Assembly: GCA_017469115.1 (NCBI GenBank) | Contig: JAFUGY010000068.1 | Span: forward strand, 1 to 53,577 | DNA from: Oscillospiraceae bacterium | Lineage (GTDB): Bacteria; Bacillota; Clostridia; Oscillospirales; Oscillospiraceae | Reading direction: 5' to 3' | Length of the DNA stretch: 53,577 bases | Shown here: positions 1-53,577 of the stretch, piece after piece | Position numbering within the stretch: position 1 is the stretch's first letter | How the letters are laid out: each line of letters opens with the position of its first letter | Made by a program: the position numbers and the translations under genes | Notes under the pieces: model-generated | Database searches by the model: none | Seen by the model: only the letters and a program-made list of their open reading frames with translations | Told to the model about the DNA's origin: nothing

Positions 1-947
1 CCGATGGTCTCGCAGAAGGTCCGGATACTGCGGGCAGTGTATCCCCTGCGGCGAAGCCCGCAAAGAGTGGGCATGCGAGGATCATCCCATCCGGAGACAT
101 AACCGTTTTCAACCAACTGGCGGAGCTTACGCTTGCTCATAACCGTATAGTTGATGCCAAGGCGGGCAAACTCGATCTGGCGAGGCTTATGGTACGGGAT
201 TGAAACGTTGCTGACTACCCAATCGTAAAGCGGGCGGTGTGCCTCATATTCCAGGGAGCAGAGAGAATGGGTGATGCCTTCCAGCGCATCCTGAATCGGA
301 TGGGCAAAATCGTACATCGGGAAGATACACCATTTTGTGCCCTGGCGGTGATGTTCAATGTAACGAATCCGGTAGAGAACGGGATCCCTCATGTTGAAGT
401 TGCCGCTGTTAAGGTCAATTTTAGCACGCAACGTATACCTGCCTTCGGGAAATTCTCCGTTACGCATCCGCTGGAATAAATCGAGGTTTTCTTCTATGGG
501 TCTGTCACGCCAGGGGGATACGGCGGGATGGGAAATGTCTCCCCGGTATTCCCGGAATTGCTCCGGGGAAAGCTCACAGACGTAAGCAAGGCCTTTCTTG
601 ATCAGCTCAATCGCATATTCATACGTCTGCTCAAAATAGTCAGATCCGTAAAATAGCCTGTCGCCCCAGTCAAAACCGAGCCAACGGATATCCTGTTGAA
701 TGGCATCGACAAATTCGGTGTCTTCCTTCGCAGGGTTGGTATCGTCAAACCGCAGATTGTAAATGCCGCCGAATTTCTCAGCGGTGCCGAAGTCGATCGT
801 CAAGGCTTTGCAGTGCCCGATATGCAGATAACCGTTCGGTTCCGGCGGAAAACGGGTGTGAACCTGCATTCCTTCAAACTGACCTCCTTTGCCGATGTCT
901 TCTGCAATAAACTGCTCAATAAAGTTTCTGGAAATCGTTTCGTCCAT
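1..947 (-). CDS. glnS: glutamine--tRNA ligase, N-terminal 315 residues (runs off window)
   Basis: Charges tRNA-Gln with glutamine in the cytoplasm (class I synthetase). Reading the minus strand from the ATG at 947 gives an open frame to the window edge. The HIGH-type motif LHIGH lies at residues 41-45, FDDTNPAKE follows near residue 66, and the KMSKS-type loop appears as VMSKR near residues 269-273. Residues after the catalytic core are beyond the window. The ATG is supported by a GGAG seven bases upstream and a promoter at 981-1009. GlnRS rather than GluRS is favoured by the start [13 protein letters not shown] and by [15 protein letters not shown]. Nothing looks broken in the visible part. 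Confidence 0.95.
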
Positions 948-980
948 AATGGTACTCCAAACTTGTAAAAATCTTTTCTT

Positions 981-1009
981 ATTATAACGGATTCAAATTC
1001 CAAATACAA
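981..1009 (-). promoter_or_regulatory. glnS promoter
   Basis: On the minus strand TTGTAT (1009-1004) and TATAAT (986-981) are separated by 17 bases, placing transcription start about 25-30 bases upstream of the glnS ATG. Confidence 0.7.
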
Positions 1010-1110
1010 CCATTATTTCTGCAGGATTATGCAGAAACTGTTTTCGTCGATTTGTCGAAATATGACGAAATTTCATAGATGGAGTTGACAAATTTTTCAA
1101 AAACCCACAA

Positions 1111-1139
1111 TTGACGAATGTGGCGAAAAACGTTAAAAT
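1111..1139 (+). promoter_or_regulatory. liv operon promoter
   Basis: TTGACG (1111-1116), 17-base spacer, TAAAAT (1134-1139). Predicted transcription start is about 1146, giving an untranslated leader of roughly 310 nt before livK. Overlapping copies of TTTCGTC/GACGAAA lie just upstream (1040-1070) and could be an operator; this is not established. Confidence 0.7.
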
Positions 1140-1174
1140 ACAGTCCATACAAGAAAGGGAAAGGAGCATGTGTC

Positions 1175-1357
1175 ATGACGAACCGTTTCACAATGAATTC
1201 ATCCGCAGCGTCTGCATGCGCCTGCGCTTCTTTTTCCTGTGCATCTTTCCGCCTTATTACGGACGCCGTTTTGGCGTCCGTTTCTGTTATTACCGTTATT
1301 CCTTCCCTTCGCATTAAAAACGAATATAACCACATAAAAAGCGGAGTTTCTGAGTAA
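1175..1357 (+). CDS. putative leader peptide, rich in Leu/Ile/Val, upstream of liv operon
   Basis: A 60-residue frame begins at ATG 1175 behind a good ribosome binding site (GGAG at 1163-1166, spacer 8) and about 29 bases after the predicted transcription start. Residues 27-47 contain 11 Leu, Ile or Val out of 21, including VSVITVI. The stop codon is at 1355-1357, just before a terminator-like hairpin. There is no resemblance to a folded protein family. I read it as a regulatory leader peptide whose translation senses charged branched-chain tRNAs. The Ala/Ser/Cys-rich first half is unexplained. It could instead be a spurious frame, but its position, RBS and overlap with a competing hairpin argue against chance. 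Confidence 0.6.
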   Translation: MTNRFTMNSSAASACACASFSCASFRLITDAVLASVSVITVIPSLRIKNEYNHIKSGVSE

Positions 1358-1407
1358 CTTCTTTCAGGCGAACATTCAGGCGGCTCCGCTAACAGCGGAG
1401 CCGCTTT
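1340..1407 (+). promoter_or_regulatory. putative transcription attenuator (antiterminator/terminator)
   Basis: A perfect 11-bp stem (1380-1390 with 1394-1404, loop AAC) followed by TTT forms a weak terminator. AGCGGAG at 1340-1346, inside the last codons of the leader peptide, is perfectly complementary to CTCCGCT at 1384-1390, which is the left arm of that terminator. The two pairings exclude each other. A ribosome at the stop codon would cover 1340-1346 and allow termination; one stalled in the Leu/Ile/Val block (1253-1315) would leave it free to form the antiterminator. A further hairpin, ACGGACGCC/GGCGTCCGT, is at 1259-1281. Confidence 0.55.
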
Positions 1408-1456
1408 AATGTTATAGAATGCGTATCCCTATTAATTAGAAAAAAGGAGAAAAAAC

Positions 1457-2587
1457 ATGAAAAAAGTATTCGCAATTGTTCTCGCAATGGCTATGGTCTT
1501 TGCTCTGTCTGCTACCGCATTCGCAGACGGTGCATTCAAAATCGGCTCCAGCGGCCCTCTGACGGGCGGTGCGGCTATTTATGGCAATGCTGTTATGAAT
1601 GCTGCACGGATTGCTATTGATGAAGTCAATGCAGAAGGCGGCATGCAGTTCGAGTTCCAGGCACAGGACGATGAGGCGGACTCCGGCGATAAGGCTATCA
1701 ACGCTTACAACACCCTGCTTGACTGGGGTATGCAGGTTATGATTGGCACGGTTACTTCCGGATCCGGCATCACGGTTTCCGCGCAGGCTGCTGAAGACCG
1801 TATGTTCATGCTCACGCCCTCCGGCTCGTCTGTCGATATGATTGATGGGAAAGACAATGTCTTCCAGGTTTGCTTCACTGACCCGAACCAGGGTGTTGGC
1901 TCTGCTGACTATATGGCAGAAAATTTTGCAGGGGCAAAAGTTGCTGTGATCTACCGCAATGATGACGCTTACTCTCAGGGCATCCGTGACACCTTTGTCA
2001 AGGAAGCAGAGGCGAAGGGTGTTGAAGTTGTCTATGAAGGCACCTTTACCAACGATACCGCAACTGACTTCTCCGTTCAGCTTACCGATGCTCAGGCTGC
2101 CGGTGCTGACATGCTGTTCCTCCCCATTTACTATCAGCCCGCATCCGTTATCCTCAGCCAGGCAAACCAGATGGGCTATGCTCCCACTGTCTTCGGTGTT
2201 GACGGTATGGACGGAATTCTGACTCTCGAAAACTTTGATACCTCTCTTGCTGAAGGTGTTATGCTGCTCACCCCGTTCTCCGCTGATGCAGATGATGCCC
2301 GTACACAGGCGTTTGTTGCAGAGTATCAGAATCGTTACGGCGAGGTCCCCAACCAGTTTGCAGCTGATGGCTATGATGCAGTTTACATTGTAAAGGCTGC
2401 TCTGGAAGCTGCAGGCTGCACTCCGGATATGTCTTTTGAAGACATCTGCGAGGCACTGGTTGCTGTGATGCCCACCATTACGGTTGACGGAATCACCGGT
2501 CAGGGAATGACCTGGGCAGCATCCGGCGAAGTCTCCAAGGCTCCGATGGCTGTTGTCATCCGTGACGGAGCCTACGTTACTCCGTAA
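1457..2587 (+). CDS. livK: branched-chain amino acid ABC transporter substrate-binding protein
   Basis: Extracytoplasmic receptor for Leu/Ile/Val or related amino acids (type I periplasmic-binding fold), delivering substrate to LivHM. 376 residues, with start ATG behind AAAAAGGAG. Residues 1-23 form a signal peptide ending ATAFA before DGAFKIGSSGPLTGG, the usual mature N-terminus of this family. No Cys follows the hydrophobic core, so there is no lipobox; lipid anchoring is the norm for Gram-positive binding proteins, so retention at the membrane needs another explanation. It is the first gene of the liv operon, separated from livH by an intercistronic hairpin. True ligand specificity cannot be read from the sequence. 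Confidence 0.93.
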   Translation: MKKVFAIVLAMAMVFALSATAFADGAFKIGSSGPLTGGAAIYGNAVMNAARIAIDEVNAEGGMQFEFQAQDDEADSGDKAINAYNTLLDWGMQVMIGTVTSGSGITVSAQAAEDRMFMLTPSGSSVDMIDGKDNVFQVCFTDPNQGVGSADYMAENFAGAKVAVIYRNDDAYSQGIRDTFVKEAEAKGVEVVYEGTFTNDTATDFSVQLTDAQAAGADMLFLPIYYQPASVILSQANQMGYAPTVFGVDGMDGILTLENFDTSLAEGVMLLTPFSADADDARTQAFVAEYQNRYGEVPNQFAADGYDAVYIVKAALEAAGCTPDMSFEDICEALVAVMPTITVDGITGQGMTWAASGEVSKAPMAVVIRDGAYVTP

Positions 2588-2648
2588 GTTTCTCACGATC
2601 CTGTTTCTTGCTCTTTCCAAAAGCATCAACATTTTCAGAACTTGCTGG

Positions 2649-2676
2649 CTGTCCGGAGCGGTTTCGCTCCGGACAG
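2649..2676 (+). terminator. intercistronic hairpin livK-livH
   Basis: Perfect 12-bp stem (CTGTCCGGAGCG / CGCTCCGGACAG) with a GTTT loop, followed a few bases later by TTTTTT. Probably a partial terminator or 3' mRNA stabiliser that raises binding-protein over permease expression. Confidence 0.65.
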
Positions 2677-2722
2677 TCACAGGCGTTTTTTACAGTTCTC
2701 CATGAAATGAGAGGTATATCGT

Positions 2723-3601
2723 ATGAAGTTTCTGGCCTATCTGGTCAGTGGAATCAGTTTGGGCAGTATCTATGCCATTATCGCTTTAGGCTATACGATG
2801 GTATATGGCATTGCCAAGATGATGAACTTTGCCCACGGTGATGTGATTATGGTCGGCGGTTATATTTCATTTATCGCCGCTAATTACTGGGGCCTTCCGA
2901 CTGTTGTTTCGATTGTCATTGCCATGCTGGTGTGCACCATGCTTGGCATCGTGATTGAGGGGCTTGCCTATAGGCCGCTTCGCAGCGCTCCGTCTCTTGC
3001 GGTATTGATTACTGCAATCGGAGTCAGCTATTTCTTACAGAATTCTGCTCTGCTGATATGGGGTGCCAACCCGAAGGCTTATACGCCTGTTGTCAGCGGA
3101 ACGCTCCGCCTCTTTCAGGGGCAGCTTTCCATCTCCTATGTCTCCATGGTAACGGTTGCAGCCTGCATTATTATTATGATTGCATTAACGCTCTTTACGA
3201 GCCGCACACGGATGGGAAAAGCCATGCGTGCCTGCTCGGAAGATAAAGGGGCTGCACAGCTGATGGGAATCAATGTCAACTTTACCATATCATTGACATT
3301 TGCAATCGGCTCAGCTCTTGCTGCTGTGGCAGGTGTTCTGCTCTGCTCTTTTTCACCGACTCTGATGCCGACGACTGGTTCCATGCCCGGCATCAAGGCT
3401 TTTACAGCTGCGGTGTTTGGAGGGATCGGGTCGATCCCGGGGGCTTTCTTGGGAGGCATTCTGCTGGGCGTGATTGAATCGCTTGCGCGTGGATACATTT
3501 CCACCCAGCTTTCCAATTCCATTGTTTTTGCCGTCCTGATCATAATCCTTTTGGTCAGACCTGCCGGGTTACTCGGTAAAAACGTGCAGGAGAAAGTGTG
3601 A
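2723..3601 (+). CDS. livH: branched-chain amino acid ABC transporter permease LivH
   Basis: Inner-membrane permease subunit that pairs with LivM to form the substrate channel. 292 residues with about eight hydrophobic segments; the start MKFLAYLVSGISLGSIYAI and the internal TMVYGIAKMMNFAHGD and FGGIGSIPGAFLGG are typical of LivH. The ATG has GAGAGG upstream. The stop at 3601 abuts livM. Ordinary length and no visible damage. Confidence 0.93.
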   Translation: MKFLAYLVSGISLGSIYAIIALGYTMVYGIAKMMNFAHGDVIMVGGYISFIAANYWGLPTVVSIVIAMLVCTMLGIVIEGLAYRPLRSAPSLAVLITAIGVSYFLQNSALLIWGANPKAYTPVVSGTLRLFQGQLSISYVSMVTVAACIIIMIALTLFTSRTRMGKAMRACSEDKGAAQLMGINVNFTISLTFAIGSALAAVAGVLLCSFSPTLMPTTGSMPGIKAFTAAVFGGIGSIPGAFLGGILLGVIESLARGYISTQLSNSIVFAVLIIILLVRPAGLLGKNVQEKV

Positions 3602-3611
3602 GGTGGGACCT

Positions 3612-4694
3612 GTGAATCGTAAAACTTTATTCAAAGACTCCCGCAGTGATCTTTTCACGTATCTTGGCGTCATCCTCGCCTTTATCGTGATTACAATGCT
3701 GAAAAACAGAGGAGCCTTGAACCGTTCTCAATCCGGTCTCCTGGTTCCGATCTGCTGCTATATTGTCATGGCGGTTTCGTTGAATCTGACGGTTGGCATC
3801 CTTGGCGACTTAAGCCTCGGGCATGCCGGGTTTATGAGTGTGGGTGCTTTCACCGGGATCATAACCTCCATGAGTTTGATTGATATCATTCCGTCGGCAC
3901 CGATTCGTCTTACGATAGCCATCTTTGTTGGGGCATTTTTTGCATCCATTGTCGGCTTTCTCGTGGGCATTCCTGTTCTCCGTCTGAAAGGGGATTATCT
4001 TGCCATTGTAACACTGGCTTTCGGAGAAATCCTGAAAGAACTGATTACTTGTTTGATTGTCGGCTTCGACAGCAAAGGGCTTCATATCATTTTTAACGTA
4101 TCCGGCAGCAAAACTGCAAACGACCTGAACCTGTTGGAAGGCGGACGTGTGATTATCAAAGGCGCTCAGGGTGCCACCGGGACGAAGACTATAGCGAACT
4201 TCACAGCCGGGTTTATCCTCGTGATGATTACGCTGGTGATCGTCCTCAATTTGATTCGCAGTCGTCATGGCCGTGCTATTATGGCAATTCGCGATAACCG
4301 CATTGCGGCAGAATCCGTTGGAATTCCGCTGACGAAGTTTAAGATGATTGCTTTTGTCACATCAACGGCTTTGGCTGGGGCTGCAGGCGCATTGTTTGGT
4401 TTGAACTATTCCAATCTCGCCGCAGCAAAGTTCGATTTCAATACCTCCATTCTGGTTCTGGTGTTTGTGGTGCTCGGCGGGCTCGGAAATATCTGGGGTT
4501 CGATTCTTGCAACGGTTGTACTCTATATTCTGCCCGAAGCCCTGCGCGGCTTTGCCAGCTACCGAATGCTGATTTATGCAATTGTGCTGATTCTTGTTAT
4601 GCTCACGACCAACAACCCAGTGCTCAAGTCTCTCTTCTCACGGTGGAGTTTCCGCGGTAATAAACAGGAAAGCGAGGGTGGCAGCAATGGCTAA
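3612..4694 (+). CDS. livM: branched-chain amino acid ABC transporter permease LivM
   Basis: Second permease subunit of the liv transporter. About 360 residues, multiple membrane segments; the NLTVGILGDLSLGHAGF stretch and LGGLGNIWGS near the C-terminus are LivM hallmarks. I chose GTG 3612 because GAGGTG (3600-3605) sits six bases upstream; GTG 3603 in the same frame is the alternative and would add three residues. The 3' end overlaps livG by eight bases. Confidence 0.92.
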   Translation: MNRKTLFKDSRSDLFTYLGVILAFIVITMLKNRGALNRSQSGLLVPICCYIVMAVSLNLTVGILGDLSLGHAGFMSVGAFTGIITSMSLIDIIPSAPIRLTIAIFVGAFFASIVGFLVGIPVLRLKGDYLAIVTLAFGEILKELITCLIVGFDSKGLHIIFNVSGSKTANDLNLLEGGRVIIKGAQGATGTKTIANFTAGFILVMITLVIVLNLIRSRHGRAIMAIRDNRIAAESVGIPLTKFKMIAFVTSTALAGAAGALFGLNYSNLAAAKFDFNTSILVLVFVVLGGLGNIWGSILATVVLYILPEALRGFASYRMLIYAIVLILVMLTTNNPVLKSLFSRWSFRGNKQESEGGSNG

Positions 4695-5535
4695 AAAAGA
4701 AACCGTTCTTGTCCCGATGCCATCCGTCAACATGATTCCGGAGCGCGACTCGGACAAATCTCCTGTGCTGGAGTGTATCAATCTCGGCATTTCGTTCGGC
4801 GGCTTAAAAGCAGTGGAGAATTTCAACATTGCACTTGGCCGTACAGAGATCTCCGGACTAATCGGCCCCAACGGAGCGGGAAAAACCTCAGTTTTCAACC
4901 TGCTCACCAAGGTCTATGAGCCAACAGAGGGAACGATTCTGCTGGAAGGCAAGGATACCAAATCACTTTCCACGGCTCAAGTCAATCAGGCCGGTATTGC
5001 GAGGACATTCCAGAACATCCGTCTGTTTCAGAATCTTTCGGTGGAAGACAACGTTAAAATTGCCATGAATGCGCAGATGAAGTATTCGCTTCTCAGCAGT
5101 ATTCTTCGTCTCCCTTCTTACTGGAAAGAAGAACGGGTAGCTCACGAGCGGGCAATGGAGTTGCTCAGCATTTTCAACATGCAGGATCTGGGGGATGCCA
5201 AAGCGGGCTCACTGCCCTACGGCGCCCAGAGAAGGCTTGAGATTGTCCGTGCCATGGCAACCAATCCGTCCATACTTCTTTTGGATGAGCCTGCAGCTGG
5301 GATGAACCCGTCCGAGACGACTGAGCTGATGGAAAACATCCAGCGTATCCGGGATACCTTCCACATTGCAATACTTCTCATTGAGCACGATATGAATCTT
5401 GTAATGAACATCTGTGAAGGAATCGCCGTCATGAACTTCGGGCGGATTATTGCGAAGGGCACACCGTCACAGATTCAAGCGAATCCTGTCGTCATCGAAG
5501 CCTATCTCGGCAAGAAGAAGGAGGCAGGAGCATGA
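4687..5535 (+). CDS. livG: branched-chain amino acid ABC transporter ATP-binding protein LivG
   Basis: Cytoplasmic ATPase subunit powering LivHM. 282 residues from ATG 4687, which overlaps the livM stop; a longer in-frame extension to 4594 would lie wholly inside livM and is unlikely. Walker A is GPNGAGKTS, the Q-loop region is RTFQNIRLFQ, Walker B is ILLLDEPAAGMNP, and the switch His is in IEHDMNLVM. The ABC signature reads LPYGAQRRLE, where the family usually has LPYGQQRRLE. The first 25 residues before the ABC core are an unusual short extension. Confidence 0.93.
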   Translation: MAKKETVLVPMPSVNMIPERDSDKSPVLECINLGISFGGLKAVENFNIALGRTEISGLIGPNGAGKTSVFNLLTKVYEPTEGTILLEGKDTKSLSTAQVNQAGIARTFQNIRLFQNLSVEDNVKIAMNAQMKYSLLSSILRLPSYWKEERVAHERAMELLSIFNMQDLGDAKAGSLPYGAQRRLEIVRAMATNPSILLLDEPAAGMNPSETTELMENIQRIRDTFHIAILLIEHDMNLVMNICEGIAVMNFGRIIAKGTPSQIQANPVVIEAYLGKKKEAGA

Positions 5536-6239
5536 GTACCATTTTAAAAGTCAATTCAATCAACGTCTATTACGGGAACATTCATGCCATAAAAGATATC
5601 TCTTTTGAGGTAAATGAGGGGGAAATCGTCACTTTAATAGGTGCAAACGGGGCGGGAAAATCATCAGCCCTAAATACCATTACCGGGCTATTACGGAGCA
5701 AAACAGGTTCCATTGAATTCAACGGAGAAAACATCTCCCATACACCGGCTTACAGAATCGTCAGCAAAGGGTTGGCGCTGGTTCCGGAAGGAAGAAGAAT
5801 TTTCCAGCAGATGACGGTGAAAGAAAACCTGGATATGGGTGCCTATACCGGGAAGGACGGCTTTGAGAAAAAGCTGGAAGAGGTTTATACTCAGTTTCCG
5901 CGGTTGAAAGAGCGTGAAAAGCAGGTCGCGGGAACTCTCAGCGGCGGGGAACAGCAAATGCTGGCTATGGGCCGTGCATTGATGAGCTCTCCGAAACTTT
6001 TGATGCTCGATGAACCTTCCATGGGGCTTGCACCTATTCTGGTAGAGCAGATTTTTGATATCATATCGGCTCTTCATAAAAAAGGGACTACCATTTTGCT
6101 GGTGGAACAGAACGCACAGGCAGCCCTTGCCGTGGCCGACAGAGGCTACGTTCTTGAAACGGGAAAGATTGTCACCACCGGTACGGGTGATGAATTGCTG
6201 AACTCTCCGGCCATCAAAAAAGCCTATCTCGGTGGATAA
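5532..6239 (+). CDS. livF: branched-chain amino acid ABC transporter ATP-binding protein LivF
   Basis: Second ATPase subunit of the liv transporter. 235 residues, with Walker A GANGAGKSS, signature LSGGEQQML, Walker B LLMLDEPSMGLAP and switch VEQNAQAAL. Its ATGA start overlaps the livG stop by four bases, so the two ATPases are translationally coupled. Last gene of the operon; the valS promoter begins nine bases after its stop. Confidence 0.94.
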   Translation: MSTILKVNSINVYYGNIHAIKDISFEVNEGEIVTLIGANGAGKSSALNTITGLLRSKTGSIEFNGENISHTPAYRIVSKGLALVPEGRRIFQQMTVKENLDMGAYTGKDGFEKKLEEVYTQFPRLKEREKQVAGTLSGGEQQMLAMGRALMSSPKLLMLDEPSMGLAPILVEQIFDIISALHKKGTTILLVEQNAQAALAVADRGYVLETGKIVTTGTGDELLNSPAIKKAYLGG

Positions 6240-6247
6240 ACTTTTGC

Positions 6248-6276
6248 TTGACTTTTTGCAGACGGCATTCTATAAT
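6248..6276 (+). promoter_or_regulatory. valS promoter
   Basis: TTGACT (6248-6253), 17-base spacer, TATAAT (6271-6276). The predicted start near 6283 gives a leader of about 300 nt holding the T-box. Confidence 0.85.
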
Positions 6277-6282
6277 TCTGTC

Positions 6283-6531
6283 AATTGCTGAGAAGGGCAG
6301 GAGTACGCATCTGCGGCGGATTCAGAGAGAAGGCGGTTGGTGAAAGCTTTTATCTGCACTATGCGGAAGGTCGGCTTGGAGCTTCGGGAGTGAAAGAGAG
6401 TAGCTTTCGGCGGGGGGTTCCCGTTACAGGATCAGGGATCTGACAGGATCCCGCAAAGTGCCGTTTTCAACGGAATTCAGGTGGTACCGCGGTAAAAATT
6501 ATCGCCCTGAGGTTTTCCTCGGGGCGTTTTT
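6283..6531 (+). promoter_or_regulatory. T-box riboswitch controlling valS
   Basis: Senses uncharged tRNA-Val and prevents termination when it is bound. The T-box sequence AGGTGGTACCGCGG is at 6479-6492. The terminator follows: CGCCCTGAGG (6503-6512), TTTT loop, CCTCGGGGCG (6517-6526), then Ts. Upstream, AGTA (6302-6305) and GGTTGGTGAAAGC (6335-6347) match Stem I features. A GTC triplet at 6370-6372, after GGAAG, is the best candidate specifier codon for Val; the exact register was not folded. Confidence 0.92.
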
Positions 6532-6584
6532 GTGTGCCTTCACAAAAACGCCCGGAGAGATTCCATGTAAGGAGGAGTTCGTGA

Positions 6585-9224
6585 ATGAAAGAACTTCCGA
6601 AAGTGTATGACCCGAAAAAGGTAGAAAAGAAAATCTACGACATGTGGATGGACGGGAATTATTTCCGTGCGGAAATCGACCCGAAGAAAAAGCCCTTCAG
6701 CATTGTAATGCCCCCTCCCAACGTCACCGGGCAGCTGCATCTCGGCCACGCAATCGATTCAACTCTGCAGGATATTCTCACACGCTACAAGCGCATGCAG
6801 GGATATTCCGCTCTCTGGCTACCGGGTGTTGACCATGCAGGCATTGCCACACAGATCAGGGTGGAAGAAGAGCTCCGCGTCAAAGAAGGTTTGACCCGTT
6901 ATGACCTCGGGCGTGACAGATTCCTCGAGCGCGTCTGGGCATGGAAGGAACATTTCGGCAACCGTATTGTGGAGCAGCAGAAGACGCTCGGCGTCTCGGC
7001 AGACTGGAGCCGCTCCCGCTTCACGATGGATGACGTCTGTGCCAAGGCAGTTCGTGAGACGTTCTGTGATCTCTACGAGAAGGGTTTGATCTATAAAGGC
7101 AGAAGAATCATCAACTGGTGCCCGCACTGCCGCACTGCGCTTTCTGATGCAGAAGTGGAATATAAGGATATTCCCGGCCATTTCTGGTATATCCGGTATC
7201 CGGTAGAGGATTCCGACGAGAAGTTCATCATTGCCACGACACGCCCCGAAACGATGCTGGGCGACACCGGCGTTGCAGTCAATCCTGCGGATGAGAAGTA
7301 CCAGCACCTGGTTGGCAAAAATGCGATTCTCCTGCTTGTCGGCAGAAAGCTCCCGATTGTTGCGGATGACTATGTGGAACTCGGTTTCGGTACCGGCGCT
7401 GTAAAGATGACGCCATGTCATGACCCCAACGACTATGAAGTTGCCCTCCGCCATAACCTTGAGATGATCCAGGTGATCGATGAAGACGCCAAGATTATCA
7501 ACGACGGCTGCAACGGCCGCTATGACGGAATGGACCGTTACGAGTGCCGCGAGCAGATTGTGAAGGACCTCGAAGAGCAGGGATACCTTGTCAAAGTGGA
7601 AGACTACAGCCATAACGTCGGCTGCTGCTATCGCTGCGGTACCACGGTTGAACCTATGACCAGCCCACAGTGGTTTGTCAAGATGGCACCTCTGGCCGAG
7701 AAGGCCATTGAAGTGGTGAAAGACGGCCGGATCAAGTTCGTGCCGGAGCGTTTTACCAAGACGTATCTCAACTGGATGGAAAACGTTCACGATTGGTGCA
7801 TTTCCCGCCAGCTTTGGTGGGGGCATCAGATTCCCGCCTGGTATTGTGACGATTGCGGTCACATCACTGTCAGCCGGGAAGATGCCTGCGAGTGTGAAGC
7901 CTGCCACAGCAAAAACATCCACCGTGAGGAAGACGTGCTCGATACCTGGTTCTCCTCTGCACTCTGGCCCTTCAGCACGATGGGCTGGCCGGAAAGAACT
8001 CCGGAACTTGATTACTGGTATCCCACTTCGGTGATGGTCACCGGGTATGACATTATCTTTTTCTGGGTTGCACGAATGATCTTCTCCGGGATGGAACAGA
8101 TGAAGAAGGAACCGTTTAAAACGGTCTTCATCCATGGTTTGGTGCGTGACAGCCAGGGCAGAAAAATGTCAAAATCCCTCGGAAACGGGATTGATCCCAT
8201 CGATATGATCAATCAGTTCGGCGCCGATGCCCTGCGCTTCAACCTGATTACAGGTAACTCTCCCGGAAACGACATGCGTTTCTATGTGGAGAAGTGCGAA
8301 GCCATGCGCAACTTCTGCAACAAGATCTGGAATGCCTCCCGTTTCGTCATGATGAATCTCACCATCGACAAAAATGAGCTTCCTGACAAGCTGGAGATTG
8401 AGGACAAGTGGATTCTCTCCAAGCTGAACGACACCATCCGCGAAGTCAACGCCAACATGGATGCCTATGAGCTCGGCGTTGCTTCCGGCAAGATTTACGA
8501 TTTTATCTGGGATACGTATTGTGACTGGTATATCGAGCTGACGAAGCCCCGCCTCAATTCAGATGATGAAGAGTTGAAGACGAATACGCAAAAGGTTCTG
8601 CTGTATGTTCTCACCGAGATCCTGAAACTTCTGCATCCGTTTATGCCGTTCATCACCGAAGAAATTTGGCAGGCTCTGCCTCATGAGGAGAATGCTCCGG
8701 GTGCTCTGATGGTCTGCAACTATCCCGCCTTTGACGAAAAGCTTTCTTTCCGTGAAGACGAAGTCAACTTTGAGATGGTGATGGATGCCATCAAGGCAGT
8801 GCGTGCGCGCAGAGCAGAGATGAATGTTCCGCCCTCCAGAAAAGCGCATCTCTACATCGTGACCGACAGACAGGCAGCTTTTGAAGCCGGAAGGACTTAT
8901 ATTTCGAAACTTGCGTATTCTTCCGATGTTTCGATTCTCGCCGATCTTCCGGCTGACAGTGACAAGATGGTCTCTGTGATTACTGACAATGCCCGCCTCT
9001 TCATGCCGATGGCCGATCTCGTTGACTTTGAAGCTGAAAAGGCAAGACTCACCAAAGAGATTGAGAAAACCGAAAAGCTTATCGCAGGCCAGGAGGCAAA
9101 GCTTGCTAATGAAAACTTTGTTTCCCGTGCACCAGAAGCAGTTGTCAACACCGAGCGGGAAAAGAAAGCAAAGCTCGAAGCGCTTCTGGAAAATCTGAAG
9201 CTCAGCCTTTCCAATCTCGGCTGA
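6585..9224 (+). CDS. valS: valine--tRNA ligase
   Basis: Attaches valine to tRNA-Val and edits mischarged Thr. 879 residues, the normal bacterial length. The HIGH-type motif is LHLGH (residues 51-55) after PPPNVTGQ; KMSKS is present exactly, near residue 527. The CP1 editing region and CPHC and CYRCG zinc-type cysteines lie between them. The C-terminal 70 residues form the usual coiled-coil arm. AGGAGG upstream and the T-box leader support the start. It is followed by a clear terminator. Confidence 0.97.
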   Translation: MKELPKVYDPKKVEKKIYDMWMDGNYFRAEIDPKKKPFSIVMPPPNVTGQLHLGHAIDSTLQDILTRYKRMQGYSALWLPGVDHAGIATQIRVEEELRVKEGLTRYDLGRDRFLERVWAWKEHFGNRIVEQQKTLGVSADWSRSRFTMDDVCAKAVRETFCDLYEKGLIYKGRRIINWCPHCRTALSDAEVEYKDIPGHFWYIRYPVEDSDEKFIIATTRPETMLGDTGVAVNPADEKYQHLVGKNAILLLVGRKLPIVADDYVELGFGTGAVKMTPCHDPNDYEVALRHNLEMIQVIDEDAKIINDGCNGRYDGMDRYECREQIVKDLEEQGYLVKVEDYSHNVGCCYRCGTTVEPMTSPQWFVKMAPLAEKAIEVVKDGRIKFVPERFTKTYLNWMENVHDWCISRQLWWGHQIPAWYCDDCGHITVSREDACECEACHSKNIHREEDVLDTWFSSALWPFSTMGWPERTPELDYWYPTSVMVTGYDIIFFWVARMIFSGMEQMKKEPFKTVFIHGLVRDSQGRKMSKSLGNGIDPIDMINQFGADALRFNLITGNSPGNDMRFYVEKCEAMRNFCNKIWNASRFVMMNLTIDKNELPDKLEIEDKWILSKLNDTIREVNANMDAYELGVASGKIYDFIWDTYCDWYIELTKPRLNSDDEELKTNTQKVLLYVLTEILKLLHPFMPFITEEIWQALPHEENAPGALMVCNYPAFDEKLSFREDEVNFEMVMDAIKAVRARRAEMNVPPSRKAHLYIVTDRQAAFEAGRTYISKLAYSSDVSILADLPADSDKMVSVITDNARLFMPMADLVDFEAEKARLTKEIEKTEKLIAGQEAKLANENFVSRAPEAVVNTEREKKAKLEALLENLKLSLSNLG

Positions 9225-9246
9225 TCCTGAGAAACAAATAAATATG

Positions 9247-9280
9247 AAAAAACAGGTGGTTTTCACAGCCACCTGTTTTT
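9247..9280 (+). terminator. valS terminator
   Basis: Stem CAGGTGG (9253-9259) with CCACCTG (9269-9275), flanked by an A run before and five Ts after. The A/T symmetry means it could also serve the minus-strand ABC gene ending at 9338. Confidence 0.85.
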
Positions 9281-9337
9281 GATATCTGCAGTTGTTTCGC
9301 ATGAACTTGTTATCTGACGAGACCGATTTCAACCTTT

Positions 9338-12145
9338 CTATTCGCTTCGTAAAGCCATCACGGGATCCTGACGCGCAGCTTTGCGTGAGGGGATGAATCC
9401 GCCGATAAACGTCAACACTATGCACAGAAGAATGAGCACAGAAGCGGCTCCCGCCGGGAGGAATGCGCGTATTCCTTCCTGATCGGCAAGAGTTCGGATG
9501 ATCTGATTGATGGGGATCTGCAGTAGAAGCGTTAACAGAATCCCAAATATACCGGCCAGAACGCCGATGATAAACGTTTCAGCGTTGAAGACTTCAGTGA
9601 TATTCCGCTTGGAAGCACCTAATGCTCTCAGAATACCGATTTCCTTTCGTCGCTCCAAAACCGAAATATAGGTGATAATCCCGATCATGATGGAAGATAC
9701 CACCAGCGAAACCGCCACAAAAGCAATCAGAACGTAGGTGATCACGTCAATGATTGTCGTCACGGAGGACATTAATGCACCCACGTAGTCGGTGAACTCA
9801 ATCACCTTGTCCTCATAGCCCTCCGCTTCCATGGCAGCGTTATAGGCATCCAGCAGGCGAATGACCTCATTTTTGCTTTCAAAGTCAGTCGGATAGATGG
9901 TGACGAGCATCGGGGTGTCACGATCTGCGTAGCCGAAGCGGGACAGATTGCCGCTGTAGGTGGCAGAGAGGGAAGAAGCACGTGCTGCAAACATTTCCTG
10001 CATATGAGCTTCATTCATGTTCAGCGAAATTACGTCCCGCATGCGCTCTTCATCCACTTCAATCAGATCCATGAGCAGGGGCAGTGTCGCGGAAATCATA
10101 TCTTTCAGTGTCTGGGAGGAGCCGGTTCTTGAAAGTTCTCTAAGAATCCGAACGGTTCTTTGCGTCGTCAGTCGGGTTTCGGCCGTTTCAAGCGTGTCGA
10201 GCTGATCCCAGCGGATCGAAACCGCATCAGCAAGGTGCTCCGGGTGGATGGAAACCATGTCCATCAGGGAGAAGTCTTCTTCGTTTGTCTCTCCGAAACG
10301 AATACCGGTCAGAATGTCGGTATCCGGGGTTTCCTGCTGTGCTTTTACAAGGTCACTATGCTCTGCCTGTTCCATCAGCCGGTTCAAAAGGGCAGAGGGA
10401 TATTCAATGCCGATTTCCAGAATCCCGAAGGAAACACCCTCTGTAGGCTTCACTACTCCGACGATCTGCATCTCCTCTGCCTGCTGTAGAAGCGTGAGCA
10501 TCTGTTCCCGGTCGGATGAGCGGTCAACCCAGACACCGAGGGTTTCGTCAAAGGTGTAGTTTTCATACGCAGGCAGCAGCCGGAAAGAGATGCCGAGGAA
10601 TTCATCCGCATCGAAAACGCGGTTTTTTTCAAGTTTCATGGTTGAGCCGCTCCCGGCAACCACGCTTTCAATCTGGCTGTTGAGCTCATCTGCATCCTTG
10701 ATGCCCATGGTATAAAGCATCACATCCGGAATACCGCCTGAGCCGGTCAGAACCAGAACGCAGTCGGTATCTTTGGAAGGCCAGTGACCTGCCAGAAGAG
10801 TATAATCGTCCCGGTAGAGGGCTTCGTTTTCCGGCAACGGACGGAAAATTTCATTCATCCCGTATCCGGCCATGGTGCCGGTCAGCCCATCGTTGGTGCT
10901 GATGCCGAAAACACTCATGGTCTGATCCGGATTGACCTGGGCATAACCGTCTCCCCGAAGCTGATAAATCTGTGGACTGATGCCGTATCGATAGTCCACC
11001 CCGCGCGTAACCTCTTCCAACCCGCTCAGGCCGCTGTCCAGCCAGCGCTTTAAGGCTTTCAAGTCATTGAGACGTGCGGAGGAGAGCATCCCGCCCATCA
11101 TTTGCTGCTCGGTGACTTGATCGCCGTTGGCGGGAGTTGCTGCCTGATTTCGCATAGCGGCGAAGCTCATCATTGTCTGTTCCATGGAAAAAGCGGAGCT
11201 CAGAATCTCAATCGGATACTGACTGAGGGAATCACGCTCCATCTGGCGGATATAGGCATTAGCGCCGTTGGAGAGCGACAGAATCAGCGCGATCCCCACA
11301 ATTCCGATAGATGCCGCAAAAGCCACCAGCGCTGTGCGGGCTTTTTTATCCAACAGGTTGGCAACGGAAAGCGACAGCGCCGTCAGAAAGGACATGGAGG
11401 GTTTCCGCAAACGCTTTCCGGATTGCTGCGGGTGATCGGAGAGAGCTGTTTTTGGATCGTCTTCCGGGGAATAGGGATCGGAGTCTTCCGTGACCTTCCC
11501 GTCATGCAGCCGAACGATTCTTGTGGCATACCGGTTTGCAAGATCAGGGTTGTGAGTTACCATGATGACCAGATGGTCTTTGGCAACTTCCTGCAGGAGC
11601 TGCATCACCTGTTCACCTGTTTCGCTGTCCAGCGCGCCGGTTGGCTCATCGGCAAGAAGGACAGAAGGATTGTTCACCAATGCCCGGGCAATTGCCACGC
11701 GCTGCATCTGACCGCCGGAGAGCTGAGAGGGCTTTTTATGGGCCTGTTCCAGAAGCCCCACACGCTCCAGGGCTTCCTGTGCACGCTGCCTGCGCTCCTG
11801 ATGGCTGACACCGGAAAGCGTCATGGCAAGTTCCACGTTGGAAAGAATCGTCTGGTGCGGAATCAGATTATAGCTCTGGAAGATGAAACCGATGGTATGG
11901 TTTCGATATGTATCCCAATCCCGATCTTTATATGTGCTGGTGGGAACACCCCAAAATGTCATCTCCCCCGAATCATAGCGATCCAGTCCGCCGATGACGT
12001 TTAGCAGAGAAGTTTTTCCTGATCCGCTGATACCCAAAATCGCAACGAACTCACATTCCCTGAATGACAGAGAGACCCCGTCCAGTGCTTTCTGGACGAG
12101 GTTTCCCGTACGATATTCCTTTTTAATATTACGAACGGTCAGCAT
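9338..12145 (-). CDS. fused ABC transporter: MacB-type ATPase plus FtsX-like permease
   Basis: 935-residue single-chain transporter. The N-terminal about 230 residues are an ABC ATPase: Walker A GISGSGKTS, Q-loop FIFQSYNLIP, signature LSGGQMQRV, Walker B LLADEPTGALD. A membrane segment near residue 270 is followed by about 400 residues of extracellular domain and three C-terminal membrane segments; GILRALGASKRNITEVF is a typical FtsX/MacB permease signature. This class usually performs mechanotransmission or export rather than import, for example of peptides, lipoproteins or antibiotics. The start ATG at 12145 has no good RBS. It lies 23 bases after the stop of the small secreted protein, so coupled translation is likely. 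Substrate unknown. Confidence 0.9.
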   Translation of the reverse strand: MLTVRNIKKEYRTGNLVQKALDGVSLSFRECEFVAILGISGSGKTSLLNVIGGLDRYDSGEMTFWGVPTSTYKDRDWDTYRNHTIGFIFQSYNLIPHQTILSNVELAMTLSGVSHQERRQRAQEALERVGLLEQAHKKPSQLSGGQMQRVAIARALVNNPSVLLADEPTGALDSETGEQVMQLLQEVAKDHLVIMVTHNPDLANRYATRIVRLHDGKVTEDSDPYSPEDDPKTALSDHPQQSGKRLRKPSMSFLTALSLSVANLLDKKARTALVAFAASIGIVGIALILSLSNGANAYIRQMERDSLSQYPIEILSSAFSMEQTMMSFAAMRNQAATPANGDQVTEQQMMGGMLSSARLNDLKALKRWLDSGLSGLEEVTRGVDYRYGISPQIYQLRGDGYAQVNPDQTMSVFGISTNDGLTGTMAGYGMNEIFRPLPENEALYRDDYTLLAGHWPSKDTDCVLVLTGSGGIPDVMLYTMGIKDADELNSQIESVVAGSGSTMKLEKNRVFDADEFLGISFRLLPAYENYTFDETLGVWVDRSSDREQMLTLLQQAEEMQIVGVVKPTEGVSFGILEIGIEYPSALLNRLMEQAEHSDLVKAQQETPDTDILTGIRFGETNEEDFSLMDMVSIHPEHLADAVSIRWDQLDTLETAETRLTTQRTVRILRELSRTGSSQTLKDMISATLPLLMDLIEVDEERMRDVISLNMNEAHMQEMFAARASSLSATYSGNLSRFGYADRDTPMLVTIYPTDFESKNEVIRLLDAYNAAMEAEGYEDKVIEFTDYVGALMSSVTTIIDVITYVLIAFVAVSLVVSSIMIGIITYISVLERRKEIGILRALGASKRNITEVFNAETFIIGVLAGIFGILLTLLLQIPINQIIRTLADQEGIRAFLPAGAASVLILLCIVLTFIGGFIPSRKAARQDPVMALRSE

Positions 12146-12168
12146 TTGTGACGGTGTTGTCGGTGATA

Positions 12169-12540
12169 TCAGGCGTTATTCTGCCCGGCGGGCACTTCTT
12201 CCGTAGCTGCAGGGGCTTCTGCTGCAGCCTCTTGATCGGCAGGAGCCGGTTCTTCTTCTGTGGTGCCGAAGTGGTTTTTGATATCATCCATTGTGTTATT
12301 GACGATTTCCTTCACATCTTCTGCGAAGGCTTCGGCTTCCTGTACATGCTCATTCTGGCGGATTTGCTCCGTCACATCGTCCACAATAGCAGCAGCCTCG
12401 TCTACAATAACATCCATATGATCCTGAACCTTCTGCTGCAGCTCAGCGTTTGCTTCATCTGTTTCGGCAGGCTTCACGCCGGCACCGAGAGAAAATGCAA
12501 AAATCAGGGATAACAGCCAACTGACAAGCTTCATAAACAT
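12169..12540 (-). CDS. small secreted acidic helical protein, unknown function
   Basis: 123 residues from ATG 12540, which has GGAG eight bases upstream; longer in-frame starts lack one. Residues 1-24 are a signal peptide or anchor (MFMKLVSWLLSLIFAFSLGAG). The rest is rich in Glu, Asp, Ala and Gln with predicted amphipathic helix around residues 30-85, then a Pro/Ala/Glu-rich low-complexity tail. I do not recognise the family. It is the promoter-proximal gene of a two-gene unit with the fused ABC transporter, so it may be a substrate, chaperone or modulator of that transporter. Confidence 0.75.
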   Translation of the reverse strand: MFMKLVSWLLSLIFAFSLGAGVKPAETDEANAELQQKVQDHMDVIVDEAAAIVDDVTEQIRQNEHVQEAEAFAEDVKEIVNNTMDDIKNHFGTTEEEPAPADQEAAAEAPAATEEVPAGQNNA

Positions 12541-12610
12541 CAATTTTACTCCTTTCTGTTTTCCGAACCGGCAAAAACTGCCCATTCGGTTTTCCTTTCT
12601 GGATAACTAT

Positions 12611-12639
12611 ATCCTACCTGCCGAAAGGATAAAAGTCAA
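12611..12639 (-). promoter_or_regulatory. promoter of secreted protein / ABC unit
   Basis: On the minus strand TTGACT (12639-12634), 17-base spacer, TAGGAT (12616-12611). It sits about 70 bases upstream of the ATG at 12540. Confidence 0.55.
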
Positions 12640-12716
12640 GCCCCAAGGTAAAGTTTGATCAGGATAATTCACGATACGTTCATTTTTCAGAGAAAAAACG
12701 CGGAAAGAGTTGATCC

Positions 12717-12745
12717 TTGCCAACGGGCAGATCGTAGCGTATAAT
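12717..12745 (+). promoter_or_regulatory. recD2 promoter
   Basis: TTGCCA (12717-12722), 17-base spacer, TATAAT (12740-12745). The -10 contains the ATG at 12744, so that ATG precedes the transcription start (about 12752) and cannot be the translation start. Confidence 0.7.
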
Positions 12746-12776
12746 GGACACAGAAAAAAAGAGGGGAGGGAGAGCA

Positions 12777-14945
12777 TTGGAACGCCTGCGATGCGTTGTA
12801 GAACGGGTAACCTATCAAAATGAAAAGAACGGCTATTCCGTTTTGAAATGCAGGGTGAAGGACTATCGCGATCTGATTACGGTTGTCGGCACTATGCCGG
12901 AGATTCATGCCGGGGCAGTGCTTTCCCTGACCGGAAACTGGAAGATCGATCCGAAGTTCGGCCGACAGTTTACAGCAGAAACAGTGGAAGAAACGCTCCC
13001 TGCCACGGTTTACGGCATAGAGAAATATCTCGGTTCCGGGCTGGTGAAAGGGATCGGACCGAAGTTTGCAAAACGGATTGTCGATGTTTTCGGAGATGAT
13101 ACTTTGCGCATCATCGAGGAGCAGCCGGAGAATCTCCTGAAGATCAACGGTATCGGCAAACTCCGTGTTGAAAAGATCAAAAAGAGCTGGGCAGAGCAAA
13201 AAGAGGTTCGGAATATCATGCTCTTTTTGCAAAGCCACGATGTGAGCACTTCCCATGCCTCCAAAATCTATAAAACATACGGCGAGCAGAGCCTCTCTGT
13301 TGTGCGGGAAAACCCCTATCGCCTTGCGGACGATATCTGGGGAATCGGCTTCCATACGGCCGACGGCATTGCACAAAAACTTGGCTTTGAAAAATCAATG
13401 CCTGTCCGTCTGCGGAGTGGTCTGCTCTATGCCATTAACAAAATCAGTGAAGAAGGGCATTGTTTTGCCACAAAGGCTTTGCTGCTGGATACTGCGGCAG
13501 AACTGCTGGAAGTTTCCATAGACCAGCTTACCCCCGTGCTGGAAGCACTGGTTGCTTCAGAAGATGTGAAAACCGAACCAATCCCGGACACGGATGAAAT
13601 CGCTATTTATTTGCCGCCGTTTTATTTCTCAGAGGCAGCGGCTGCCAAACGCCTGCGGGAGATTTTTGTCGAGCCGAAAAAAACAGCTGTCCGAATGGAG
13701 GGGCTATCGGATCGCATCCGCCGGAAAACGGGTATGACATATGATGAAATCCAGACAAAGGCGATTCTCACGGCTGTCAGCAGTAAAATTCTGATTCTCA
13801 CAGGTGGACCCGGAACGGGAAAAACCTCAACAACCCTTGGGATTCTCACGGCTTTTAAAGAAGCCGGTGCAAAAATCCTGCTGGCAGCGCCTACCGGCCG
13901 TGCGGCCAAACGCCTGTCCGAAGCCACCGGGATGGAGGCGAAAACCATCCACCGCCTGCTGGAAGTGAAACCGCCGGACGGCTATCAGCGCAATGAGGAC
14001 AACCCACTGGAGGGCGATGTGATGATTGTGGACGAATGTTCCATGATCGACCTTCTTTTGATGCACAATCTCCTCAAGGCAATCCCGGATTCCATGACGT
14101 TGATCCTGGTCGGCGATATTGACCAGCTCCCAAGTGTGGGAGCGGGTAACGTTCTGCGGAATATGATCGATTCCCAGTGTTTTCCGGTTGTGCGCCTCAC
14201 CAGAATTTTCCGGCAGGCACAGACGAGCCGCATCATCACCAATGCTCATAGAATCAACCGTGGTCAGATGCCCGATCTCAGCAACGGCAGAGAGAGCGAT
14301 TTCTTCTTTTTGGAGCAGGAAGATCCCGAAGAGGCTGCAAAAGAGATTGTGAATCTGGTGAAAACCCGCCTGCCTGCGCATTACGGGGTACCCGGCAGTG
14401 AGATTCAGGTTCTCAGCCCGATGCAGCGCGGGGCTGTTGGGGCGGCCAATCTGAACCTGCTTCTGCAGGAGGCTGTGAACCCCGGGAATGTCAGTCTTCG
14501 GCGGGGAGGCTTTCAGTTCAAAGCACATGACAAAGTTATGCAGATTCGCAATAATTATGAAAAAGAAGTTTTCAACGGCGATATCGGTATTGTCGAAGCC
14601 ATTCATCTGGAAGACAGAGAACTGACCGTCAACTTTGAAGGCAGGCATGTTCTTTACGATGCTACCGAACTGGATGAGCTCGTTCTGGCTTATGCAGCTA
14701 CCATCCACAAAAGCCAGGGGAGTGAGTATCCGATTGTGGTGATGCCGATTATGATGTCGCATTATGTGATGCTGCAGCGCAATCTGGTTTATACCGGTGT
14801 CACCAGAGCAAAAAAAGTGCTTGTTATGGTCGGTACCAAAAAAGCGCTTGCTCTCGCTGTGCGCAACAGCACCGTCCGAAAAAGAAATACGCTCCTTGCG
14901 GAACGAATCCGCAGGAGCTTTGAGATGGCTGAAAAAATAGGATAA
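12777..14945 (+). CDS. recD2: ATP-dependent RecD2-like DNA helicase
   Basis: 5'-3' superfamily 1B helicase acting in DNA repair independently of RecBC. 722 residues from TTG 12777, preceded by GAGGGGAGGG; the in-frame ATG at 12744 lies within the promoter -10 and is rejected. The N-terminal OB-like and helix-hairpin-helix regions (GIGPKFAKRIVDVFGD, LLKINGIGKLRVEKI) are the RecD2-specific extension. Walker A GGPGTGKTST is near residue 345, Walker B is IVDECSMID, and the C-terminal motifs include TIHKSQGSEYP and GVTRAKK. Length matches the family. It is first in an operon with the next two genes. Confidence 0.94.
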   Translation: MERLRCVVERVTYQNEKNGYSVLKCRVKDYRDLITVVGTMPEIHAGAVLSLTGNWKIDPKFGRQFTAETVEETLPATVYGIEKYLGSGLVKGIGPKFAKRIVDVFGDDTLRIIEEQPENLLKINGIGKLRVEKIKKSWAEQKEVRNIMLFLQSHDVSTSHASKIYKTYGEQSLSVVRENPYRLADDIWGIGFHTADGIAQKLGFEKSMPVRLRSGLLYAINKISEEGHCFATKALLLDTAAELLEVSIDQLTPVLEALVASEDVKTEPIPDTDEIAIYLPPFYFSEAAAAKRLREIFVEPKKTAVRMEGLSDRIRRKTGMTYDEIQTKAILTAVSSKILILTGGPGTGKTSTTLGILTAFKEAGAKILLAAPTGRAAKRLSEATGMEAKTIHRLLEVKPPDGYQRNEDNPLEGDVMIVDECSMIDLLLMHNLLKAIPDSMTLILVGDIDQLPSVGAGNVLRNMIDSQCFPVVRLTRIFRQAQTSRIITNAHRINRGQMPDLSNGRESDFFFLEQEDPEEAAKEIVNLVKTRLPAHYGVPGSEIQVLSPMQRGAVGAANLNLLLQEAVNPGNVSLRRGGFQFKAHDKVMQIRNNYEKEVFNGDIGIVEAIHLEDRELTVNFEGRHVLYDATELDELVLAYAATIHKSQGSEYPIVVMPIMMSHYVMLQRNLVYTGVTRAKKVLVMVGTKKALALAVRNSTVRKRNTLLAERIRRSFEMAEKIG

Positions 14946-14967
14946 ATTGTTTTCGAGGAGGTTTTCC

Positions 14968-15270
14968 ATGGATGTAGGATATGCAATTCTGATGTTTTGT
15001 TTTGCTCTCGCATTGGTTCTATACGGCGTTCTGCTGATGACAACGAAAAACATCTCGCTGATTCCGCAGGCAGAAAAAGCAAAAATCAAGGATAAAAAAA
15101 CTTATGCAAAGCAGTTTGGAAAGGCTGTTGCGTTGCTTGCCTTAGCCCCCGCCACAAGCGGCCTCATCTGGCTGACGGGAGCCGTGCGACGTTCGGTGGT
15201 TTTCCTGGTATTGGGCTTTCTCGTCTGCGTCTGGGAAGGGACCGAAATGATGAGTAAAGTACAGGATTAA
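14968..15270 (+). CDS. small membrane protein, DUF3784-like
   Basis: 100 residues from ATG 14968, with GAGGAGG six bases upstream; the frame is open to 14947 but that start has no RBS. Three hydrophobic segments (about residues 4-26, 52-68 and 72-90) are separated by a Lys-rich loop, IKDKKTYAKQFGK. The pattern resembles DUF3784-type small membrane proteins of Clostridia, a family without assigned function. It lies 22 bases after recD2 and 7 before yitT, so it is probably co-transcribed. Confidence 0.75.
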   Translation: MDVGYAILMFCFALALVLYGVLLMTTKNISLIPQAEKAKIKDKKTYAKQFGKAVALLALAPATSGLIWLTGAVRRSVVFLVLGFLVCVWEGTEMMSKVQD

Positions 15271-15277
15271 CAGGCAG

Positions 15278-16147
15278 GTGGAGCAGTTGTCAACTCAGGA
15301 AACAACAGCAAGACGAATTGTGCGTGATCTGGCGGCATGCCTGATCGGTTCCGCCCTCGTGGGAATTTCGCTTTCCGTTTTCACCATTCCCAACGATATT
15401 GCACCGGGCGGTGTGTCCGGCCTGGCTACAGCACTGGGCTATATCTGCAAGATACGCGTCAGTTTGATGGCGCTTCTTCTGAATATCCCGATTATCCTGG
15501 CTGCCTGGAGGAACCTTGGAAAACGGTCACTCTCCTATACAGTACTCTGCATTGGGTTGCTTTCTCTTTTCATTGAATTGTCAGACCGCTTTCTCCCTCC
15601 CTATACGGGCAACCTGATCATTGCTGCTGTGTACGGCGGTGTTTTCTGCGGAATCGGGACGGGTATTCTTTTTCTGCGGGGCATTACGACCGGCGGAACC
15701 GATCTTCTTGCACTCGTTCTTCGTAAATTTTTCCGGAATATTCCGAGCGGTATTCTTCTCATGATCATTGACAGCTCGGTCGTCCTCATCGCTGTTCTGA
15801 TTTTTCGGGATATTGAAGTAGCGCTGACTTCAGCCATCACCATTTATGTCAGCTCGAAACTTATTGACACCATGGCACAGGGCGTTGACTACGCAAAAGT
15901 GATTTATATCATAACCGACCAGGGGGATACTATTTCTCAGGCTCTTAACACCGGCACCGACCGTGGAAACACTGTCCTGCGGGCTACCGGCGGCTATTCC
16001 GGGGCAGAGAAGCAGCTTGTCATTACGGTTACAAAGCGAAACGTTCTTGCACAGACGCTGCAGCTCATCAAGGAAATCGACCCGGCTGCTTTCACGTTTG
16101 TCACCAATTCCACCGAGGTGCATGGGGGAGGCTTCCGCCTCGACTGA
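15278..16147 (+). CDS. YitT family membrane protein
   Basis: 289 residues: five or six membrane segments in the first 190 residues (YitT/DUF161 pattern, with IPNDIAPGGVSGLA and FLRGITTGGTDLLA), then a cytoplasmic DUF2179 domain ending in NSTEVHGGGF. The biochemical role of the family is unknown. The start is uncertain: GTG 15278 has a weak RBS, and TTG 15287 nine bases on is the alternative. A strong hairpin terminator follows. Confidence 0.88.
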   Translation: MEQLSTQETTARRIVRDLAACLIGSALVGISLSVFTIPNDIAPGGVSGLATALGYICKIRVSLMALLLNIPIILAAWRNLGKRSLSYTVLCIGLLSLFIELSDRFLPPYTGNLIIAAVYGGVFCGIGTGILFLRGITTGGTDLLALVLRKFFRNIPSGILLMIIDSSVVLIAVLIFRDIEVALTSAITIYVSSKLIDTMAQGVDYAKVIYIITDQGDTISQALNTGTDRGNTVLRATGGYSGAEKQLVITVTKRNVLAQTLQLIKEIDPAAFTFVTNSTEVHGGGFRLD

Positions 16148-16175
16148 AGGATCTCTGTACGCCTATATTTATTCT

Positions 16176-16207
16176 TCGTCCCGCTGTTTCAGCGGGGCGA
16201 TTTCTTT
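16176..16207 (+). terminator. terminator after yitT
   Basis: Eleven-bp stem (16176-16186 with 16190-16200, one G-T pair), TTT loop, then TTTCTTT. It overlaps the last bases of the convergent transporter gene. Confidence 0.8.
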
Positions 16208-17088
16208 GGCGTTTTGTTGAACAGGAGGATGGAGAGGAGAACCAGCAAAATTCCAATGATCTTGACGATTGTGACGCTCTCGGCAAAAGCAATGAGACCG
16301 ATGATGGTTGCGACCACAAGCTCAACGGAAGCTACCACCGGAACTTTACTTGCCTGTGAGATTTTGGAAAGCCCGCTGAAATAGAAGCTATAGGCCAGCG
16401 CCGTCGGGATCAGGCCAAAAAGAAGGCCATAAAGGATAAGCCGGGCATTGAACGGGGTTTCCACCGTGAGCCACGGGCGGCGCGTAACGGCAACGAAAAG
16501 GCAACCGAACATCAGGTTGTACGTTGCCACGGCAAAGGGGGAGGATTCCTCCTTCATGGCGATCTTGCCGAATACGGCCGTCATGGCATAGGTAAAGCCT
16601 GCGCCGATCCCGATCAGGATGCCGAGGGGAGCAAACGATGCAGCGTTGAACTCTCCTCCGGTTGCGGTGAGGGCACACCCGATTACGTTAATCAGCAGAG
16701 CAATCCATTTCAGAACATTCAGCTTCTCTTTAAAAAGCAGCACTGACGCAATGCTTGTGAAAATCGGAGCAGTATACAGGAGAACTGACCCAACTGACAT
16801 CCCATTCATACTGATGGACATGCTGTATAACATATTGAAGGTGCCCTGGCAGACGATCCCCAGCAGGATACAGGAAATCAGCGTGTTCCGCCCCACTCGA
16901 AACGCTTTTGGCCCATCAAAAATCAGGGTCAGAAGAGCCAGCAGAAGGAAGCCGAAAAATAATCGGAGAAAGCTCGTATACGGAGAGGAAGAGCCCAGCA
17001 TCTCCATCCGTTTCACAAAAAGGCCGATTGTTCCCCAGAGGCATCCGGTGATGAATATCTTGATAAAACTTTTGATTTCTGAATTCAT
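16189..17088 (-). CDS. EamA/DMT-superfamily transporter
   Basis: 299 residues with ten hydrophobic segments arranged as two EamA repeats, the usual layout of drug/metabolite exporters in the cytoplasmic membrane. The N-terminus GCLWGTIGLFVKR and the second-repeat PVVASVELVVATIIGLIAF are characteristic. Substrate cannot be assigned. The ATG at 17088 has only a weak purine stretch upstream. It stands 114 bases after the acetyltransferase gene in the same direction and may share its promoter. Confidence 0.9.
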   Translation of the reverse strand: MNSEIKSFIKIFITGCLWGTIGLFVKRMEMLGSSSPYTSFLRLFFGFLLLALLTLIFDGPKAFRVGRNTLISCILLGIVCQGTFNMLYSMSISMNGMSVGSVLLYTAPIFTSIASVLLFKEKLNVLKWIALLINVIGCALTATGGEFNAASFAPLGILIGIGAGFTYAMTAVFGKIAMKEESSPFAVATYNLMFGCLFVAVTRRPWLTVETPFNARLILYGLLFGLIPTALAYSFYFSGLSKISQASKVPVVASVELVVATIIGLIAFAESVTIVKIIGILLVLLSILLFNKTPKKSPR

Positions 17089-17202
17089 GCTGATTTGTTT
17101 TCGCTTTCCATGACTGGATGATATACAGATATGCGGGGTGCTCTCTCGAAAGAAGCCGCAGAGTGAGGCATGACGGAAGCAGATGAAACCGGGAGTTGCC
17201 GA

Positions 17203-17859
17203 TTATCGCTGAATATGAATAAAGGCGTTGATTTCCTTTTCCAGGAGGCGAAATACGTTTGCAACCAGATATCCGTCTGCAATTGCATGATTCAGCCGGA
17301 CGCTCACGGGCATGACAAGCCTGTTGTTTTCTTCTCTGTATTTTCCCCAGTTGATAATCGGCGCAAAGTACAGATAACCATCCGGCAGTTCAATATTCAG
17401 GGAATCATAAGAAAGCCATGGCAGAAATGACGCATCAAACCAGTTGGGATGATTTGCTGAATCCAGCAGGTATTCTCTCGTCTTTTTCGCTTCTTCAATA
17501 TCCCGCAAAGCGCCGGCATAGAATCTGTTATAGTCTTCATGATAATTTGTGTACACAGGAGTGCAGGTTTCGGTATCTTCATGAAAGACGTACTGCGTGG
17601 GGTTGATTTGATCATAACAGATCAGCTCGTCGGTTTGCCAAAGATACCCCATTCTGTAATCCTCCCGGGAATTGAGAACCTCTGAGAGAATGTAAAGAAA
17701 GTTGAGGTAGAATTTTGTCCCGGTCTCTCTGGAGTGCGCTGCAAGATCTGTCACGTCAATTCTCGCAGTCATGGAAGTGGAACACTTGCAATCTTCCGAA
17801 AAGTGACGAAAAACGCCCTTCCGATAATAGGTTTCTCTGTCAATTACCTTATAGTTCAT
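17203..17859 (-). CDS. chloramphenicol acetyltransferase-family protein
   Basis: 218 residues, the length of type A CAT trimers, which O-acetylate chloramphenicol with acetyl-CoA. The catalytic motif, HHAxxDG in classical CATs, reads NHAIADG here; His191 and Asp195 keep their spacing, while the first His is Asn. FYLNFLYILSEVLNS, FHEDTETCTPVY and FLPWLSYDSLNIEL align with CAT core strands. It is clearly divergent from clinical catP/catQ-type proteins, so resistance is possible but not shown. GGAGAGG precedes the ATG. An inverted repeat sits on its promoter. Confidence 0.85.
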   Translation of the reverse strand: MNYKVIDRETYYRKGVFRHFSEDCKCSTSMTARIDVTDLAAHSRETGTKFYLNFLYILSEVLNSREDYRMGYLWQTDELICYDQINPTQYVFHEDTETCTPVYTNYHEDYNRFYAGALRDIEEAKKTREYLLDSANHPNWFDASFLPWLSYDSLNIELPDGYLYFAPIINWGKYREENNRLVMPVSVRLNHAIADGYLVANVFRLLEKEINAFIHIQR

Positions 17860-17897
17860 TCTGAATCCTCTCCCACCACTCTCAATCTGACAGGATG

Positions 17898-17933
17898 ATT
17901 ATAAGCCTAAAACGGAATTCCTGTAAAGGAATT
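17898..17933 (-). promoter_or_regulatory. promoter with operator-like inverted repeat, CAT-family gene
   Basis: Minus-strand TTTACA (17927-17922), 18-base spacer, TATAAT (17903-17898). A perfect inverted repeat AATTCCT-GTAA-AGGAATT (17916-17933) is centred on the -35, a position that would let a bound dimer block RNA polymerase. Confidence 0.6.
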
Positions 17934-18065
17934 TTTCAACAGGGACTCATTGTCAGCAGGACAGGGTTCCAGATATCTTTCCGCATGGAGCGCTCATTCA
18001 TGGAAGAAACTGTAACGATGGTACGGCAATCTTACGAGATCAAATCGTTTTGAAATATATTTCGG

Positions 18066-18094
18066 TTGATAAATCGAGGGGGAAGGGTTATTAT
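18066..18094 (+). promoter_or_regulatory. L-serine dehydratase promoter
   Basis: TTGATA (18066-18071), 17-base spacer, TATTAT (18089-18094). It lies about 40 bases before the coding start. Confidence 0.65.
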
Positions 18095-18135
18095 GAATCA
18101 AAAGATGTTTTACAGAAAGGAGAGAAGGGTTGCAG

Positions 18136-19365
18136 ATGAAAAGTATCACCAGCGTTTATAAAATCGGAAACGGACCTTCAAGCTCTCACACGGTCGGCCC
18201 CTACCATGCAGCGCAAACATTCGGCAGCCGGTATCCTGATGCCGACTCATATGAGGTGACGTTATACGGTTCCCTTGCTTTTACCGGGGAGGGCCATGGG
18301 ACCGGTAAAGCGATTCAGGAAGGCTTGCCCGGTGCGAAAATTCTTTTTGATCGGGAGACGAAGGAAGAGGATCTTCCTCACCCCAATACGATGCTCTTCA
18401 GAGCCTTCAAAGACGGAGCAGAAATTGCCTCCACGCGAATTTTCAGCATCGGCGGCGGATCGATCCGGATTGAATTCGAGTCTTCCGAGGAAGATAAGGA
18501 AGTCTATCCGCAGCGGTATTTCTCTGAAATCGTTGCTCTTTGCAATCAGGAGAACATCAGTATCATTCAGCTGATCTACATTCTGGAAGGATACACCCTG
18601 CGTGAATATCTGAAGAAGGTCTGGGAGGCTATGCAGGATGAGGTGGAACGGGGCCTGAACGCAGAAGGAATTCTCCCCGGAGGGTTAAACCTGACAAGAA
18701 AGGCGAAGTATCTCTATAACAAGCGCTGCTATAATGAAAGCGCAGACGTTACCATGAATCGTGTGATTGCTTCCTATGCTTATGCGGCCTCCGAGGAGAA
18801 TGCGGCAGAAAATGTAGTGGTTACCGCGCCAACCTGCGGGAGCTGTGGTGTGCTGCCATCCATCCTGTATTATATGAATAAGGACAGGGGATTCCCTGAG
18901 GATGAGATCCTCGATGCACTTGCCGTTGCAGGCTTGATCGGCAATGTGATCCGCACGAATGCCAGCATCTCCGGGGCAGAGTGCGGCTGTCAGGCTGAAA
19001 TCGGGAGTGCCTGTTCCATGGCAGCGGCTGCAGTTGCGCAGCTTTACGGCCTGAGTATCGACCAGATTGAATATGCAGCGGAGATTGCCATGGAGCATAA
19101 CCTGGGGCTCACCTGTGATCCGGTGGGCGGCCTTGTGCAGATCCCCTGCATCGAACGCAACGCGGTGGCAGCTATGCGTGCCCTGAGCTCGGTCAATCTG
19201 TCGCGCTTCCTCTATGCAACCAGAAAAATATCATTCGATGATATCGTGGCCACAATGTACCGTACCGGTCTGGATCTCAATGAAAAGTATCGGGAGACTT
19301 CTCACGGAGGTCTCGCCCAGATCTATCGGGAGACGCAAAAGCCATTTAATATCGAAGTGTCCTGA
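18136..19365 (+). CDS. L-serine ammonia-lyase (single-chain, iron-sulfur)
   Basis: Deaminates L-serine to pyruvate and ammonia with a [4Fe-4S] cluster. 409 residues from ATG 18136; TTG 18130 in frame is an alternative. The N-terminal motif GPSSSHTVGP (serine binding) and the C-terminal cysteines in APTCGSCGVLPS and SGAECGCQAEIGSACSMAAAA mark the alpha and beta parts fused in one chain, as in SdaA. Monocistronic with its own promoter. No damage seen. The next gene is convergent. Confidence 0.94.
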   Translation: MKSITSVYKIGNGPSSSHTVGPYHAAQTFGSRYPDADSYEVTLYGSLAFTGEGHGTGKAIQEGLPGAKILFDRETKEEDLPHPNTMLFRAFKDGAEIASTRIFSIGGGSIRIEFESSEEDKEVYPQRYFSEIVALCNQENISIIQLIYILEGYTLREYLKKVWEAMQDEVERGLNAEGILPGGLNLTRKAKYLYNKRCYNESADVTMNRVIASYAYAASEENAAENVVVTAPTCGSCGVLPSILYYMNKDRGFPEDEILDALAVAGLIGNVIRTNASISGAECGCQAEIGSACSMAAAAVAQLYGLSIDQIEYAAEIAMEHNLGLTCDPVGGLVQIPCIERNAVAAMRALSSVNLSRFLYATRKISFDDIVATMYRTGLDLNEKYRETSHGGLAQIYRETQKPFNIEVS

Positions 19366-19430
19366 TACTTCTTTGTCAGGTCGCTTTACAGAAATCGCTG
19401 GCGATGCAGTCTCTGCAGTTTTGGGAATTG

Positions 19431-20801
19431 TTACGATTTCCGTTGAATTCTGGCTTGCTTCCCCCAGGAGGGGAGCGGAGCATCCCCATATAAAATCCAA
19501 AGCACAGGCACTCCGTCGGCTTCCTCCTCCGTAGGGTAATCACCCAGGCCGTCCGTGATGATTACAATACACGATAGATCATTCCTCTCAAATTGTCTGA
19601 CATATCGGAAGATACAACTGAAATCTGTTCCGCCGTTTCGCTTCGGCCGGATTTTCAGCAGTTGATGGACAGATCCAAACGGAACGGGGGTGGTAACCTG
19701 CGTGTCGAAAAAGCCCAGTTTTCCCTGTAATTTTCCTTCGTACTGTTCGAGGGCAGCACAGATCTCACCGTAGATATCCACGATAATCTCATCATCAATT
19801 GAGCCGGAACTGTCAACCATGAAAAGCACATCTTTTAAAGAGACTTCCGTCTGGTTAAAATCGGGCAGGAAAAATCCGCTGTCAGCAAAACGGCGGTCCG
19901 GAGGCTGAAAAGAGTAGTCATTGAGCTCTTCCTGCAGAAAGCAGTCCAGGATCTTCTTCCATTCCAGACGCGCGGACCCGACGCCTTTCCAGATCCGTTC
20001 CAGCAAGTCCATCTGCTGAGGGGAATGGGATTCCATTGTTTCAATCATATTCAGCAGACGGTCGATCGCGGCATCCAGTTCCTCATTAAAAGGATGATCG
20101 TTGTTCTCTGCAGGATCGGCGCCGTACACATCGGATTCCTGCTTGTCCCGGTCTGCATCGGCCGCCGGTATGCTCTGACGCAGATCCTGATCCGGCTCCC
20201 TGATCTCACCTGATCCATCCGGAATCGTCTCTTCCGTCAGATCATCATACCCGGGAAAAAGAATCAGAGTGCCGTCCGGCGGCATACTGGAATTGCCCCA
20301 ATACCGGTCCGAATCAATCTGATAGCTGCGCCGCTCTCTGTCCTTCATCCGGCTGGGGTCAAAAGGTACTTCCCGGTATGCTTCCAGCGGCATGAGCTCA
20401 TTTCCCTCATGCCCCGGGAAATAGGTTCTGTGAGGCAGCCTCCCGATATGGGGCAGTTCCTCATAATTCCACCCACGGTTGCGCATGACGGAACAGGCAA
20501 TGATATCGCATGCATGGTGAAAACGGTCTCCGACGAAGAAAGGGGGCCGTTTCGTGTCCTCCAGGACAATGTGAATGACTTCATGGGTAAGAATATAATC
20601 GGTTTCCCGGTTTTCCAGCTTTTGAAACCAGTCCGGGTCAAACAGGATTGCCCGACCGTTTGTAGAGATACGCCGGACTTCTTTCGTCGCGACAAAATCC
20701 AGATACATCAAAACCATCGCTACGGCAGGATCTTTGACCATCAACCTGGCTCTGGAGTGACGAATTTTCTCGCGGATTTTTTTCTGCCTTCCCGGCGTCA
20801 T
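19431..20801 (-). CDS. DUF2201-type protein: putative metallopeptidase-like domain plus VWA-like domain
   Basis: 456 residues. The N-terminal half carries HEVIH (residues 73-77), a zinc-metallopeptidase-type HExxH, inside the DUF2201 N-terminal region. The middle (about 165-235) is acidic and low-complexity. The C-terminal 130 residues form a VWA-like domain with the MIDAS motif DSSGS. It overlaps the MoxR ATPase gene by four bases (ATGA), a conserved pairing in which the ATPase probably remodels a complex through the VWA protein. Whether it has protease activity is unknown. Confidence 0.88.
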   Translation of the reverse strand: MTPGRQKKIREKIRHSRARLMVKDPAVAMVLMYLDFVATKEVRRISTNGRAILFDPDWFQKLENRETDYILTHEVIHIVLEDTKRPPFFVGDRFHHACDIIACSVMRNRGWNYEELPHIGRLPHRTYFPGHEGNELMPLEAYREVPFDPSRMKDRERRSYQIDSDRYWGNSSMPPDGTLILFPGYDDLTEETIPDGSGEIREPDQDLRQSIPAADADRDKQESDVYGADPAENNDHPFNEELDAAIDRLLNMIETMESHSPQQMDLLERIWKGVGSARLEWKKILDCFLQEELNDYSFQPPDRRFADSGFFLPDFNQTEVSLKDVLFMVDSSGSIDDEIIVDIYGEICAALEQYEGKLQGKLGFFDTQVTTPVPFGSVHQLLKIRPKRNGGTDFSCIFRYVRQFERNDLSCIVIITDGLGDYPTEEEADGVPVLWILYGDAPLPSWGKQARIQRKS

Positions 20802-21898
20802 ACCCTGTTCTCCTCCTCATGGAAGGCAACCCACTGTGAGAAAATGCTGTTTTTTTCCAGTTTCTGTCTGACTGCCCGGATTCGATAGTAATCGTGGAAC
20901 AGACGGAAGCGGAATTCCATAGGCATCGTGCAGGCAAAATCGATCGAATGTACGAGCTCTGTTTCGGTTGCGCTTTTCCTTGCATAATCCACCATTGCCG
21001 CAACTGTTGCGTAAAGCAGTTCCGGCCTGTCGGGAGGCGTGCATGGTTTCCCCTCAAAAATCTGATCCAAAGGCGGGATGTGTTGATAGATTTCACACCA
21101 GGTTCGAAATGCTCCTGCCGTATTCGTCCCGATGCATCCGGCGATCAGGGGATAAACCCGTGTTAAATTATCGGAAACGGAATTGAGAATATTGCTGACC
21201 ATTTCCCAGGAACGGGGAGTCGGGAATGCCAGATTGTCTTCCACCGGGTCAAACAAGGTAAGCGTGGAAGAAATATAATCCAGATACCCCATGACAAACG
21301 GATGTACGTTCGCCTGAAGAGCCCATTCGTGCCAGCTGCCTGCATCTCCCTTGATTTCTATATGGCACAGCCTGTTTGCGAGTGCTTTGGGCATGTTAAA
21401 TGCCACACTCCTGTCGGTAACACGGTTGCCAGCAGCTATGATAATGCAGTTATCCGGCAGTTTGTGTTCTCCTACGGTGCGGTCAAGCGTAATCTGATAA
21501 GCTGCAGCCTGTACCGATTGCGGTGCAGCTGTAATCTCATCCAGAAAGAGAATGTTGATGACACTTTCATCCGCATCCATATCGAAGATTTTCGGCCGCA
21601 GCCATACGGCCAACGTCTTCTCGGCATTTGCAGTTGGGATGCCTCTCAGATCGACCGGGTTGAACAAAAGCAAGCGAACATCCGTCACGACAACCCGTTT
21701 CCCGGTTCGCTGCTGAATCTCCGCCGCAATTTGCCGGACACCCTGCGACTTGCCGACGCCTGGAGGACCCCAGAGCATAATCGAGGGAAACTTATAAAGG
21801 GGAAAGCTGGATTTGATCAGGCTGGAATAAGCGTCGGAAAGCTGCGCCACCATTTGCGCAACCGTGAGCTGAACCAGTCCGTTACTCTGTGACAGCAT
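20798..21898 (-). CDS. MoxR-family AAA+ ATPase
   Basis: 366 residues from ATG 21898, which has GGAG eight bases upstream; the frame is open to 22003 but without an RBS. Walker A is LWGPPGVGKS, Walker B is ILFLDEITAAP and the sensor-1 region is IIIAAGN. MoxR-type ATPases act as chaperones, often for VWA-domain proteins or metallo-complexes; the partner here is the overlapping downstream gene. An inverted repeat at 21972-21987 lies in its upstream region. Confidence 0.9.
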   Translation of the reverse strand: MLSQSNGLVQLTVAQMVAQLSDAYSSLIKSSFPLYKFPSIMLWGPPGVGKSQGVRQIAAEIQQRTGKRVVVTDVRLLLFNPVDLRGIPTANAEKTLAVWLRPKIFDMDADESVINILFLDEITAAPQSVQAAAYQITLDRTVGEHKLPDNCIIIAAGNRVTDRSVAFNMPKALANRLCHIEIKGDAGSWHEWALQANVHPFVMGYLDYISSTLTLFDPVEDNLAFPTPRSWEMVSNILNSVSDNLTRVYPLIAGCIGTNTAGAFRTWCEIYQHIPPLDQIFEGKPCTPPDRPELLYATVAAMVDYARKSATETELVHSIDFACTMPMEFRFRLFHDYYRIRAVRQKLEKNSIFSQWVAFHEEENRV

Positions 21899-21971
21899 AC
21901 AGAGGTCTCCTTTCTCAGTAAGGTCTTCGGTGATTCTAGGGATTCGATGGTTCCATGTTAACACCAAAACT

Positions 21972-21987
21972 GTCCTATAAATAGGAC
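21972..21987. promoter_or_regulatory. operator-like inverted repeat upstream of MoxR operon
   Basis: GTCCTATAAATAGGAC: seven-base perfect arms around AA. On the minus strand it lies just downstream of a -10-like TATAAG, about 75 bases before the MoxR ATG. Confidence 0.45.
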
Positions 21988-22025
21988 TTATAAATTTGTT
22001 CACAAAAAATTCATAATTTTAAGGC

Positions 22026-22100
22026 AAAAAAGATCAGCTGCACGAAAACAGCTGCTTAATTGAGCTTAATTGAAAAAGATCAGCTGTACGAAAACAGCTG
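22026..22100. repeat. tandem hairpin repeats, two copies
   Basis: Two near-identical 28-base units (22027-22054 and 22073-22100) start AAAAAGATCAGCTG and end ACGAAAACAGCTG. Each holds an inverted pair of CAGCTG. The 18 bases between them are themselves a doubled CTTAATTGA/G. They lie in the 341-base gap between the MATE and MoxR genes, which has no coding frame I would support. Confidence 0.75.
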
Positions 22101-22239
22101 ATAGCAACGCTTCATAATAATTGTTCCTGATGACAACGGCTCAGAATGGTTAGGGGTGGGATTTTATAACCCCGTTACCACCCAATGTCATTGCGCATCA
22201 TTTTCAATCTGCAGTGCCAACCGGCATCGCAGTTTTTTG

Positions 22240-23691
22240 TTACGGTGCTTGAAGGGAAGGACAGCCTTTTCGACTTCCGGCTGTATTTTCCAGGACATTC
22301 CCGGCGCTGAGTTCACGGTACACTTTTCCAATCACTACCATTGTCAGGATAAAGGTCAGAATATCTGCAGTCGGGAAGGCGTAAAGAACGCCGTCCAACC
22401 CGAAAACTCGCGGCAGCAGGATAGGCAGAAAAACGCCGAAGATGATCTCTCTTACCAGAGACAGAATCATGGAAGGACCGGCTTTCCCCAGCGCCTGTAA
22501 ATAGATAAAGGTTCCTTTGTTGACCATGGCCAACACCATCATGCAGAGATAGATGCGGAAACAGCGGACGGCAAAAGCCGTATAGTAAGCGCTCTCGCTG
22601 CCCGCACCGAAGATATTGATCAGCTGTCGCGGCAAAAGCTCCACAATCAGCAGGGCAATGAAGCCGATCGCCGCTTCCCAGGCAAGCAGCATGGTAAAGA
22701 GATCCTTTGCGCGGTCCCTGCGTCCTGCCCCAATGTTATAACCGACCACCGGAATGCATCCTGCTGCAAGGCCTACTGAAATGGAGATGGCGATCTGGAA
22801 GAATTTCATGACGATGCCAAGCACCGCCAGCGGAATCTGGGCATATTCCGCCTGCCTGAATACGGGATCCAGTGCGCCGTACTTGGTGACCATATTCTGC
22901 ACGGCTGCCATAGAAATGACCAGTGAGATCTGACTGAGAAAACTGGTAACGCCCAGCAGCAGAAAACGCCGAATGAATCTTCCTTTGAAAGAAAAACTGT
23001 TCTTTTGGAGCTTCACGGCATTCATGTGGAAGAGATACCAGACGGCGAGCCCGGCTGTCAGAATCTGTCCGGCAACCGTGGCAACCGCAGCGCCCATCAT
23101 GCCCATTTTCAGCGGAAAGATGAAGATCGGGTCAAGAATTATGTTTGTTACTGCGCCGGCAACTGTGGATACCATAGCAAAACGAGGGCTTCCGTCCGAG
23201 CGGATGATCGGGTTCATTGCCTGACCGAACATGTAAAAAGGCATGCCCAGTGCGATCCAGAAAAAGTATTCCTTTGCGGAGATGTAGGTCTCTGCATTGA
23301 CCTTGCCGCCGAAGAAGGTTAGAATCGGCTCCATGGCCAGAAGATAGACAGCTGTCAGAATCAGGCTGGTCCCCAGGCAAAGGATGATGGCATTGCCGAT
23401 GCTTCGGTGGGCATCGTCGGTTCTCCCTGCTCCCAGTGAGATGGAAACGAAGGCGCAGGCACCGTCCCCGATCATGACTGCGATCGCCAGAGCGACTACC
23501 GTCAACGGAAAAACAACCGTGTTGGCAGCATTGCCATAGGAGCCGAGATAGTCAGCGTTGGCGATGAAAATCTGATCGACGATGTTATAGAGTGCGGCCA
23601 CGACCAGCGATATGATGCAGGGAAGCGAGTATTTCCGCATCAGGGTTGAGAGTTTTTCTGTTTCCAGAAAAGCGTTGGATTTTTGTTCCAT
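22240..23691 (-). CDS. MATE-family efflux transporter
   Basis: Cation-coupled exporter of drugs or metabolites with twelve hydrophobic segments in two halves. 483 residues from ATG 23691, preceded by GGAAGGAGAACAC; the frame is open upstream to 23856, but that extension is unlike the family. Markers are LVVAALYNIVDQIFIA in TM1, PLTVVALAIAVMIGDGACAF, and GLAAGCIPVVGYNIGAGRRDRAK in the second half. Substrate unknown. It sits on the minus strand after the membrane-anchored XRE gene. Confidence 0.93.
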   Translation of the reverse strand: MEQKSNAFLETEKLSTLMRKYSLPCIISLVVAALYNIVDQIFIANADYLGSYGNAANTVVFPLTVVALAIAVMIGDGACAFVSISLGAGRTDDAHRSIGNAIILCLGTSLILTAVYLLAMEPILTFFGGKVNAETYISAKEYFFWIALGMPFYMFGQAMNPIIRSDGSPRFAMVSTVAGAVTNIILDPIFIFPLKMGMMGAAVATVAGQILTAGLAVWYLFHMNAVKLQKNSFSFKGRFIRRFLLLGVTSFLSQISLVISMAAVQNMVTKYGALDPVFRQAEYAQIPLAVLGIVMKFFQIAISISVGLAAGCIPVVGYNIGAGRRDRAKDLFTMLLAWEAAIGFIALLIVELLPRQLINIFGAGSESAYYTAFAVRCFRIYLCMMVLAMVNKGTFIYLQALGKAGPSMILSLVREIIFGVFLPILLPRVFGLDGVLYAFPTADILTFILTMVVIGKVYRELSAGNVLENTAGSRKGCPSLQAP

Positions 23692-23780
23692 GTGTTCTCC
23701 TTCCAAAACGAAAAAGCACCGTGCAGACCGTTGTATCGTATCAGCACAATGCTTGTATCGTTTCCATGTATGAAATGAAA

Positions 23781-23820
23781 AGTGTGCGGCGAAGTCGGAT
23801 TTACGCTTTCGCCACACACT
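23781..23820. promoter_or_regulatory. inverted repeat upstream of MATE gene
   Basis: Thirteen-base arms (23781-23793 and 23808-23820, one mismatch) beginning AGTGTG and ending CACACT. It lies between the MATE start and the XRE stop and may be a terminator for the XRE gene or an operator; no T run follows on the minus strand. Confidence 0.35.
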
Positions 23821-23877
23821 GTCGGGCATTATAAGCCGAATTTTTAAAAAAGTCAAATCATTTTTTATGGGAAACCG

Positions 23878-24477
23878 TTATTTAAGGAACTTTGATATCA
23901 AGAGCCTTATCCATGCTGCAACTGCAAACATTGCAAGAAACCAAATGACTTTTCTTACAGGTTCCGGAATACTGCTGTATTTAGAATTTGTATTTCTGAT
24001 CCTGAATTTACTCAGCAATCCCGTTGTATATAAGGGGAACATGAATACCGTGACATATATTATTGCTTTGCTGATTCCATAAGCATACCGGAACAGGTTA
24101 TTTCCGGCATAAAAGCCGGTTCTCCCGAGTGCCATGTAGAGAATCAGCGCGATAAGACCAAGAAAGCTCATATTTCGGATGCTCTTCACCAACGTTTCTT
24201 TTTCTGCTTTGGCGTAATCCGACATCGTTTCGGCAACTTCTTTTACATCTTCTTTCATTGTCTCGCGTTTCCTTTCTCCGTAAATTAACTCCGGAATGCT
24301 CACATCATAAAACTCTGCAATTTCAGTCAATAAACTGCTGTCAGGCATATTGTTTCCGGTCTCCCAGCGTGAAATTGATCTGTTGGAAACACCCAGCTGT
24401 TCAGCCAACTGCTCCTGTGTCAAATTCTTCTCTTTTCTGAGCGCTTTCAGGAAAGCGCCGATCTTCATCTGATCCAC
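23878..24477 (-). CDS. XRE-family regulator with C-terminal membrane domain
   Basis: 199 residues. The helix-turn-helix covers about residues 8-62 (LRKEKNLTQEQLAEQLGVSNRSISRWETG). A linker of about 30 residues follows, then three hydrophobic segments (about 104-120, 135-152, 177-192). This domain order is common for membrane-tethered XRE regulators in Clostridia; the signal sensed is unknown. GTG 24477 is supported by AGGAGG eight bases upstream. The downstream gene in the same direction is a MATE exporter, a plausible target. Confidence 0.87.
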   Translation of the reverse strand: MDQMKIGAFLKALRKEKNLTQEQLAEQLGVSNRSISRWETGNNMPDSSLLTEIAEFYDVSIPELIYGERKRETMKEDVKEVAETMSDYAKAEKETLVKSIRNMSFLGLIALILYMALGRTGFYAGNNLFRYAYGISKAIIYVTVFMFPLYTTGLLSKFRIRNTNSKYSSIPEPVRKVIWFLAMFAVAAWIRLLISKFLK

Positions 24478-24764
24478 TTGAAATGCCTCCTTTCGCAGTC
24501 AGTTTAACACCGATCTTATCTTTTGAACACGACAAAAAGTGAGAAAATGCTGTATTCTGATTAGACATTCTATTCCGGATTGGGATCTGAATCAATTATA
24601 GCAGTTTTCGCAACAGATGTTATCAAAAGAATGTCCGAAGACCTTTACTCGGCTGAGGAGTTGGTTCGCAAATAATTTTTCTCAATGTTTCAACGTGTGT
24701 GACAGTAGTGTGATAATGATTGTGCTATACTTACGCCATCAAATAAAAACGGAGGAAAAATAAA

Positions 24765-24971
24765 ATGAAATTTGTGGAACTGTTTGCAATGCTGTTTGTG
24801 GTAAATCTTCTCATCGTGAATGCTGTTATGTTTGTTCTTCTCCCGCTGGTCGGCGTTTACTTTGGTATGAATCTTTTTGTGAACCTGCTGATTCCCGCTG
24901 CTTTTGCTGCTGTCGCCGTTGAAAGTGCTGTGAATAGGGAAAGACAGATGATGCTTTACAGCAGAGCGTAA
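24765..24971 (+). CDS. small two-segment membrane protein, unknown
   Basis: 68 residues with a clear RBS (GGAGG, ATG 24765). Two hydrophobic segments (residues 8-32 and 37-55) are followed by a short charged tail, NRERQMMLYSRA. No recognised family. It is divergent from the XRE gene and stands alone. No convincing promoter spacing was found in the 287 bases upstream. Confidence 0.6.
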   Translation: MKFVELFAMLFVVNLLIVNAVMFVLLPLVGVYFGMNLFVNLLIPAAFAAVAVESAVNRERQMMLYSRA

Positions 24972-25313
24972 TGAAACGAAAAACCAAGAGATAGAATAAC
25001 AATGTAATTTGAAAATATAAAAGAGCTCAATAAGCTGGAAGGGCTGAGCCGGGCTAAAGTAAGCTCTCGATTATCGGTTTTTTACCGGAGACCGGGAGCC
25101 TTTTTTACAGGCAATGATGACAATCACCGGCCTGTATTTTTATGCCCGGATGCACACTCATAGAAAGCGAACAGTGACAGCTGATTGAATTTTGCCTTTT
25201 TGGTAAAAAATTAATTTTATGTTTGATGCTTCTGACATTCATCCGTGCTGCAGTTTTCCGACCGGAGATTTGACAATCGAGATTCCGGGCGAATTCTTCT
25301 GATCTTTCCATAA
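24972..25313. other. non-coding stretch with G/C-rich imperfect repeats
   Basis: No supportable gene. Between 25020 and 25105 GAGCT and AGCTC can pair across an inner GGCTGAGCC, followed by CGGTTTTTTACCG and a run of six Ts. It may be a small RNA or a leader remnant, but I cannot assign a known class. Confidence 0.3.
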
Positions 25314-25354
25314 ATCAAAACCACCGGTTCATTCGTTCAACCGGTGGTTTTGAT
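25314..25354. terminator. bidirectional terminator
   Basis: Perfect 16-bp stem (25314-25329 with 25339-25354) with a 9-base loop and A/T-rich outer ends reading TTTTGAT on both strands. It lies downstream of the minus-strand DUF1294 gene and the plus-strand small membrane gene. Confidence 0.85.
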
Positions 25355-25453
25355 TATCAGGCAGTGACGACATGGCATTATAACAGTGAGATAACTGCAG
25401 TGGCAGCAAAAACTGTATCAACAACAAAAGAAACATAATCCCGTATCACAAGA

Positions 25454-25720
25454 TCAGATTACTGTGCGCAGTAGGAGCCAGGCGGCGAGCTGCAGGATAA
25501 GGATGGCTGGCATGCCGAAGATAAAATACCAGTGCTTTGTCTTATGGCGGAAGAACCACATGCCAAGAATGGCACCGACGCTGCCGCCGAGGACAGCGGC
25601 CAGAAACAGCGTTTTCTCAGAGATCCGCCAGGCATTCTGCCGGGCTTTTTTCTTGTCTGCCCCCATCAGAAAAAAGGCAGTGAGATTGATGAGCAGCAGG
25701 TACACAAACAAAATCGTCAT
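25454..25720 (-). CDS. DUF1294 membrane protein
   Basis: 88 residues with three hydrophobic segments. MGADKKKARQNAWRISEKTL and LGGSVGAILGMWFFRHKTKH are diagnostic of the DUF1294 family, whose function is not known. The ATG is preceded by GGAGGAG. It stands alone and is divergent from the damage-response-like cassette. Confidence 0.9.
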   Translation of the reverse strand: MTILFVYLLLINLTAFFLMGADKKKARQNAWRISEKTLFLAAVLGGSVGAILGMWFFRHKTKHWYFIFGMPAILILQLAAWLLLRTVI

Positions 25721-25862
25721 CGTTTAGCACTCCTCCGGCAGCTTCAGAATCCGCCCGGCAGGGGATATCCGGTCGTTTGGGATGGAGCTGCCCCGTTTAA
25801 AGAAGTATAAAAGATTGTATCATGTGCATAGCCAAAATGCAACGATTTTGAACCTTCCGGAG

Positions 25863-25892
25863 GAGCATACCCTTATCCATAGGGGTATGCTC
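25863..25892. promoter_or_regulatory. long inverted repeat upstream of XRE/ImmA cassette promoter
   Basis: Ten-base perfect arms GAGCATACCC (25863-25872) and GGGTATGCTC (25883-25892), extendable by pairs into the loop. The right arm ends 19 bases before the -35. There is no T run, so it is more likely an operator or structural element than a terminator. Confidence 0.5.
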
Positions 25893-25911
25893 TGAACACA
25901 CAAAAAATACG

Positions 25912-25940
25912 TTGACACGGTTGTTCTCTTGTGCTACTAT
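25912..25940 (+). promoter_or_regulatory. promoter of XRE-ImmA-polymerase cassette
   Basis: TTGACA (25912-25917), 17-base spacer, TACTAT (25935-25940). ACGTTGA overlapping the -35 (from 25910) is mirrored by TCAACGT at 25957-25963, straddling the promoter and start site. AACGTGTAAAA then recurs near 25959 and near 26128. Confidence 0.75.
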
Positions 25941-26014
25941 ACGAAGTACAGGGAATCAACGTGTAAAAACCTGGGAACAGGAACACGAAAGTGTATGTAA
26001 AGAGAGGAAACAAC

Positions 26015-26071
26015 ATGAGAGTTCCCGATGAGATCTCATTTAAATGCACGAAATTTCAAAAAACAGGATGA
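26015..26071 (+). CDS. micro-ORF 1 (18 aa) in cassette leader
   Basis: ATG 26015 behind GAGAGGAAACAAC encodes MRVPDEISFKCTKFQKTG. Its TGA overlaps the next ATG as ATGA. The good RBS and the coupling suggest it is translated. No family is recognised and function is unknown. Confidence 0.45.
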   Translation: MRVPDEISFKCTKFQKTG

Positions 26072-26136
26072 CGGATTTGAAAGACGCCTTCTGCCAAATT
26101 GTTTGGAAAAAATGGCGGAACGGCATAAACGTGTAA
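26068..26136 (+). CDS. micro-ORF 2 (22 aa) in cassette leader
   Basis: Starts in a 4-base overlap with micro-ORF 1 and ends 37 bases before the XRE gene. It encodes MTDLKDAFCQIVWKKWRNGI plus two residues: acidic start, basic aromatic centre, amphipathic in appearance. It could be a regulatory peptide, a membrane-active peptide or simply a leader. Confidence 0.4.
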   Translation: MTDLKDAFCQIVWKKWRNGINV

Positions 26137-26140
26137 AATA

Positions 26141-26156
26141 CTCTGCTGCAGCAGAG
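26141..26156. promoter_or_regulatory. 16-bp perfect palindrome before XRE gene
   Basis: CTCTGCTGCAGCAGAG, immediately upstream of the AGGAGG of the XRE gene. It is a candidate operator for the adjacent repressor, or an RNA hairpin affecting its translation. Confidence 0.45.
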
Positions 26157-26173
26157 AAAATCAGGAGGACAGG

Positions 26174-26743
26174 ATGGCAGCGACAATCAAGGATGATGCT
26201 CCGTATAAAGACTTTGCTTTGCGCCTTCAGAAGCTGCGGAAGGATGCAAAGATGACGCGCGCGGAACTGGGGGAAAAGATCGGTGTGGCCGGGCGATCCA
26301 TCATCAACTATGAAAACGGCGAGCGAATCCCCTTTGGGGACACCTGCGTGAAGATGGCGCAGGTATTCGGCATCTCAACGGATGAATTACTGGGAGTTGA
26401 AAACCCGGAAGTAGAGATGGCAAAGGCAAGAGCGATTGACGAAATGGGCCGGATTTACGGCAGCACGGCGGCAAATTCCGCTCAGGCCTATCTGGACGGG
26501 ACGAATGCCCTGCTTGCCGGCGGTACGCTCTCGGCAGAGGACCAGCTGGACTTTATAGCAGTCATGCGCAAAGTGCTGGTGGATGCCGAGATTCGCGCCA
26601 AGGAGAAGTTTACCCCCAACAAGTTCCGCACGCCGGAGTGGAAGATGCGCACGGAAGGAATGCGAAAAGCGGCGGACGATGCAATGCGTGCATCTGACGC
26701 AGAGCAGGCGGAGAGGTCCGATCTATCCGAAGAGAATGCATAA
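26174..26743 (+). CDS. XRE-family repressor, partner of ImmA/IrrE-like protease
   Basis: 189 residues; ATG 26174 with AGGAGG five bases upstream. The helix-turn-helix occupies about residues 16-72 (LRKDAKMTRAELGEKIGVAG, RSIINYENGERIP). The C-terminal part is long, charged and helical, with a Lys/Arg/Asp-rich tail. Adjacent XRE-ImmA/IrrE pairs are known repressor/anti-repressor systems (ImmR-ImmA of ICEBs1, DdrO-PprI/IrrE of Deinococcus), in which the protease cleaves the repressor after DNA damage. By position this is the likely repressor of the cassette; its operators may be the palindromes upstream. Confidence 0.85.
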   Translation: MAATIKDDAPYKDFALRLQKLRKDAKMTRAELGEKIGVAGRSIINYENGERIPFGDTCVKMAQVFGISTDELLGVENPEVEMAKARAIDEMGRIYGSTAANSAQAYLDGTNALLAGGTLSAEDQLDFIAVMRKVLVDAEIRAKEKFTPNKFRTPEWKMRTEGMRKAADDAMRASDAEQAERSDLSEENA

Positions 26744-26767
26744 GGGCGTGCGTTTGAGGCAGACGAA

Positions 26768-27508
26768 ATGCGGATAGAAGTTTTGAAGAAGATGGATCGG
26801 ATTGCCAAAGCGGCAGCTTCCCGGGATCCGGATGATCTTCTGGCGTATATGGGGTATGTGTTTATCGATCCCGGCAACTCGGTGGATGGGTTTATCATGC
26901 GCCGGAAGGGAACGACATACTACGGCGTCAGCCGGAATCTGACCGGGAAGAAATACGATTTTGGGGTGATGCACGAGGGCTTTCACGGCCTTTGCGGGCA
27001 TCTGGATTTCCCAGGGTTCCTGAACGGAGCCGGGGCACACACGGATATAGGATCCTTCAGCGATTTTCATCTGGTGGCCAGTACTGAAAGGGATGCGAAT
27101 ATCGGCGCGGCGGACTTTGTGGTCGACACCGAGGCGGTTCTCGACATGATGGGGTATGACAATGCCGATGTGGTAGCCTACCGGGCAAGCGTGGAGTCGT
27201 TTGAGCAGGCAGTGCGCGATTATAAGCGGCATTACAGCATTGTGCGCCTCAACGGCTCGCCGGAGGGCAGAGTGCGCCGGATGGAGGCATATCAGCAGGA
27301 GCTCGCGCGGATGTATGAAGAGTTGCAGGAGCAGGCACGGGATATCCGGCATGGAGGCTGCTGTCTGACGAAGGGTGAAATGGCGCAGGAAGCATGTGTG
27401 CCGGCGTATATTATCGATTTCAAGCTGGAAGCGCTGGAAGTGCGCGGCTATGATGTTTCGGGCATCGAGCTGCCGACGTTTGACAAGGTGTTCAGCCGCT
27501 GGCAGTGA
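26768..27508 (+). CDS. ImmA/IrrE-family metalloendopeptidase
   Basis: 246 residues. Zinc motif HEGFH at residues 69-73 (HExxH), followed by ERDANIGAADF near residue 107, where this family has a conserved Glu and ExxAN. Expected to cleave the neighbouring XRE repressor and so switch on the downstream polymerase genes. The C-terminal about 100 residues (long helix, then CCLTKGEMAQEACVP) go beyond the minimal protease and may be a sensor or docking region. It is 24 bases after the XRE gene and 32 before the polymerase gene, clearly one operon. Confidence 0.88.
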   Translation: MRIEVLKKMDRIAKAAASRDPDDLLAYMGYVFIDPGNSVDGFIMRRKGTTYYGVSRNLTGKKYDFGVMHEGFHGLCGHLDFPGFLNGAGAHTDIGSFSDFHLVASTERDANIGAADFVVDTEAVLDMMGYDNADVVAYRASVESFEQAVRDYKRHYSIVRLNGSPEGRVRRMEAYQQELARMYEELQEQARDIRHGGCCLTKGEMAQEACVPAYIIDFKLEALEVRGYDVSGIELPTFDKVFSRWQ

Positions 27509-27540
27509 AAAGCTGACGGATAAGACGGGAGGCGAAGGGC

Positions 27541-28938
27541 ATGGCGACGTATCTTGCCATCGACATGAAAAGCTTTTATGCCTCCGTGGAGTGTGTTTAC
27601 CGGGGTCTGGACCCGCTGAAGGCGGATCTGCTGGTGGCGGACGAGACCCGCAGCGACCAGACGATCTGTCTTGCCGTCTCTCCAAACCTGAAAGCCAAGG
27701 GGGTGCCGAGCAGACCGCGGCTCTTTGAAGCCAAGCAGGCCATCAACCGCTGGGAGAAGGAGAACTGCAAACGAATCTCCTATCTCATTGCCGTGCCGCG
27801 CATGGCGGAGTATGAGCGGGTGTCGGCACGGATTTATTCCGTATTTCTGAAGTACGCCGCTGCGGATGACATCCATGTTTACAGCATCGACGAATGCTTC
27901 ATCCATTGCGACCCGTATCTCTTTGCCTATCGGGTGGAAGCGGCTGCCATCGGCGTCGAGCCTGCCCGCCTCATGGCCATGACGATGCTTCAGGATGTGC
28001 TTGCCGTCACGGGGATTACCGCAACCGTCGGCATCGGCACGAACCTTTATCTCGCCAAGGTGGCGATGGATATTGTAGCGAAAAAGTCGCCGCCGGATCG
28101 GAACGGTGTGCGCATTGCGGAACTGAATGAAGAGAGTTACCGCTATCTCCTTTGGAATCACCAGCCGCTGACGGACTTCTGGCAGATCGGCCCGGGCAAG
28201 GCTGCCCGCCTCCAGAAGGAAGGTCTTTTCACTATGGGGGAGGTTGCGGCACGGTCACAGATTGATGAGGAATGGTTTTACCGCGCCTTCGGCATCGACG
28301 GAGAGATTCTGATTGACCATGCCTGGGGCAGGGAATGCGTCACCATGGCGGATATCAAGGGCTATCAGGCCGACGGCCACAGCCTCTCCAACGGGCAGGT
28401 TCTTCCGCGCCCCTATGCCTATGAGGAGGCGAGGAATGTTTTCCTTGAGATGATTGATGTGCTCTGTGCCGACATGTTCCGAAAAAAACTGGTTGCCCCG
28501 GCTTTTACATGGTGGGTATCGTATGACTATAAGAGCCTGGAAAAGTTGACGGATTATGACGGCAGGGTGACGCTGGATTTCTACGGCAGGCTGCACCCCG
28601 TGCACAGCAACGGCACGGCACGCATGCGCATGAAGACGAACAGCCCCTGCCAGGTGGCGGAGGCACTTGCCGCCCAGTTCGATGCGAAGACGGACCACCG
28701 CCTGCTCTACCGCAGGCTTGGTATCTGCGCGGAAGATGTGGCTGCGGCGGAAGGTGCCTTTCTTCAGATGGATCTGTTTACCGACTATTCCGCGCTGGCA
28801 AGGGAGAAGGCCGTGCGGGAGGCCATGCAGTCGGTGCGCATCAAGTATGGAGCAAACGCGCTTTTTACCGGCAAAAACCTGCAGGAAGGCGCAACAACAC
28901 TGGAAAGAAATCTGCAGATCGGCGGGCACCGGGCCTGA
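27541..28938 (+). CDS. Y-family DNA polymerase, UmuC/UvrX-like
   Basis: Translesion polymerase of 465 residues. The first catalytic block is AIDMKSFYASVE (Asp8); the second is YSIDECF with Asp117 and Glu118. The little-finger helix-hairpin-helix is seen as QIGPGKAARLQKEGLFTMGE. It resembles the YqjW/UvrX branch carried by Bacillus phages and mobile elements, which works with YolD-like proteins, rather than housekeeping DinB. Its neighbours, an ImmA/IrrE protease and a YolD-like protein, support damage-induced mutagenic repair. GGGAGG precedes the ATG. Confidence 0.92.
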   Translation: MATYLAIDMKSFYASVECVYRGLDPLKADLLVADETRSDQTICLAVSPNLKAKGVPSRPRLFEAKQAINRWEKENCKRISYLIAVPRMAEYERVSARIYSVFLKYAAADDIHVYSIDECFIHCDPYLFAYRVEAAAIGVEPARLMAMTMLQDVLAVTGITATVGIGTNLYLAKVAMDIVAKKSPPDRNGVRIAELNEESYRYLLWNHQPLTDFWQIGPGKAARLQKEGLFTMGEVAARSQIDEEWFYRAFGIDGEILIDHAWGRECVTMADIKGYQADGHSLSNGQVLPRPYAYEEARNVFLEMIDVLCADMFRKKLVAPAFTWWVSYDYKSLEKLTDYDGRVTLDFYGRLHPVHSNGTARMRMKTNSPCQVAEALAAQFDAKTDHRLLYRRLGICAEDVAAAEGAFLQMDLFTDYSALAREKAVREAMQSVRIKYGANALFTGKNLQEGATTLERNLQIGGHRA

Positions 28939-28988
28939 AGAAAGGCTCTGCTCCTGCTGCTCGGTGGGGACAGGGAAAGGAGAAACAG

Positions 28989-29519
28989 ATGATCGGTGCG
29001 ATGCCGATGCCGAAGGATTTTGCCTATCGGGATGTTTTGCTGCGGGGCGAGCCGCGGCATCACCCCTGTGATGACTTTCGAAAGAAGCATCCGTCCATGG
29101 CTCCGGGCAAACGGGCGAAGATCTTTTCTCCCTTTGCAGCACTCAAAGGCTTTGAAGACGGGATTGAGGCCAAGCGGGTGGAATATGAGCCCCGGCGGGA
29201 GCTGACGGAAGGAGAGATTGAGGAGCTGGACAGGCGCCTGAACATTCTCTGGCAACTGACGCGAAACAGCGTGTTGGCAAGGAAAAACCGCATCACGGTA
29301 TCCGTCAGGGTTTTCATCCCATGCAGCGACCGCAACAGCGATGCCTACGGATCGCTTGGCCAATACCATACGGTGACGGGCAGAGTCACACAGGTGAACA
29401 ACTGCTTTCTCCGTCTGGACGAGCGGAAGATCTTTCTCAAAGATATCCTCTCCATCGAAAGCGGAGAGAGAATGGACGGGAGAGCGCTCTTTGAGGCATT
29501 CTGGGTGGACGGTGCATGA
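28989..29519 (+). CDS. YolD-like family protein
   Basis: 176 residues after AAAGGAG, 50 bases behind the polymerase gene. The N-terminal FSPFAALKGFEDGIEAKRVEYEPRREL region and the C-terminal small beta domain (GRVTQVNNCFLRLDERKIFLKDILSI) match the YolD-like family, structurally WYL/SH3-like partners that accompany UvrX-type polymerases. Proposed to act as a polymerase accessory subunit comparable to UmuD; the mechanism is not established. The start could be one of the later Met residues at 29001 or 29007. Confidence 0.85.
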   Translation: MIGAMPMPKDFAYRDVLLRGEPRHHPCDDFRKKHPSMAPGKRAKIFSPFAALKGFEDGIEAKRVEYEPRRELTEGEIEELDRRLNILWQLTRNSVLARKNRITVSVRVFIPCSDRNSDAYGSLGQYHTVTGRVTQVNNCFLRLDERKIFLKDILSIESGERMDGRALFEAFWVDGA

Positions 29520-29596
29520 AGAAAACCGGACAGCAAACTTTAGGCGCTTATGCAGCCATATGCTTTCATCTCCAATGCCGCTGGCGGAGAATGTGA
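29516..29596 (+). CDS. possible 26-aa terminal micro-ORF of cassette
   Basis: ATGA overlap with the YolD stop opens a frame starting MKKTGQQTLGAYAAICFH and ending at 29596, before a strong terminator at 29663. No homologue is recognised. It may be chance. Confidence 0.25.
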   Translation: MKKTGQQTLGAYAAICFHLQCRWRRM

Positions 29597-29662
29597 GAGA
29601 AGCTCTAAGGCAGTTGTGCGTTAAACCGACTGGCGCGGCATAAATCGTTTACGGCATGATAC

Positions 29663-29699
29663 AATAAACATCCACCCGCTTGGCGGGTGGATGTTTATT
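29663..29699. terminator. bidirectional terminator after polymerase cassette
   Basis: Perfect 17-bp stem (29663-29679 with 29683-29699), loop TTG, outer sequence AATAAACA/TGTTTATT. It lies between the plus-strand cassette and the minus-strand SGNH-like gene ending at 29704. Confidence 0.9.
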
Positions 29700-29703
29700 G
29701 TGA

Positions 29704-30531
29704 TTATCGCGGGATGGCGTGCGTTCGAAGATAGCGAAGGAATACTTCCAAGCCGGCGCGGTTGAGCGTTTTTCCGTTGGAAGAAGCATAGCGTGCATAG
29801 AGCTGAACGCTTTCACTGAGATCTTCCTGCACATTGAGGAAGTAGGATTGTGTATCACGGCAGACAAGCTGAACCCAGTCATTGCCGTCACTGATGCGGG
29901 TAACAGTCAAACCGTCACTTCCGTTATAGCCCGGGATGATGGACGGCAGACCGCAGCAGATGATCAGAGTGTCGGGGCTTGCAGATTTAATCTCGTTGAC
30001 AAGATTGTCATAGTAGGTGATAAAGGTGTTTTCATCCACATTGGCAAGCCCGTCTTCTCCGATGGCAATTACCATGATATCGGGTTTGGAGATCATGGCT
30101 GCGCTGACAGGAGATATTTCACTGCCGTCATTTGGATAGCGGATCACGGCATTAGGCAGATTCTCCATTTTCAGGCTGCCGGTGGGGGAACCCCACACTT
30201 GGTTGCTGTTGATCAGACCAAGATCCCGAAGGCCGATATAGGTGCTGTCGACCAGAAAAACCATTCGGTTGACATAACTATCACCTCCGTCTGCTGTTTC
30301 ACCCAGAAGATGTAGAGCACCGCGGGAATTTCCGCTTCCGAGAGCACCGGAGGAGAGATCCGCTGCCGCCGTTTCAGCCGTGTTGTAAAGCGAATAGTCA
30401 TAAGACTGGTCCGGCGCTTTATATCGGCGAAACATGACGAATATCATACCGACTGCAACAAAGACCAGACAAATCACAATGCCCAGAGCCCAGACCAGAT
30501 TTTTCAGTGTCGTAATTTTGTTCGTATTCAT
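29704..30531 (-). CDS. membrane-anchored SGNH/GDSL-like protein, active site partly degenerate
   Basis: 275 residues: an N-terminal membrane anchor (about residues 11-35, extracellular remainder) and a domain with the layout of SGNH hydrolases. Block I is FLVDSTYIGL (GDS-like, possible Ser nucleophile), block III is IAIGEDGLANV instead of GxND, and block V is SNGKTLNRAG, where an active enzyme has DGxHLN. The catalytic His is therefore not evident. It may act on cell-wall acyl groups or be a non-catalytic binding relative. It has a weak RBS and probably sits in a unit with the EF-G-like gene. Confidence 0.65.
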   Translation of the reverse strand: MNTNKITTLKNLVWALGIVICLVFVAVGMIFVMFRRYKAPDQSYDYSLYNTAETAAADLSSGALGSGNSRGALHLLGETADGGDSYVNRMVFLVDSTYIGLRDLGLINSNQVWGSPTGSLKMENLPNAVIRYPNDGSEISPVSAAMISKPDIMVIAIGEDGLANVDENTFITYYDNLVNEIKSASPDTLIICCGLPSIIPGYNGSDGLTVTRISDGNDWVQLVCRDTQSYFLNVQEDLSESVQLYARYASSNGKTLNRAGLEVFLRYLRTHAIPR

Positions 30532-30542
30532 GTTCCCATAGT

Positions 30543-30576
30543 ATTACTTCGGCATTGTGAAGAATGCCGAAGTAAT
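30543..30576 (-). terminator. hairpin between EF-G-like and SGNH-like genes
   Basis: Perfect 14-bp stem ATTACTTCGGCATT / AATGCCGAAGTAAT with a 6-base loop. No T run; probably partial terminator or mRNA processing structure. Confidence 0.5.
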
Positions 30577-30591
30577 GAAAACGATATTGAT

Positions 30592-32589
30592 TTATTCTGC
30601 TTCTGCAGCCTTTGCCTCGGCAATCACCTTTTCCTGAACGTTGCCGGGAGCTTCCTGGTAACGGACAAACTTGCAGGTGAAGGTGCCGCTGCCCTGCGTC
30701 ATGGAGCGAAGGTCGATGGTGTAGGTGCTCATTTCAGCCATCGGAACTTCTGCCTCGATGGTGGTCATACCGTCATCAGCAGGCATGGAGCCCATCATGG
30801 TGCCGCGGCGCTTGGAGTTAATGTCGCCGATGATAGCGCCTTGATATTCATCCGGAATGGTGACGAACAGCTGGCCGATCGGCTCAAGAATCGTCGGCTT
30901 TGCCTTGGGAATACCATCCTGGTAAGCAAGGCGGGCAGCCGTCTGGAAGGCCATATCGTTGGAGTCAACCGGGTGGTAGGAGCCATCATACAGAGTGGCT
31001 TTCAGGCCGACAAGGGGATACCCTGCGAGAACGCCCTTCTGAACTGCATTGCGCAGACCCTTTTCAACGGACGGGAAGAAGTTTTTCGGAACGGAACCGC
31101 CGAATACTTCTTCTGCGAAGATCATGTCATCCTGCTCTTCCTGCGGCTCGAAACGAATCCAAACATCACCGAACTGGCCGCTGCCGCCGGACTGCTTCTT
31201 GTGACGGCCGTGAGCTTCCACCTTGCTCTTGATCTTCTCGCGGTATGCGACGCGTGCGGGAAGAAGCTCGGTTTCCACGTTGTAAAGGCTCTTGAGCTTG
31301 GAGCAGAGAACACCGATCTGAATATCGCCGGCGCCGGAGATGACCATCTGGTGTGTCTCAGGATTGCTGACGACGGTGAAGGAAATGTCTTCCTCGTTGA
31401 GCTTGGAGAGACCGGCAGCAACTTTGTCGTCCTGGCCCTTGGTCTTCGGAGCGATTGCCATGGAGTACATGGGTTCGGGGATTTCGATGGCGGGGAGTTC
31501 CACATCATCCTTGGAATCGGTGAGCGTGTCGCCCGTCTTCCAATCCATCTTGCCGACGGCGACGATGTCACCGCAGCAGGCGTCGGCTACTTCAACGTTC
31601 TTCTTGCCGGTCATGGTGTAGAGACGGCCGAGCTTGTCATTGGAGGAGGCGCGAACGTTGCGAAGGCTCATACCGGCAGCAACTTTACCGGACATGACCT
31701 TGACAAGGCTGTATTTACCGAATTTATCGGAAATGGTTTTGAAGACGAAGCCGACAGTCGGATCGGCTTTCTCTTCCGGAGCGGGACAGTAATCGCAGAT
31801 GCCCTGCAGAATTGCCTCTGTACCGACGTTCGTCATCGCATCGCTTGCGAACACGGGGACGACTGCGCGTTCTGCAACACCGACTTTCAGACCTTCAATA
31901 ATGTCCTTCTCGTCGAGTTCCATCGTCTCGAAGAACTTCTCCATCAGTTCTTCTGTTGCACCGGCAGCAGCTTCCATCAGCTCTGCACGGAGATCTTCCA
32001 CATGGCCTGCATCGGCAGCGGGAACAGCCATCTTGGTGGTCTTGCTGCCATTGGTGGCATAGCAGGTGTTGTGAACGAGATCAATGACACCCTTGCCGTC
32101 GCTCGTGGGGATGGTGACCGGGCAGACAATGCTGCCGTATTTGCCCTTGAGGGCTTCCAGAACTTTGAAGTAATCGCCGTGCTCTTCGTTGCACTTGGAG
32201 ATGCAGAACATCACAGGCTTGTTGGCCGCTTTGAGGTACTTCCAGCAACGGTCGGCACCGACGGAAAGCCCGTCTTTTGCGGTGCAGAGAATCACGCCGG
32301 CTTCCACTGCGCGGATTGCGCAGAGCACTTCACCTGCGAAATCGAAAAAGCCCGGAGTGTCGAGCACGTTGACCTTGCGGCCGGAGAAGGTTACGGGAGC
32401 GATCGAAAGGGAAATGGAAATCTGGCGGCTGATTTCTTCTGCGTCATAGTCGCAGACGGTGTTCCCGTCAGATACTTTTCCAAGGCGGTCGACTGCACCG
32501 GTGACAAACAGCATGCTTTCGGCAAGGCTGGTCTTCCCCGAATTTCCGTGGCCCATCAGAGCAATGTTGCGAATGTTTTTGGTTTCCAT
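30592..32589 (-). CDS. elongation factor G paralogue (EF-G-like GTPase)
   Basis: 665 residues with the full EF-G domain series I-V; GHGNSGKTS (P-loop, residues 13-20), domain IV HKKQSGGSGQFGDVWIRFEP and a domain V end at TQGSGTFTCKFVRYQEAP. It is not the housekeeping str-operon fusA by context. G3 reads DTPGFFDF (residues 77-84), so the catalytic His of DTPGHVD is Phe. G4 reads SKCN (131-134) instead of NKxD. Such His-less paralogues exist (EF-G2-like), with roles in stress or recycling still unsettled. Own promoter at 32660-32688; AGAGAGGAAGC precedes the ATG. Confidence 0.9.
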   Translation of the reverse strand: METKNIRNIALMGHGNSGKTSLAESMLFVTGAVDRLGKVSDGNTVCDYDAEEISRQISISLSIAPVTFSGRKVNVLDTPGFFDFAGEVLCAIRAVEAGVILCTAKDGLSVGADRCWKYLKAANKPVMFCISKCNEEHGDYFKVLEALKGKYGSIVCPVTIPTSDGKGVIDLVHNTCYATNGSKTTKMAVPAADAGHVEDLRAELMEAAAGATEELMEKFFETMELDEKDIIEGLKVGVAERAVVPVFASDAMTNVGTEAILQGICDYCPAPEEKADPTVGFVFKTISDKFGKYSLVKVMSGKVAAGMSLRNVRASSNDKLGRLYTMTGKKNVEVADACCGDIVAVGKMDWKTGDTLTDSKDDVELPAIEIPEPMYSMAIAPKTKGQDDKVAAGLSKLNEEDISFTVVSNPETHQMVISGAGDIQIGVLCSKLKSLYNVETELLPARVAYREKIKSKVEAHGRHKKQSGGSGQFGDVWIRFEPQEEQDDMIFAEEVFGGSVPKNFFPSVEKGLRNAVQKGVLAGYPLVGLKATLYDGSYHPVDSNDMAFQTAARLAYQDGIPKAKPTILEPIGQLFVTIPDEYQGAIIGDINSKRRGTMMGSMPADDGMTTIEAEVPMAEMSTYTIDLRSMTQGSGTFTCKFVRYQEAPGNVQEKVIAEAKAAEAE

Positions 32590-32659
32590 TTGTTGCTTCC
32601 TCTCTCAGTAATATGTGCAATGGGTAAAATAAAACACAGTTTCAACGCGTTACCGATTA

Positions 32660-32688
32660 ATTATACACTAACGTTTTCCCTTATGCAA
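32660..32688 (-). promoter_or_regulatory. promoter of EF-G-like gene
   Basis: Minus-strand TTGCAT (32688-32683), 17-base spacer, TATAAT (32665-32660). Confidence 0.75.
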
Positions 32689-32731
32689 CCCAAAAATGAA
32701 AAAAAGACAAGAGGAAAAACAGAGAACACCC

Positions 32732-32780
32732 GTGCAATTGCACTTTTGCTCTTGCAATAGAGAGTGGAATTCGGTAAAAT
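32732..32780 (+). promoter_or_regulatory. lipoprotein gene promoter with upstream palindrome
   Basis: TTGCAA (32752-32757), 17-base spacer, TAAAAT (32775-32780). A perfect 12-bp palindrome GTGCAATTGCAC lies at 32732-32743 just upstream of the -35. The predicted start near 32787 rules out an earlier in-frame translation start at 32764. Confidence 0.65.
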
Positions 32781-32844
32781 AAAAAACCAATGGTTGGTAC
32801 TTTCAGAAGAGATTTACGGCAGAAACAGGCCGAAACGATGGTGC

Positions 32845-34242
32845 ATGGATATGGGTTCTATCAGAAAACAATCAAAGATCGCTCTTCTGCTGCTTTTGTG
32901 CATGTTTTTTTCGGCATGCGGCAGGAAGCAGCAGGCCGAGCATTATGAAGTAGTCGACGGGAAAATCGTCCTTGTAACCGGCGATGAGGAGGACGTGATC
33001 CACACCGGTTACGAAAACGGGCCTGCTCCGGGCGAAGCGTCTGCGGATGCGGGCGTGGAGATCACAGACGGGCTGGCTTTCTCCGATGAGGAATACAACA
33101 GCCTCCAGGAGGGAGATGCGCTGATTGATACGTTGAAAGCCCGCCTCCTGACAGCATGTGATGCCTGCCGGGAAATTTATCTCGCTGCCGACAAGGGGAC
33201 GGCCATGAATGTCACCATTTCGCGGCAGGATATCTTTTCCATGCTCACAGCCATCGCTGCAGCTGGTTACCCCGCCCAGGACAGCGCAGGAGCTTTTAAC
33301 ATGCAGGGATACGAAGCACTGGATGATTTTGCTTCCAAGGCAGCTTACGGGTTGGACGATGTGAACGGAACTTACATCATTGTCTATCCGGACGGGCATC
33401 TCAGCGGCTTTCTGCTCAGCCGCACGACGGGAAGATGGCACCTCTATTCGTCCTCCGCTGCCTGGAATGATGACGGCACAACGAGAATCTATTCCGAAGG
33501 CCGCTATGCCGTCGGGAGTGTGCGCTATACTGCCAAAGGATGGATGATTTACAACCGGGATACGTCGGATTTTGATGAGAACCAGCGGGCAAATACCGAC
33601 GCTTATGTAATGATTCGCGTTCTCCCGATGGACAGCGAGGCGAAGACACTCTGCCAGCGTTACGTTGAGCCTGTGGGATACTTTGAGAACAATCTCTTCC
33701 TGACCGACTGGAATGAGCAGTATTTCAATCCCATTGATTTCAACAGCCTCTATGCCTATATTTTTGCCATGTACAACGGCACGGAGATGCTTTCGTCCTA
33801 CAATGCGAGGTCGTATTATAAAACCGTGGCCGGGACGAAGCTGTATCTTGTTCCGCAGGATATCTTTGAAAACAACGTCGGGGTTTACTTCCGTATTGAT
33901 TCTTCCACGCTGCGGGCGATTTCCGATTATACTTCCCAGCTCAGAGGATATCTTTTCCTCGGGTATGACACGGATTATTATAATGTAACCCCGCGCACGC
34001 CGTTTCCTGAGGTGGTGAGCTATACATACAATGCCAACGGCACCATTACCATGATTGTGGACGCGGTGAACAAATGGTACGGAACGGACCGATCTTTTCG
34101 TCATGAGCTGACGGTTCGGCCGGGCAACGGGACCTCTTTTCAGTATGTTTCGAACCGTCTGATGGAAGCGGACGATTCGATGCTCCCGGCACAGAAGCTG
34201 GCAGAAATGCTGAATGTGGAGCGGGCGAAAACTCCTTATTGA
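32845..34242 (+). CDS. lipoprotein of unknown function
   Basis: 465 residues from ATG 32845 (ATG 32851 also possible; RBS weak). The signal peptide ends in the lipobox FSAC with Cys25, so the protein is lipid-anchored on the outer face of the membrane. An acidic linker follows (EHYEVVDGK, VTGDEEDV). The remainder looks like a globular domain with many Tyr and aromatic residues. The family is not recognised. It is upstream of the TrmH-dprA-topA run, 14 bases before the methyltransferase start, so it could be co-transcribed with it. Confidence 0.75.
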   Translation: MDMGSIRKQSKIALLLLLCMFFSACGRKQQAEHYEVVDGKIVLVTGDEEDVIHTGYENGPAPGEASADAGVEITDGLAFSDEEYNSLQEGDALIDTLKARLLTACDACREIYLAADKGTAMNVTISRQDIFSMLTAIAAAGYPAQDSAGAFNMQGYEALDDFASKAAYGLDDVNGTYIIVYPDGHLSGFLLSRTTGRWHLYSSSAAWNDDGTTRIYSEGRYAVGSVRYTAKGWMIYNRDTSDFDENQRANTDAYVMIRVLPMDSEAKTLCQRYVEPVGYFENNLFLTDWNEQYFNPIDFNSLYAYIFAMYNGTEMLSSYNARSYYKTVAGTKLYLVPQDIFENNVGVYFRIDSSTLRAISDYTSQLRGYLFLGYDTDYYNVTPRTPFPEVVSYTYNANGTITMIVDAVNKWYGTDRSFRHELTVRPGNGTSFQYVSNRLMEADDSMLPAQKLAEMLNVERAKTPY

Positions 34243-34256
34243 TCGGGGAGAAGAAG

Positions 34257-35015
34257 ATGGAAAGAATCACATCGAGAAAGAACAGAATGATTGCCTCGCT
34301 TCGGTTGCTCGGCAGTGATGCGAAAGAGCGTAGAGAACAGGGCTATTATGTTTGCGACGGGCTGAAACTGCTGGAAGAAGCCGTTAATGCCCGGGCGGAG
34401 ATTGCGACTGTCCTTTGGAAGGAACACGGGTCGGAACCGGTGGAAATTCCCGGCGCCCAGCAGTTGATTGCGCCGGAGGATGTTTTTGAAGTCGCCTCGC
34501 CCATGGCAAACAGCCCCGGGCCGGTTTTCACGGTGAAAATTCCGGAGAACCGGGAAGATATCACCCCCCGGAATGCCATCGTGCTGGAGAACGTGCAGGA
34601 TCCTGGCAATGTTGGAACTGTGCTGCGTACGGCAAATGCCCTTGGCATCGGGGCGGTGGTGCTCACCGGGGCCTGCGCCGATCTTTACCACCCAAAAACC
34701 GTACGCGCTACCATGGGAGCGATTTTCCGCCAGAGAGTGGAGCGAATTCCGCTTACTGCTCTCCGGCAGGTGCTTGAAAGCTGGGATCTGCCTCTGGTGG
34801 GGGCGGTGCTCTCGGAAAGAGCGGAAAATATCCTTGCCATGGATCTGACCCATGCGGCGGTAGCTGTGGGGAGTGAAGGCAGCGGGTTGAGCCGGGAACT
34901 GATCAATCTGTGTGCAAAAGAAGTGATTATCCCCATGCAGCCCGACAGCGAATCGCTCAATGCGGCGGTTGCGGCAAGCATTATCATGTGGGAAATGAGA
35001 GGCAGAATGCTATGA
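34257..35015 (+). CDS. TrmH/SpoU-family RNA 2'-O-methyltransferase
   Basis: Transfers a methyl group from SAM to a ribose 2'-OH of rRNA or tRNA. 252 residues. An N-terminal substrate-binding domain precedes the SPOUT knot motifs LENVQDPGNVGTVLRTANALG, AVGSEGSGLS and IPMQPDSESLNAAVAASI. GGGGAG six bases before ATG 34257 fixes the start. The target nucleotide cannot be told from sequence. It overlaps dprA by four bases. Confidence 0.92.
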   Translation: MERITSRKNRMIASLRLLGSDAKERREQGYYVCDGLKLLEEAVNARAEIATVLWKEHGSEPVEIPGAQQLIAPEDVFEVASPMANSPGPVFTVKIPENREDITPRNAIVLENVQDPGNVGTVLRTANALGIGAVVLTGACADLYHPKTVRATMGAIFRQRVERIPLTALRQVLESWDLPLVGAVLSERAENILAMDLTHAAVAVGSEGSGLSRELINLCAKEVIIPMQPDSESLNAAVAASIIMWEMRGRML

Positions 35016-36277
35016 ACTCGTCTGCAATTTATTGGCTATGGCTTTCGTCGCTGGCGGAAGTCAATCTCAATGCAAAGGCTGCTTTGCTGGAGGTGTACGG
35101 CAGTGCGGAGGCCGCATTTTTTGCACCGAAAGGCTCTTTTACCGGAGTAGAGGGTATTACCGCCAGAGATGCCGAGGCCCTGGAGGCGCGGGATCTTACC
35201 GAAGCAAGGCTGATTCCGGAGCGCTGTGAGGAGGAGGGGCTCTCTTTCCTGACGCTGGATGATGCACGCTATCCCAAACGCCTGAAGGAGATCTTCGCCC
35301 CGCCTGTCGTCCTTTATGTCAAGGGAAGGCTTCCGGATCTCGATGCTGAAGTTCCGGTTGCCGTGATCGGCACACGAAAAGCCAGCCCCTACGGAATTAA
35401 AATGGGCAGAAACATGGCATATGAGCTTTCCAAATGCGGGAGTGTTATTGTCTCCGGGCTGACCCAGGGGATTGATGCCGCCGCGGCGGAAGGTGCGCTG
35501 GCGGCCGGCGGAATCTGCGTTGGCGTGCTGGGCACACCGATCAAAGCCCGAAGCGGACTTCCGGCGAGAGTATGCCGGCAGGGCGCGCTGCTTTCGGAGT
35601 ATGCCCCTGGAACGCCTCAGCTGAAAACGTTTTTCCGTGCCAGAAACCGCATCGCTGCCGGGATTTCCGTCGGGGTTGTCGTGGCGGAAGCCCCCGAAAA
35701 AAGCGGGACGCGCCTATTCGTGGCCGAAGCCCTTGAGCAGGGAAAAGAGATCTTTGCCATTCCGGGCAATGCCGACAGCGAAACAGGCCTCGGTACGATT
35801 CGCTTTCTCCGGGAAGGCGCCCAGCTTGTAACCCATGGCTGGGAGGTGGCAGAGGAACTGAATGTTTCTTATCCAAACATACTGAATCCGGAAAGCCGGG
35901 CGAGCTTTCCGCAATTTCCGGATCCGGAACCGATGGAGAAAAAGCCGGCTTTTACAGAGAAAAAAAGCGGAAAAAACAGGAGTGAAACCTCTGAAAAACG
36001 GCCGAAACAGGAAGCTGCTTCCGAAAAATCCAAGAAAAAACGCCTTGACAACGCCCCGCCCCATTGCTATATTGACATATCGGAAAAGCTCTCCGTCCTG
36101 AGTGAAACACAACAACAAGTGGCGCTTGCGGTCCTTTCCGGAGCGTGCAGCGCGGAAGAAATCATCGGGCAGACAGGGCTTGAGGCAAAGGCCGTGCTCT
36201 CTGCACTGACCATGCTTGAAATCCGGGGCGTTACCAGACGGGATGCAGCCGGCAATATTATCATTCGTGAAGAATAA
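35012..36277 (+). CDS. dprA: DNA-processing protein DprA
   Basis: Binds incoming single-stranded DNA and loads RecA during transformation. 421 residues from ATG 35012, overlapping the preceding stop; the frame is open upstream into the methyltransferase gene. The Rossmann core is seen in VAVIGTRKASPYG, IVSGLTQGIDAAA and FAIPGNADSETGLG. A Lys/Glu/Ser-rich linker (about residues 305-350) leads to a C-terminal winged-helix domain. Position before topA is conserved in Firmicutes. Complete, though natural competence itself is not implied. Confidence 0.95.
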   Translation: MNSSAIYWLWLSSLAEVNLNAKAALLEVYGSAEAAFFAPKGSFTGVEGITARDAEALEARDLTEARLIPERCEEEGLSFLTLDDARYPKRLKEIFAPPVVLYVKGRLPDLDAEVPVAVIGTRKASPYGIKMGRNMAYELSKCGSVIVSGLTQGIDAAAAEGALAAGGICVGVLGTPIKARSGLPARVCRQGALLSEYAPGTPQLKTFFRARNRIAAGISVGVVVAEAPEKSGTRLFVAEALEQGKEIFAIPGNADSETGLGTIRFLREGAQLVTHGWEVAEELNVSYPNILNPESRASFPQFPDPEPMEKKPAFTEKKSGKNRSETSEKRPKQEAASEKSKKKRLDNAPPHCYIDISEKLSVLSETQQQVALAVLSGACSAEEIIGQTGLEAKAVLSALTMLEIRGVTRRDAAGNIIIREE

Positions 36278-36294
36278 GTGAGGAATCATTCAAC

Positions 36295-38655
36295 ATGCCT
36301 GAGAAGAATCTTGTGATTGTCGAATCTCCAGCCAAGGCGAAGACGATTGAGAAGTATCTCGGAAGAAATTATAAGGTAAAGGCGTCGATGGGGCATTTGC
36401 GGGACCTTCCGAAAAGTACCCTCGGTGTCGATCTTGACACCTTTGAACCAAAATATATTCCCATGCGGGATAAAACCCAGGTCATCAAAGAACTCAAAGC
36501 AGAGGCAAAGAAGGCCGATACCGTCTTCCTCGCAACGGACCCTGACCGCGAAGGCGAGGCCATTTCCTGGCATCTGAAGGAACTGCTTGCCCTGCCGGAC
36601 GAAAAGGCCAAACGGGTTACCTTCAATGAAATTACGAAAAACGTTGTGACAAACGGAATCCGGAATCCGCGGGATATCGACCAGAATCTGGTAAACGCCC
36701 AGCAGGCACGCCGTGTTCTGGACCGCATCGTCGGTTATCAGCTCTCCCCGATGCTTTGGCACACGGTGAAGTACGGGCTCTCCGCCGGGCGTGTACAGTC
36801 GGTCGCCGTGCGGATGGTGGTTGATCGGGAAAACGAGATTCGCTCTTTTCAGAAAGAGGAATACTGGCATCTGGACGCAGTTTTGAAGCCGACAGAGCGA
36901 CCTGACAGCAAAACCTTTACTGCCCGTTATTTTGCTCCGGAAAACAGTGAAAAAAGGCATACGCTCCGCACAAAAGAAGAAACCGATGCCGTTATTGCGG
37001 CGATATCCAACGCTCCGTTTTCGGTAAAACGTGTGGCGAAAACCCAAAAGCCGAAAAAGCCTTCGCCTCCGTTTCGGACGTCTACCTTGCAGCAGGAGGC
37101 ATCCCGCAGGCTGAATATGACGCCGCGACGTACCATGATGATTGCCCAGCAGCTTTACGAAGGCGTGGAGATCAGCGGGAGGGGCAGTGTCGGCCTCATC
37201 ACCTATATGAGGACGGACTCGCTGCGAATTTCCGAAGAGGCAATTGCGGCGGCACGCACCTATATTTCCAACGTGTACGGGAAGAATTATATCCCCGGGA
37301 AGGCACGGCATTACCAGACCAATGCCGGCGCACAGGATGCCCACGAGGCAATCCGGCCTTCCGATGTCACGCTTACACCGGAAGAAATCCGCGGAGATCT
37401 CACAAGAGAGCAATATATGCTCTATCGGCTGATCTGGCGCCGTTTCACGGCTTCCCAGATGGCCGACGCTGTTTATGATGAAGTGGCAGTGGATGTGGTT
37501 TCCGCCGGATATGTCTTCCAGGCACAGAGCTCCGAAATCGTTTTTAAAGGGTTTACTGCCCTGTATGAAGAAGCAAAGGATGAGGAATCGGACGAGCTTG
37601 CCGGTAAGCTTCCTCCTCTGGAAGAAGGACAGGCGCTTGATTTTGTCAAAGCGGCTCCTGACCAGCAGTTTACGCAGCCACCCCGCCGTTACACGGAGGC
37701 CACCCTTATTCAGGATATGGAAAGAAAAGGGATCGGCCGCCCCTCTACCTATGCAGCCACGGTTGCCACCATTTCTTCTCACGGGTATGTCGCCAAAGAG
37801 GGAAAGTACCTCCAGCCGACGCCGCTTGGAGAAGTGGTCAACGGCTTCTTGCAGGAATACTTCCCGGATATTGTCGATGTTGGCTTTACGAGCAATATGG
37901 AGTCGGATCTTGACAGAATTGAAACCGGCAGTGAAGAGTGGAAGAGTGTGCTGCAGCGGTTTTACGAGGAGTTCAGCCAGGAACGGGTTGCTGCAGAGGC
38001 AAAAACCGAAGGCATGCGCCTGAAAGTGCCGGATGAAGAGACGGATGAGATCTGTGACGTTTGCGGCGCGAAAATGGTCAAAAAACACGGCCGTTTCGGT
38101 GATTTTCTGGGTTGTTCCCGCTTCCCGGACTGTGATTTTACCAAACCCCTTGTCATTGAGATGCCCGGAAAGTGCCCCAAATGCGGAGGCCGCATTCTGA
38201 AGCATACCAATCGCAACAACACCGTCTATTATTCCTGCGAAGAGAACAAACCCCTCTGCTTTTTCCGGACGGAGCAGAAGCCTGATACGGATACCTGCCC
38301 CAGATGCGGCGGAAAAATCCTTGCCCTGACGGATCAGGAAGGCAAAGCCTATTTTGCCTGCGAGAGAAACCAGGTGCGCAAATGCGATTTTATTACGTGG
38401 GATGTTCCTACGAAGGATTTCTGCCCCTCCTGCGGTAAAACCCTGTTCAAGCCGAGCGGGCGCGGAAAGGCCAAAACCTTCTGCGAAAACGAGGAGTGCG
38501 AGAAGTTCGTCCCCCTGGAAGACAGGAGATATCGCAAAAAGCAGCCTTCGGAAGGTGCTGCAGCCGAGAAGGCAAAACCGGCGAAGACTGCAAAGGGGAA
38601 AACTACTTCCCGCACAACAAAATCTTCAAAAACAACAGTGAAGAAGCCGAAATAA
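36295..38655 (+). CDS. topA: DNA topoisomerase I
   Basis: Type IA enzyme relaxing negative supercoils through a single-strand break. 786 residues. Toprim domain at the N-terminus (IVESPAKAKTIEKYLG, ATDPDREGEAISWHL); catalytic Tyr304 in LITYMRTDS. Four C-terminal zinc ribbons start CDVCG, CPKCG, CPRCG and CPSCG, then a Lys/Ala/Thr-rich basic tail of about 45 residues, longer than in many relatives and probably DNA-binding. It follows dprA by 17 bases. Confidence 0.96.
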   Translation: MPEKNLVIVESPAKAKTIEKYLGRNYKVKASMGHLRDLPKSTLGVDLDTFEPKYIPMRDKTQVIKELKAEAKKADTVFLATDPDREGEAISWHLKELLALPDEKAKRVTFNEITKNVVTNGIRNPRDIDQNLVNAQQARRVLDRIVGYQLSPMLWHTVKYGLSAGRVQSVAVRMVVDRENEIRSFQKEEYWHLDAVLKPTERPDSKTFTARYFAPENSEKRHTLRTKEETDAVIAAISNAPFSVKRVAKTQKPKKPSPPFRTSTLQQEASRRLNMTPRRTMMIAQQLYEGVEISGRGSVGLITYMRTDSLRISEEAIAAARTYISNVYGKNYIPGKARHYQTNAGAQDAHEAIRPSDVTLTPEEIRGDLTREQYMLYRLIWRRFTASQMADAVYDEVAVDVVSAGYVFQAQSSEIVFKGFTALYEEAKDEESDELAGKLPPLEEGQALDFVKAAPDQQFTQPPRRYTEATLIQDMERKGIGRPSTYAATVATISSHGYVAKEGKYLQPTPLGEVVNGFLQEYFPDIVDVGFTSNMESDLDRIETGSEEWKSVLQRFYEEFSQERVAAEAKTEGMRLKVPDEETDEICDVCGAKMVKKHGRFGDFLGCSRFPDCDFTKPLVIEMPGKCPKCGGRILKHTNRNNTVYYSCEENKPLCFFRTEQKPDTDTCPRCGGKILALTDQEGKAYFACERNQVRKCDFITWDVPTKDFCPSCGKTLFKPSGRGKAKTFCENEECEKFVPLEDRRYRKKQPSEGAAAEKAKPAKTAKGKTTSRTTKSSKTTVKKPK

Positions 38656-38666
38656 ATCGGCTTCTT
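38641..38666 (+). terminator. hairpin across the topA stop codon
   Basis: Perfect 10-bp stem AAGAAGCCGA / TCGGCTTCTT with the topA stop in the loop region. No T run, so probably attenuates or stabilises rather than terminates. Confidence 0.45.
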
Positions 38667-38700
38667 CCTGATAAGGAACCGTTCCTAAGGAAGGAAAACC

Positions 38701-40029
38701 ATGAATCAGAATTCTCAGGTAACCGTAATCGGGGCAGGCCCGGCAGGGAGTGAATGCGCCTGGCAGCTCGCCAAAAGGGGAATCTCCGTCAAACTCTATG
38801 AGATGAAACCCCATAAAATGACGCCCGCACATGTTTCGCCTCTCTTCGGCGAACTTGTCTGTTCCAATTCTCTCCGGTCGGATGAACTGTCCAACGCAGT
38901 CGGGCTGCTGAAAGCGGAGATGCGTATGATGGATTCTCTCTTTTTGGAGAGTGCAGACAAAAACCGTGTGCCTGCCGGCGGAGCTCTGGCTGTAGACCGG
39001 GAAGGCTTTGCCCGTACCATTACGGAAAAGCTTTCCTCCTGTGACAGGATTGAAGTAATCTCGGAAGAGGTATCCGAAATTCCGGAGGGAGAGGTCGTCA
39101 TTGCAACCGGCCCCCTGAGCAGCGACGCCATTGCAGATAAAATCGGCGCACTTTGCGGCGAAGAAGGCCTTCACTTTTATGATGCCGTGGCACCGATCGT
39201 AACCCTCGAGAGTGTAGACCTCTCCAGCGCCTTCTTTGCATCCCGTTACGACAAGGGAACAAAAGATTATGTTAACTGCCCGATGGATAAGGAGGAGTAT
39301 CTCGCTTTTGTTCAGGAACTTGCAGCGGCGAAAGAGGCGGTTGTGCACGGCTTTGACGACGGTGCCGTTTTTGAAGGCTGCATGCCTGTTGAGGTGATGG
39401 CTCGCCGCGGAATTGATACTCTCCGTTATGGCCCCTTAAAGCCGGTGGGGCTCGTCGATCCGCGCACCGGGAAGGATAATTACGCCGTCGTGCAGCTTCG
39501 GAAGGACAACGCCGAAGGGACGCTCTATAACATCGTCGGGTTTCAGACGCATTTGACGTTTGGTGAGCAAAAACGGGTGTTTTCCATGATTCCGGCTTTG
39601 CGTAACGCAGAGTTTGTGCGGTACGGCGTCATGCATCGGAATACTTTTCTCAACAGCCCGCATCTGCTCGACCGGTATTACCGCCTGAAAAGCTTGCCAC
39701 GGATCAGTTTTGCCGGCCAGATGACCGGCGTCGAGGGGTATGTGGAGTCGGCGGCTTCCGGTATGCTTGTGGGCATCGAGACCGCTGCCCGTGTTCTGGG
39801 GCTTCCGGCAGTTGATTTCCCGCAGGAAACAGCCATCGGAGCATTGGCGCAATATATTTCTGGCGGCAGTATCGGGGAATTTCAGCCGATGAACATCAAT
39901 TTCGGGATTATCACTCCCCTTGGATACCGGGTGAAAGGAAAACGAAATAAAAATGCGGAAATCTCCGCCCGATCCCTCAAATGGATAGAGGAAATGAAAA
40001 AGGAAAGAAAAGGAGAACTGTTTGCATGA
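38701..40029 (+). CDS. trmFO: methylenetetrahydrofolate--tRNA-(uracil-54-C5)-methyltransferase
   Basis: Makes m5U54 in the T-loop of tRNAs using methylene-THF and FADH2. 442 residues: FAD-binding VIGAGPAGSECAWQL at the N-terminus, catalytic-region CSNSLRSDELSNAVGLLK, and C-terminal GQMTGVEGYVESAASG and QPMNINFGI. RBS AAGGAAGG. Standard neighbour of topA in Firmicutes. Its stop overlaps plsX. Confidence 0.96.
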   Translation: MNQNSQVTVIGAGPAGSECAWQLAKRGISVKLYEMKPHKMTPAHVSPLFGELVCSNSLRSDELSNAVGLLKAEMRMMDSLFLESADKNRVPAGGALAVDREGFARTITEKLSSCDRIEVISEEVSEIPEGEVVIATGPLSSDAIADKIGALCGEEGLHFYDAVAPIVTLESVDLSSAFFASRYDKGTKDYVNCPMDKEEYLAFVQELAAAKEAVVHGFDDGAVFEGCMPVEVMARRGIDTLRYGPLKPVGLVDPRTGKDNYAVVQLRKDNAEGTLYNIVGFQTHLTFGEQKRVFSMIPALRNAEFVRYGVMHRNTFLNSPHLLDRYYRLKSLPRISFAGQMTGVEGYVESAASGMLVGIETAARVLGLPAVDFPQETAIGALAQYISGGSIGEFQPMNINFGIITPLGYRVKGKRNKNAEISARSLKWIEEMKKERKGELFA

Positions 40030-41042
40030 AGATCATTATTGATGCGATGAGCGGCGACAATGCACCCCGGGAAATCGTAGCCGGTGCCGTGAAAGCCGCC
40101 GATGAGCTTGGGGTGGAGATTCTTTTTGTCGGAAAAGAACAGGAAGTCAAAGCCTGCCTGGGGACGCGCGCCTCTCAGTTTGAAATCGTCCATACGGAAG
40201 AAATCATCACTATGGAGGATGATCCGAGCACGGCTACCAGGAGGAAGAAAGATTCTTCCATGGCGGTTGCCCTGAAGCTCCTATCGGAAGGGAAAGGCGA
40301 TGCTGTGGTGTCAGCCGGATCCACGGGTGCCTTGCTGACAGGGGCAACACTGACCGTCGGGAGAATCAAGGGCATTCGCCGGGCAGCGCTTGCACCGGTT
40401 TTGCCGGCAGGGGAGCACGGCGTGATGCTGATTGACTGCGGAGCCAATGTGGAGTGCACGGCGGAATATCTGCTCCAGTTTGCGTTTATGGGCAGCTACT
40501 ATGCAAGCAAAATTATGGGCTGCACCAATCCGCGCGTCGGGCTTTTGAATATCGGTACGGAAGATACCAAAGGCGGAGAACTGCAGCACCGTACCTTTGC
40601 CCTTTTGAAAGAAGCAAATGACAAAGGAAGAATCAACTTTATCGGCAACGTCGAAGGGACGACGGTGTTCAGCGGCGATGTGGATGTTGTGGTGTCCGAC
40701 GGGTTTACCGGAAATGTGCTGTTGAAGACCACGGAAGGCGTCATCAAGTTCATGATGAAGTCCCTCAAGGGTGTTTTCTACAAGAGCACGAAAAACAAGT
40801 TGGCTGCAGCTGTTCTCAAAAACGATCTGGGAGCGATGAAAAAGTCCTTTGATCCCAACGAAGTCGGCGGCACAGCCCTGATCGGCATTTCCAAACCGGT
40901 TGTGAAAGCACACGGTTCTTCCAAAGCACCCGCTTTCTTCTCGGCAATCCGTCAGGCGGTGATCTTTGCCCGGAGCGGGATGATAGAGGATATCAAAGCG
41001 AACATCGACTACATGAAGATCAAGGCAGAAAAACCGGAATGA
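40026..41042 (+). CDS. plsX: phosphate acyltransferase PlsX
   Basis: Converts acyl-ACP to acyl-phosphate, the first step of phospholipid synthesis in most Gram-positives. 338 residues from ATG 40026, which overlaps the trmFO stop (ATGA). Family motifs are IIIDAMSGDNAP, VSAGSTGALLTGA and GFTGNVLLKTTEG. The frame continues upstream into trmFO, but that start is not credible. No acpP follows; rnc comes next, with a 4-base overlap. Confidence 0.95.
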   Translation: MKIIIDAMSGDNAPREIVAGAVKAADELGVEILFVGKEQEVKACLGTRASQFEIVHTEEIITMEDDPSTATRRKKDSSMAVALKLLSEGKGDAVVSAGSTGALLTGATLTVGRIKGIRRAALAPVLPAGEHGVMLIDCGANVECTAEYLLQFAFMGSYYASKIMGCTNPRVGLLNIGTEDTKGGELQHRTFALLKEANDKGRINFIGNVEGTTVFSGDVDVVVSDGFTGNVLLKTTEGVIKFMMKSLKGVFYKSTKNKLAAAVLKNDLGAMKKSFDPNEVGGTALIGISKPVVKAHGSSKAPAFFSAIRQAVIFARSGMIEDIKANIDYMKIKAEKPE

Positions 41043-41746
41043 GCAACCAGACTTTTGGGGGGATTCGTTCCCTTTCCGGGCTGGAAGAACAGCTTGGCTA
41101 TACCTTCCGCGACAGAACCCTGCTGGAAACAGCCGTCACACACAGTTCCTATGCCAATGAGAAACATGGAGAGATTCTCTGCTATGAGAGGTTGGAGTTT
41201 TTGGGAGATTCCATTCTCGGCTTCGTAACGGCGGAGTTTCTCTACCGGCATGAGCCGCCGATTCCCGAGGGGCGGATGACGCGCCTGCGCTCGGAGCTTG
41301 TTTGCGAACAGAGCCTTTATACCGTTGCGCTCTCTTTGAATCTGAGCAGTTATATGCGTCTCGGCCGGGGAGAGGAAAACAGCGGAGGAAGGCAGCGCAA
41401 ATCTGTGCTGGCGGATATGGTGGAGGCTATTATTGCGGCGCTTTATCTCGATGCCGGGATGGAGCGGGCGAAAGCTTTTATCATGGAGCATCTGCTCAGC
41501 CATGCGGAGATCGGAGAGGCGCACCATACGCTGGATGCAAAAACAGAGCTGCAGGAGCTCGTCCAGCAGGATGGGGAAGTATCTATCCGCTATGAAGAAG
41601 TCTCTGAATCGGGCCCTGACCATAACAAGACCTTTACCTTCCGGGTGGTGATCAACGGCATCCCGGCAGGAGAAGGCAGCGGAAGATCCAAAAAAGAAGC
41701 GGAGCAGGCCGCAGCGGCCAAAGCGCTGGAGGAGCTGAAAGCGTGA
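41039..41746 (+). CDS. rnc: ribonuclease III
   Basis: Cleaves double-stranded RNA during rRNA maturation and mRNA turnover. 235 residues: RNase III signature YERLEFLGDSILGF with the catalytic acidic residues, a second Glu/Asp set at DMVEAIIAALYLDAG, and a C-terminal dsRNA-binding domain (LDAKTELQELVQ to AAAAKALEELKA). The start overlaps the plsX stop and its own stop overlaps the next gene. Confidence 0.96.
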   Translation: MSNQTFGGIRSLSGLEEQLGYTFRDRTLLETAVTHSSYANEKHGEILCYERLEFLGDSILGFVTAEFLYRHEPPIPEGRMTRLRSELVCEQSLYTVALSLNLSSYMRLGRGEENSGGRQRKSVLADMVEAIIAALYLDAGMERAKAFIMEHLLSHAEIGEAHHTLDAKTELQELVQQDGEVSIRYEEVSESGPDHNKTFTFRVVINGIPAGEGSGRSKKEAEQAAAAKALEELKA

Positions 41747-42756
41747 GCGCGCGCTCCAGCATTATCCCGGTGTTTGTGCCCCATTGGGGATGCCCTCATG
41801 CCTGTGTTTTCTGCAATCAGCGGCGCATATCCGGGGTAAAAACGCCTGCAACACAGGAAACGGTGAGAACCGAAGTGGAAAAAGCCGCGGCATTGCTTTC
41901 ATATGGGTCAAAACCTGAACTTGCCTTTTACGGCGGAAGTTTCACAGCCATTCCGACAGAGCAGCAGGTTGCTCTCCTCACCGCCGCAATGCAATACATG
42001 GATGTTGGGATGATTGCCTCCATTCGTCTCTCCACCCGCCCGGACGCGATTACGCCGGAGATCCTGACAAGGCTGCACAATTATGGAGTGAGAACCATTG
42101 AACTCGGGGCGCAGTCCATGTGCGAGGAGGTTTTGCGTCAATCCCAACGCGGCCATACTGCAGAAGATGTGAAAAATGCTTCCCGGCTGATCAAAGCTTC
42201 CGGGTTTACGCTTATTCTTCAAATGATGACGGGGCTCCCGGGTGACTCTTTGGAACGCAGCATCAAAACCGCTGAAGAAATCATTTCTTTACAGCCGGAC
42301 GGTGTGCGGATCTATCCCACGGTAATCGTCCGGGATACAGAGCTTTACGATCTCTGGCAGACAGGGAAATATCGGGAACATACCGTGGAAGATGCGGTCG
42401 CTTTCGGTGCCGTCCTTTTGCCGATGTTTGAGCGGTCTCAAATCCCGGTCATTCGGTTCGGCCTCAATCCCACGGAGGAGCTTTCGGCCGGTGCTGCTGT
42501 AGCAGGAGCTTATCATCCGGCACTCGGGGAGCTCGTGCGCAGCCGTATTCTTCGCAACCGGGCAGAAGAAATGCTGCAAGGGTTTGCCGCCGGGAGCCGG
42601 GTTACTATTTTCGTGAACCCGAGGCAACTCTCTCAGATGACAGGCCAACATCGCTGTAATCCGGAATATTTGCAGAGCATGTTTTCGCTTGCGTCTCTTC
42701 AGATCAGGACAGATCCTTCCCTGACAGAGGGATGTATACGCATTGAAAAAGAATAA
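41743..42756 (+). CDS. radical SAM protein, Elp3-like
   Basis: 337 residues from GTG 41743 (4-base overlap with rnc). The iron-sulfur motif CPHACVFC has Cys17, 21 and 24, the CxxxCxxC of radical SAM enzymes. FYGGSFTAIP, RLSTRPDAI and IELGAQSMCEEVL match the Elp3/YhcC-like core. It lacks the C-terminal acetyltransferase of true Elp3. A gene of this type commonly lies between rnc and smc in Clostridia; here the operon stops after it. Substrate probably RNA, not established. Confidence 0.88.
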   Translation: MSARSSIIPVFVPHWGCPHACVFCNQRRISGVKTPATQETVRTEVEKAAALLSYGSKPELAFYGGSFTAIPTEQQVALLTAAMQYMDVGMIASIRLSTRPDAITPEILTRLHNYGVRTIELGAQSMCEEVLRQSQRGHTAEDVKNASRLIKASGFTLILQMMTGLPGDSLERSIKTAEEIISLQPDGVRIYPTVIVRDTELYDLWQTGKYREHTVEDAVAFGAVLLPMFERSQIPVIRFGLNPTEELSAGAAVAGAYHPALGELVRSRILRNRAEEMLQGFAAGSRVTIFVNPRQLSQMTGQHRCNPEYLQSMFSLASLQIRTDPSLTEGCIRIEKE

Positions 42757-42760
42757 AAAG

Positions 42761-42796
42761 GAAGAACCGGGAGAGCTCACGTTCTCCCGGTTCTTC
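42761..42796. terminator. bidirectional terminator
   Basis: Perfect 14-bp stem (42761-42774 with 42783-42796) between the convergent radical SAM and LysM genes. Confidence 0.85.
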
Positions 42797-42821
42797 TGTC
42801 AGGCGTAATCAAGGATACTTT

Positions 42822-44165
42822 TTATTTTACTTTCACGAAGTAGCAATTGTTTGCAGCATTCTCCTGGTTGTCATACCAGTACAGCACCCCGTTGACGTAG
42901 TAGAGATATCCTGTGCCGTTCTGATAATTGGTGGTTCTGATGCCGCCGCCGGCAGCGTTATATTCGGTAGTCGTTTTGGTGCAGTTGGTGTACTGCAGCA
43001 ATCCGCTTGCATTGAATGTTCCCTGGAAGGTCCAGTCAACCGATTTCATGGCACTGTCAGCCCAGTGTACGGTGATGTTGCTTAGCTGTGCATTCCCGGT
43101 GATGACAAGGGTTGCACGCTGGGAAACGTTATCCTGATAGGTGCCGTTATAACCGTCTGCGCTCACCGGGGTTGTGGTAGCTGCAGGGGCAGGAGCGGAA
43201 GAAGTAGCGGCTGCCGTTGCCGGCCCGATCAGATAAATCGTTTTGCCGATGGGGATGGAAGTGAGCTTGAAGTTCGGGTTCAGGCGTTCCAGAATATCCT
43301 GCACCTTCCCATACTGAACGCCGTAGGCAGTGCAGAGTTTGGAAGTGGTATCACCGGAGACGATGGTGTGTGAGTAGAGGGCGAAGGTTGCATTGTAGGG
43401 GCTGGTGGAAGGGAAGTAGTACTCTTTCCCGGCCTGAACGCTGCTGAGATTGGTGAGATTGTTCAGCGCCTTGACAATGCTGGATACCTTCGGGGAATAT
43501 TTTGCACCGAGATCATCACATACGCGGTTTACCGTTTCACCCGCTGCCATTTTATGGGTCACAATATAGTATTCCAGCTTGTCCGAAGCGGGACGGACCG
43601 AACTCTGGGTAGCGGGAACGGTAGTGGCCGGGGTAGAAGCAGAAGAAATCGGAAGAGTTGTACTTTGAGCAGAAGAGTTGGTAGTCATCGGGAAATAGAT
43701 TTTCTGGCCGACGTAGATTTTGCTCAAGTCTTTATCAGAGGCCCAGTTATTGAGCTTCTTAATCTCATCTTTGCATGCGGAATAATTCAGACGCAGCGCA
43801 GTGCAGATGCTGAATATAGTGTCGCCTCTTTTTACCGTATACTGGATGGCGTTTGCAGGGCCTTCCGTGGCATGCAGATCCACAATTTTCTTTGCATCCT
43901 CTGCCGTTTTCGGCAGATAGAGCGTCTGACCCGGACGGATAGCATTGAGAGAAGCTGCTTTTGCATAACCGTTCAGAATAAGAATGGCTGTCTGCACGGC
44001 TTCATAATCAAGCCCTCTCGCTCTGCAGAGTGCGGAAACGGTATCTCCTTTGTTGACGACAACCTGCATCGCATAGGGAGTATAGTCCGCAGCAAAGGCG
44101 GAAAGCGGGCATACAGAAAACACAAGGCTGAACAGTAACAGCAGTGTGATGAGTTTGATTTTCAT
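42822..44165 (-). CDS. secreted multi-LysM protein
   Basis: 447 residues with a signal peptide (residues 1-25, ending AFAA). Four LysM-like modules follow (about 33-85, 107-160, 198-253, 262-313), each with a GDT or GET turn and a closing YLP/YFP/YLI. Ser/Thr/Ala/Pro linkers separate them. The last about 105 residues (from DGYNGTYQDN) are a Tyr/Asn-rich beta domain I do not recognise. LysM modules bind peptidoglycan N-acetylglucosamine, so it is likely wall-bound. No catalytic domain seen. AGGAGG and a good promoter precede it. Confidence 0.88.
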   Translation of the reverse strand: MKIKLITLLLLFSLVFSVCPLSAFAADYTPYAMQVVVNKGDTVSALCRARGLDYEAVQTAILILNGYAKAASLNAIRPGQTLYLPKTAEDAKKIVDLHATEGPANAIQYTVKRGDTIFSICTALRLNYSACKDEIKKLNNWASDKDLSKIYVGQKIYFPMTTNSSAQSTTLPISSASTPATTVPATQSSVRPASDKLEYYIVTHKMAAGETVNRVCDDLGAKYSPKVSSIVKALNNLTNLSSVQAGKEYYFPSTSPYNATFALYSHTIVSGDTTSKLCTAYGVQYGKVQDILERLNPNFKLTSIPIGKTIYLIGPATAAATSSAPAPAATTTPVSADGYNGTYQDNVSQRATLVITGNAQLSNITVHWADSAMKSVDWTFQGTFNASGLLQYTNCTKTTTEYNAAGGGIRTTNYQNGTGYLYYVNGVLYWYDNQENAANNCYFVKVK

Positions 44166-44200
44166 GAAAGGTTCCTCCTGAGGCTTTTACTTGTTGCTAT

Positions 44201-44229
44201 ATTATAGCACGGCACAAATCAATTTGCAA
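44201..44229 (-). promoter_or_regulatory. LysM gene promoter
   Basis: Minus-strand TTGCAA (44229-44224), 17-base spacer, TATAAT (44206-44201). Confidence 0.75.
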
Positions 44230-44372
44230 CAGAAGTGTGAGCAAAATGTAATAATTTTGAAAATAAAAAGCGATTCACCGGCTGAACACGATAAAATAAC
44301 GCGGCTTAGACTTTTAGACAGCTTGATTGACCAGACAGCTTGATTAACGTAGCAGCCCCGGCGAGGAACTTT

Positions 44373-44430
44373 TAAATTGCAGTGTGCCGATTTTTATAGT
44401 GGAAAAAAACAAAGATATGCGGTATAATAT
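44373..44430 (+). repeat. dispersed promoter element, copy A (upstream of pgi)
   Basis: Shares GTGCCGATTTTTATAGTGGAAAAA and a following ATATG..GTATAAT with copies at 47814 and 48979. Promoter: TGGAAA (44400-44405), 17 bases, TATAAT (44423-44428). The remaining part of the 331-base gap between the LysM gene and pgi shows only the LysM promoter. Confidence 0.7.
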
Positions 44431-44496
44431 CGTCGTTAAAAGTTCAAAATACTGATAGCTTGTTAAGAATACCCGAAAAAAGAAAGGACATGACCT

Positions 44497-46080
44497 ATGA
44501 TTGCCTGGAAAAACCTGGATAAACTGGCAGCTTACGACAAGCTGACAGCTCTGAAAAACAGCGTAAACCTGTCGGAAGCAATGAGCGGTGAGAACGGAGC
44601 TTCGCGTGTGGCAAAGTATTGCGTTCCTATGGCGGAAGGGCTGATTTACAACTTTGCTGCCAAAGCTGTTGACGATGAGGTGCTCAAAGCCCTTGGAGAG
44701 CTGGCGGAAGAGGCACAGCTTGCAGAGAAGTTTGCAGCTCTCTATAATGGCGAGGTGATCAATACCGGAGAAAAGCGCCTGGTGCTGCACCAGCTTACCC
44801 GCGGCCAGCTCGGCGACAAGGTTGTTGTAGAAGGCACGGACAAACGCGAGTTTTACCTGGGTGAGCAGAAGAAGGCAGCTGCCTTTGCCGAAAAAGTACA
44901 CAGCGGGGAGATTACCAATGCAGCAGGGGAGAAGTTTACGACTGTTGTCCAGATCGGCATCGGCGGCAGTGACCTCGGCCCCCGCGCTATGTATCTTGCG
45001 CTGGAGAACTGGGCGAGGAAGAACAGAACTCTCAAGCTCGAAGCTCGATTTATCAGCAATGTTGACCCGGACGATGCGGCAAGCGTACTGAAAACCATCG
45101 ACGTGGAGCATTCCATCTTTGTGCTGGTCTCCAAGTCCGGCACTACGCTGGAGACACTAACCAACGAGTCCTTTGTAAAAGATGCGCTCAGAAACGCAGG
45201 GCTAGATCCTGCAAAGCACATGGTTGCCGTCACAAGCGAGACCTCTCCACTGGCAAAGTCCAGTGACTATCTGGCAGCATTCTTCATGGACGATTATATC
45301 GGCGGTCGATATTCCTCCACTTCCTGCGTAGGCGGGGTGGTGCTTTCCCTGGCCTTCGGGCCCGAAGTGTTCGCACGTTTCCTTGCCGGAGCACATGAGG
45401 CGGATCTGACAGCGAAAGAGACCGATCTCATGAAAAATCCTGCCATGCTGGATGCACTCATCGGTGTGTACGAGCGTAACGTCCTTGGCTATCCGGCCAC
45501 TGCCGTGCTGCCCTATTCCCAGGCACTCAACCGCTTCCCTGCACATCTGCAGCAGCTCGATATGGAATCCAACGGAAAGCATGTCAACCGCTTCGGGGAG
45601 CCGGTCGATTATCCTACGGGCCCCATCATCTTTGGGGAACCCGGCACCAACGGGCAGCATTCCTTCTATCAGCTCCTGCATCAGGGCACTGATATTGTAC
45701 CGCTGCAGTTTGTTGGCTTCCGTCAGAACCAGACGGGTATGGATGTTGATATCCAGGGCAGTACCAGCCAGCAGAAACTGTGCGCCAACGTTGTTGCCCA
45801 GATCATGGCATTTGCCTGCGGCAAGCAGGATACGAACCCCAACAAAACCTTCGAGGGCGGCCGTCCATCCAGCATCATAATCGGCGAGCAGCTTACTCCG
45901 GAGGCTCTTGGTGCATTGCTGGCTCACTTTGAGAATAAGGTTATGTTCCAGGGCTTCTGCTGGAACCTGAACAGCTTTGACCAGGAGGGCGTACAGCTCG
46001 GCAAGGTGCTGGCGAAGCGCGTGCTCGCCCATGAGACGGACGGTGCGCTGAAAGCCTTCAGTGACCTTTTGGCGATCTGA
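44497..46080 (+). CDS. pgi: glucose-6-phosphate isomerase
   Basis: Interconverts glucose-6-phosphate and fructose-6-phosphate in glycolysis. 527 residues. Motifs include VVQIGIGGSDLGPRAMYLAL, LVSKSGTTLETLTNE (sugar-phosphate site), FGEPGTNGQHSFYQLLHQG with the catalytic Glu/His region, and a C-terminal FDQEGVQLGKVLAKR with the conserved Lys. AGAAAGGACATGACCT precedes the ATG; transcribed from promoter copy A. Monocistronic with its own terminator. Confidence 0.96.
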   Translation: MIAWKNLDKLAAYDKLTALKNSVNLSEAMSGENGASRVAKYCVPMAEGLIYNFAAKAVDDEVLKALGELAEEAQLAEKFAALYNGEVINTGEKRLVLHQLTRGQLGDKVVVEGTDKREFYLGEQKKAAAFAEKVHSGEITNAAGEKFTTVVQIGIGGSDLGPRAMYLALENWARKNRTLKLEARFISNVDPDDAASVLKTIDVEHSIFVLVSKSGTTLETLTNESFVKDALRNAGLDPAKHMVAVTSETSPLAKSSDYLAAFFMDDYIGGRYSSTSCVGGVVLSLAFGPEVFARFLAGAHEADLTAKETDLMKNPAMLDALIGVYERNVLGYPATAVLPYSQALNRFPAHLQQLDMESNGKHVNRFGEPVDYPTGPIIFGEPGTNGQHSFYQLLHQGTDIVPLQFVGFRQNQTGMDVDIQGSTSQQKLCANVVAQIMAFACGKQDTNPNKTFEGGRPSSIIIGEQLTPEALGALLAHFENKVMFQGFCWNLNSFDQEGVQLGKVLAKRVLAHETDGALKAFSDLLAI

Positions 46081-46139
46081 TTTCGTATAGCTCTTTCCGA
46101 TGGCTTTTGTTGCCGTTCGGAAGAATATATCCAATGTAT

Positions 46140-46177
46140 AGCAGCAGCTCCGGTGCCAAAGTACCGGAGCTGCTGCT
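46140..46177 (+). terminator. hairpin after pgi
   Basis: Perfect 15-bp stem AGCAGCAGCTCCGGT / ACCGGAGCTGCTGCT with an 8-base loop; only GTT follows, so a weak T tract. The rest of 46081-46374 holds no supportable gene. Confidence 0.7.
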
Positions 46178-46374
46178 GTTATGGGCATCCGATACGGTCT
46201 AAAGAGCACAGTTTTGTTGCCTGCCTCTCTCGATTTGAGTGAAGGCTCTATTTCACAGTTTCAACATATAATTATGTCATTTTGTCAGACCGTCCTCAAA
46301 AAAATCTTTTTTTCTGTTAATGTACGGGCGTAAACCCATAGTATATAGGTGAAAACGGAAAGGGGTGACAGCCT

Positions 46375-46548
46375 ATGACAGACATGGAGATCATCAACCT
46401 GTTTTTTGCGCGCTCGGAACAGGGGATCGACGAGCTTGCCAAGAAGCACGGCAACGCCGTGGCAAGAGTTGCCCGAAATATTCTGGGAAACGAACAGGAT
46501 ACGGAAGAGTGCGTAAACGATACATATCTCGGGGCTTGGAATATATAA
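46375..46548 (+). pseudogene. truncated sigma-70 family factor (region 2 fragment)
   Basis: ATG 46375 with AAAGGGG upstream gives 57 residues, beginning MTDMEIINLFFARSEQGIDE and containing QDTEECVNDTYLGAWN, the region 2 core helix of ECF-type sigma factors. In intact relatives WNT(I)PP and a region 4 follow; here the frame ends at TAA 46546-46548. No region 4 of the same protein is found downstream, so the gene is a 5' remnant. Confidence 0.75.
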
Positions 46549-46553
46549 AGTGC

Positions 46554-46892
46554 ATGTCCAGTCTTGGCGGTCCGAAGTGGGACGGCATGCCGCGGACACA
46601 TAACCCTCAGGCTGATGAAGAGCGCATTCTGAAGGCTATCGATGAGATCGACATCCTGAAAGAGCGCTACCGGCAGGCGGTGGAGTATATGGACTGGTTC
46701 AAACCGTCGTGGGAGCAGCTTTCCGCCGATGATCGGTATTGCCTCGAAACCTTCTATGGTGACGGCAACACCTACGGCAGCAGTGCGGCCTACTACATCG
46801 CCGAGTACCTGCACATTGAACAGCCCACTGCGTATAAGCGGAAGAACCGGGCTCTGGACCGATTGACGGTTTTGATGTTCGGTAAATCCTGA
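46554..46892 (+). pseudogene. probable remnant of phage/ICE sigma-like HTH protein
   Basis: 112 residues from ATG 46554 (MSSLGGPKWDGMPRTHNP). The C-terminal half, LSADDRYCLETFYGDGNTYG followed by YIAEYLHIEQPTAYKRKNRALDRL, is a sigma region-4-like helix-turn-helix as found in small phage or conjugative-element regulators. It begins right at the break point of the sigma fragment, without an RBS, so it appears to be a 3' fragment joined to it by deletion. It could still be a short functional gene. Confidence 0.5.
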
Positions 46893-46918
46893 CTTTCAAA
46901 GAAAACTTTGCAAAAAGT

Positions 46919-46975
46919 ATTGACAAGTAAACTTGGCATGTGTATAATACGACCATGCCAAGTTTACTTGTCAAT
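46919..46975 (+). promoter_or_regulatory. promoter enclosed by a 22-bp perfect inverted repeat
   Basis: TTGACA (46920-46925), 17-base spacer, TATAAT (46943-46948). Arms 46919-46940 and 46954-46975 are exact reverse complements around a 13-base centre holding the -10. Each arm contains a smaller palindrome, CAAGTAAACTTG (46924-46935) and CAAGTTTACTTG (46959-46970). It controls the next two genes and is probably bound by the XRE protein at 47326. Confidence 0.8.
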
Positions 46976-46993
46976 CTGTTGGGAGGTGCTATG

Positions 46994-47314
46994 ATGAACA
47001 GAGAAGAAATACTGGCAAAAAGCCAACAGGAAAATCATGGGCAGGATGTTGTTAATCTGGAAGTGTCGAAGAACGGCATGCAGATTGGATGGGTCGTAAT
47101 TATATGTTTGCTGGCCTTCGTATCGGTAGTCAACGCAATCGTATTTGAACGGATGAGCAGCGAGGTTTTCTTCGCTGTTACTGCTTCAACCTCCGTTATC
47201 TTTTTCTACAAATACATGAAATTACATCAGAAACATGAACTTTTCGTTGCAGTCATTGACGCAGTTGCAGCTGGCGCGTTCCTTATTTCATGGATTATTC
47301 AGCTCGTCCGATAA
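46994..47314 (+). CDS. DUF6442-type three-segment membrane protein
   Basis: 106 residues from ATG 46994 (RBS GGGAGG seven bases upstream; ATG 46991 is the alternative). NREEILAKSQQENHGQD at the N-terminus and three hydrophobic segments (about residues 34-50, 55-72, 84-103) match small membrane proteins regularly paired with a short XRE regulator in Clostridia and Bacilli. Function unknown. It lies 11 bases before the XRE gene under the inverted-repeat promoter. Confidence 0.75.
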   Translation: MNREEILAKSQQENHGQDVVNLEVSKNGMQIGWVVIICLLAFVSVVNAIVFERMSSEVFFAVTASTSVIFFYKYMKLHQKHELFVAVIDAVAAGAFLISWIIQLVR

Positions 47315-47325
47315 CGAGGTGCAAT

Positions 47326-47532
47326 ATGGAAGACAAACTGATACTGAAAAACAGACTAAAGGAAATCCGTACAGAGAAAGGATTGTCACAGGCACAACTC
47401 GCAGAGATGGTCGGTGTGTCTCGAAATACGATCAGTTCTATTGAAACCGGGCAGTTTAGCCCAACAGCAAAGCTTGCGCTTATCTTGAGCATCGCATTGG
47501 AAAAGCAGTTTGAAGAAATCTTTTATTTCTAA
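47326..47532 (+). CDS. short XRE-family regulator
   Basis: 68 residues, essentially a bare helix-turn-helix (LKEIRTEKGLSQAQLAEMVGVSRNTISSIETG) with a C-terminal dimer helix, KQFEEIFYF. RBS GAGGTG. Probably an autoregulator binding the palindromes at 46924 and 46959. Ends directly against the integrase remnant, which suggests the two-gene unit was inserted there or a deletion joined them. Confidence 0.9.
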   Translation: MEDKLILKNRLKEIRTEKGLSQAQLAEMVGVSRNTISSIETGQFSPTAKLALILSIALEKQFEEIFYF

Positions 47533-47792
47533 CTATGCCCAACATCACCCCCGCAGGTCTACCGCCATACCTACTGCAGCAATCAGGCAAGGCCGGGATA
47601 AATCCAAAGACGCTCCAGTACCTGATGGGCCACAGCGATATCGGCGTCACGCGCAACACTTACACTCACCTGGGCCTGGAAGACGCCGCTGAGGAACTTC
47701 GTCGCATGGAGGAAGCCGAAGCCGCCCGCAGGGAGCAGGAGAAGATTGCGGGCAAGACGCCGCCATCGCAGAAAATGTTCAAGACTGTCTGA
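47533..47792 (+). pseudogene. tyrosine recombinase (integrase) C-terminal remnant with frameshifts
   Basis: The C-terminal block NPKTLQYLMGHSDIGVTRNTYTH and a Glu/Arg-rich tail are typical of Tn916/ICE integrases; the catalytic Tyr is the Y of TYTH. Upstream, the expected ITPHVxRHTxCS segment is present only in another frame (VYRHTYCSN, about 47557-47583). So one indel lies in the C-run near 47550 and a compensating one before 47597. The N-terminal 300 or so residues are absent. Non-functional relic of a mobile element. Confidence 0.8.
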
Positions 47793-47813
47793 AAGCAACA
47801 TAAAAACCAGCAA

Positions 47814-47945
47814 GGCGCTCTGCAAACTGCGGAACGCCGATTTTTATAATGGAAAAATCCGCTCATATGAGGTATAATAAACTACTTCATTTTACGGGCG
47901 TGAGGGGAGATTTCGGTAAGTCAGGATTGAAATGAGGAGGAAGGT
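47814..47945 (+). repeat. terminator-promoter-leader element, copy B
   Basis: GGCGCTC...GAACGCC hairpin with TTTTT (47814-47845), promoter TGGAAA (47850-47855), 17 bases, TATAAT (47873-47878), then a leader with CGGGCGTG, GGAGA and the small hairpin GATTT-CGGT-AAGTC, ending in GAGGAGG before the dehydrogenase ATG. It aligns along its whole length with copy C. Confidence 0.75.
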
Positions 47946-47950
47946 GTTCA

Positions 47951-48892
47951 ATGAAGGTCGTCATTATAGGCTCTTTCCCGGAGAAAGCAAAAGACAGAAT
48001 CCGTGGCAGTTTTCCCTGCGCTTGGGATATCAAAATTGTTTTGCCGGACGAGGCTGAACTGGAATTACCAGACGCTGAGGTAATTATTCCCGAACACATT
48101 CTGATTGGCGACGAAATCCTGCAGAAAGCACCTAAACTGAGGTTGGTGCAGACAGGCGCGGGATATGACAATGTTGACTTGTGTGCATGTACAAGGCATG
48201 GCGTACAGGTATGTAATGCCGCGGGTGTAAATGCCAACGCCGTCGCTGAACATGTCATGGCGATGATTCTTTGCTGGTACAAAAATATTGTAAAGCTTGA
48301 CAAGTTTTTAAAAACGGATTCCGATGAAGGCGGACTAAACTATTTCGGAGCGGAACTCTCGGATAAAACGATCGGCCTTGTTGGATTTGGTCATGTCGGG
48401 AAAAAAGTGGCAGAATACTGTAATGCTTTTCACATGAAAGTGCTGGTTTATAGCCATCATCCAACTGAAGCAGCAGGAATAGAGCAAAGAGATTTGGATA
48501 GTCTACTCCATGACAGCGATATCGTCAGTCTGCATGTTCCTCTGAATGAAACCACCCGGCATATGATAAATGCTGATGTGTTCTCCAAAATGAAGTCAGA
48601 TTCTGTCTTGATCAACACGTCGAGAGGCGGAGTCATTGCTGAGCCGCAGCTTCTGCAGGCATTGGAGAAAGGCCTTATTGGAGGCGCTTGTCTGGACGTT
48701 TTTGAAAAAGAACCCTTGCGGCGCGATCATCCATTCCGCAGAATGGAGAATGTAATCTTAACGCCGCATACTGCTGGCCTTCCCGATGGAGTGAAGTATC
48801 ACAAAAAACGCTATGAGTTTTTTGTGAAAAATATTGAACGAGTAATGAAAAACGAAATTCCGGATTGCAGGATTAATAATCTGGAGAGATAG
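47951..48892 (+). CDS. D-isomer-specific 2-hydroxyacid dehydrogenase
   Basis: NAD-dependent reductase/dehydrogenase of 2-hydroxyacids, 313 residues. NAD motif GLVGFGHVGKK; catalytic Arg in INTSRGG, Glu in FEKEPL and His in LTPHTAG are all present. N-terminal VQTGAGYDNVDL is the usual substrate loop. No ACT domain, so it is not a regulatory SerA; the substrate cannot be named. Good RBS (GAGGAGG). It sits in the accessory region behind repeat copy B and before repeat D1. Confidence 0.9.
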   Translation: MKVVIIGSFPEKAKDRIRGSFPCAWDIKIVLPDEAELELPDAEVIIPEHILIGDEILQKAPKLRLVQTGAGYDNVDLCACTRHGVQVCNAAGVNANAVAEHVMAMILCWYKNIVKLDKFLKTDSDEGGLNYFGAELSDKTIGLVGFGHVGKKVAEYCNAFHMKVLVYSHHPTEAAGIEQRDLDSLLHDSDIVSLHVPLNETTRHMINADVFSKMKSDSVLINTSRGGVIAEPQLLQALEKGLIGGACLDVFEKEPLRRDHPFRRMENVILTPHTAGLPDGVKYHKKRYEFFVKNIERVMKNEIPDCRINNLER

Positions 48893-48914
48893 TTCCGAGT
48901 TATCGTCCGTTATT

Positions 48915-48964
48915 CCTTTCACCCGGCGAAAGTAAACTATCCCATTTATTACTATTTGACTACC
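48915..48964. repeat. direct repeat D, copy 1
   Basis: About 50 bases containing CTTTCACCCGGCG, AGTAAA and TTTGACTACC. It aligns with 49373-49425. It lies between the dehydrogenase and element C. Confidence 0.65.
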
Positions 48965-48978
48965 GTATAAAACAGTAA

Positions 48979-49104
48979 GCGCTCTGCAAACTGCGGAGCG
49001 CCGATTTTTTATAGTGGAAAAATCCGCCGATATGAGATATATTAAACTAATTAATTATTCGGGCGTGGCTGGAGACTTCGTTAAGTCGGGATTTGAGGTG
49101 GTGA
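48979..49104 (+). repeat. terminator-promoter-leader element, copy C
   Basis: GCGCTC...GAGCGC hairpin followed by TTTTTT (48979-49010), promoter TGGAAA (49015-49020), 17 bases, TATATT (49038-49043), leader with CGGGCGTG, GGAGA and hairpin GACTT-CGTT-AAGTC, then GAGGTGG. Versus copy B, the changes in the hairpin keep it paired. Confidence 0.75.
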
Positions 49105-49112
49105 AGGCATTT

Positions 49113-49340
49113 ATGAAGAAACTCAACACTTTTTTGAATGTTTTAATGGGATCGTTCTTTGGTGTTTTCATTGGAGATCTAATTGCGAAATATAAAATCT
49201 ACCAGCAATTCCATGAAATCTATGATGCAACAAACTCAGCGCCCTGGTATTACGGAGTATTATCCAGTCTAATTCTGTTTATTGCTGTTGTTATTGTATG
49301 TGTGATCATTAAGCTGATTATACGCAATAAGGCGAAATAA
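49113..49340 (+). CDS. small membrane protein, unknown
   Basis: 75 residues from ATG 49113 (GAGGTGG upstream). The in-frame ATG at 49014 lies before the promoter -10 and is rejected. Two hydrophobic segments (about residues 5-22 and 46-70) are separated by a Tyr/Glu-rich loop; the tail is basic (KLIIRNKAK). No family recognised. It is delimited by element C on the left and repeat D2 on the right. Confidence 0.6.
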   Translation: MKKLNTFLNVLMGSFFGVFIGDLIAKYKIYQQFHEIYDATNSAPWYYGVLSSLILFIAVVIVCVIIKLIIRNKAK

Positions 49341-49372
49341 TTGATCTGATTCCAGTCTATATCCCCGCCTTT

Positions 49373-49425
49373 CCCTTCACCCGACGGTAGTAAGAACCCC
49401 TCTGTTTTACTACCATTTGACTACC
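49373..49425. repeat. direct repeat D, copy 2
   Basis: CCCTTCACCCGACGG, GTAGTAAG, then ACTACCATTTGACTACC (itself a doubled ACTACC). Homologous to copy 1 at 48915-48964. Confidence 0.65.
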
Positions 49426-49554
49426 ATTGACGACCTCATCTTGCCGCATTTCGGCTGAGTCATGACATTGTGACCCCGATTTCAAGGCAAAGATACGCCC
49501 GGCAAATCGCGGCAAAACGGGGCAGAATACGGCTTTTCAGGAGGATGATCGCAC

Positions 49555-49617
49555 TTGACTAAGATACTTTTTGTGTGCCACGGCAAGCCTCTAACAAAAA
49601 GCCGATTTTCCCTGTAA
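49555..49617 (+). pseudogene. 5' stub of low-molecular-weight protein-tyrosine phosphatase gene
   Basis: TTG 49555 behind AGGAGGATGATCGCAC reads MTKILFVCHG, the start and P-loop entry of LMW phosphatases (FVCHGNICRS), then diverges into KPLTKSRFSL and a stop. Only about ten codons remain, so homology is suggestive rather than certain. A break inside the P-loop fits insertion or deletion by the mobile element. Confidence 0.4.
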
Positions 49618-49870
49618 AATCAAGCCCTTTTAACCATCCCTCACGCAGTTTACACCCCGTTTGCACCTCGCAAACCAGGGAAAAATTGGGAAAAGACGGT
49701 TCGTCTTGCCATTGGAAATGTAAGTATGTCTGGATAATATTTGACAGCATTTGAGCAAAGCCGCAATGCCTTGAAAAAACCTGTCTTTTTCTATTCCTTC
49801 AAAGACCAACCGTAAGTTTTACACCTTTTGTATCAACACACCAAGCCCACCATGACATTTATTAAACACG

Positions 49871-49916
49871 AAGGCGTTCCCTTTGAAGCGAGATTCGCTT
49901 CGAGGGAGCGCCTTTT
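49871..49916. terminator. terminator between relic region and flavoprotein operon
   Basis: Long stem with two small internal mismatches (49871-49891 with 49895-49914), loop GAT, TTTT on the plus side and AA-rich on the other. Likely ends the minus-strand operon as well. Confidence 0.75.
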
Positions 49917-50009
49917 GCTTTTAAGCTTCATATCCATCGAGTAACATGTTTCCGCGAGAAAGACATAGAGCCGTTGATGAAAGAATCAATCCGATGCTCA
50001 TGTTTGTTT

Positions 50010-50522
50010 TTACAGAGTGGTCGCCATTTTCATGATCGTCTTTAAATACTCTTTATCATGATTAGTGATGATCCCCATATCTTCCAATCCCAGATATCCA
50101 AGGAAATCGCCCTCATAGGAGAATCTCGCCCCATCATACATATCCGAATCACCGGAGCTCAGGAACATCGCAACCTTCTGAAGCGTCTCCGGCGCTTTGG
50201 GATAAAGCACGGAATAAAACCGGTCGACAGCACATTTCAACTGCCCGCTGATACCGTGATAGTAGATCGGCGAAGCCAGAACGAGCATGTTTGCACTCTG
50301 CAGCTGGTTGTAGACCTCCTGCATATCATCCTGCTGCGCGCATTTGCCCTGTCCCTTCCCATGACAATATTCGCAAGCGAGACAGCCTTTGATGTTCTTT
50401 CTGTAAACATTGATGACTGATACTGCATGCCCTGTTTTCTCTGCGCTTTCTTTGAACACAGCTACCATTTCCGCTGTGCTGCCATGAGGCCGGGGACTCC
50501 CATTCAGAACCAATATTCTCAT
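50010..50522 (-). CDS. NAD(P)H-dependent flavodoxin-fold oxidoreductase
   Basis: 170 residues from ATG 50522 (GGGTGG upstream). N-terminal LVLNGSPRPHGSTAEM is the FMN phosphate loop; GCLACEYCHGKGQGKC is the compact Cys cluster seen in iron-sulfur flavoprotein-like reductases; ASPIYYHGISGQLKCAVDRFY is typical of the family. Probably reduces quinones, nitro groups or metals with FMN. Last gene of a five-gene minus-strand operon; the preceding AKR stop is 18 bases upstream of the chosen start. Confidence 0.9.
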   Translation of the reverse strand: MRILVLNGSPRPHGSTAEMVAVFKESAEKTGHAVSVINVYRKNIKGCLACEYCHGKGQGKCAQQDDMQEVYNQLQSANMLVLASPIYYHGISGQLKCAVDRFYSVLYPKAPETLQKVAMFLSSGDSDMYDGARFSYEGDFLGYLGLEDMGIITNHDKEYLKTIMKMATTL

Positions 50523-50539
50523 CGTATCCACCCGTTTTC

Positions 50540-51565
50540 TCAATACCAGTCGTGCTTTTCGTTCCGGTCAAGCTGGCTGATCTGCTGCATTTCATCGTCC
50601 GTCAGTTCAAAACCAAACAGGTCGAGGTTTTCCCTGATGTGATCGGGATTGCTCGAACCGGGGATCACGACGATGCCTCGCTGCAGATCCCAGCGGAGGA
50701 TGACCTGGGCGGAAGATACTCCGTGAGCTTCCGCTATTGCACAAATGATCTCATCTCCCAGAAGTTCCGCTGTGTATCCCCGGCCTCCCAGCGGATACCA
50801 GCACTGCACAACAATTCCCTTTTCCTGGATGAACGGCACTACTTCCTGCTCTTGGTAATAGGGATGTATCTCATTCTGCACCAGTGCAGGTGTGATCGTT
50901 ACCTGCGGCAGGAAAGAGGTCAATTCTTCGATATACCAGTTGGAGAGACCGAGTGAACGAATCTTTCCCTGCTCCACATACTTCTCCATAGCTTTGTACG
51001 CCTTTACGTCGTTTGTTCCGGGATGGTGAAGCAGCATCATGTCGATATACCCAATGTCCAGTTTTTCCAGCGCCATGTCGATTGCTGCTTCCGGGTCATG
51101 AAACTGATTCGGGTAAATCTTGGTGATCACAAAAATGTCCTCACGGGGAATGCCGTACTCTGCCATAGCCTGCCGAATGCCTTCACCCACAGCCTCTTCG
51201 TTTCCATACATATATGCGGTATCGGTCAGCCTTCCGCCGTTTGCCAGCAGTGCCATGACAGAATTGACACAGGCATCGTGATCGAGGGCGTAAGTACCGA
51301 GCCCCATGATTGGCATCGTATATCCGCTGTTCAACAAAACAGTTCTCCTCTCAAAATCAAAAACACCCGTACGTCTCTCAACATTTGTCTGACTCACCAT
51401 AGGCGCTCCTTCTCCATCGAACTCCTCTGTACGAGTAATATCGAGTGTGCTCTGAACTTCCGTATCCGGGGTGAAACCCGCTTGTACCGCTGCCCGGCAG
51501 GCAGACAGGCAGATCAGAACAAGCGCAAATGCCACAAATACCGCAAGTCGTTTCTTCCTGTTCAT
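50540..51565 (-). CDS. aldo/keto reductase with lipoprotein signal peptide
   Basis: 341 residues. The first 23 are a textbook lipoprotein signal: basic MNRKKR, hydrophobic core, lipobox LSAC with Cys23. About 55 linker residues precede an ordinary AKR barrel: catalytic Asp and Tyr in LTDTAYMYGNEEAVG, Lys in VITKIYP, His in MLLHHPG, and the NADPH-binding IPGSSNPDHIRENL. Extracytoplasmic placement is odd for an NADPH enzyme. RBS GGAGG. Operon with the flavoprotein and hydrolase. Confidence 0.88.
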   Translation of the reverse strand: MNRKKRLAVFVAFALVLICLSACRAAVQAGFTPDTEVQSTLDITRTEEFDGEGAPMVSQTNVERRTGVFDFERRTVLLNSGYTMPIMGLGTYALDHDACVNSVMALLANGGRLTDTAYMYGNEEAVGEGIRQAMAEYGIPREDIFVITKIYPNQFHDPEAAIDMALEKLDIGYIDMMLLHHPGTNDVKAYKAMEKYVEQGKIRSLGLSNWYIEELTSFLPQVTITPALVQNEIHPYYQEQEVVPFIQEKGIVVQCWYPLGGRGYTAELLGDEIICAIAEAHGVSSAQVILRWDLQRGIVVIPGSSNPDHIRENLDLFGFELTDDEMQQISQLDRNEKHDWY

Positions 51566-51587
51566 GATCTGCCTCCGCCCTAATAGA

Positions 51588-52589
51588 TTATTTCAAGTAT
51601 TCCTCAAAGAAGCTCTGAAGCTTGTCAAAGGGGATCGCTCCTTTGCCGCCGCCGTCATACAAGTCCGTATGGGAAGCGTCGGGAATGATCAAAAGTTCCT
51701 TATTGTCAGTGTACTTGCTGTCCTTCACCATATCAGCATAGGCGTCTTTGCCGAAATAACAGGAGTGTGCCTTGTCGCCGTGCATGATAAGGACTGCAGA
51801 TCGGATCTCATTGGAGTATTGCAGGATCGGCTGATTGATAAAGGATTCGCATCCGATCACGTTCCAGCCGCCGTTGGAATTGAGGGACCGGGCATGGTAG
51901 CCCCGCGGGGTCTTGTAGTAGTCGTAGTAGTCCTTTACAAAGTAGGGCGCGTCTTCCGGCAGGGGATCGACGACACCCCCGCCGAGCGTGTATTCTCCGG
52001 CCTTCAGATCAGCCAGGCGCTGGGCGCACATGGCAGCGCGCTTGGCATAACGAGCTTCTTCGCTGTCTTCGGCATCGAAATAGCCCTTGGCGTTCACACG
52101 AGTCATGTCATACATGGTCAAGACCACTGTCGCTTTGATGCGGGTGTCCAGAGCTGCGGTGTTCAGGGCCATGCCGCCCCAACCGCAGATGCCGATGATG
52201 CCGATACGGGCAGGATCAACTCTGTCGTTCATGGAGAGGAAATCCACCGCAGCCATGAAGTCCTCGGTATTGATGTCCGGGGAGGCCATATAGCGCACGT
52301 TGCCGCCGCTCTCGCCGGTGAAGGACGGGTCAAAGGCAATCGTCAAAAAGCCGCGCTCCGCCATGGTCTGCGCGTAAAGGCCGGCGCACTGCTCCTTGAC
52401 TGCGCCGAAGGGGCCGCAAACGGCGATCGCCGGAAGTCTGCCCTCCGCGTTTTTCGGCACATACATGTCAGCCGCCAGCGTGATCCCATAACGATTGACA
52501 AAGCTTACCTTGCAGTGGTCCACTTTTTCGCTCTTCGGGAAGGTTTTGTCCCACTCCTGCGTCAGCTTCAGATTTTCGATTTTCATCAT
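51588..52589 (-). CDS. alpha/beta hydrolase, YcjY/dienelactone-hydrolase-like
   Basis: 333 residues. Core LPAIAVCGPFGAVKEQ and RGFLTIAFDPSFTGESGG match this esterase/hydrolase group. The nucleophile elbow reads IGICGWGGMALN: no Ser at the canonical GxSxG place, so Cys may be the nucleophile or the protein is specialised. The acid (MHGDKAHS) and His (DASHTDLYD) positions are recognisable. No signal peptide; cytoplasmic. Start ATG 52589 has GGAGAG upstream and is 19 bases after the tautomerase stop. Confidence 0.82.
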   Translation of the reverse strand: MMKIENLKLTQEWDKTFPKSEKVDHCKVSFVNRYGITLAADMYVPKNAEGRLPAIAVCGPFGAVKEQCAGLYAQTMAERGFLTIAFDPSFTGESGGNVRYMASPDINTEDFMAAVDFLSMNDRVDPARIGIIGICGWGGMALNTAALDTRIKATVVLTMYDMTRVNAKGYFDAEDSEEARYAKRAAMCAQRLADLKAGEYTLGGGVVDPLPEDAPYFVKDYYDYYKTPRGYHARSLNSNGGWNVIGCESFINQPILQYSNEIRSAVLIMHGDKAHSCYFGKDAYADMVKDSKYTDNKELLIIPDASHTDLYDGGGKGAIPFDKLQSFFEEYLK

Positions 52590-52608
52590 AATGCTCGCTC
52601 TCCTTCTC

Positions 52609-52794
52609 TCATTTGCGCTCGCTCAGGAGCTTGCCGCCTACGGCAATGTTTTCCGTAGGATATTCTTCTACGAACATGGTAAAGGCCGGCTCGGGAATCC
52701 CCGTGATTTCTGACGCCAGCTGAGTCATTCTCTGTGCCAGCTCTGCTTTCTGTTCCTTCGGAAGCGGGGCAATTTTCATGGTGATCAACGGCAT
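52609..52794 (-). CDS. 4-oxalocrotonate tautomerase family protein
   Basis: 61 residues, the length of hexameric 4-OT subunits. Pro follows the initiator Met and would become the catalytic N-terminal Pro1 (MPLITMKIAPLPKEQKAEL). Catalyses keto-enol tautomerisation of 2-oxo acids in this family; the actual substrate is unknown. GGAG lies upstream. Operon position between the 71-residue protein and the hydrolase suggests processing of a small aromatic or oxo-acid compound. Confidence 0.88.
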   Translation of the reverse strand: MPLITMKIAPLPKEQKAELAQRMTQLASEITGIPEPAFTMFVEEYPTENIAVGGKLLSERK

Positions 52795-52807
52795 AATTCA
52801 TTCTCCT

Positions 52808-53023
52808 TCACATCTGTTGTGCTTTCCGGATGAGCAGATCCAGACGGTCCAACTGCTTCTGGCGGACATGCAGCGCGTCCAGTTGGTCACAGCGGCAGCT
52901 GCGCAGGCAGCGGACCAGATCCTCCTTCGCGCCGGAGGCGTAGAGCGCCTCGGCCCTTGCAATGCTGGATTCATCGCATCCGGCATCTTCCATTCGACTG
53001 CGAAGGGTGATTCTTTCGTCCAT
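52808..53023 (-). CDS. small helical protein, unknown; first gene of LysR-linked operon
   Basis: 71 residues from ATG 53023 (GGAGG upstream). Entirely helical in appearance, rich in Arg, Asp and Leu, with two Cys in RSCRCDQLDAL. No family I can name with confidence. It lies 13 bases before the tautomerase gene and is the first gene after the divergent promoter. Confidence 0.7.
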   Translation of the reverse strand: MDERITLRSRMEDAGCDESSIARAEALYASGAKEDLVRCLRSCRCDQLDALHVRQKQLDRLDLLIRKAQQM

Positions 53024-53055
53024 ATCTGATTCCTCCGTTTCCTTTCTGCATAAAC

Positions 53056-53095
53056 ATTATAGCGGATTGCTTTTTCATACGCCAATGGTTATAAT
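53056..53095. promoter_or_regulatory. overlapping divergent promoters
   Basis: Minus strand: TTGGCG (53085-53080), 18 bases, TATAAT (53061-53056), serving the five-gene operon. Plus strand: TTGCTT (53067-53072), 17 bases, TATAAT (53090-53095), serving the LysR gene. Each -35 lies in the other's spacer, so the two cannot be occupied together. Confidence 0.75.
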
Positions 53096-53107
53096 GAATA
53101 TCATGAA

Positions 53108-53122
53108 ATTCCAATATGGAAT
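53108..53122. promoter_or_regulatory. LysR-type box
   Basis: ATTCCA-ATA-TGGAAT; T53109 and A53121 give the T-N11-A of LysR recognition sites. Its centre is about 66 bases upstream of the predicted operon start (53049) and just inside the LysR transcript, the standard place for activation plus autorepression. Confidence 0.65.
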
Positions 53123-53147
53123 ATCGCGAGAAAGGGAGTGTTGATTT

Positions 53148-53577
53148 TTGGAGATCCGGATCTTACGTTATTTTCTCGCAGTAGCGCGGGAAGAGAATAT
53201 GACCAGAGCCGCCGAAATGCTTCATGTTACACAGCCGACGCTTTCCAAGGCGTTGAAATCTCTGGAGGATGAACTGGGTAAAAAGCTGTTTACCCGTCAC
53301 AGTTTCAGCATTGCGCTCACAGAAGAAGGCGCTCTCCTTCGGGATCGCGCAGAGGATCTTATCTCGATGGCAGACAAGATCGAAAAAGAGTTCCTGTCGC
53401 TGGACGATCTTACGGGCGGAGATCTGTATTTCGGTCTAGCGGAGTCCTACCAGATCCGGTACATCGCCCGGGAACTTCGCGTTCTGAAGCAGCGGTACCC
53501 CGGTCTTCAATACCATATTACGAGCGGCGACACGGAACAGGTCACGGAGAGACTGGACAAGGGCCTGCTGGATTTCG
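53148..53577 (+). CDS. LysR-family transcriptional regulator, N-terminal part (runs off window)
   Basis: TTG 53148 with GGGAG nine bases upstream opens a frame to the window end (143 codons). MEIRILRYFLAVAREENMTR, then AAEMLHVTQPTLSKALKSLE, is the LysR winged-helix; the effector domain starts around GGDLYFGLAESYQIRYIA. Divergent from the redox/hydrolase operon, which it most likely controls through the box at 53108. The inducer-binding domain is cut off. Confidence 0.93.
   Translation, partial: MEIRILRYFLAVAREENMTRAAEMLHVTQPTLSKALKSLEDELGKKLFTRHSFSIALTEEGALLRDRAEDLISMADKIEKEFLSLDDLTGGDLYFGLAESYQIRYIARELRVLKQRYPGLQYHITSGDTEQVTERLDKGLLDF

Follow-up and report, generated by a model that had tools for sequence, protein, structure and literature searches.

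In the trp, ilvGMEDA and ilvB leaders of Escherichia coli, stalling of a ribosome at regulatory codons chooses between an antiterminator and a terminator, and these leaders rely on a 1:2 protector hairpin. The E. coli pyrBI leader contains a single terminator, which overlaps the leader open reading frame (ORF) and is governed by the closeness of the ribosome; it senses UTP and uses no amino acid codons. pyrBI is named as an example of coupling in PMC4824070. Two attenuation steps in one leader are described for the tandem attenuators of Salmonella mgtCBR, which comprise two ORFs and two signals (PMC3641672). The three-hairpin attenuator of C. glutamicum ilvBNC includes a branched-chain amino acid (BCAA) leader peptide and a hairpin that shields the leader initiation region, and its antiterminator shares sequence with each of the two other hairpins (AAT/AT/T) (PMC11857589). 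Attenuation of B. subtilis vmlR is controlled by an upstream ORF (uORF) encoding a tripeptide, responds to antibiotics and involves a T-rich pause hairpin downstream of the uORF hairpin (PMC9226507). Firmicute leader peptides are already known for hisS/hisZ (PMC2965389), and a leucine-rich attenuator peptide has been reported for BCAA genes in the ilv-leu (ilvD) biosynthesis operon of S. aureus (PMC5794164). The ilv-leu leader combines an ORF containing Ile/Leu codons with an antiterminator and a single terminator hairpin, located 52 nt past the stop codon; an ORF-internal terminator-like hairpin is not described in the available part of that report (PMC5794164).

Comparison of the leader upstream of livK in the window (the whole 53,577-nucleotide stretch of Oscillospiraceae DNA analyzed here) with these systems revealed both shared and distinct parts. 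As in the E. coli trp, ilvGMEDA and ilvB leaders, ribosome stalling would decide between antiterminator and terminator, but the livK leader has no detected protector and contains, within its ORF, an autonomous terminator-like hairpin (H2). An ORF-overlapping hairpin under the control of ribosome closeness would resemble pyrBI, from which the livK leader differs by its amino acid codons and its second hairpin. The BCAA context, the leader ORF, the downstream terminator, the antiterminator and the Firmicute host are shared with S. aureus ilv-leu, whereas the livK leader precedes an importer operon. Like mgtCBR, it may carry two attenuation steps, but a single ORF runs through its first hairpin; a BCAA leader peptide and a putative hairpin over the leader initiation region are shared with ilvBNC, but unlike the hairpins of ilvBNC, H2 is independent of the antiterminator; and with vmlR it shares uORF control and a hairpin with a T-rich site. 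Leader-peptide attenuation of Firmicute BCAA genes is therefore already known, and the ORF-internal terminator-like hairpin before livK is what appears to be new. It was counted as new because titles and abstract openings of the open-licence literature searched contained neither a livK leader peptide nor a pair of ORF-internal and post-ORF terminators. uORF motifs and ilvD/ilvB motifs are presented in PMC8632094, in the available part of which none on livK was found, and in the main text of PMC8040213 the terms leader peptide, livK, branched, attenuat and Oscillo are all absent.

The leader region is bounded by a divergent gene (3-947, minus strand), which from its sequence we take to be glnS, and by livK (1457), and contains a promoter, a 60-codon ORF and a strong hairpin. 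Pfam analysis of the downstream genes identified a Liv-type ABC importer, livKHMGF, composed of a binding protein, two permeases and two ATPases. The original prediction of leader-peptide attenuation at this locus was supported, and we assign a probability of roughly 0.9 to its core, a putative BCAA leader-peptide attenuator ahead of livKHMGF. The features assigned in the window are as follows.

1111..1139, plus strand: sigma-70-type promoter TTGACG-17-TAAAAT (10/12 matches), with a probable transcription start near 1146
1155..1177, plus strand: 5' untranslated region with the leader Shine-Dalgarno sequence and start codon, able to pair with 1214-1239 (family-level swap test)
1175..1357, plus strand: leader ORF of 60 amino acids (aa), MTNRFTMNSSAASACACASFSCASFRLITDAVLASVSVITVIPSLRIKNEYNHIKSGVSE, from ATG 1175 to TAA 1357 (similar frames in relatives)
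1214..1239, plus strand: early-ORF partner of the Shine-Dalgarno region in the closing helix, Ala/Ser/Cys/Phe codons (codons 14-22)
1253..1258, plus strand: first BCAA codons (Leu, Ile), directly upstream of the inner hairpin (codon reading)
1259..1281, plus strand: ORF-internal hairpin H2 (putative gate 1), terminator-like or pause, ACGGACGCCG TTT TGGCGTCCGT (terminator scan, folds, relatives)
1268..1315, plus strand: codons rich in BCAA, VLASVSVITVIPSLRI, running from inside H2 to beyond it (codon reading)
1282..1291, plus strand: T-rich tail of H2, TTCTGTTATT (terminator scan, family profile)
1340..1355, plus strand: antiterminator 5' strand, pairing with 1374-1390 (fold, family-level tests)
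1374..1390, plus strand: 3' strand of the antiterminator, which takes in part of the terminator's left arm (fold)
1378..1406, plus strand: terminator hairpin H3 (putative gate 2), with an extended stem at 1371-1413 and a weak T tail (folds)
1457..2587, plus strand: livK, Liv-type substrate-binding protein (Peripla_BP_6, E 1.3e-50)
2723..6239, plus strand: livH, livM, livG and livF, two BPD_transp_2 permeases and two ABC ATPases (Pfam)

A GC-rich perfect hairpin, CTGTCCGGAGCGGTTTCGCTCCGGACAG, is located at 2649-2676 between livK and livH, with T-rich sequence further downstream. It is possibly a partial terminator or an mRNA-processing signal that raises the binding protein over the permease.

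Homologous loci were gathered with the livK protein from genus, family and named genome contigs, many of them metagenome-assembled genomes, which yielded 196 livK loci, 191 of them with at least 300 nt upstream. A leader was seen at 71 loci; 5 identical copies were dropped and 66 distinct leaders were kept. These leaders were picked where a leader was seen (20/71 through a scan requiring a T-tailed hairpin) and are therefore not a sample of all livK genes. Counts for H2 use 60 of the 66; five leaders without a T-tailed H2 (L043, L073, L139, L194 and L202) and one in which another hairpin was picked automatically (L159) were left out. As related copies are not independent, a set of 19 divergent leaders carries the tests. 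The nearest leaders noticed (L024 and L114) show 43% and 37% identity to the window leader and have the core ASF...DA..ASV in common. Other leaders vary widely in sequence between clades and have lengths of 32 to 102 aa, but the order of parts is retained in most of them.

The predicted promoter is present at its position, but three promoter-like sites were found in the scanned 1,851-base stretch compared to 2.3 expected by chance, and the promoter match alone therefore proves little. The predicted leader ORF was likewise found, preceded by the ribosome binding site aaaggag, so that a short, apparently translated ORF lies between promoter and livK. In 13 overlapping pairs of close leaders, 161 of 358 changes were at third codon positions and the dN/dS-like ratio was 0.50. 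This coding constraint, together with the hydrophobic stretch that most of the 66 leaders encode after H2, would also suit a small hydrophobic membrane protein that is produced alongside the transporter, to which the RNA features would be secondary. We consider such a protein very improbable, given the range of leader lengths and the divergence between clades, the scarcity of BCAA codons up to H2 and their packing after it, and a hairpin that is selected beyond the peptide; moreover, comparison of the window leader peptide with Pfam-A gave no family at E≤10. The leader peptides of four relatives gave no Pfam-A family at cut-off, and none named as a leader peptide.

BCAA genes in Firmicutes are usually controlled by T-boxes, riboswitches or CodY, and a protein- or metabolite-responsive leader with a chance ORF was therefore weighed. 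Rfam analysis of the leader at gathering score and at E≤5 gave weak sub-threshold matches only, the best of which reached 23.9 bits against a cut-off of 49.9, and the T-box covariance model (RF00230) had no match there; on these RNA-family comparisons, a leader of this kind is the least credible of the readings considered. A T-box leader (RF00230, 116.6 bits), the only one in the window, is located at 6281-6512, upstream of a gene at 6585 that is presumably valS. This is the next large gene past the liv operon, and two distinct systems for sensing BCAA supply would lie side by side here. Rfam analysis of 20 livK loci first taken as leaderless revealed only a tRNA; two of them (L104 and L105) carry the leader further upstream. 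A peptide attenuator on a liv transporter had been called notable for a Firmicute, but S. aureus ilv-leu provides a precedent on BCAA genes (PMC5794164).

Analysis of the codon content revealed that residues 27 to 47 of the window leader (LITDAVLASVSVITVIPSLRI) include 11 Leu/Ile/Val, as claimed, while codons 2 to 26 include none. Among the 60 leaders with the hairpin, BCAA codons before H2 amounted to 42/1,752 and 36 leaders had none; the pattern was less strict in the 19 divergent leaders, with 25/491 and none in 7 leaders. The BCAA share was 62 to 72% at the five codons just 5' of H2 and 59% from H2 to the last 12 codons (60 leaders). At least two BCAA codons were present among the five before H2 in 52 of the 60 leaders and in 15 of the 19 divergent leaders. 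The regulatory codons thus match the amino acids handled by the operon. The ribosome footprint usually extends about 16 nt past the first P-site base, and the left arm of H2 would therefore be largely or entirely covered by a ribosome that waits at the first BCAA codons. In the 60 leaders, the valine codon GTA accounts for 33%, compared to 8% in livK, livH and part of livM of the window.

The original prediction comprised core parts of the mechanism that held, but it was incomplete, overlooking the ORF-internal hairpin H2 (1259-1281) and the helix that closes the Shine-Dalgarno sequence (SD helix). H2 starts 78 to 140 nt from the start codon in the leaders. Folding of 1257-1283 gave -17.4 kcal/mol, and none of 200 shuffles was as stable. 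A consensus terminator scan listed H2 and omitted the downstream hairpin, because the tail of the latter has fewer than the five T required; the scan found two sites, compared to 1.9 expected by chance. H2 was then compared with a peptide-keeping null, in which the leader was recoded with synonymous codons and the hairpin search was repeated on each recoding. The hairpin was better than its recodings at P = 0.02 in the window and at P ≤ 0.05 in 18 of the 19 divergent leaders. These results indicate that H2 is conserved beyond what the peptide requires. Covariation was determined after 8 odd-length hairpins (including that of the window) had been removed from the 60, which left 52 copies, 45 of them distinct. 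Nine of the ten base pairs had changed on both sides in the 45 distinct copies, and the covariation was 0.587 compared to 0.303 in shuffled alignments, with 0/500 shuffles as high. Of the H2 cells, 97.8% were paired, compared to 24 to 52% in slid registers, although the former value arises partly by construction because the copies were picked as hairpins.

The stem of H2, mostly 9 to 12 bp, is followed by T at 92 to 95% in four of the first five positions. The 8-nt tail contains on average 5.85 T compared to 2.41 expected in the 66 leaders, and 5.83 compared to 2.45 in the 46 leaders that were not chosen by the T-requiring scan. A run of at least four T follows H2 in 47/60 leaders, whereas the window has only three. 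H2 therefore has, family-wide, the anatomy of an intrinsic terminator, a GC-rich stem followed directly by a T tract. We infer a role for H2 as terminator or pause. Synchronizing pauses are usual in attenuators, and in an alternative, one-gate attenuator only the stop-codon antiterminator and H3 would act, while H2 would be a NusG-type programmed pause that lets the ribosome catch up without terminating transcription. The 16 nt that surround the end of H2 contain the motif TTNTTT in 33 of the 60 leaders, compared to 17 of 688 control 16-mers, and a hairpin with TTNTTT is a NusG-dependent pause in the uORF-controlled leader of B. subtilis vmlR (PMC9226507), which makes a pause role a serious alternative. 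We nevertheless regard the one-gate attenuator as rather unlikely. The anatomy described above is that of a terminator, and TTNTTT is absent after H2 in the window and in its two nearest leaders. In addition, some weaker matches to an H2 model are hairpins located shortly after the ends of genes, as described below.

A model of H2 (R1) was used to search genomes. In its own genome, it matched only this site at E<1, and 58 of 102 genus genomes had some match at E≤0.05. The best 29 of the genus-wide matches were livK-type leaders (24 by coordinates, 4 on opening and 1 cut by a contig end), three of which precede a different Liv-type binding protein. By eye, a like leader stands before a gene for a different Liv-type binding protein that adjoins a sugar-kinase-like gene at L218, L220 and L223. 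Ten weaker matches were opened, and none was located in a BCAA-rich leader ORF; two were inside mechanically called ORFs and eight between ORFs of at least 90 aa. Four of these eight were located at most 24 nt behind the stop codon of a same-strand ORF, as terminators sit.

The predicted terminator-like hairpin downstream of the ORF proved to be the core of H3. The core (-24.6 kcal/mol) and the extended stem (-29.8 kcal/mol) were each more stable than all of 200 shuffles. The T tract behind it is weak, as had been stated (CTTTAATGTT), and the longest T run is three in both tails of the window; many relatives have longer T runs behind H3. An apparent intrinsic terminator, with a strong hairpin and, in the window, a weak T tail, thus precedes the first gene. 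Pairing of 1340-1346 with the left arm of this hairpin, also predicted, was found to be the core of a longer antiterminator. Folding of 1335-1395 revealed 16 bp (-21.5 kcal/mol, z -3.5), with 3/200 shuffles as good, and at this length the antiterminator extends as far as the first nucleotide of the stop codon. From this position, a ribosome at the stop codon would mask the 5' strand. The antiterminator excludes the terminator, with weaker support under the peptide-keeping null, where it was not significant in the window alone (P = 0.26) and is supported at the family level. The arginine codon CGA accounts for 25% in the 60 leaders compared to 0/21 in livK, livH and part of livM of the window, and in the leaders it is often located within the antiterminator strand.

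Pairing between leader segments was analyzed by swapping partners among the 19 divergent leaders. Three combinations were significant, each at P = 0.0002: the arms of H2 (z -8.05), the antiterminator with the terminator (z -6.40) and the Shine-Dalgarno region with the early ORF (z -4.23). Per leader, the effect was modest, since the own partner was in the best 5% in 5, 1 and 0 of 19 leaders for H2, the antiterminator and the SD helix, respectively. Dinucleotide shuffles of the 60 leaders gave a mean z of -1.64 for antiterminator and terminator (23/60 at P ≤ 0.05) and -1.13 for the Shine-Dalgarno region and early ORF (17/60), followed by terminator and early ORF at -0.53 (9/60). Under the peptide-keeping null, support in the 19 leaders was modest for the SD helix (2/19 at P ≤ 0.05; Fisher P = 0.003) and for the antiterminator (3/19; Fisher P = 0.013); in some leaders the antiterminator extends past the stop codon, where this null leaves positions unchanged. 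In the window alone, the SD helix was not significant (peptide-keeping null P = 0.44; 27/200 shuffles folded equally well). The codons before the pre-H2 BCAA cluster are 46% Ala/Ser/Cys, with Cys at 6.5%. This excess is explained by the SD helix only in part, and a sensing role of the Ala/Ser/Cys codons is conceivable.

The 12 other combinations were not significant in the swap test (P = 0.10 to 0.76); thus, neither a protector strand nor reuse of the H2 arms was detected. These results bear on the classical trp/ilv chain of 1:2 protector, 2:3 antiterminator and 3:4 terminator, in which H2 would be strand 1:2. The leader ORF, the regulatory codons, the in-ORF hairpin and the downstream terminator all belong to such a system. 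However, the H2 arms revealed no excess pairing with other segments in dinucleotide shuffles (mean z -0.23 to 0.17), nor did the right arm of H2 in the swap test, either with the antiterminator region (P = 0.10) or with the post-H2 region (P = 0.73). The antiterminator showed no excess pairing with the early ORF or the post-H2 region in either test. As neither a protector strand nor reuse of the H2 3' arm was detected, the 1:2:3:4 chain is disfavored and a highly improbable account of this leader.

Relatives had been named as the check on the attenuator reading. Many livK loci have retained the leader frame with its Leu/Ile/Val-rich part as well as both the terminator and the antiterminator, but 38 of 60 further family livK loci had no match to the H2 model. 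A covariance model of H2 built without the window copy matched 20/84, 28/48 and 22/60 livK loci (E up to 0.006); many of the matching loci had trained the model, and same or near-identical loci were counted apart across collections. Within the first of these collections, none of 45 livK loci titled Lachnospiraceae, Butyrivibrio, Pseudobutyrivibrio, Coriobacteriaceae, Collinsella, Atopobium or Enorma matched. Two loci (L030 and L121) have promoter-like sequence and a terminator upstream of livK and lack the leader ORF, by either a real deletion or assembly collapse. Three leaders of 39 to 40 aa without H2 (L139, L194 and L202) have an antiterminator that pairs across the stop codon with the loop and right arm of the terminator, and a Eubacteriales livK has a 32-aa leader (L073) with 50% Leu/Ile/Val and without H2, a simpler, classical-looking version. 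The leaderless loci and the five leaders without a T-tailed H2 (these four and L043) indicate that the full design is not universal.

Taken together, the parts suggest a two-gate, ribosome-mediated transcription attenuator for livKHMGF, which we consider probable, with less confidence than the core reading. RNA polymerase would transcribe the leader, and the Shine-Dalgarno sequence would close once about codon 20 to 28 is made. This early closure would allow only an early ribosome to load, the SD helix thereby limiting the loading time. If no ribosome is close, H2 would form and transcription would stop (gate 1). If a ribosome is close and BCAA-tRNAs are charged, it would reach the stop codon and mask the antiterminator strand, and H3 would form and terminate transcription (gate 2). 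A scarcity of charged BCAA-tRNAs would instead stall the ribosome on the first BCAA codons, where it would cover the left arm of H2 and leave the antiterminator free. BCAA shortage would thus open both gates, and the importer would be made. Given that no protector was detected, the antiterminator should be free whenever the leader is untranslated, and the operon would then be expressed; H2, if it terminates, would close this loophole. These dynamic steps we infer. In E. coli, a terminator retained most of its efficiency when placed 30 bp inside a coding region, and a late-placed one was partly repressed (PMC4824070).

Transcription that outruns translation is reported for B. subtilis, according to a review. 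A sign of such runaway transcription, the distance from stop codon to terminator, was sought in the window, where only three terminators were available and none was within 12 nt of a stop codon. Should polymerase generally run ahead of the ribosomes in these bacteria, sensing of the ribosome position needs the exclusion of uncoupled transcripts, and a conserved in-ORF terminator combined with an initiation window would be one way to exclude them. The two-gate leader could then serve as a coupling filter, a tentative idea to which we give slightly less than even odds. The SD-closing helix and the ORF-internal terminator would remove transcripts without a close ribosome, so that the second terminator could still read the ribosome position where polymerase may outrun ribosomes, and the first BCAA codons would let a stalled ribosome hold gate 1 open. 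The H2 region is a clear example of dual coding, in which covariation preserves a hairpin beneath a peptide with codons that are themselves regulatory. A little-studied lineage, represented here mostly by metagenome-assembled genomes, would thereby gain a defined BCAA-linked regulatory switch.
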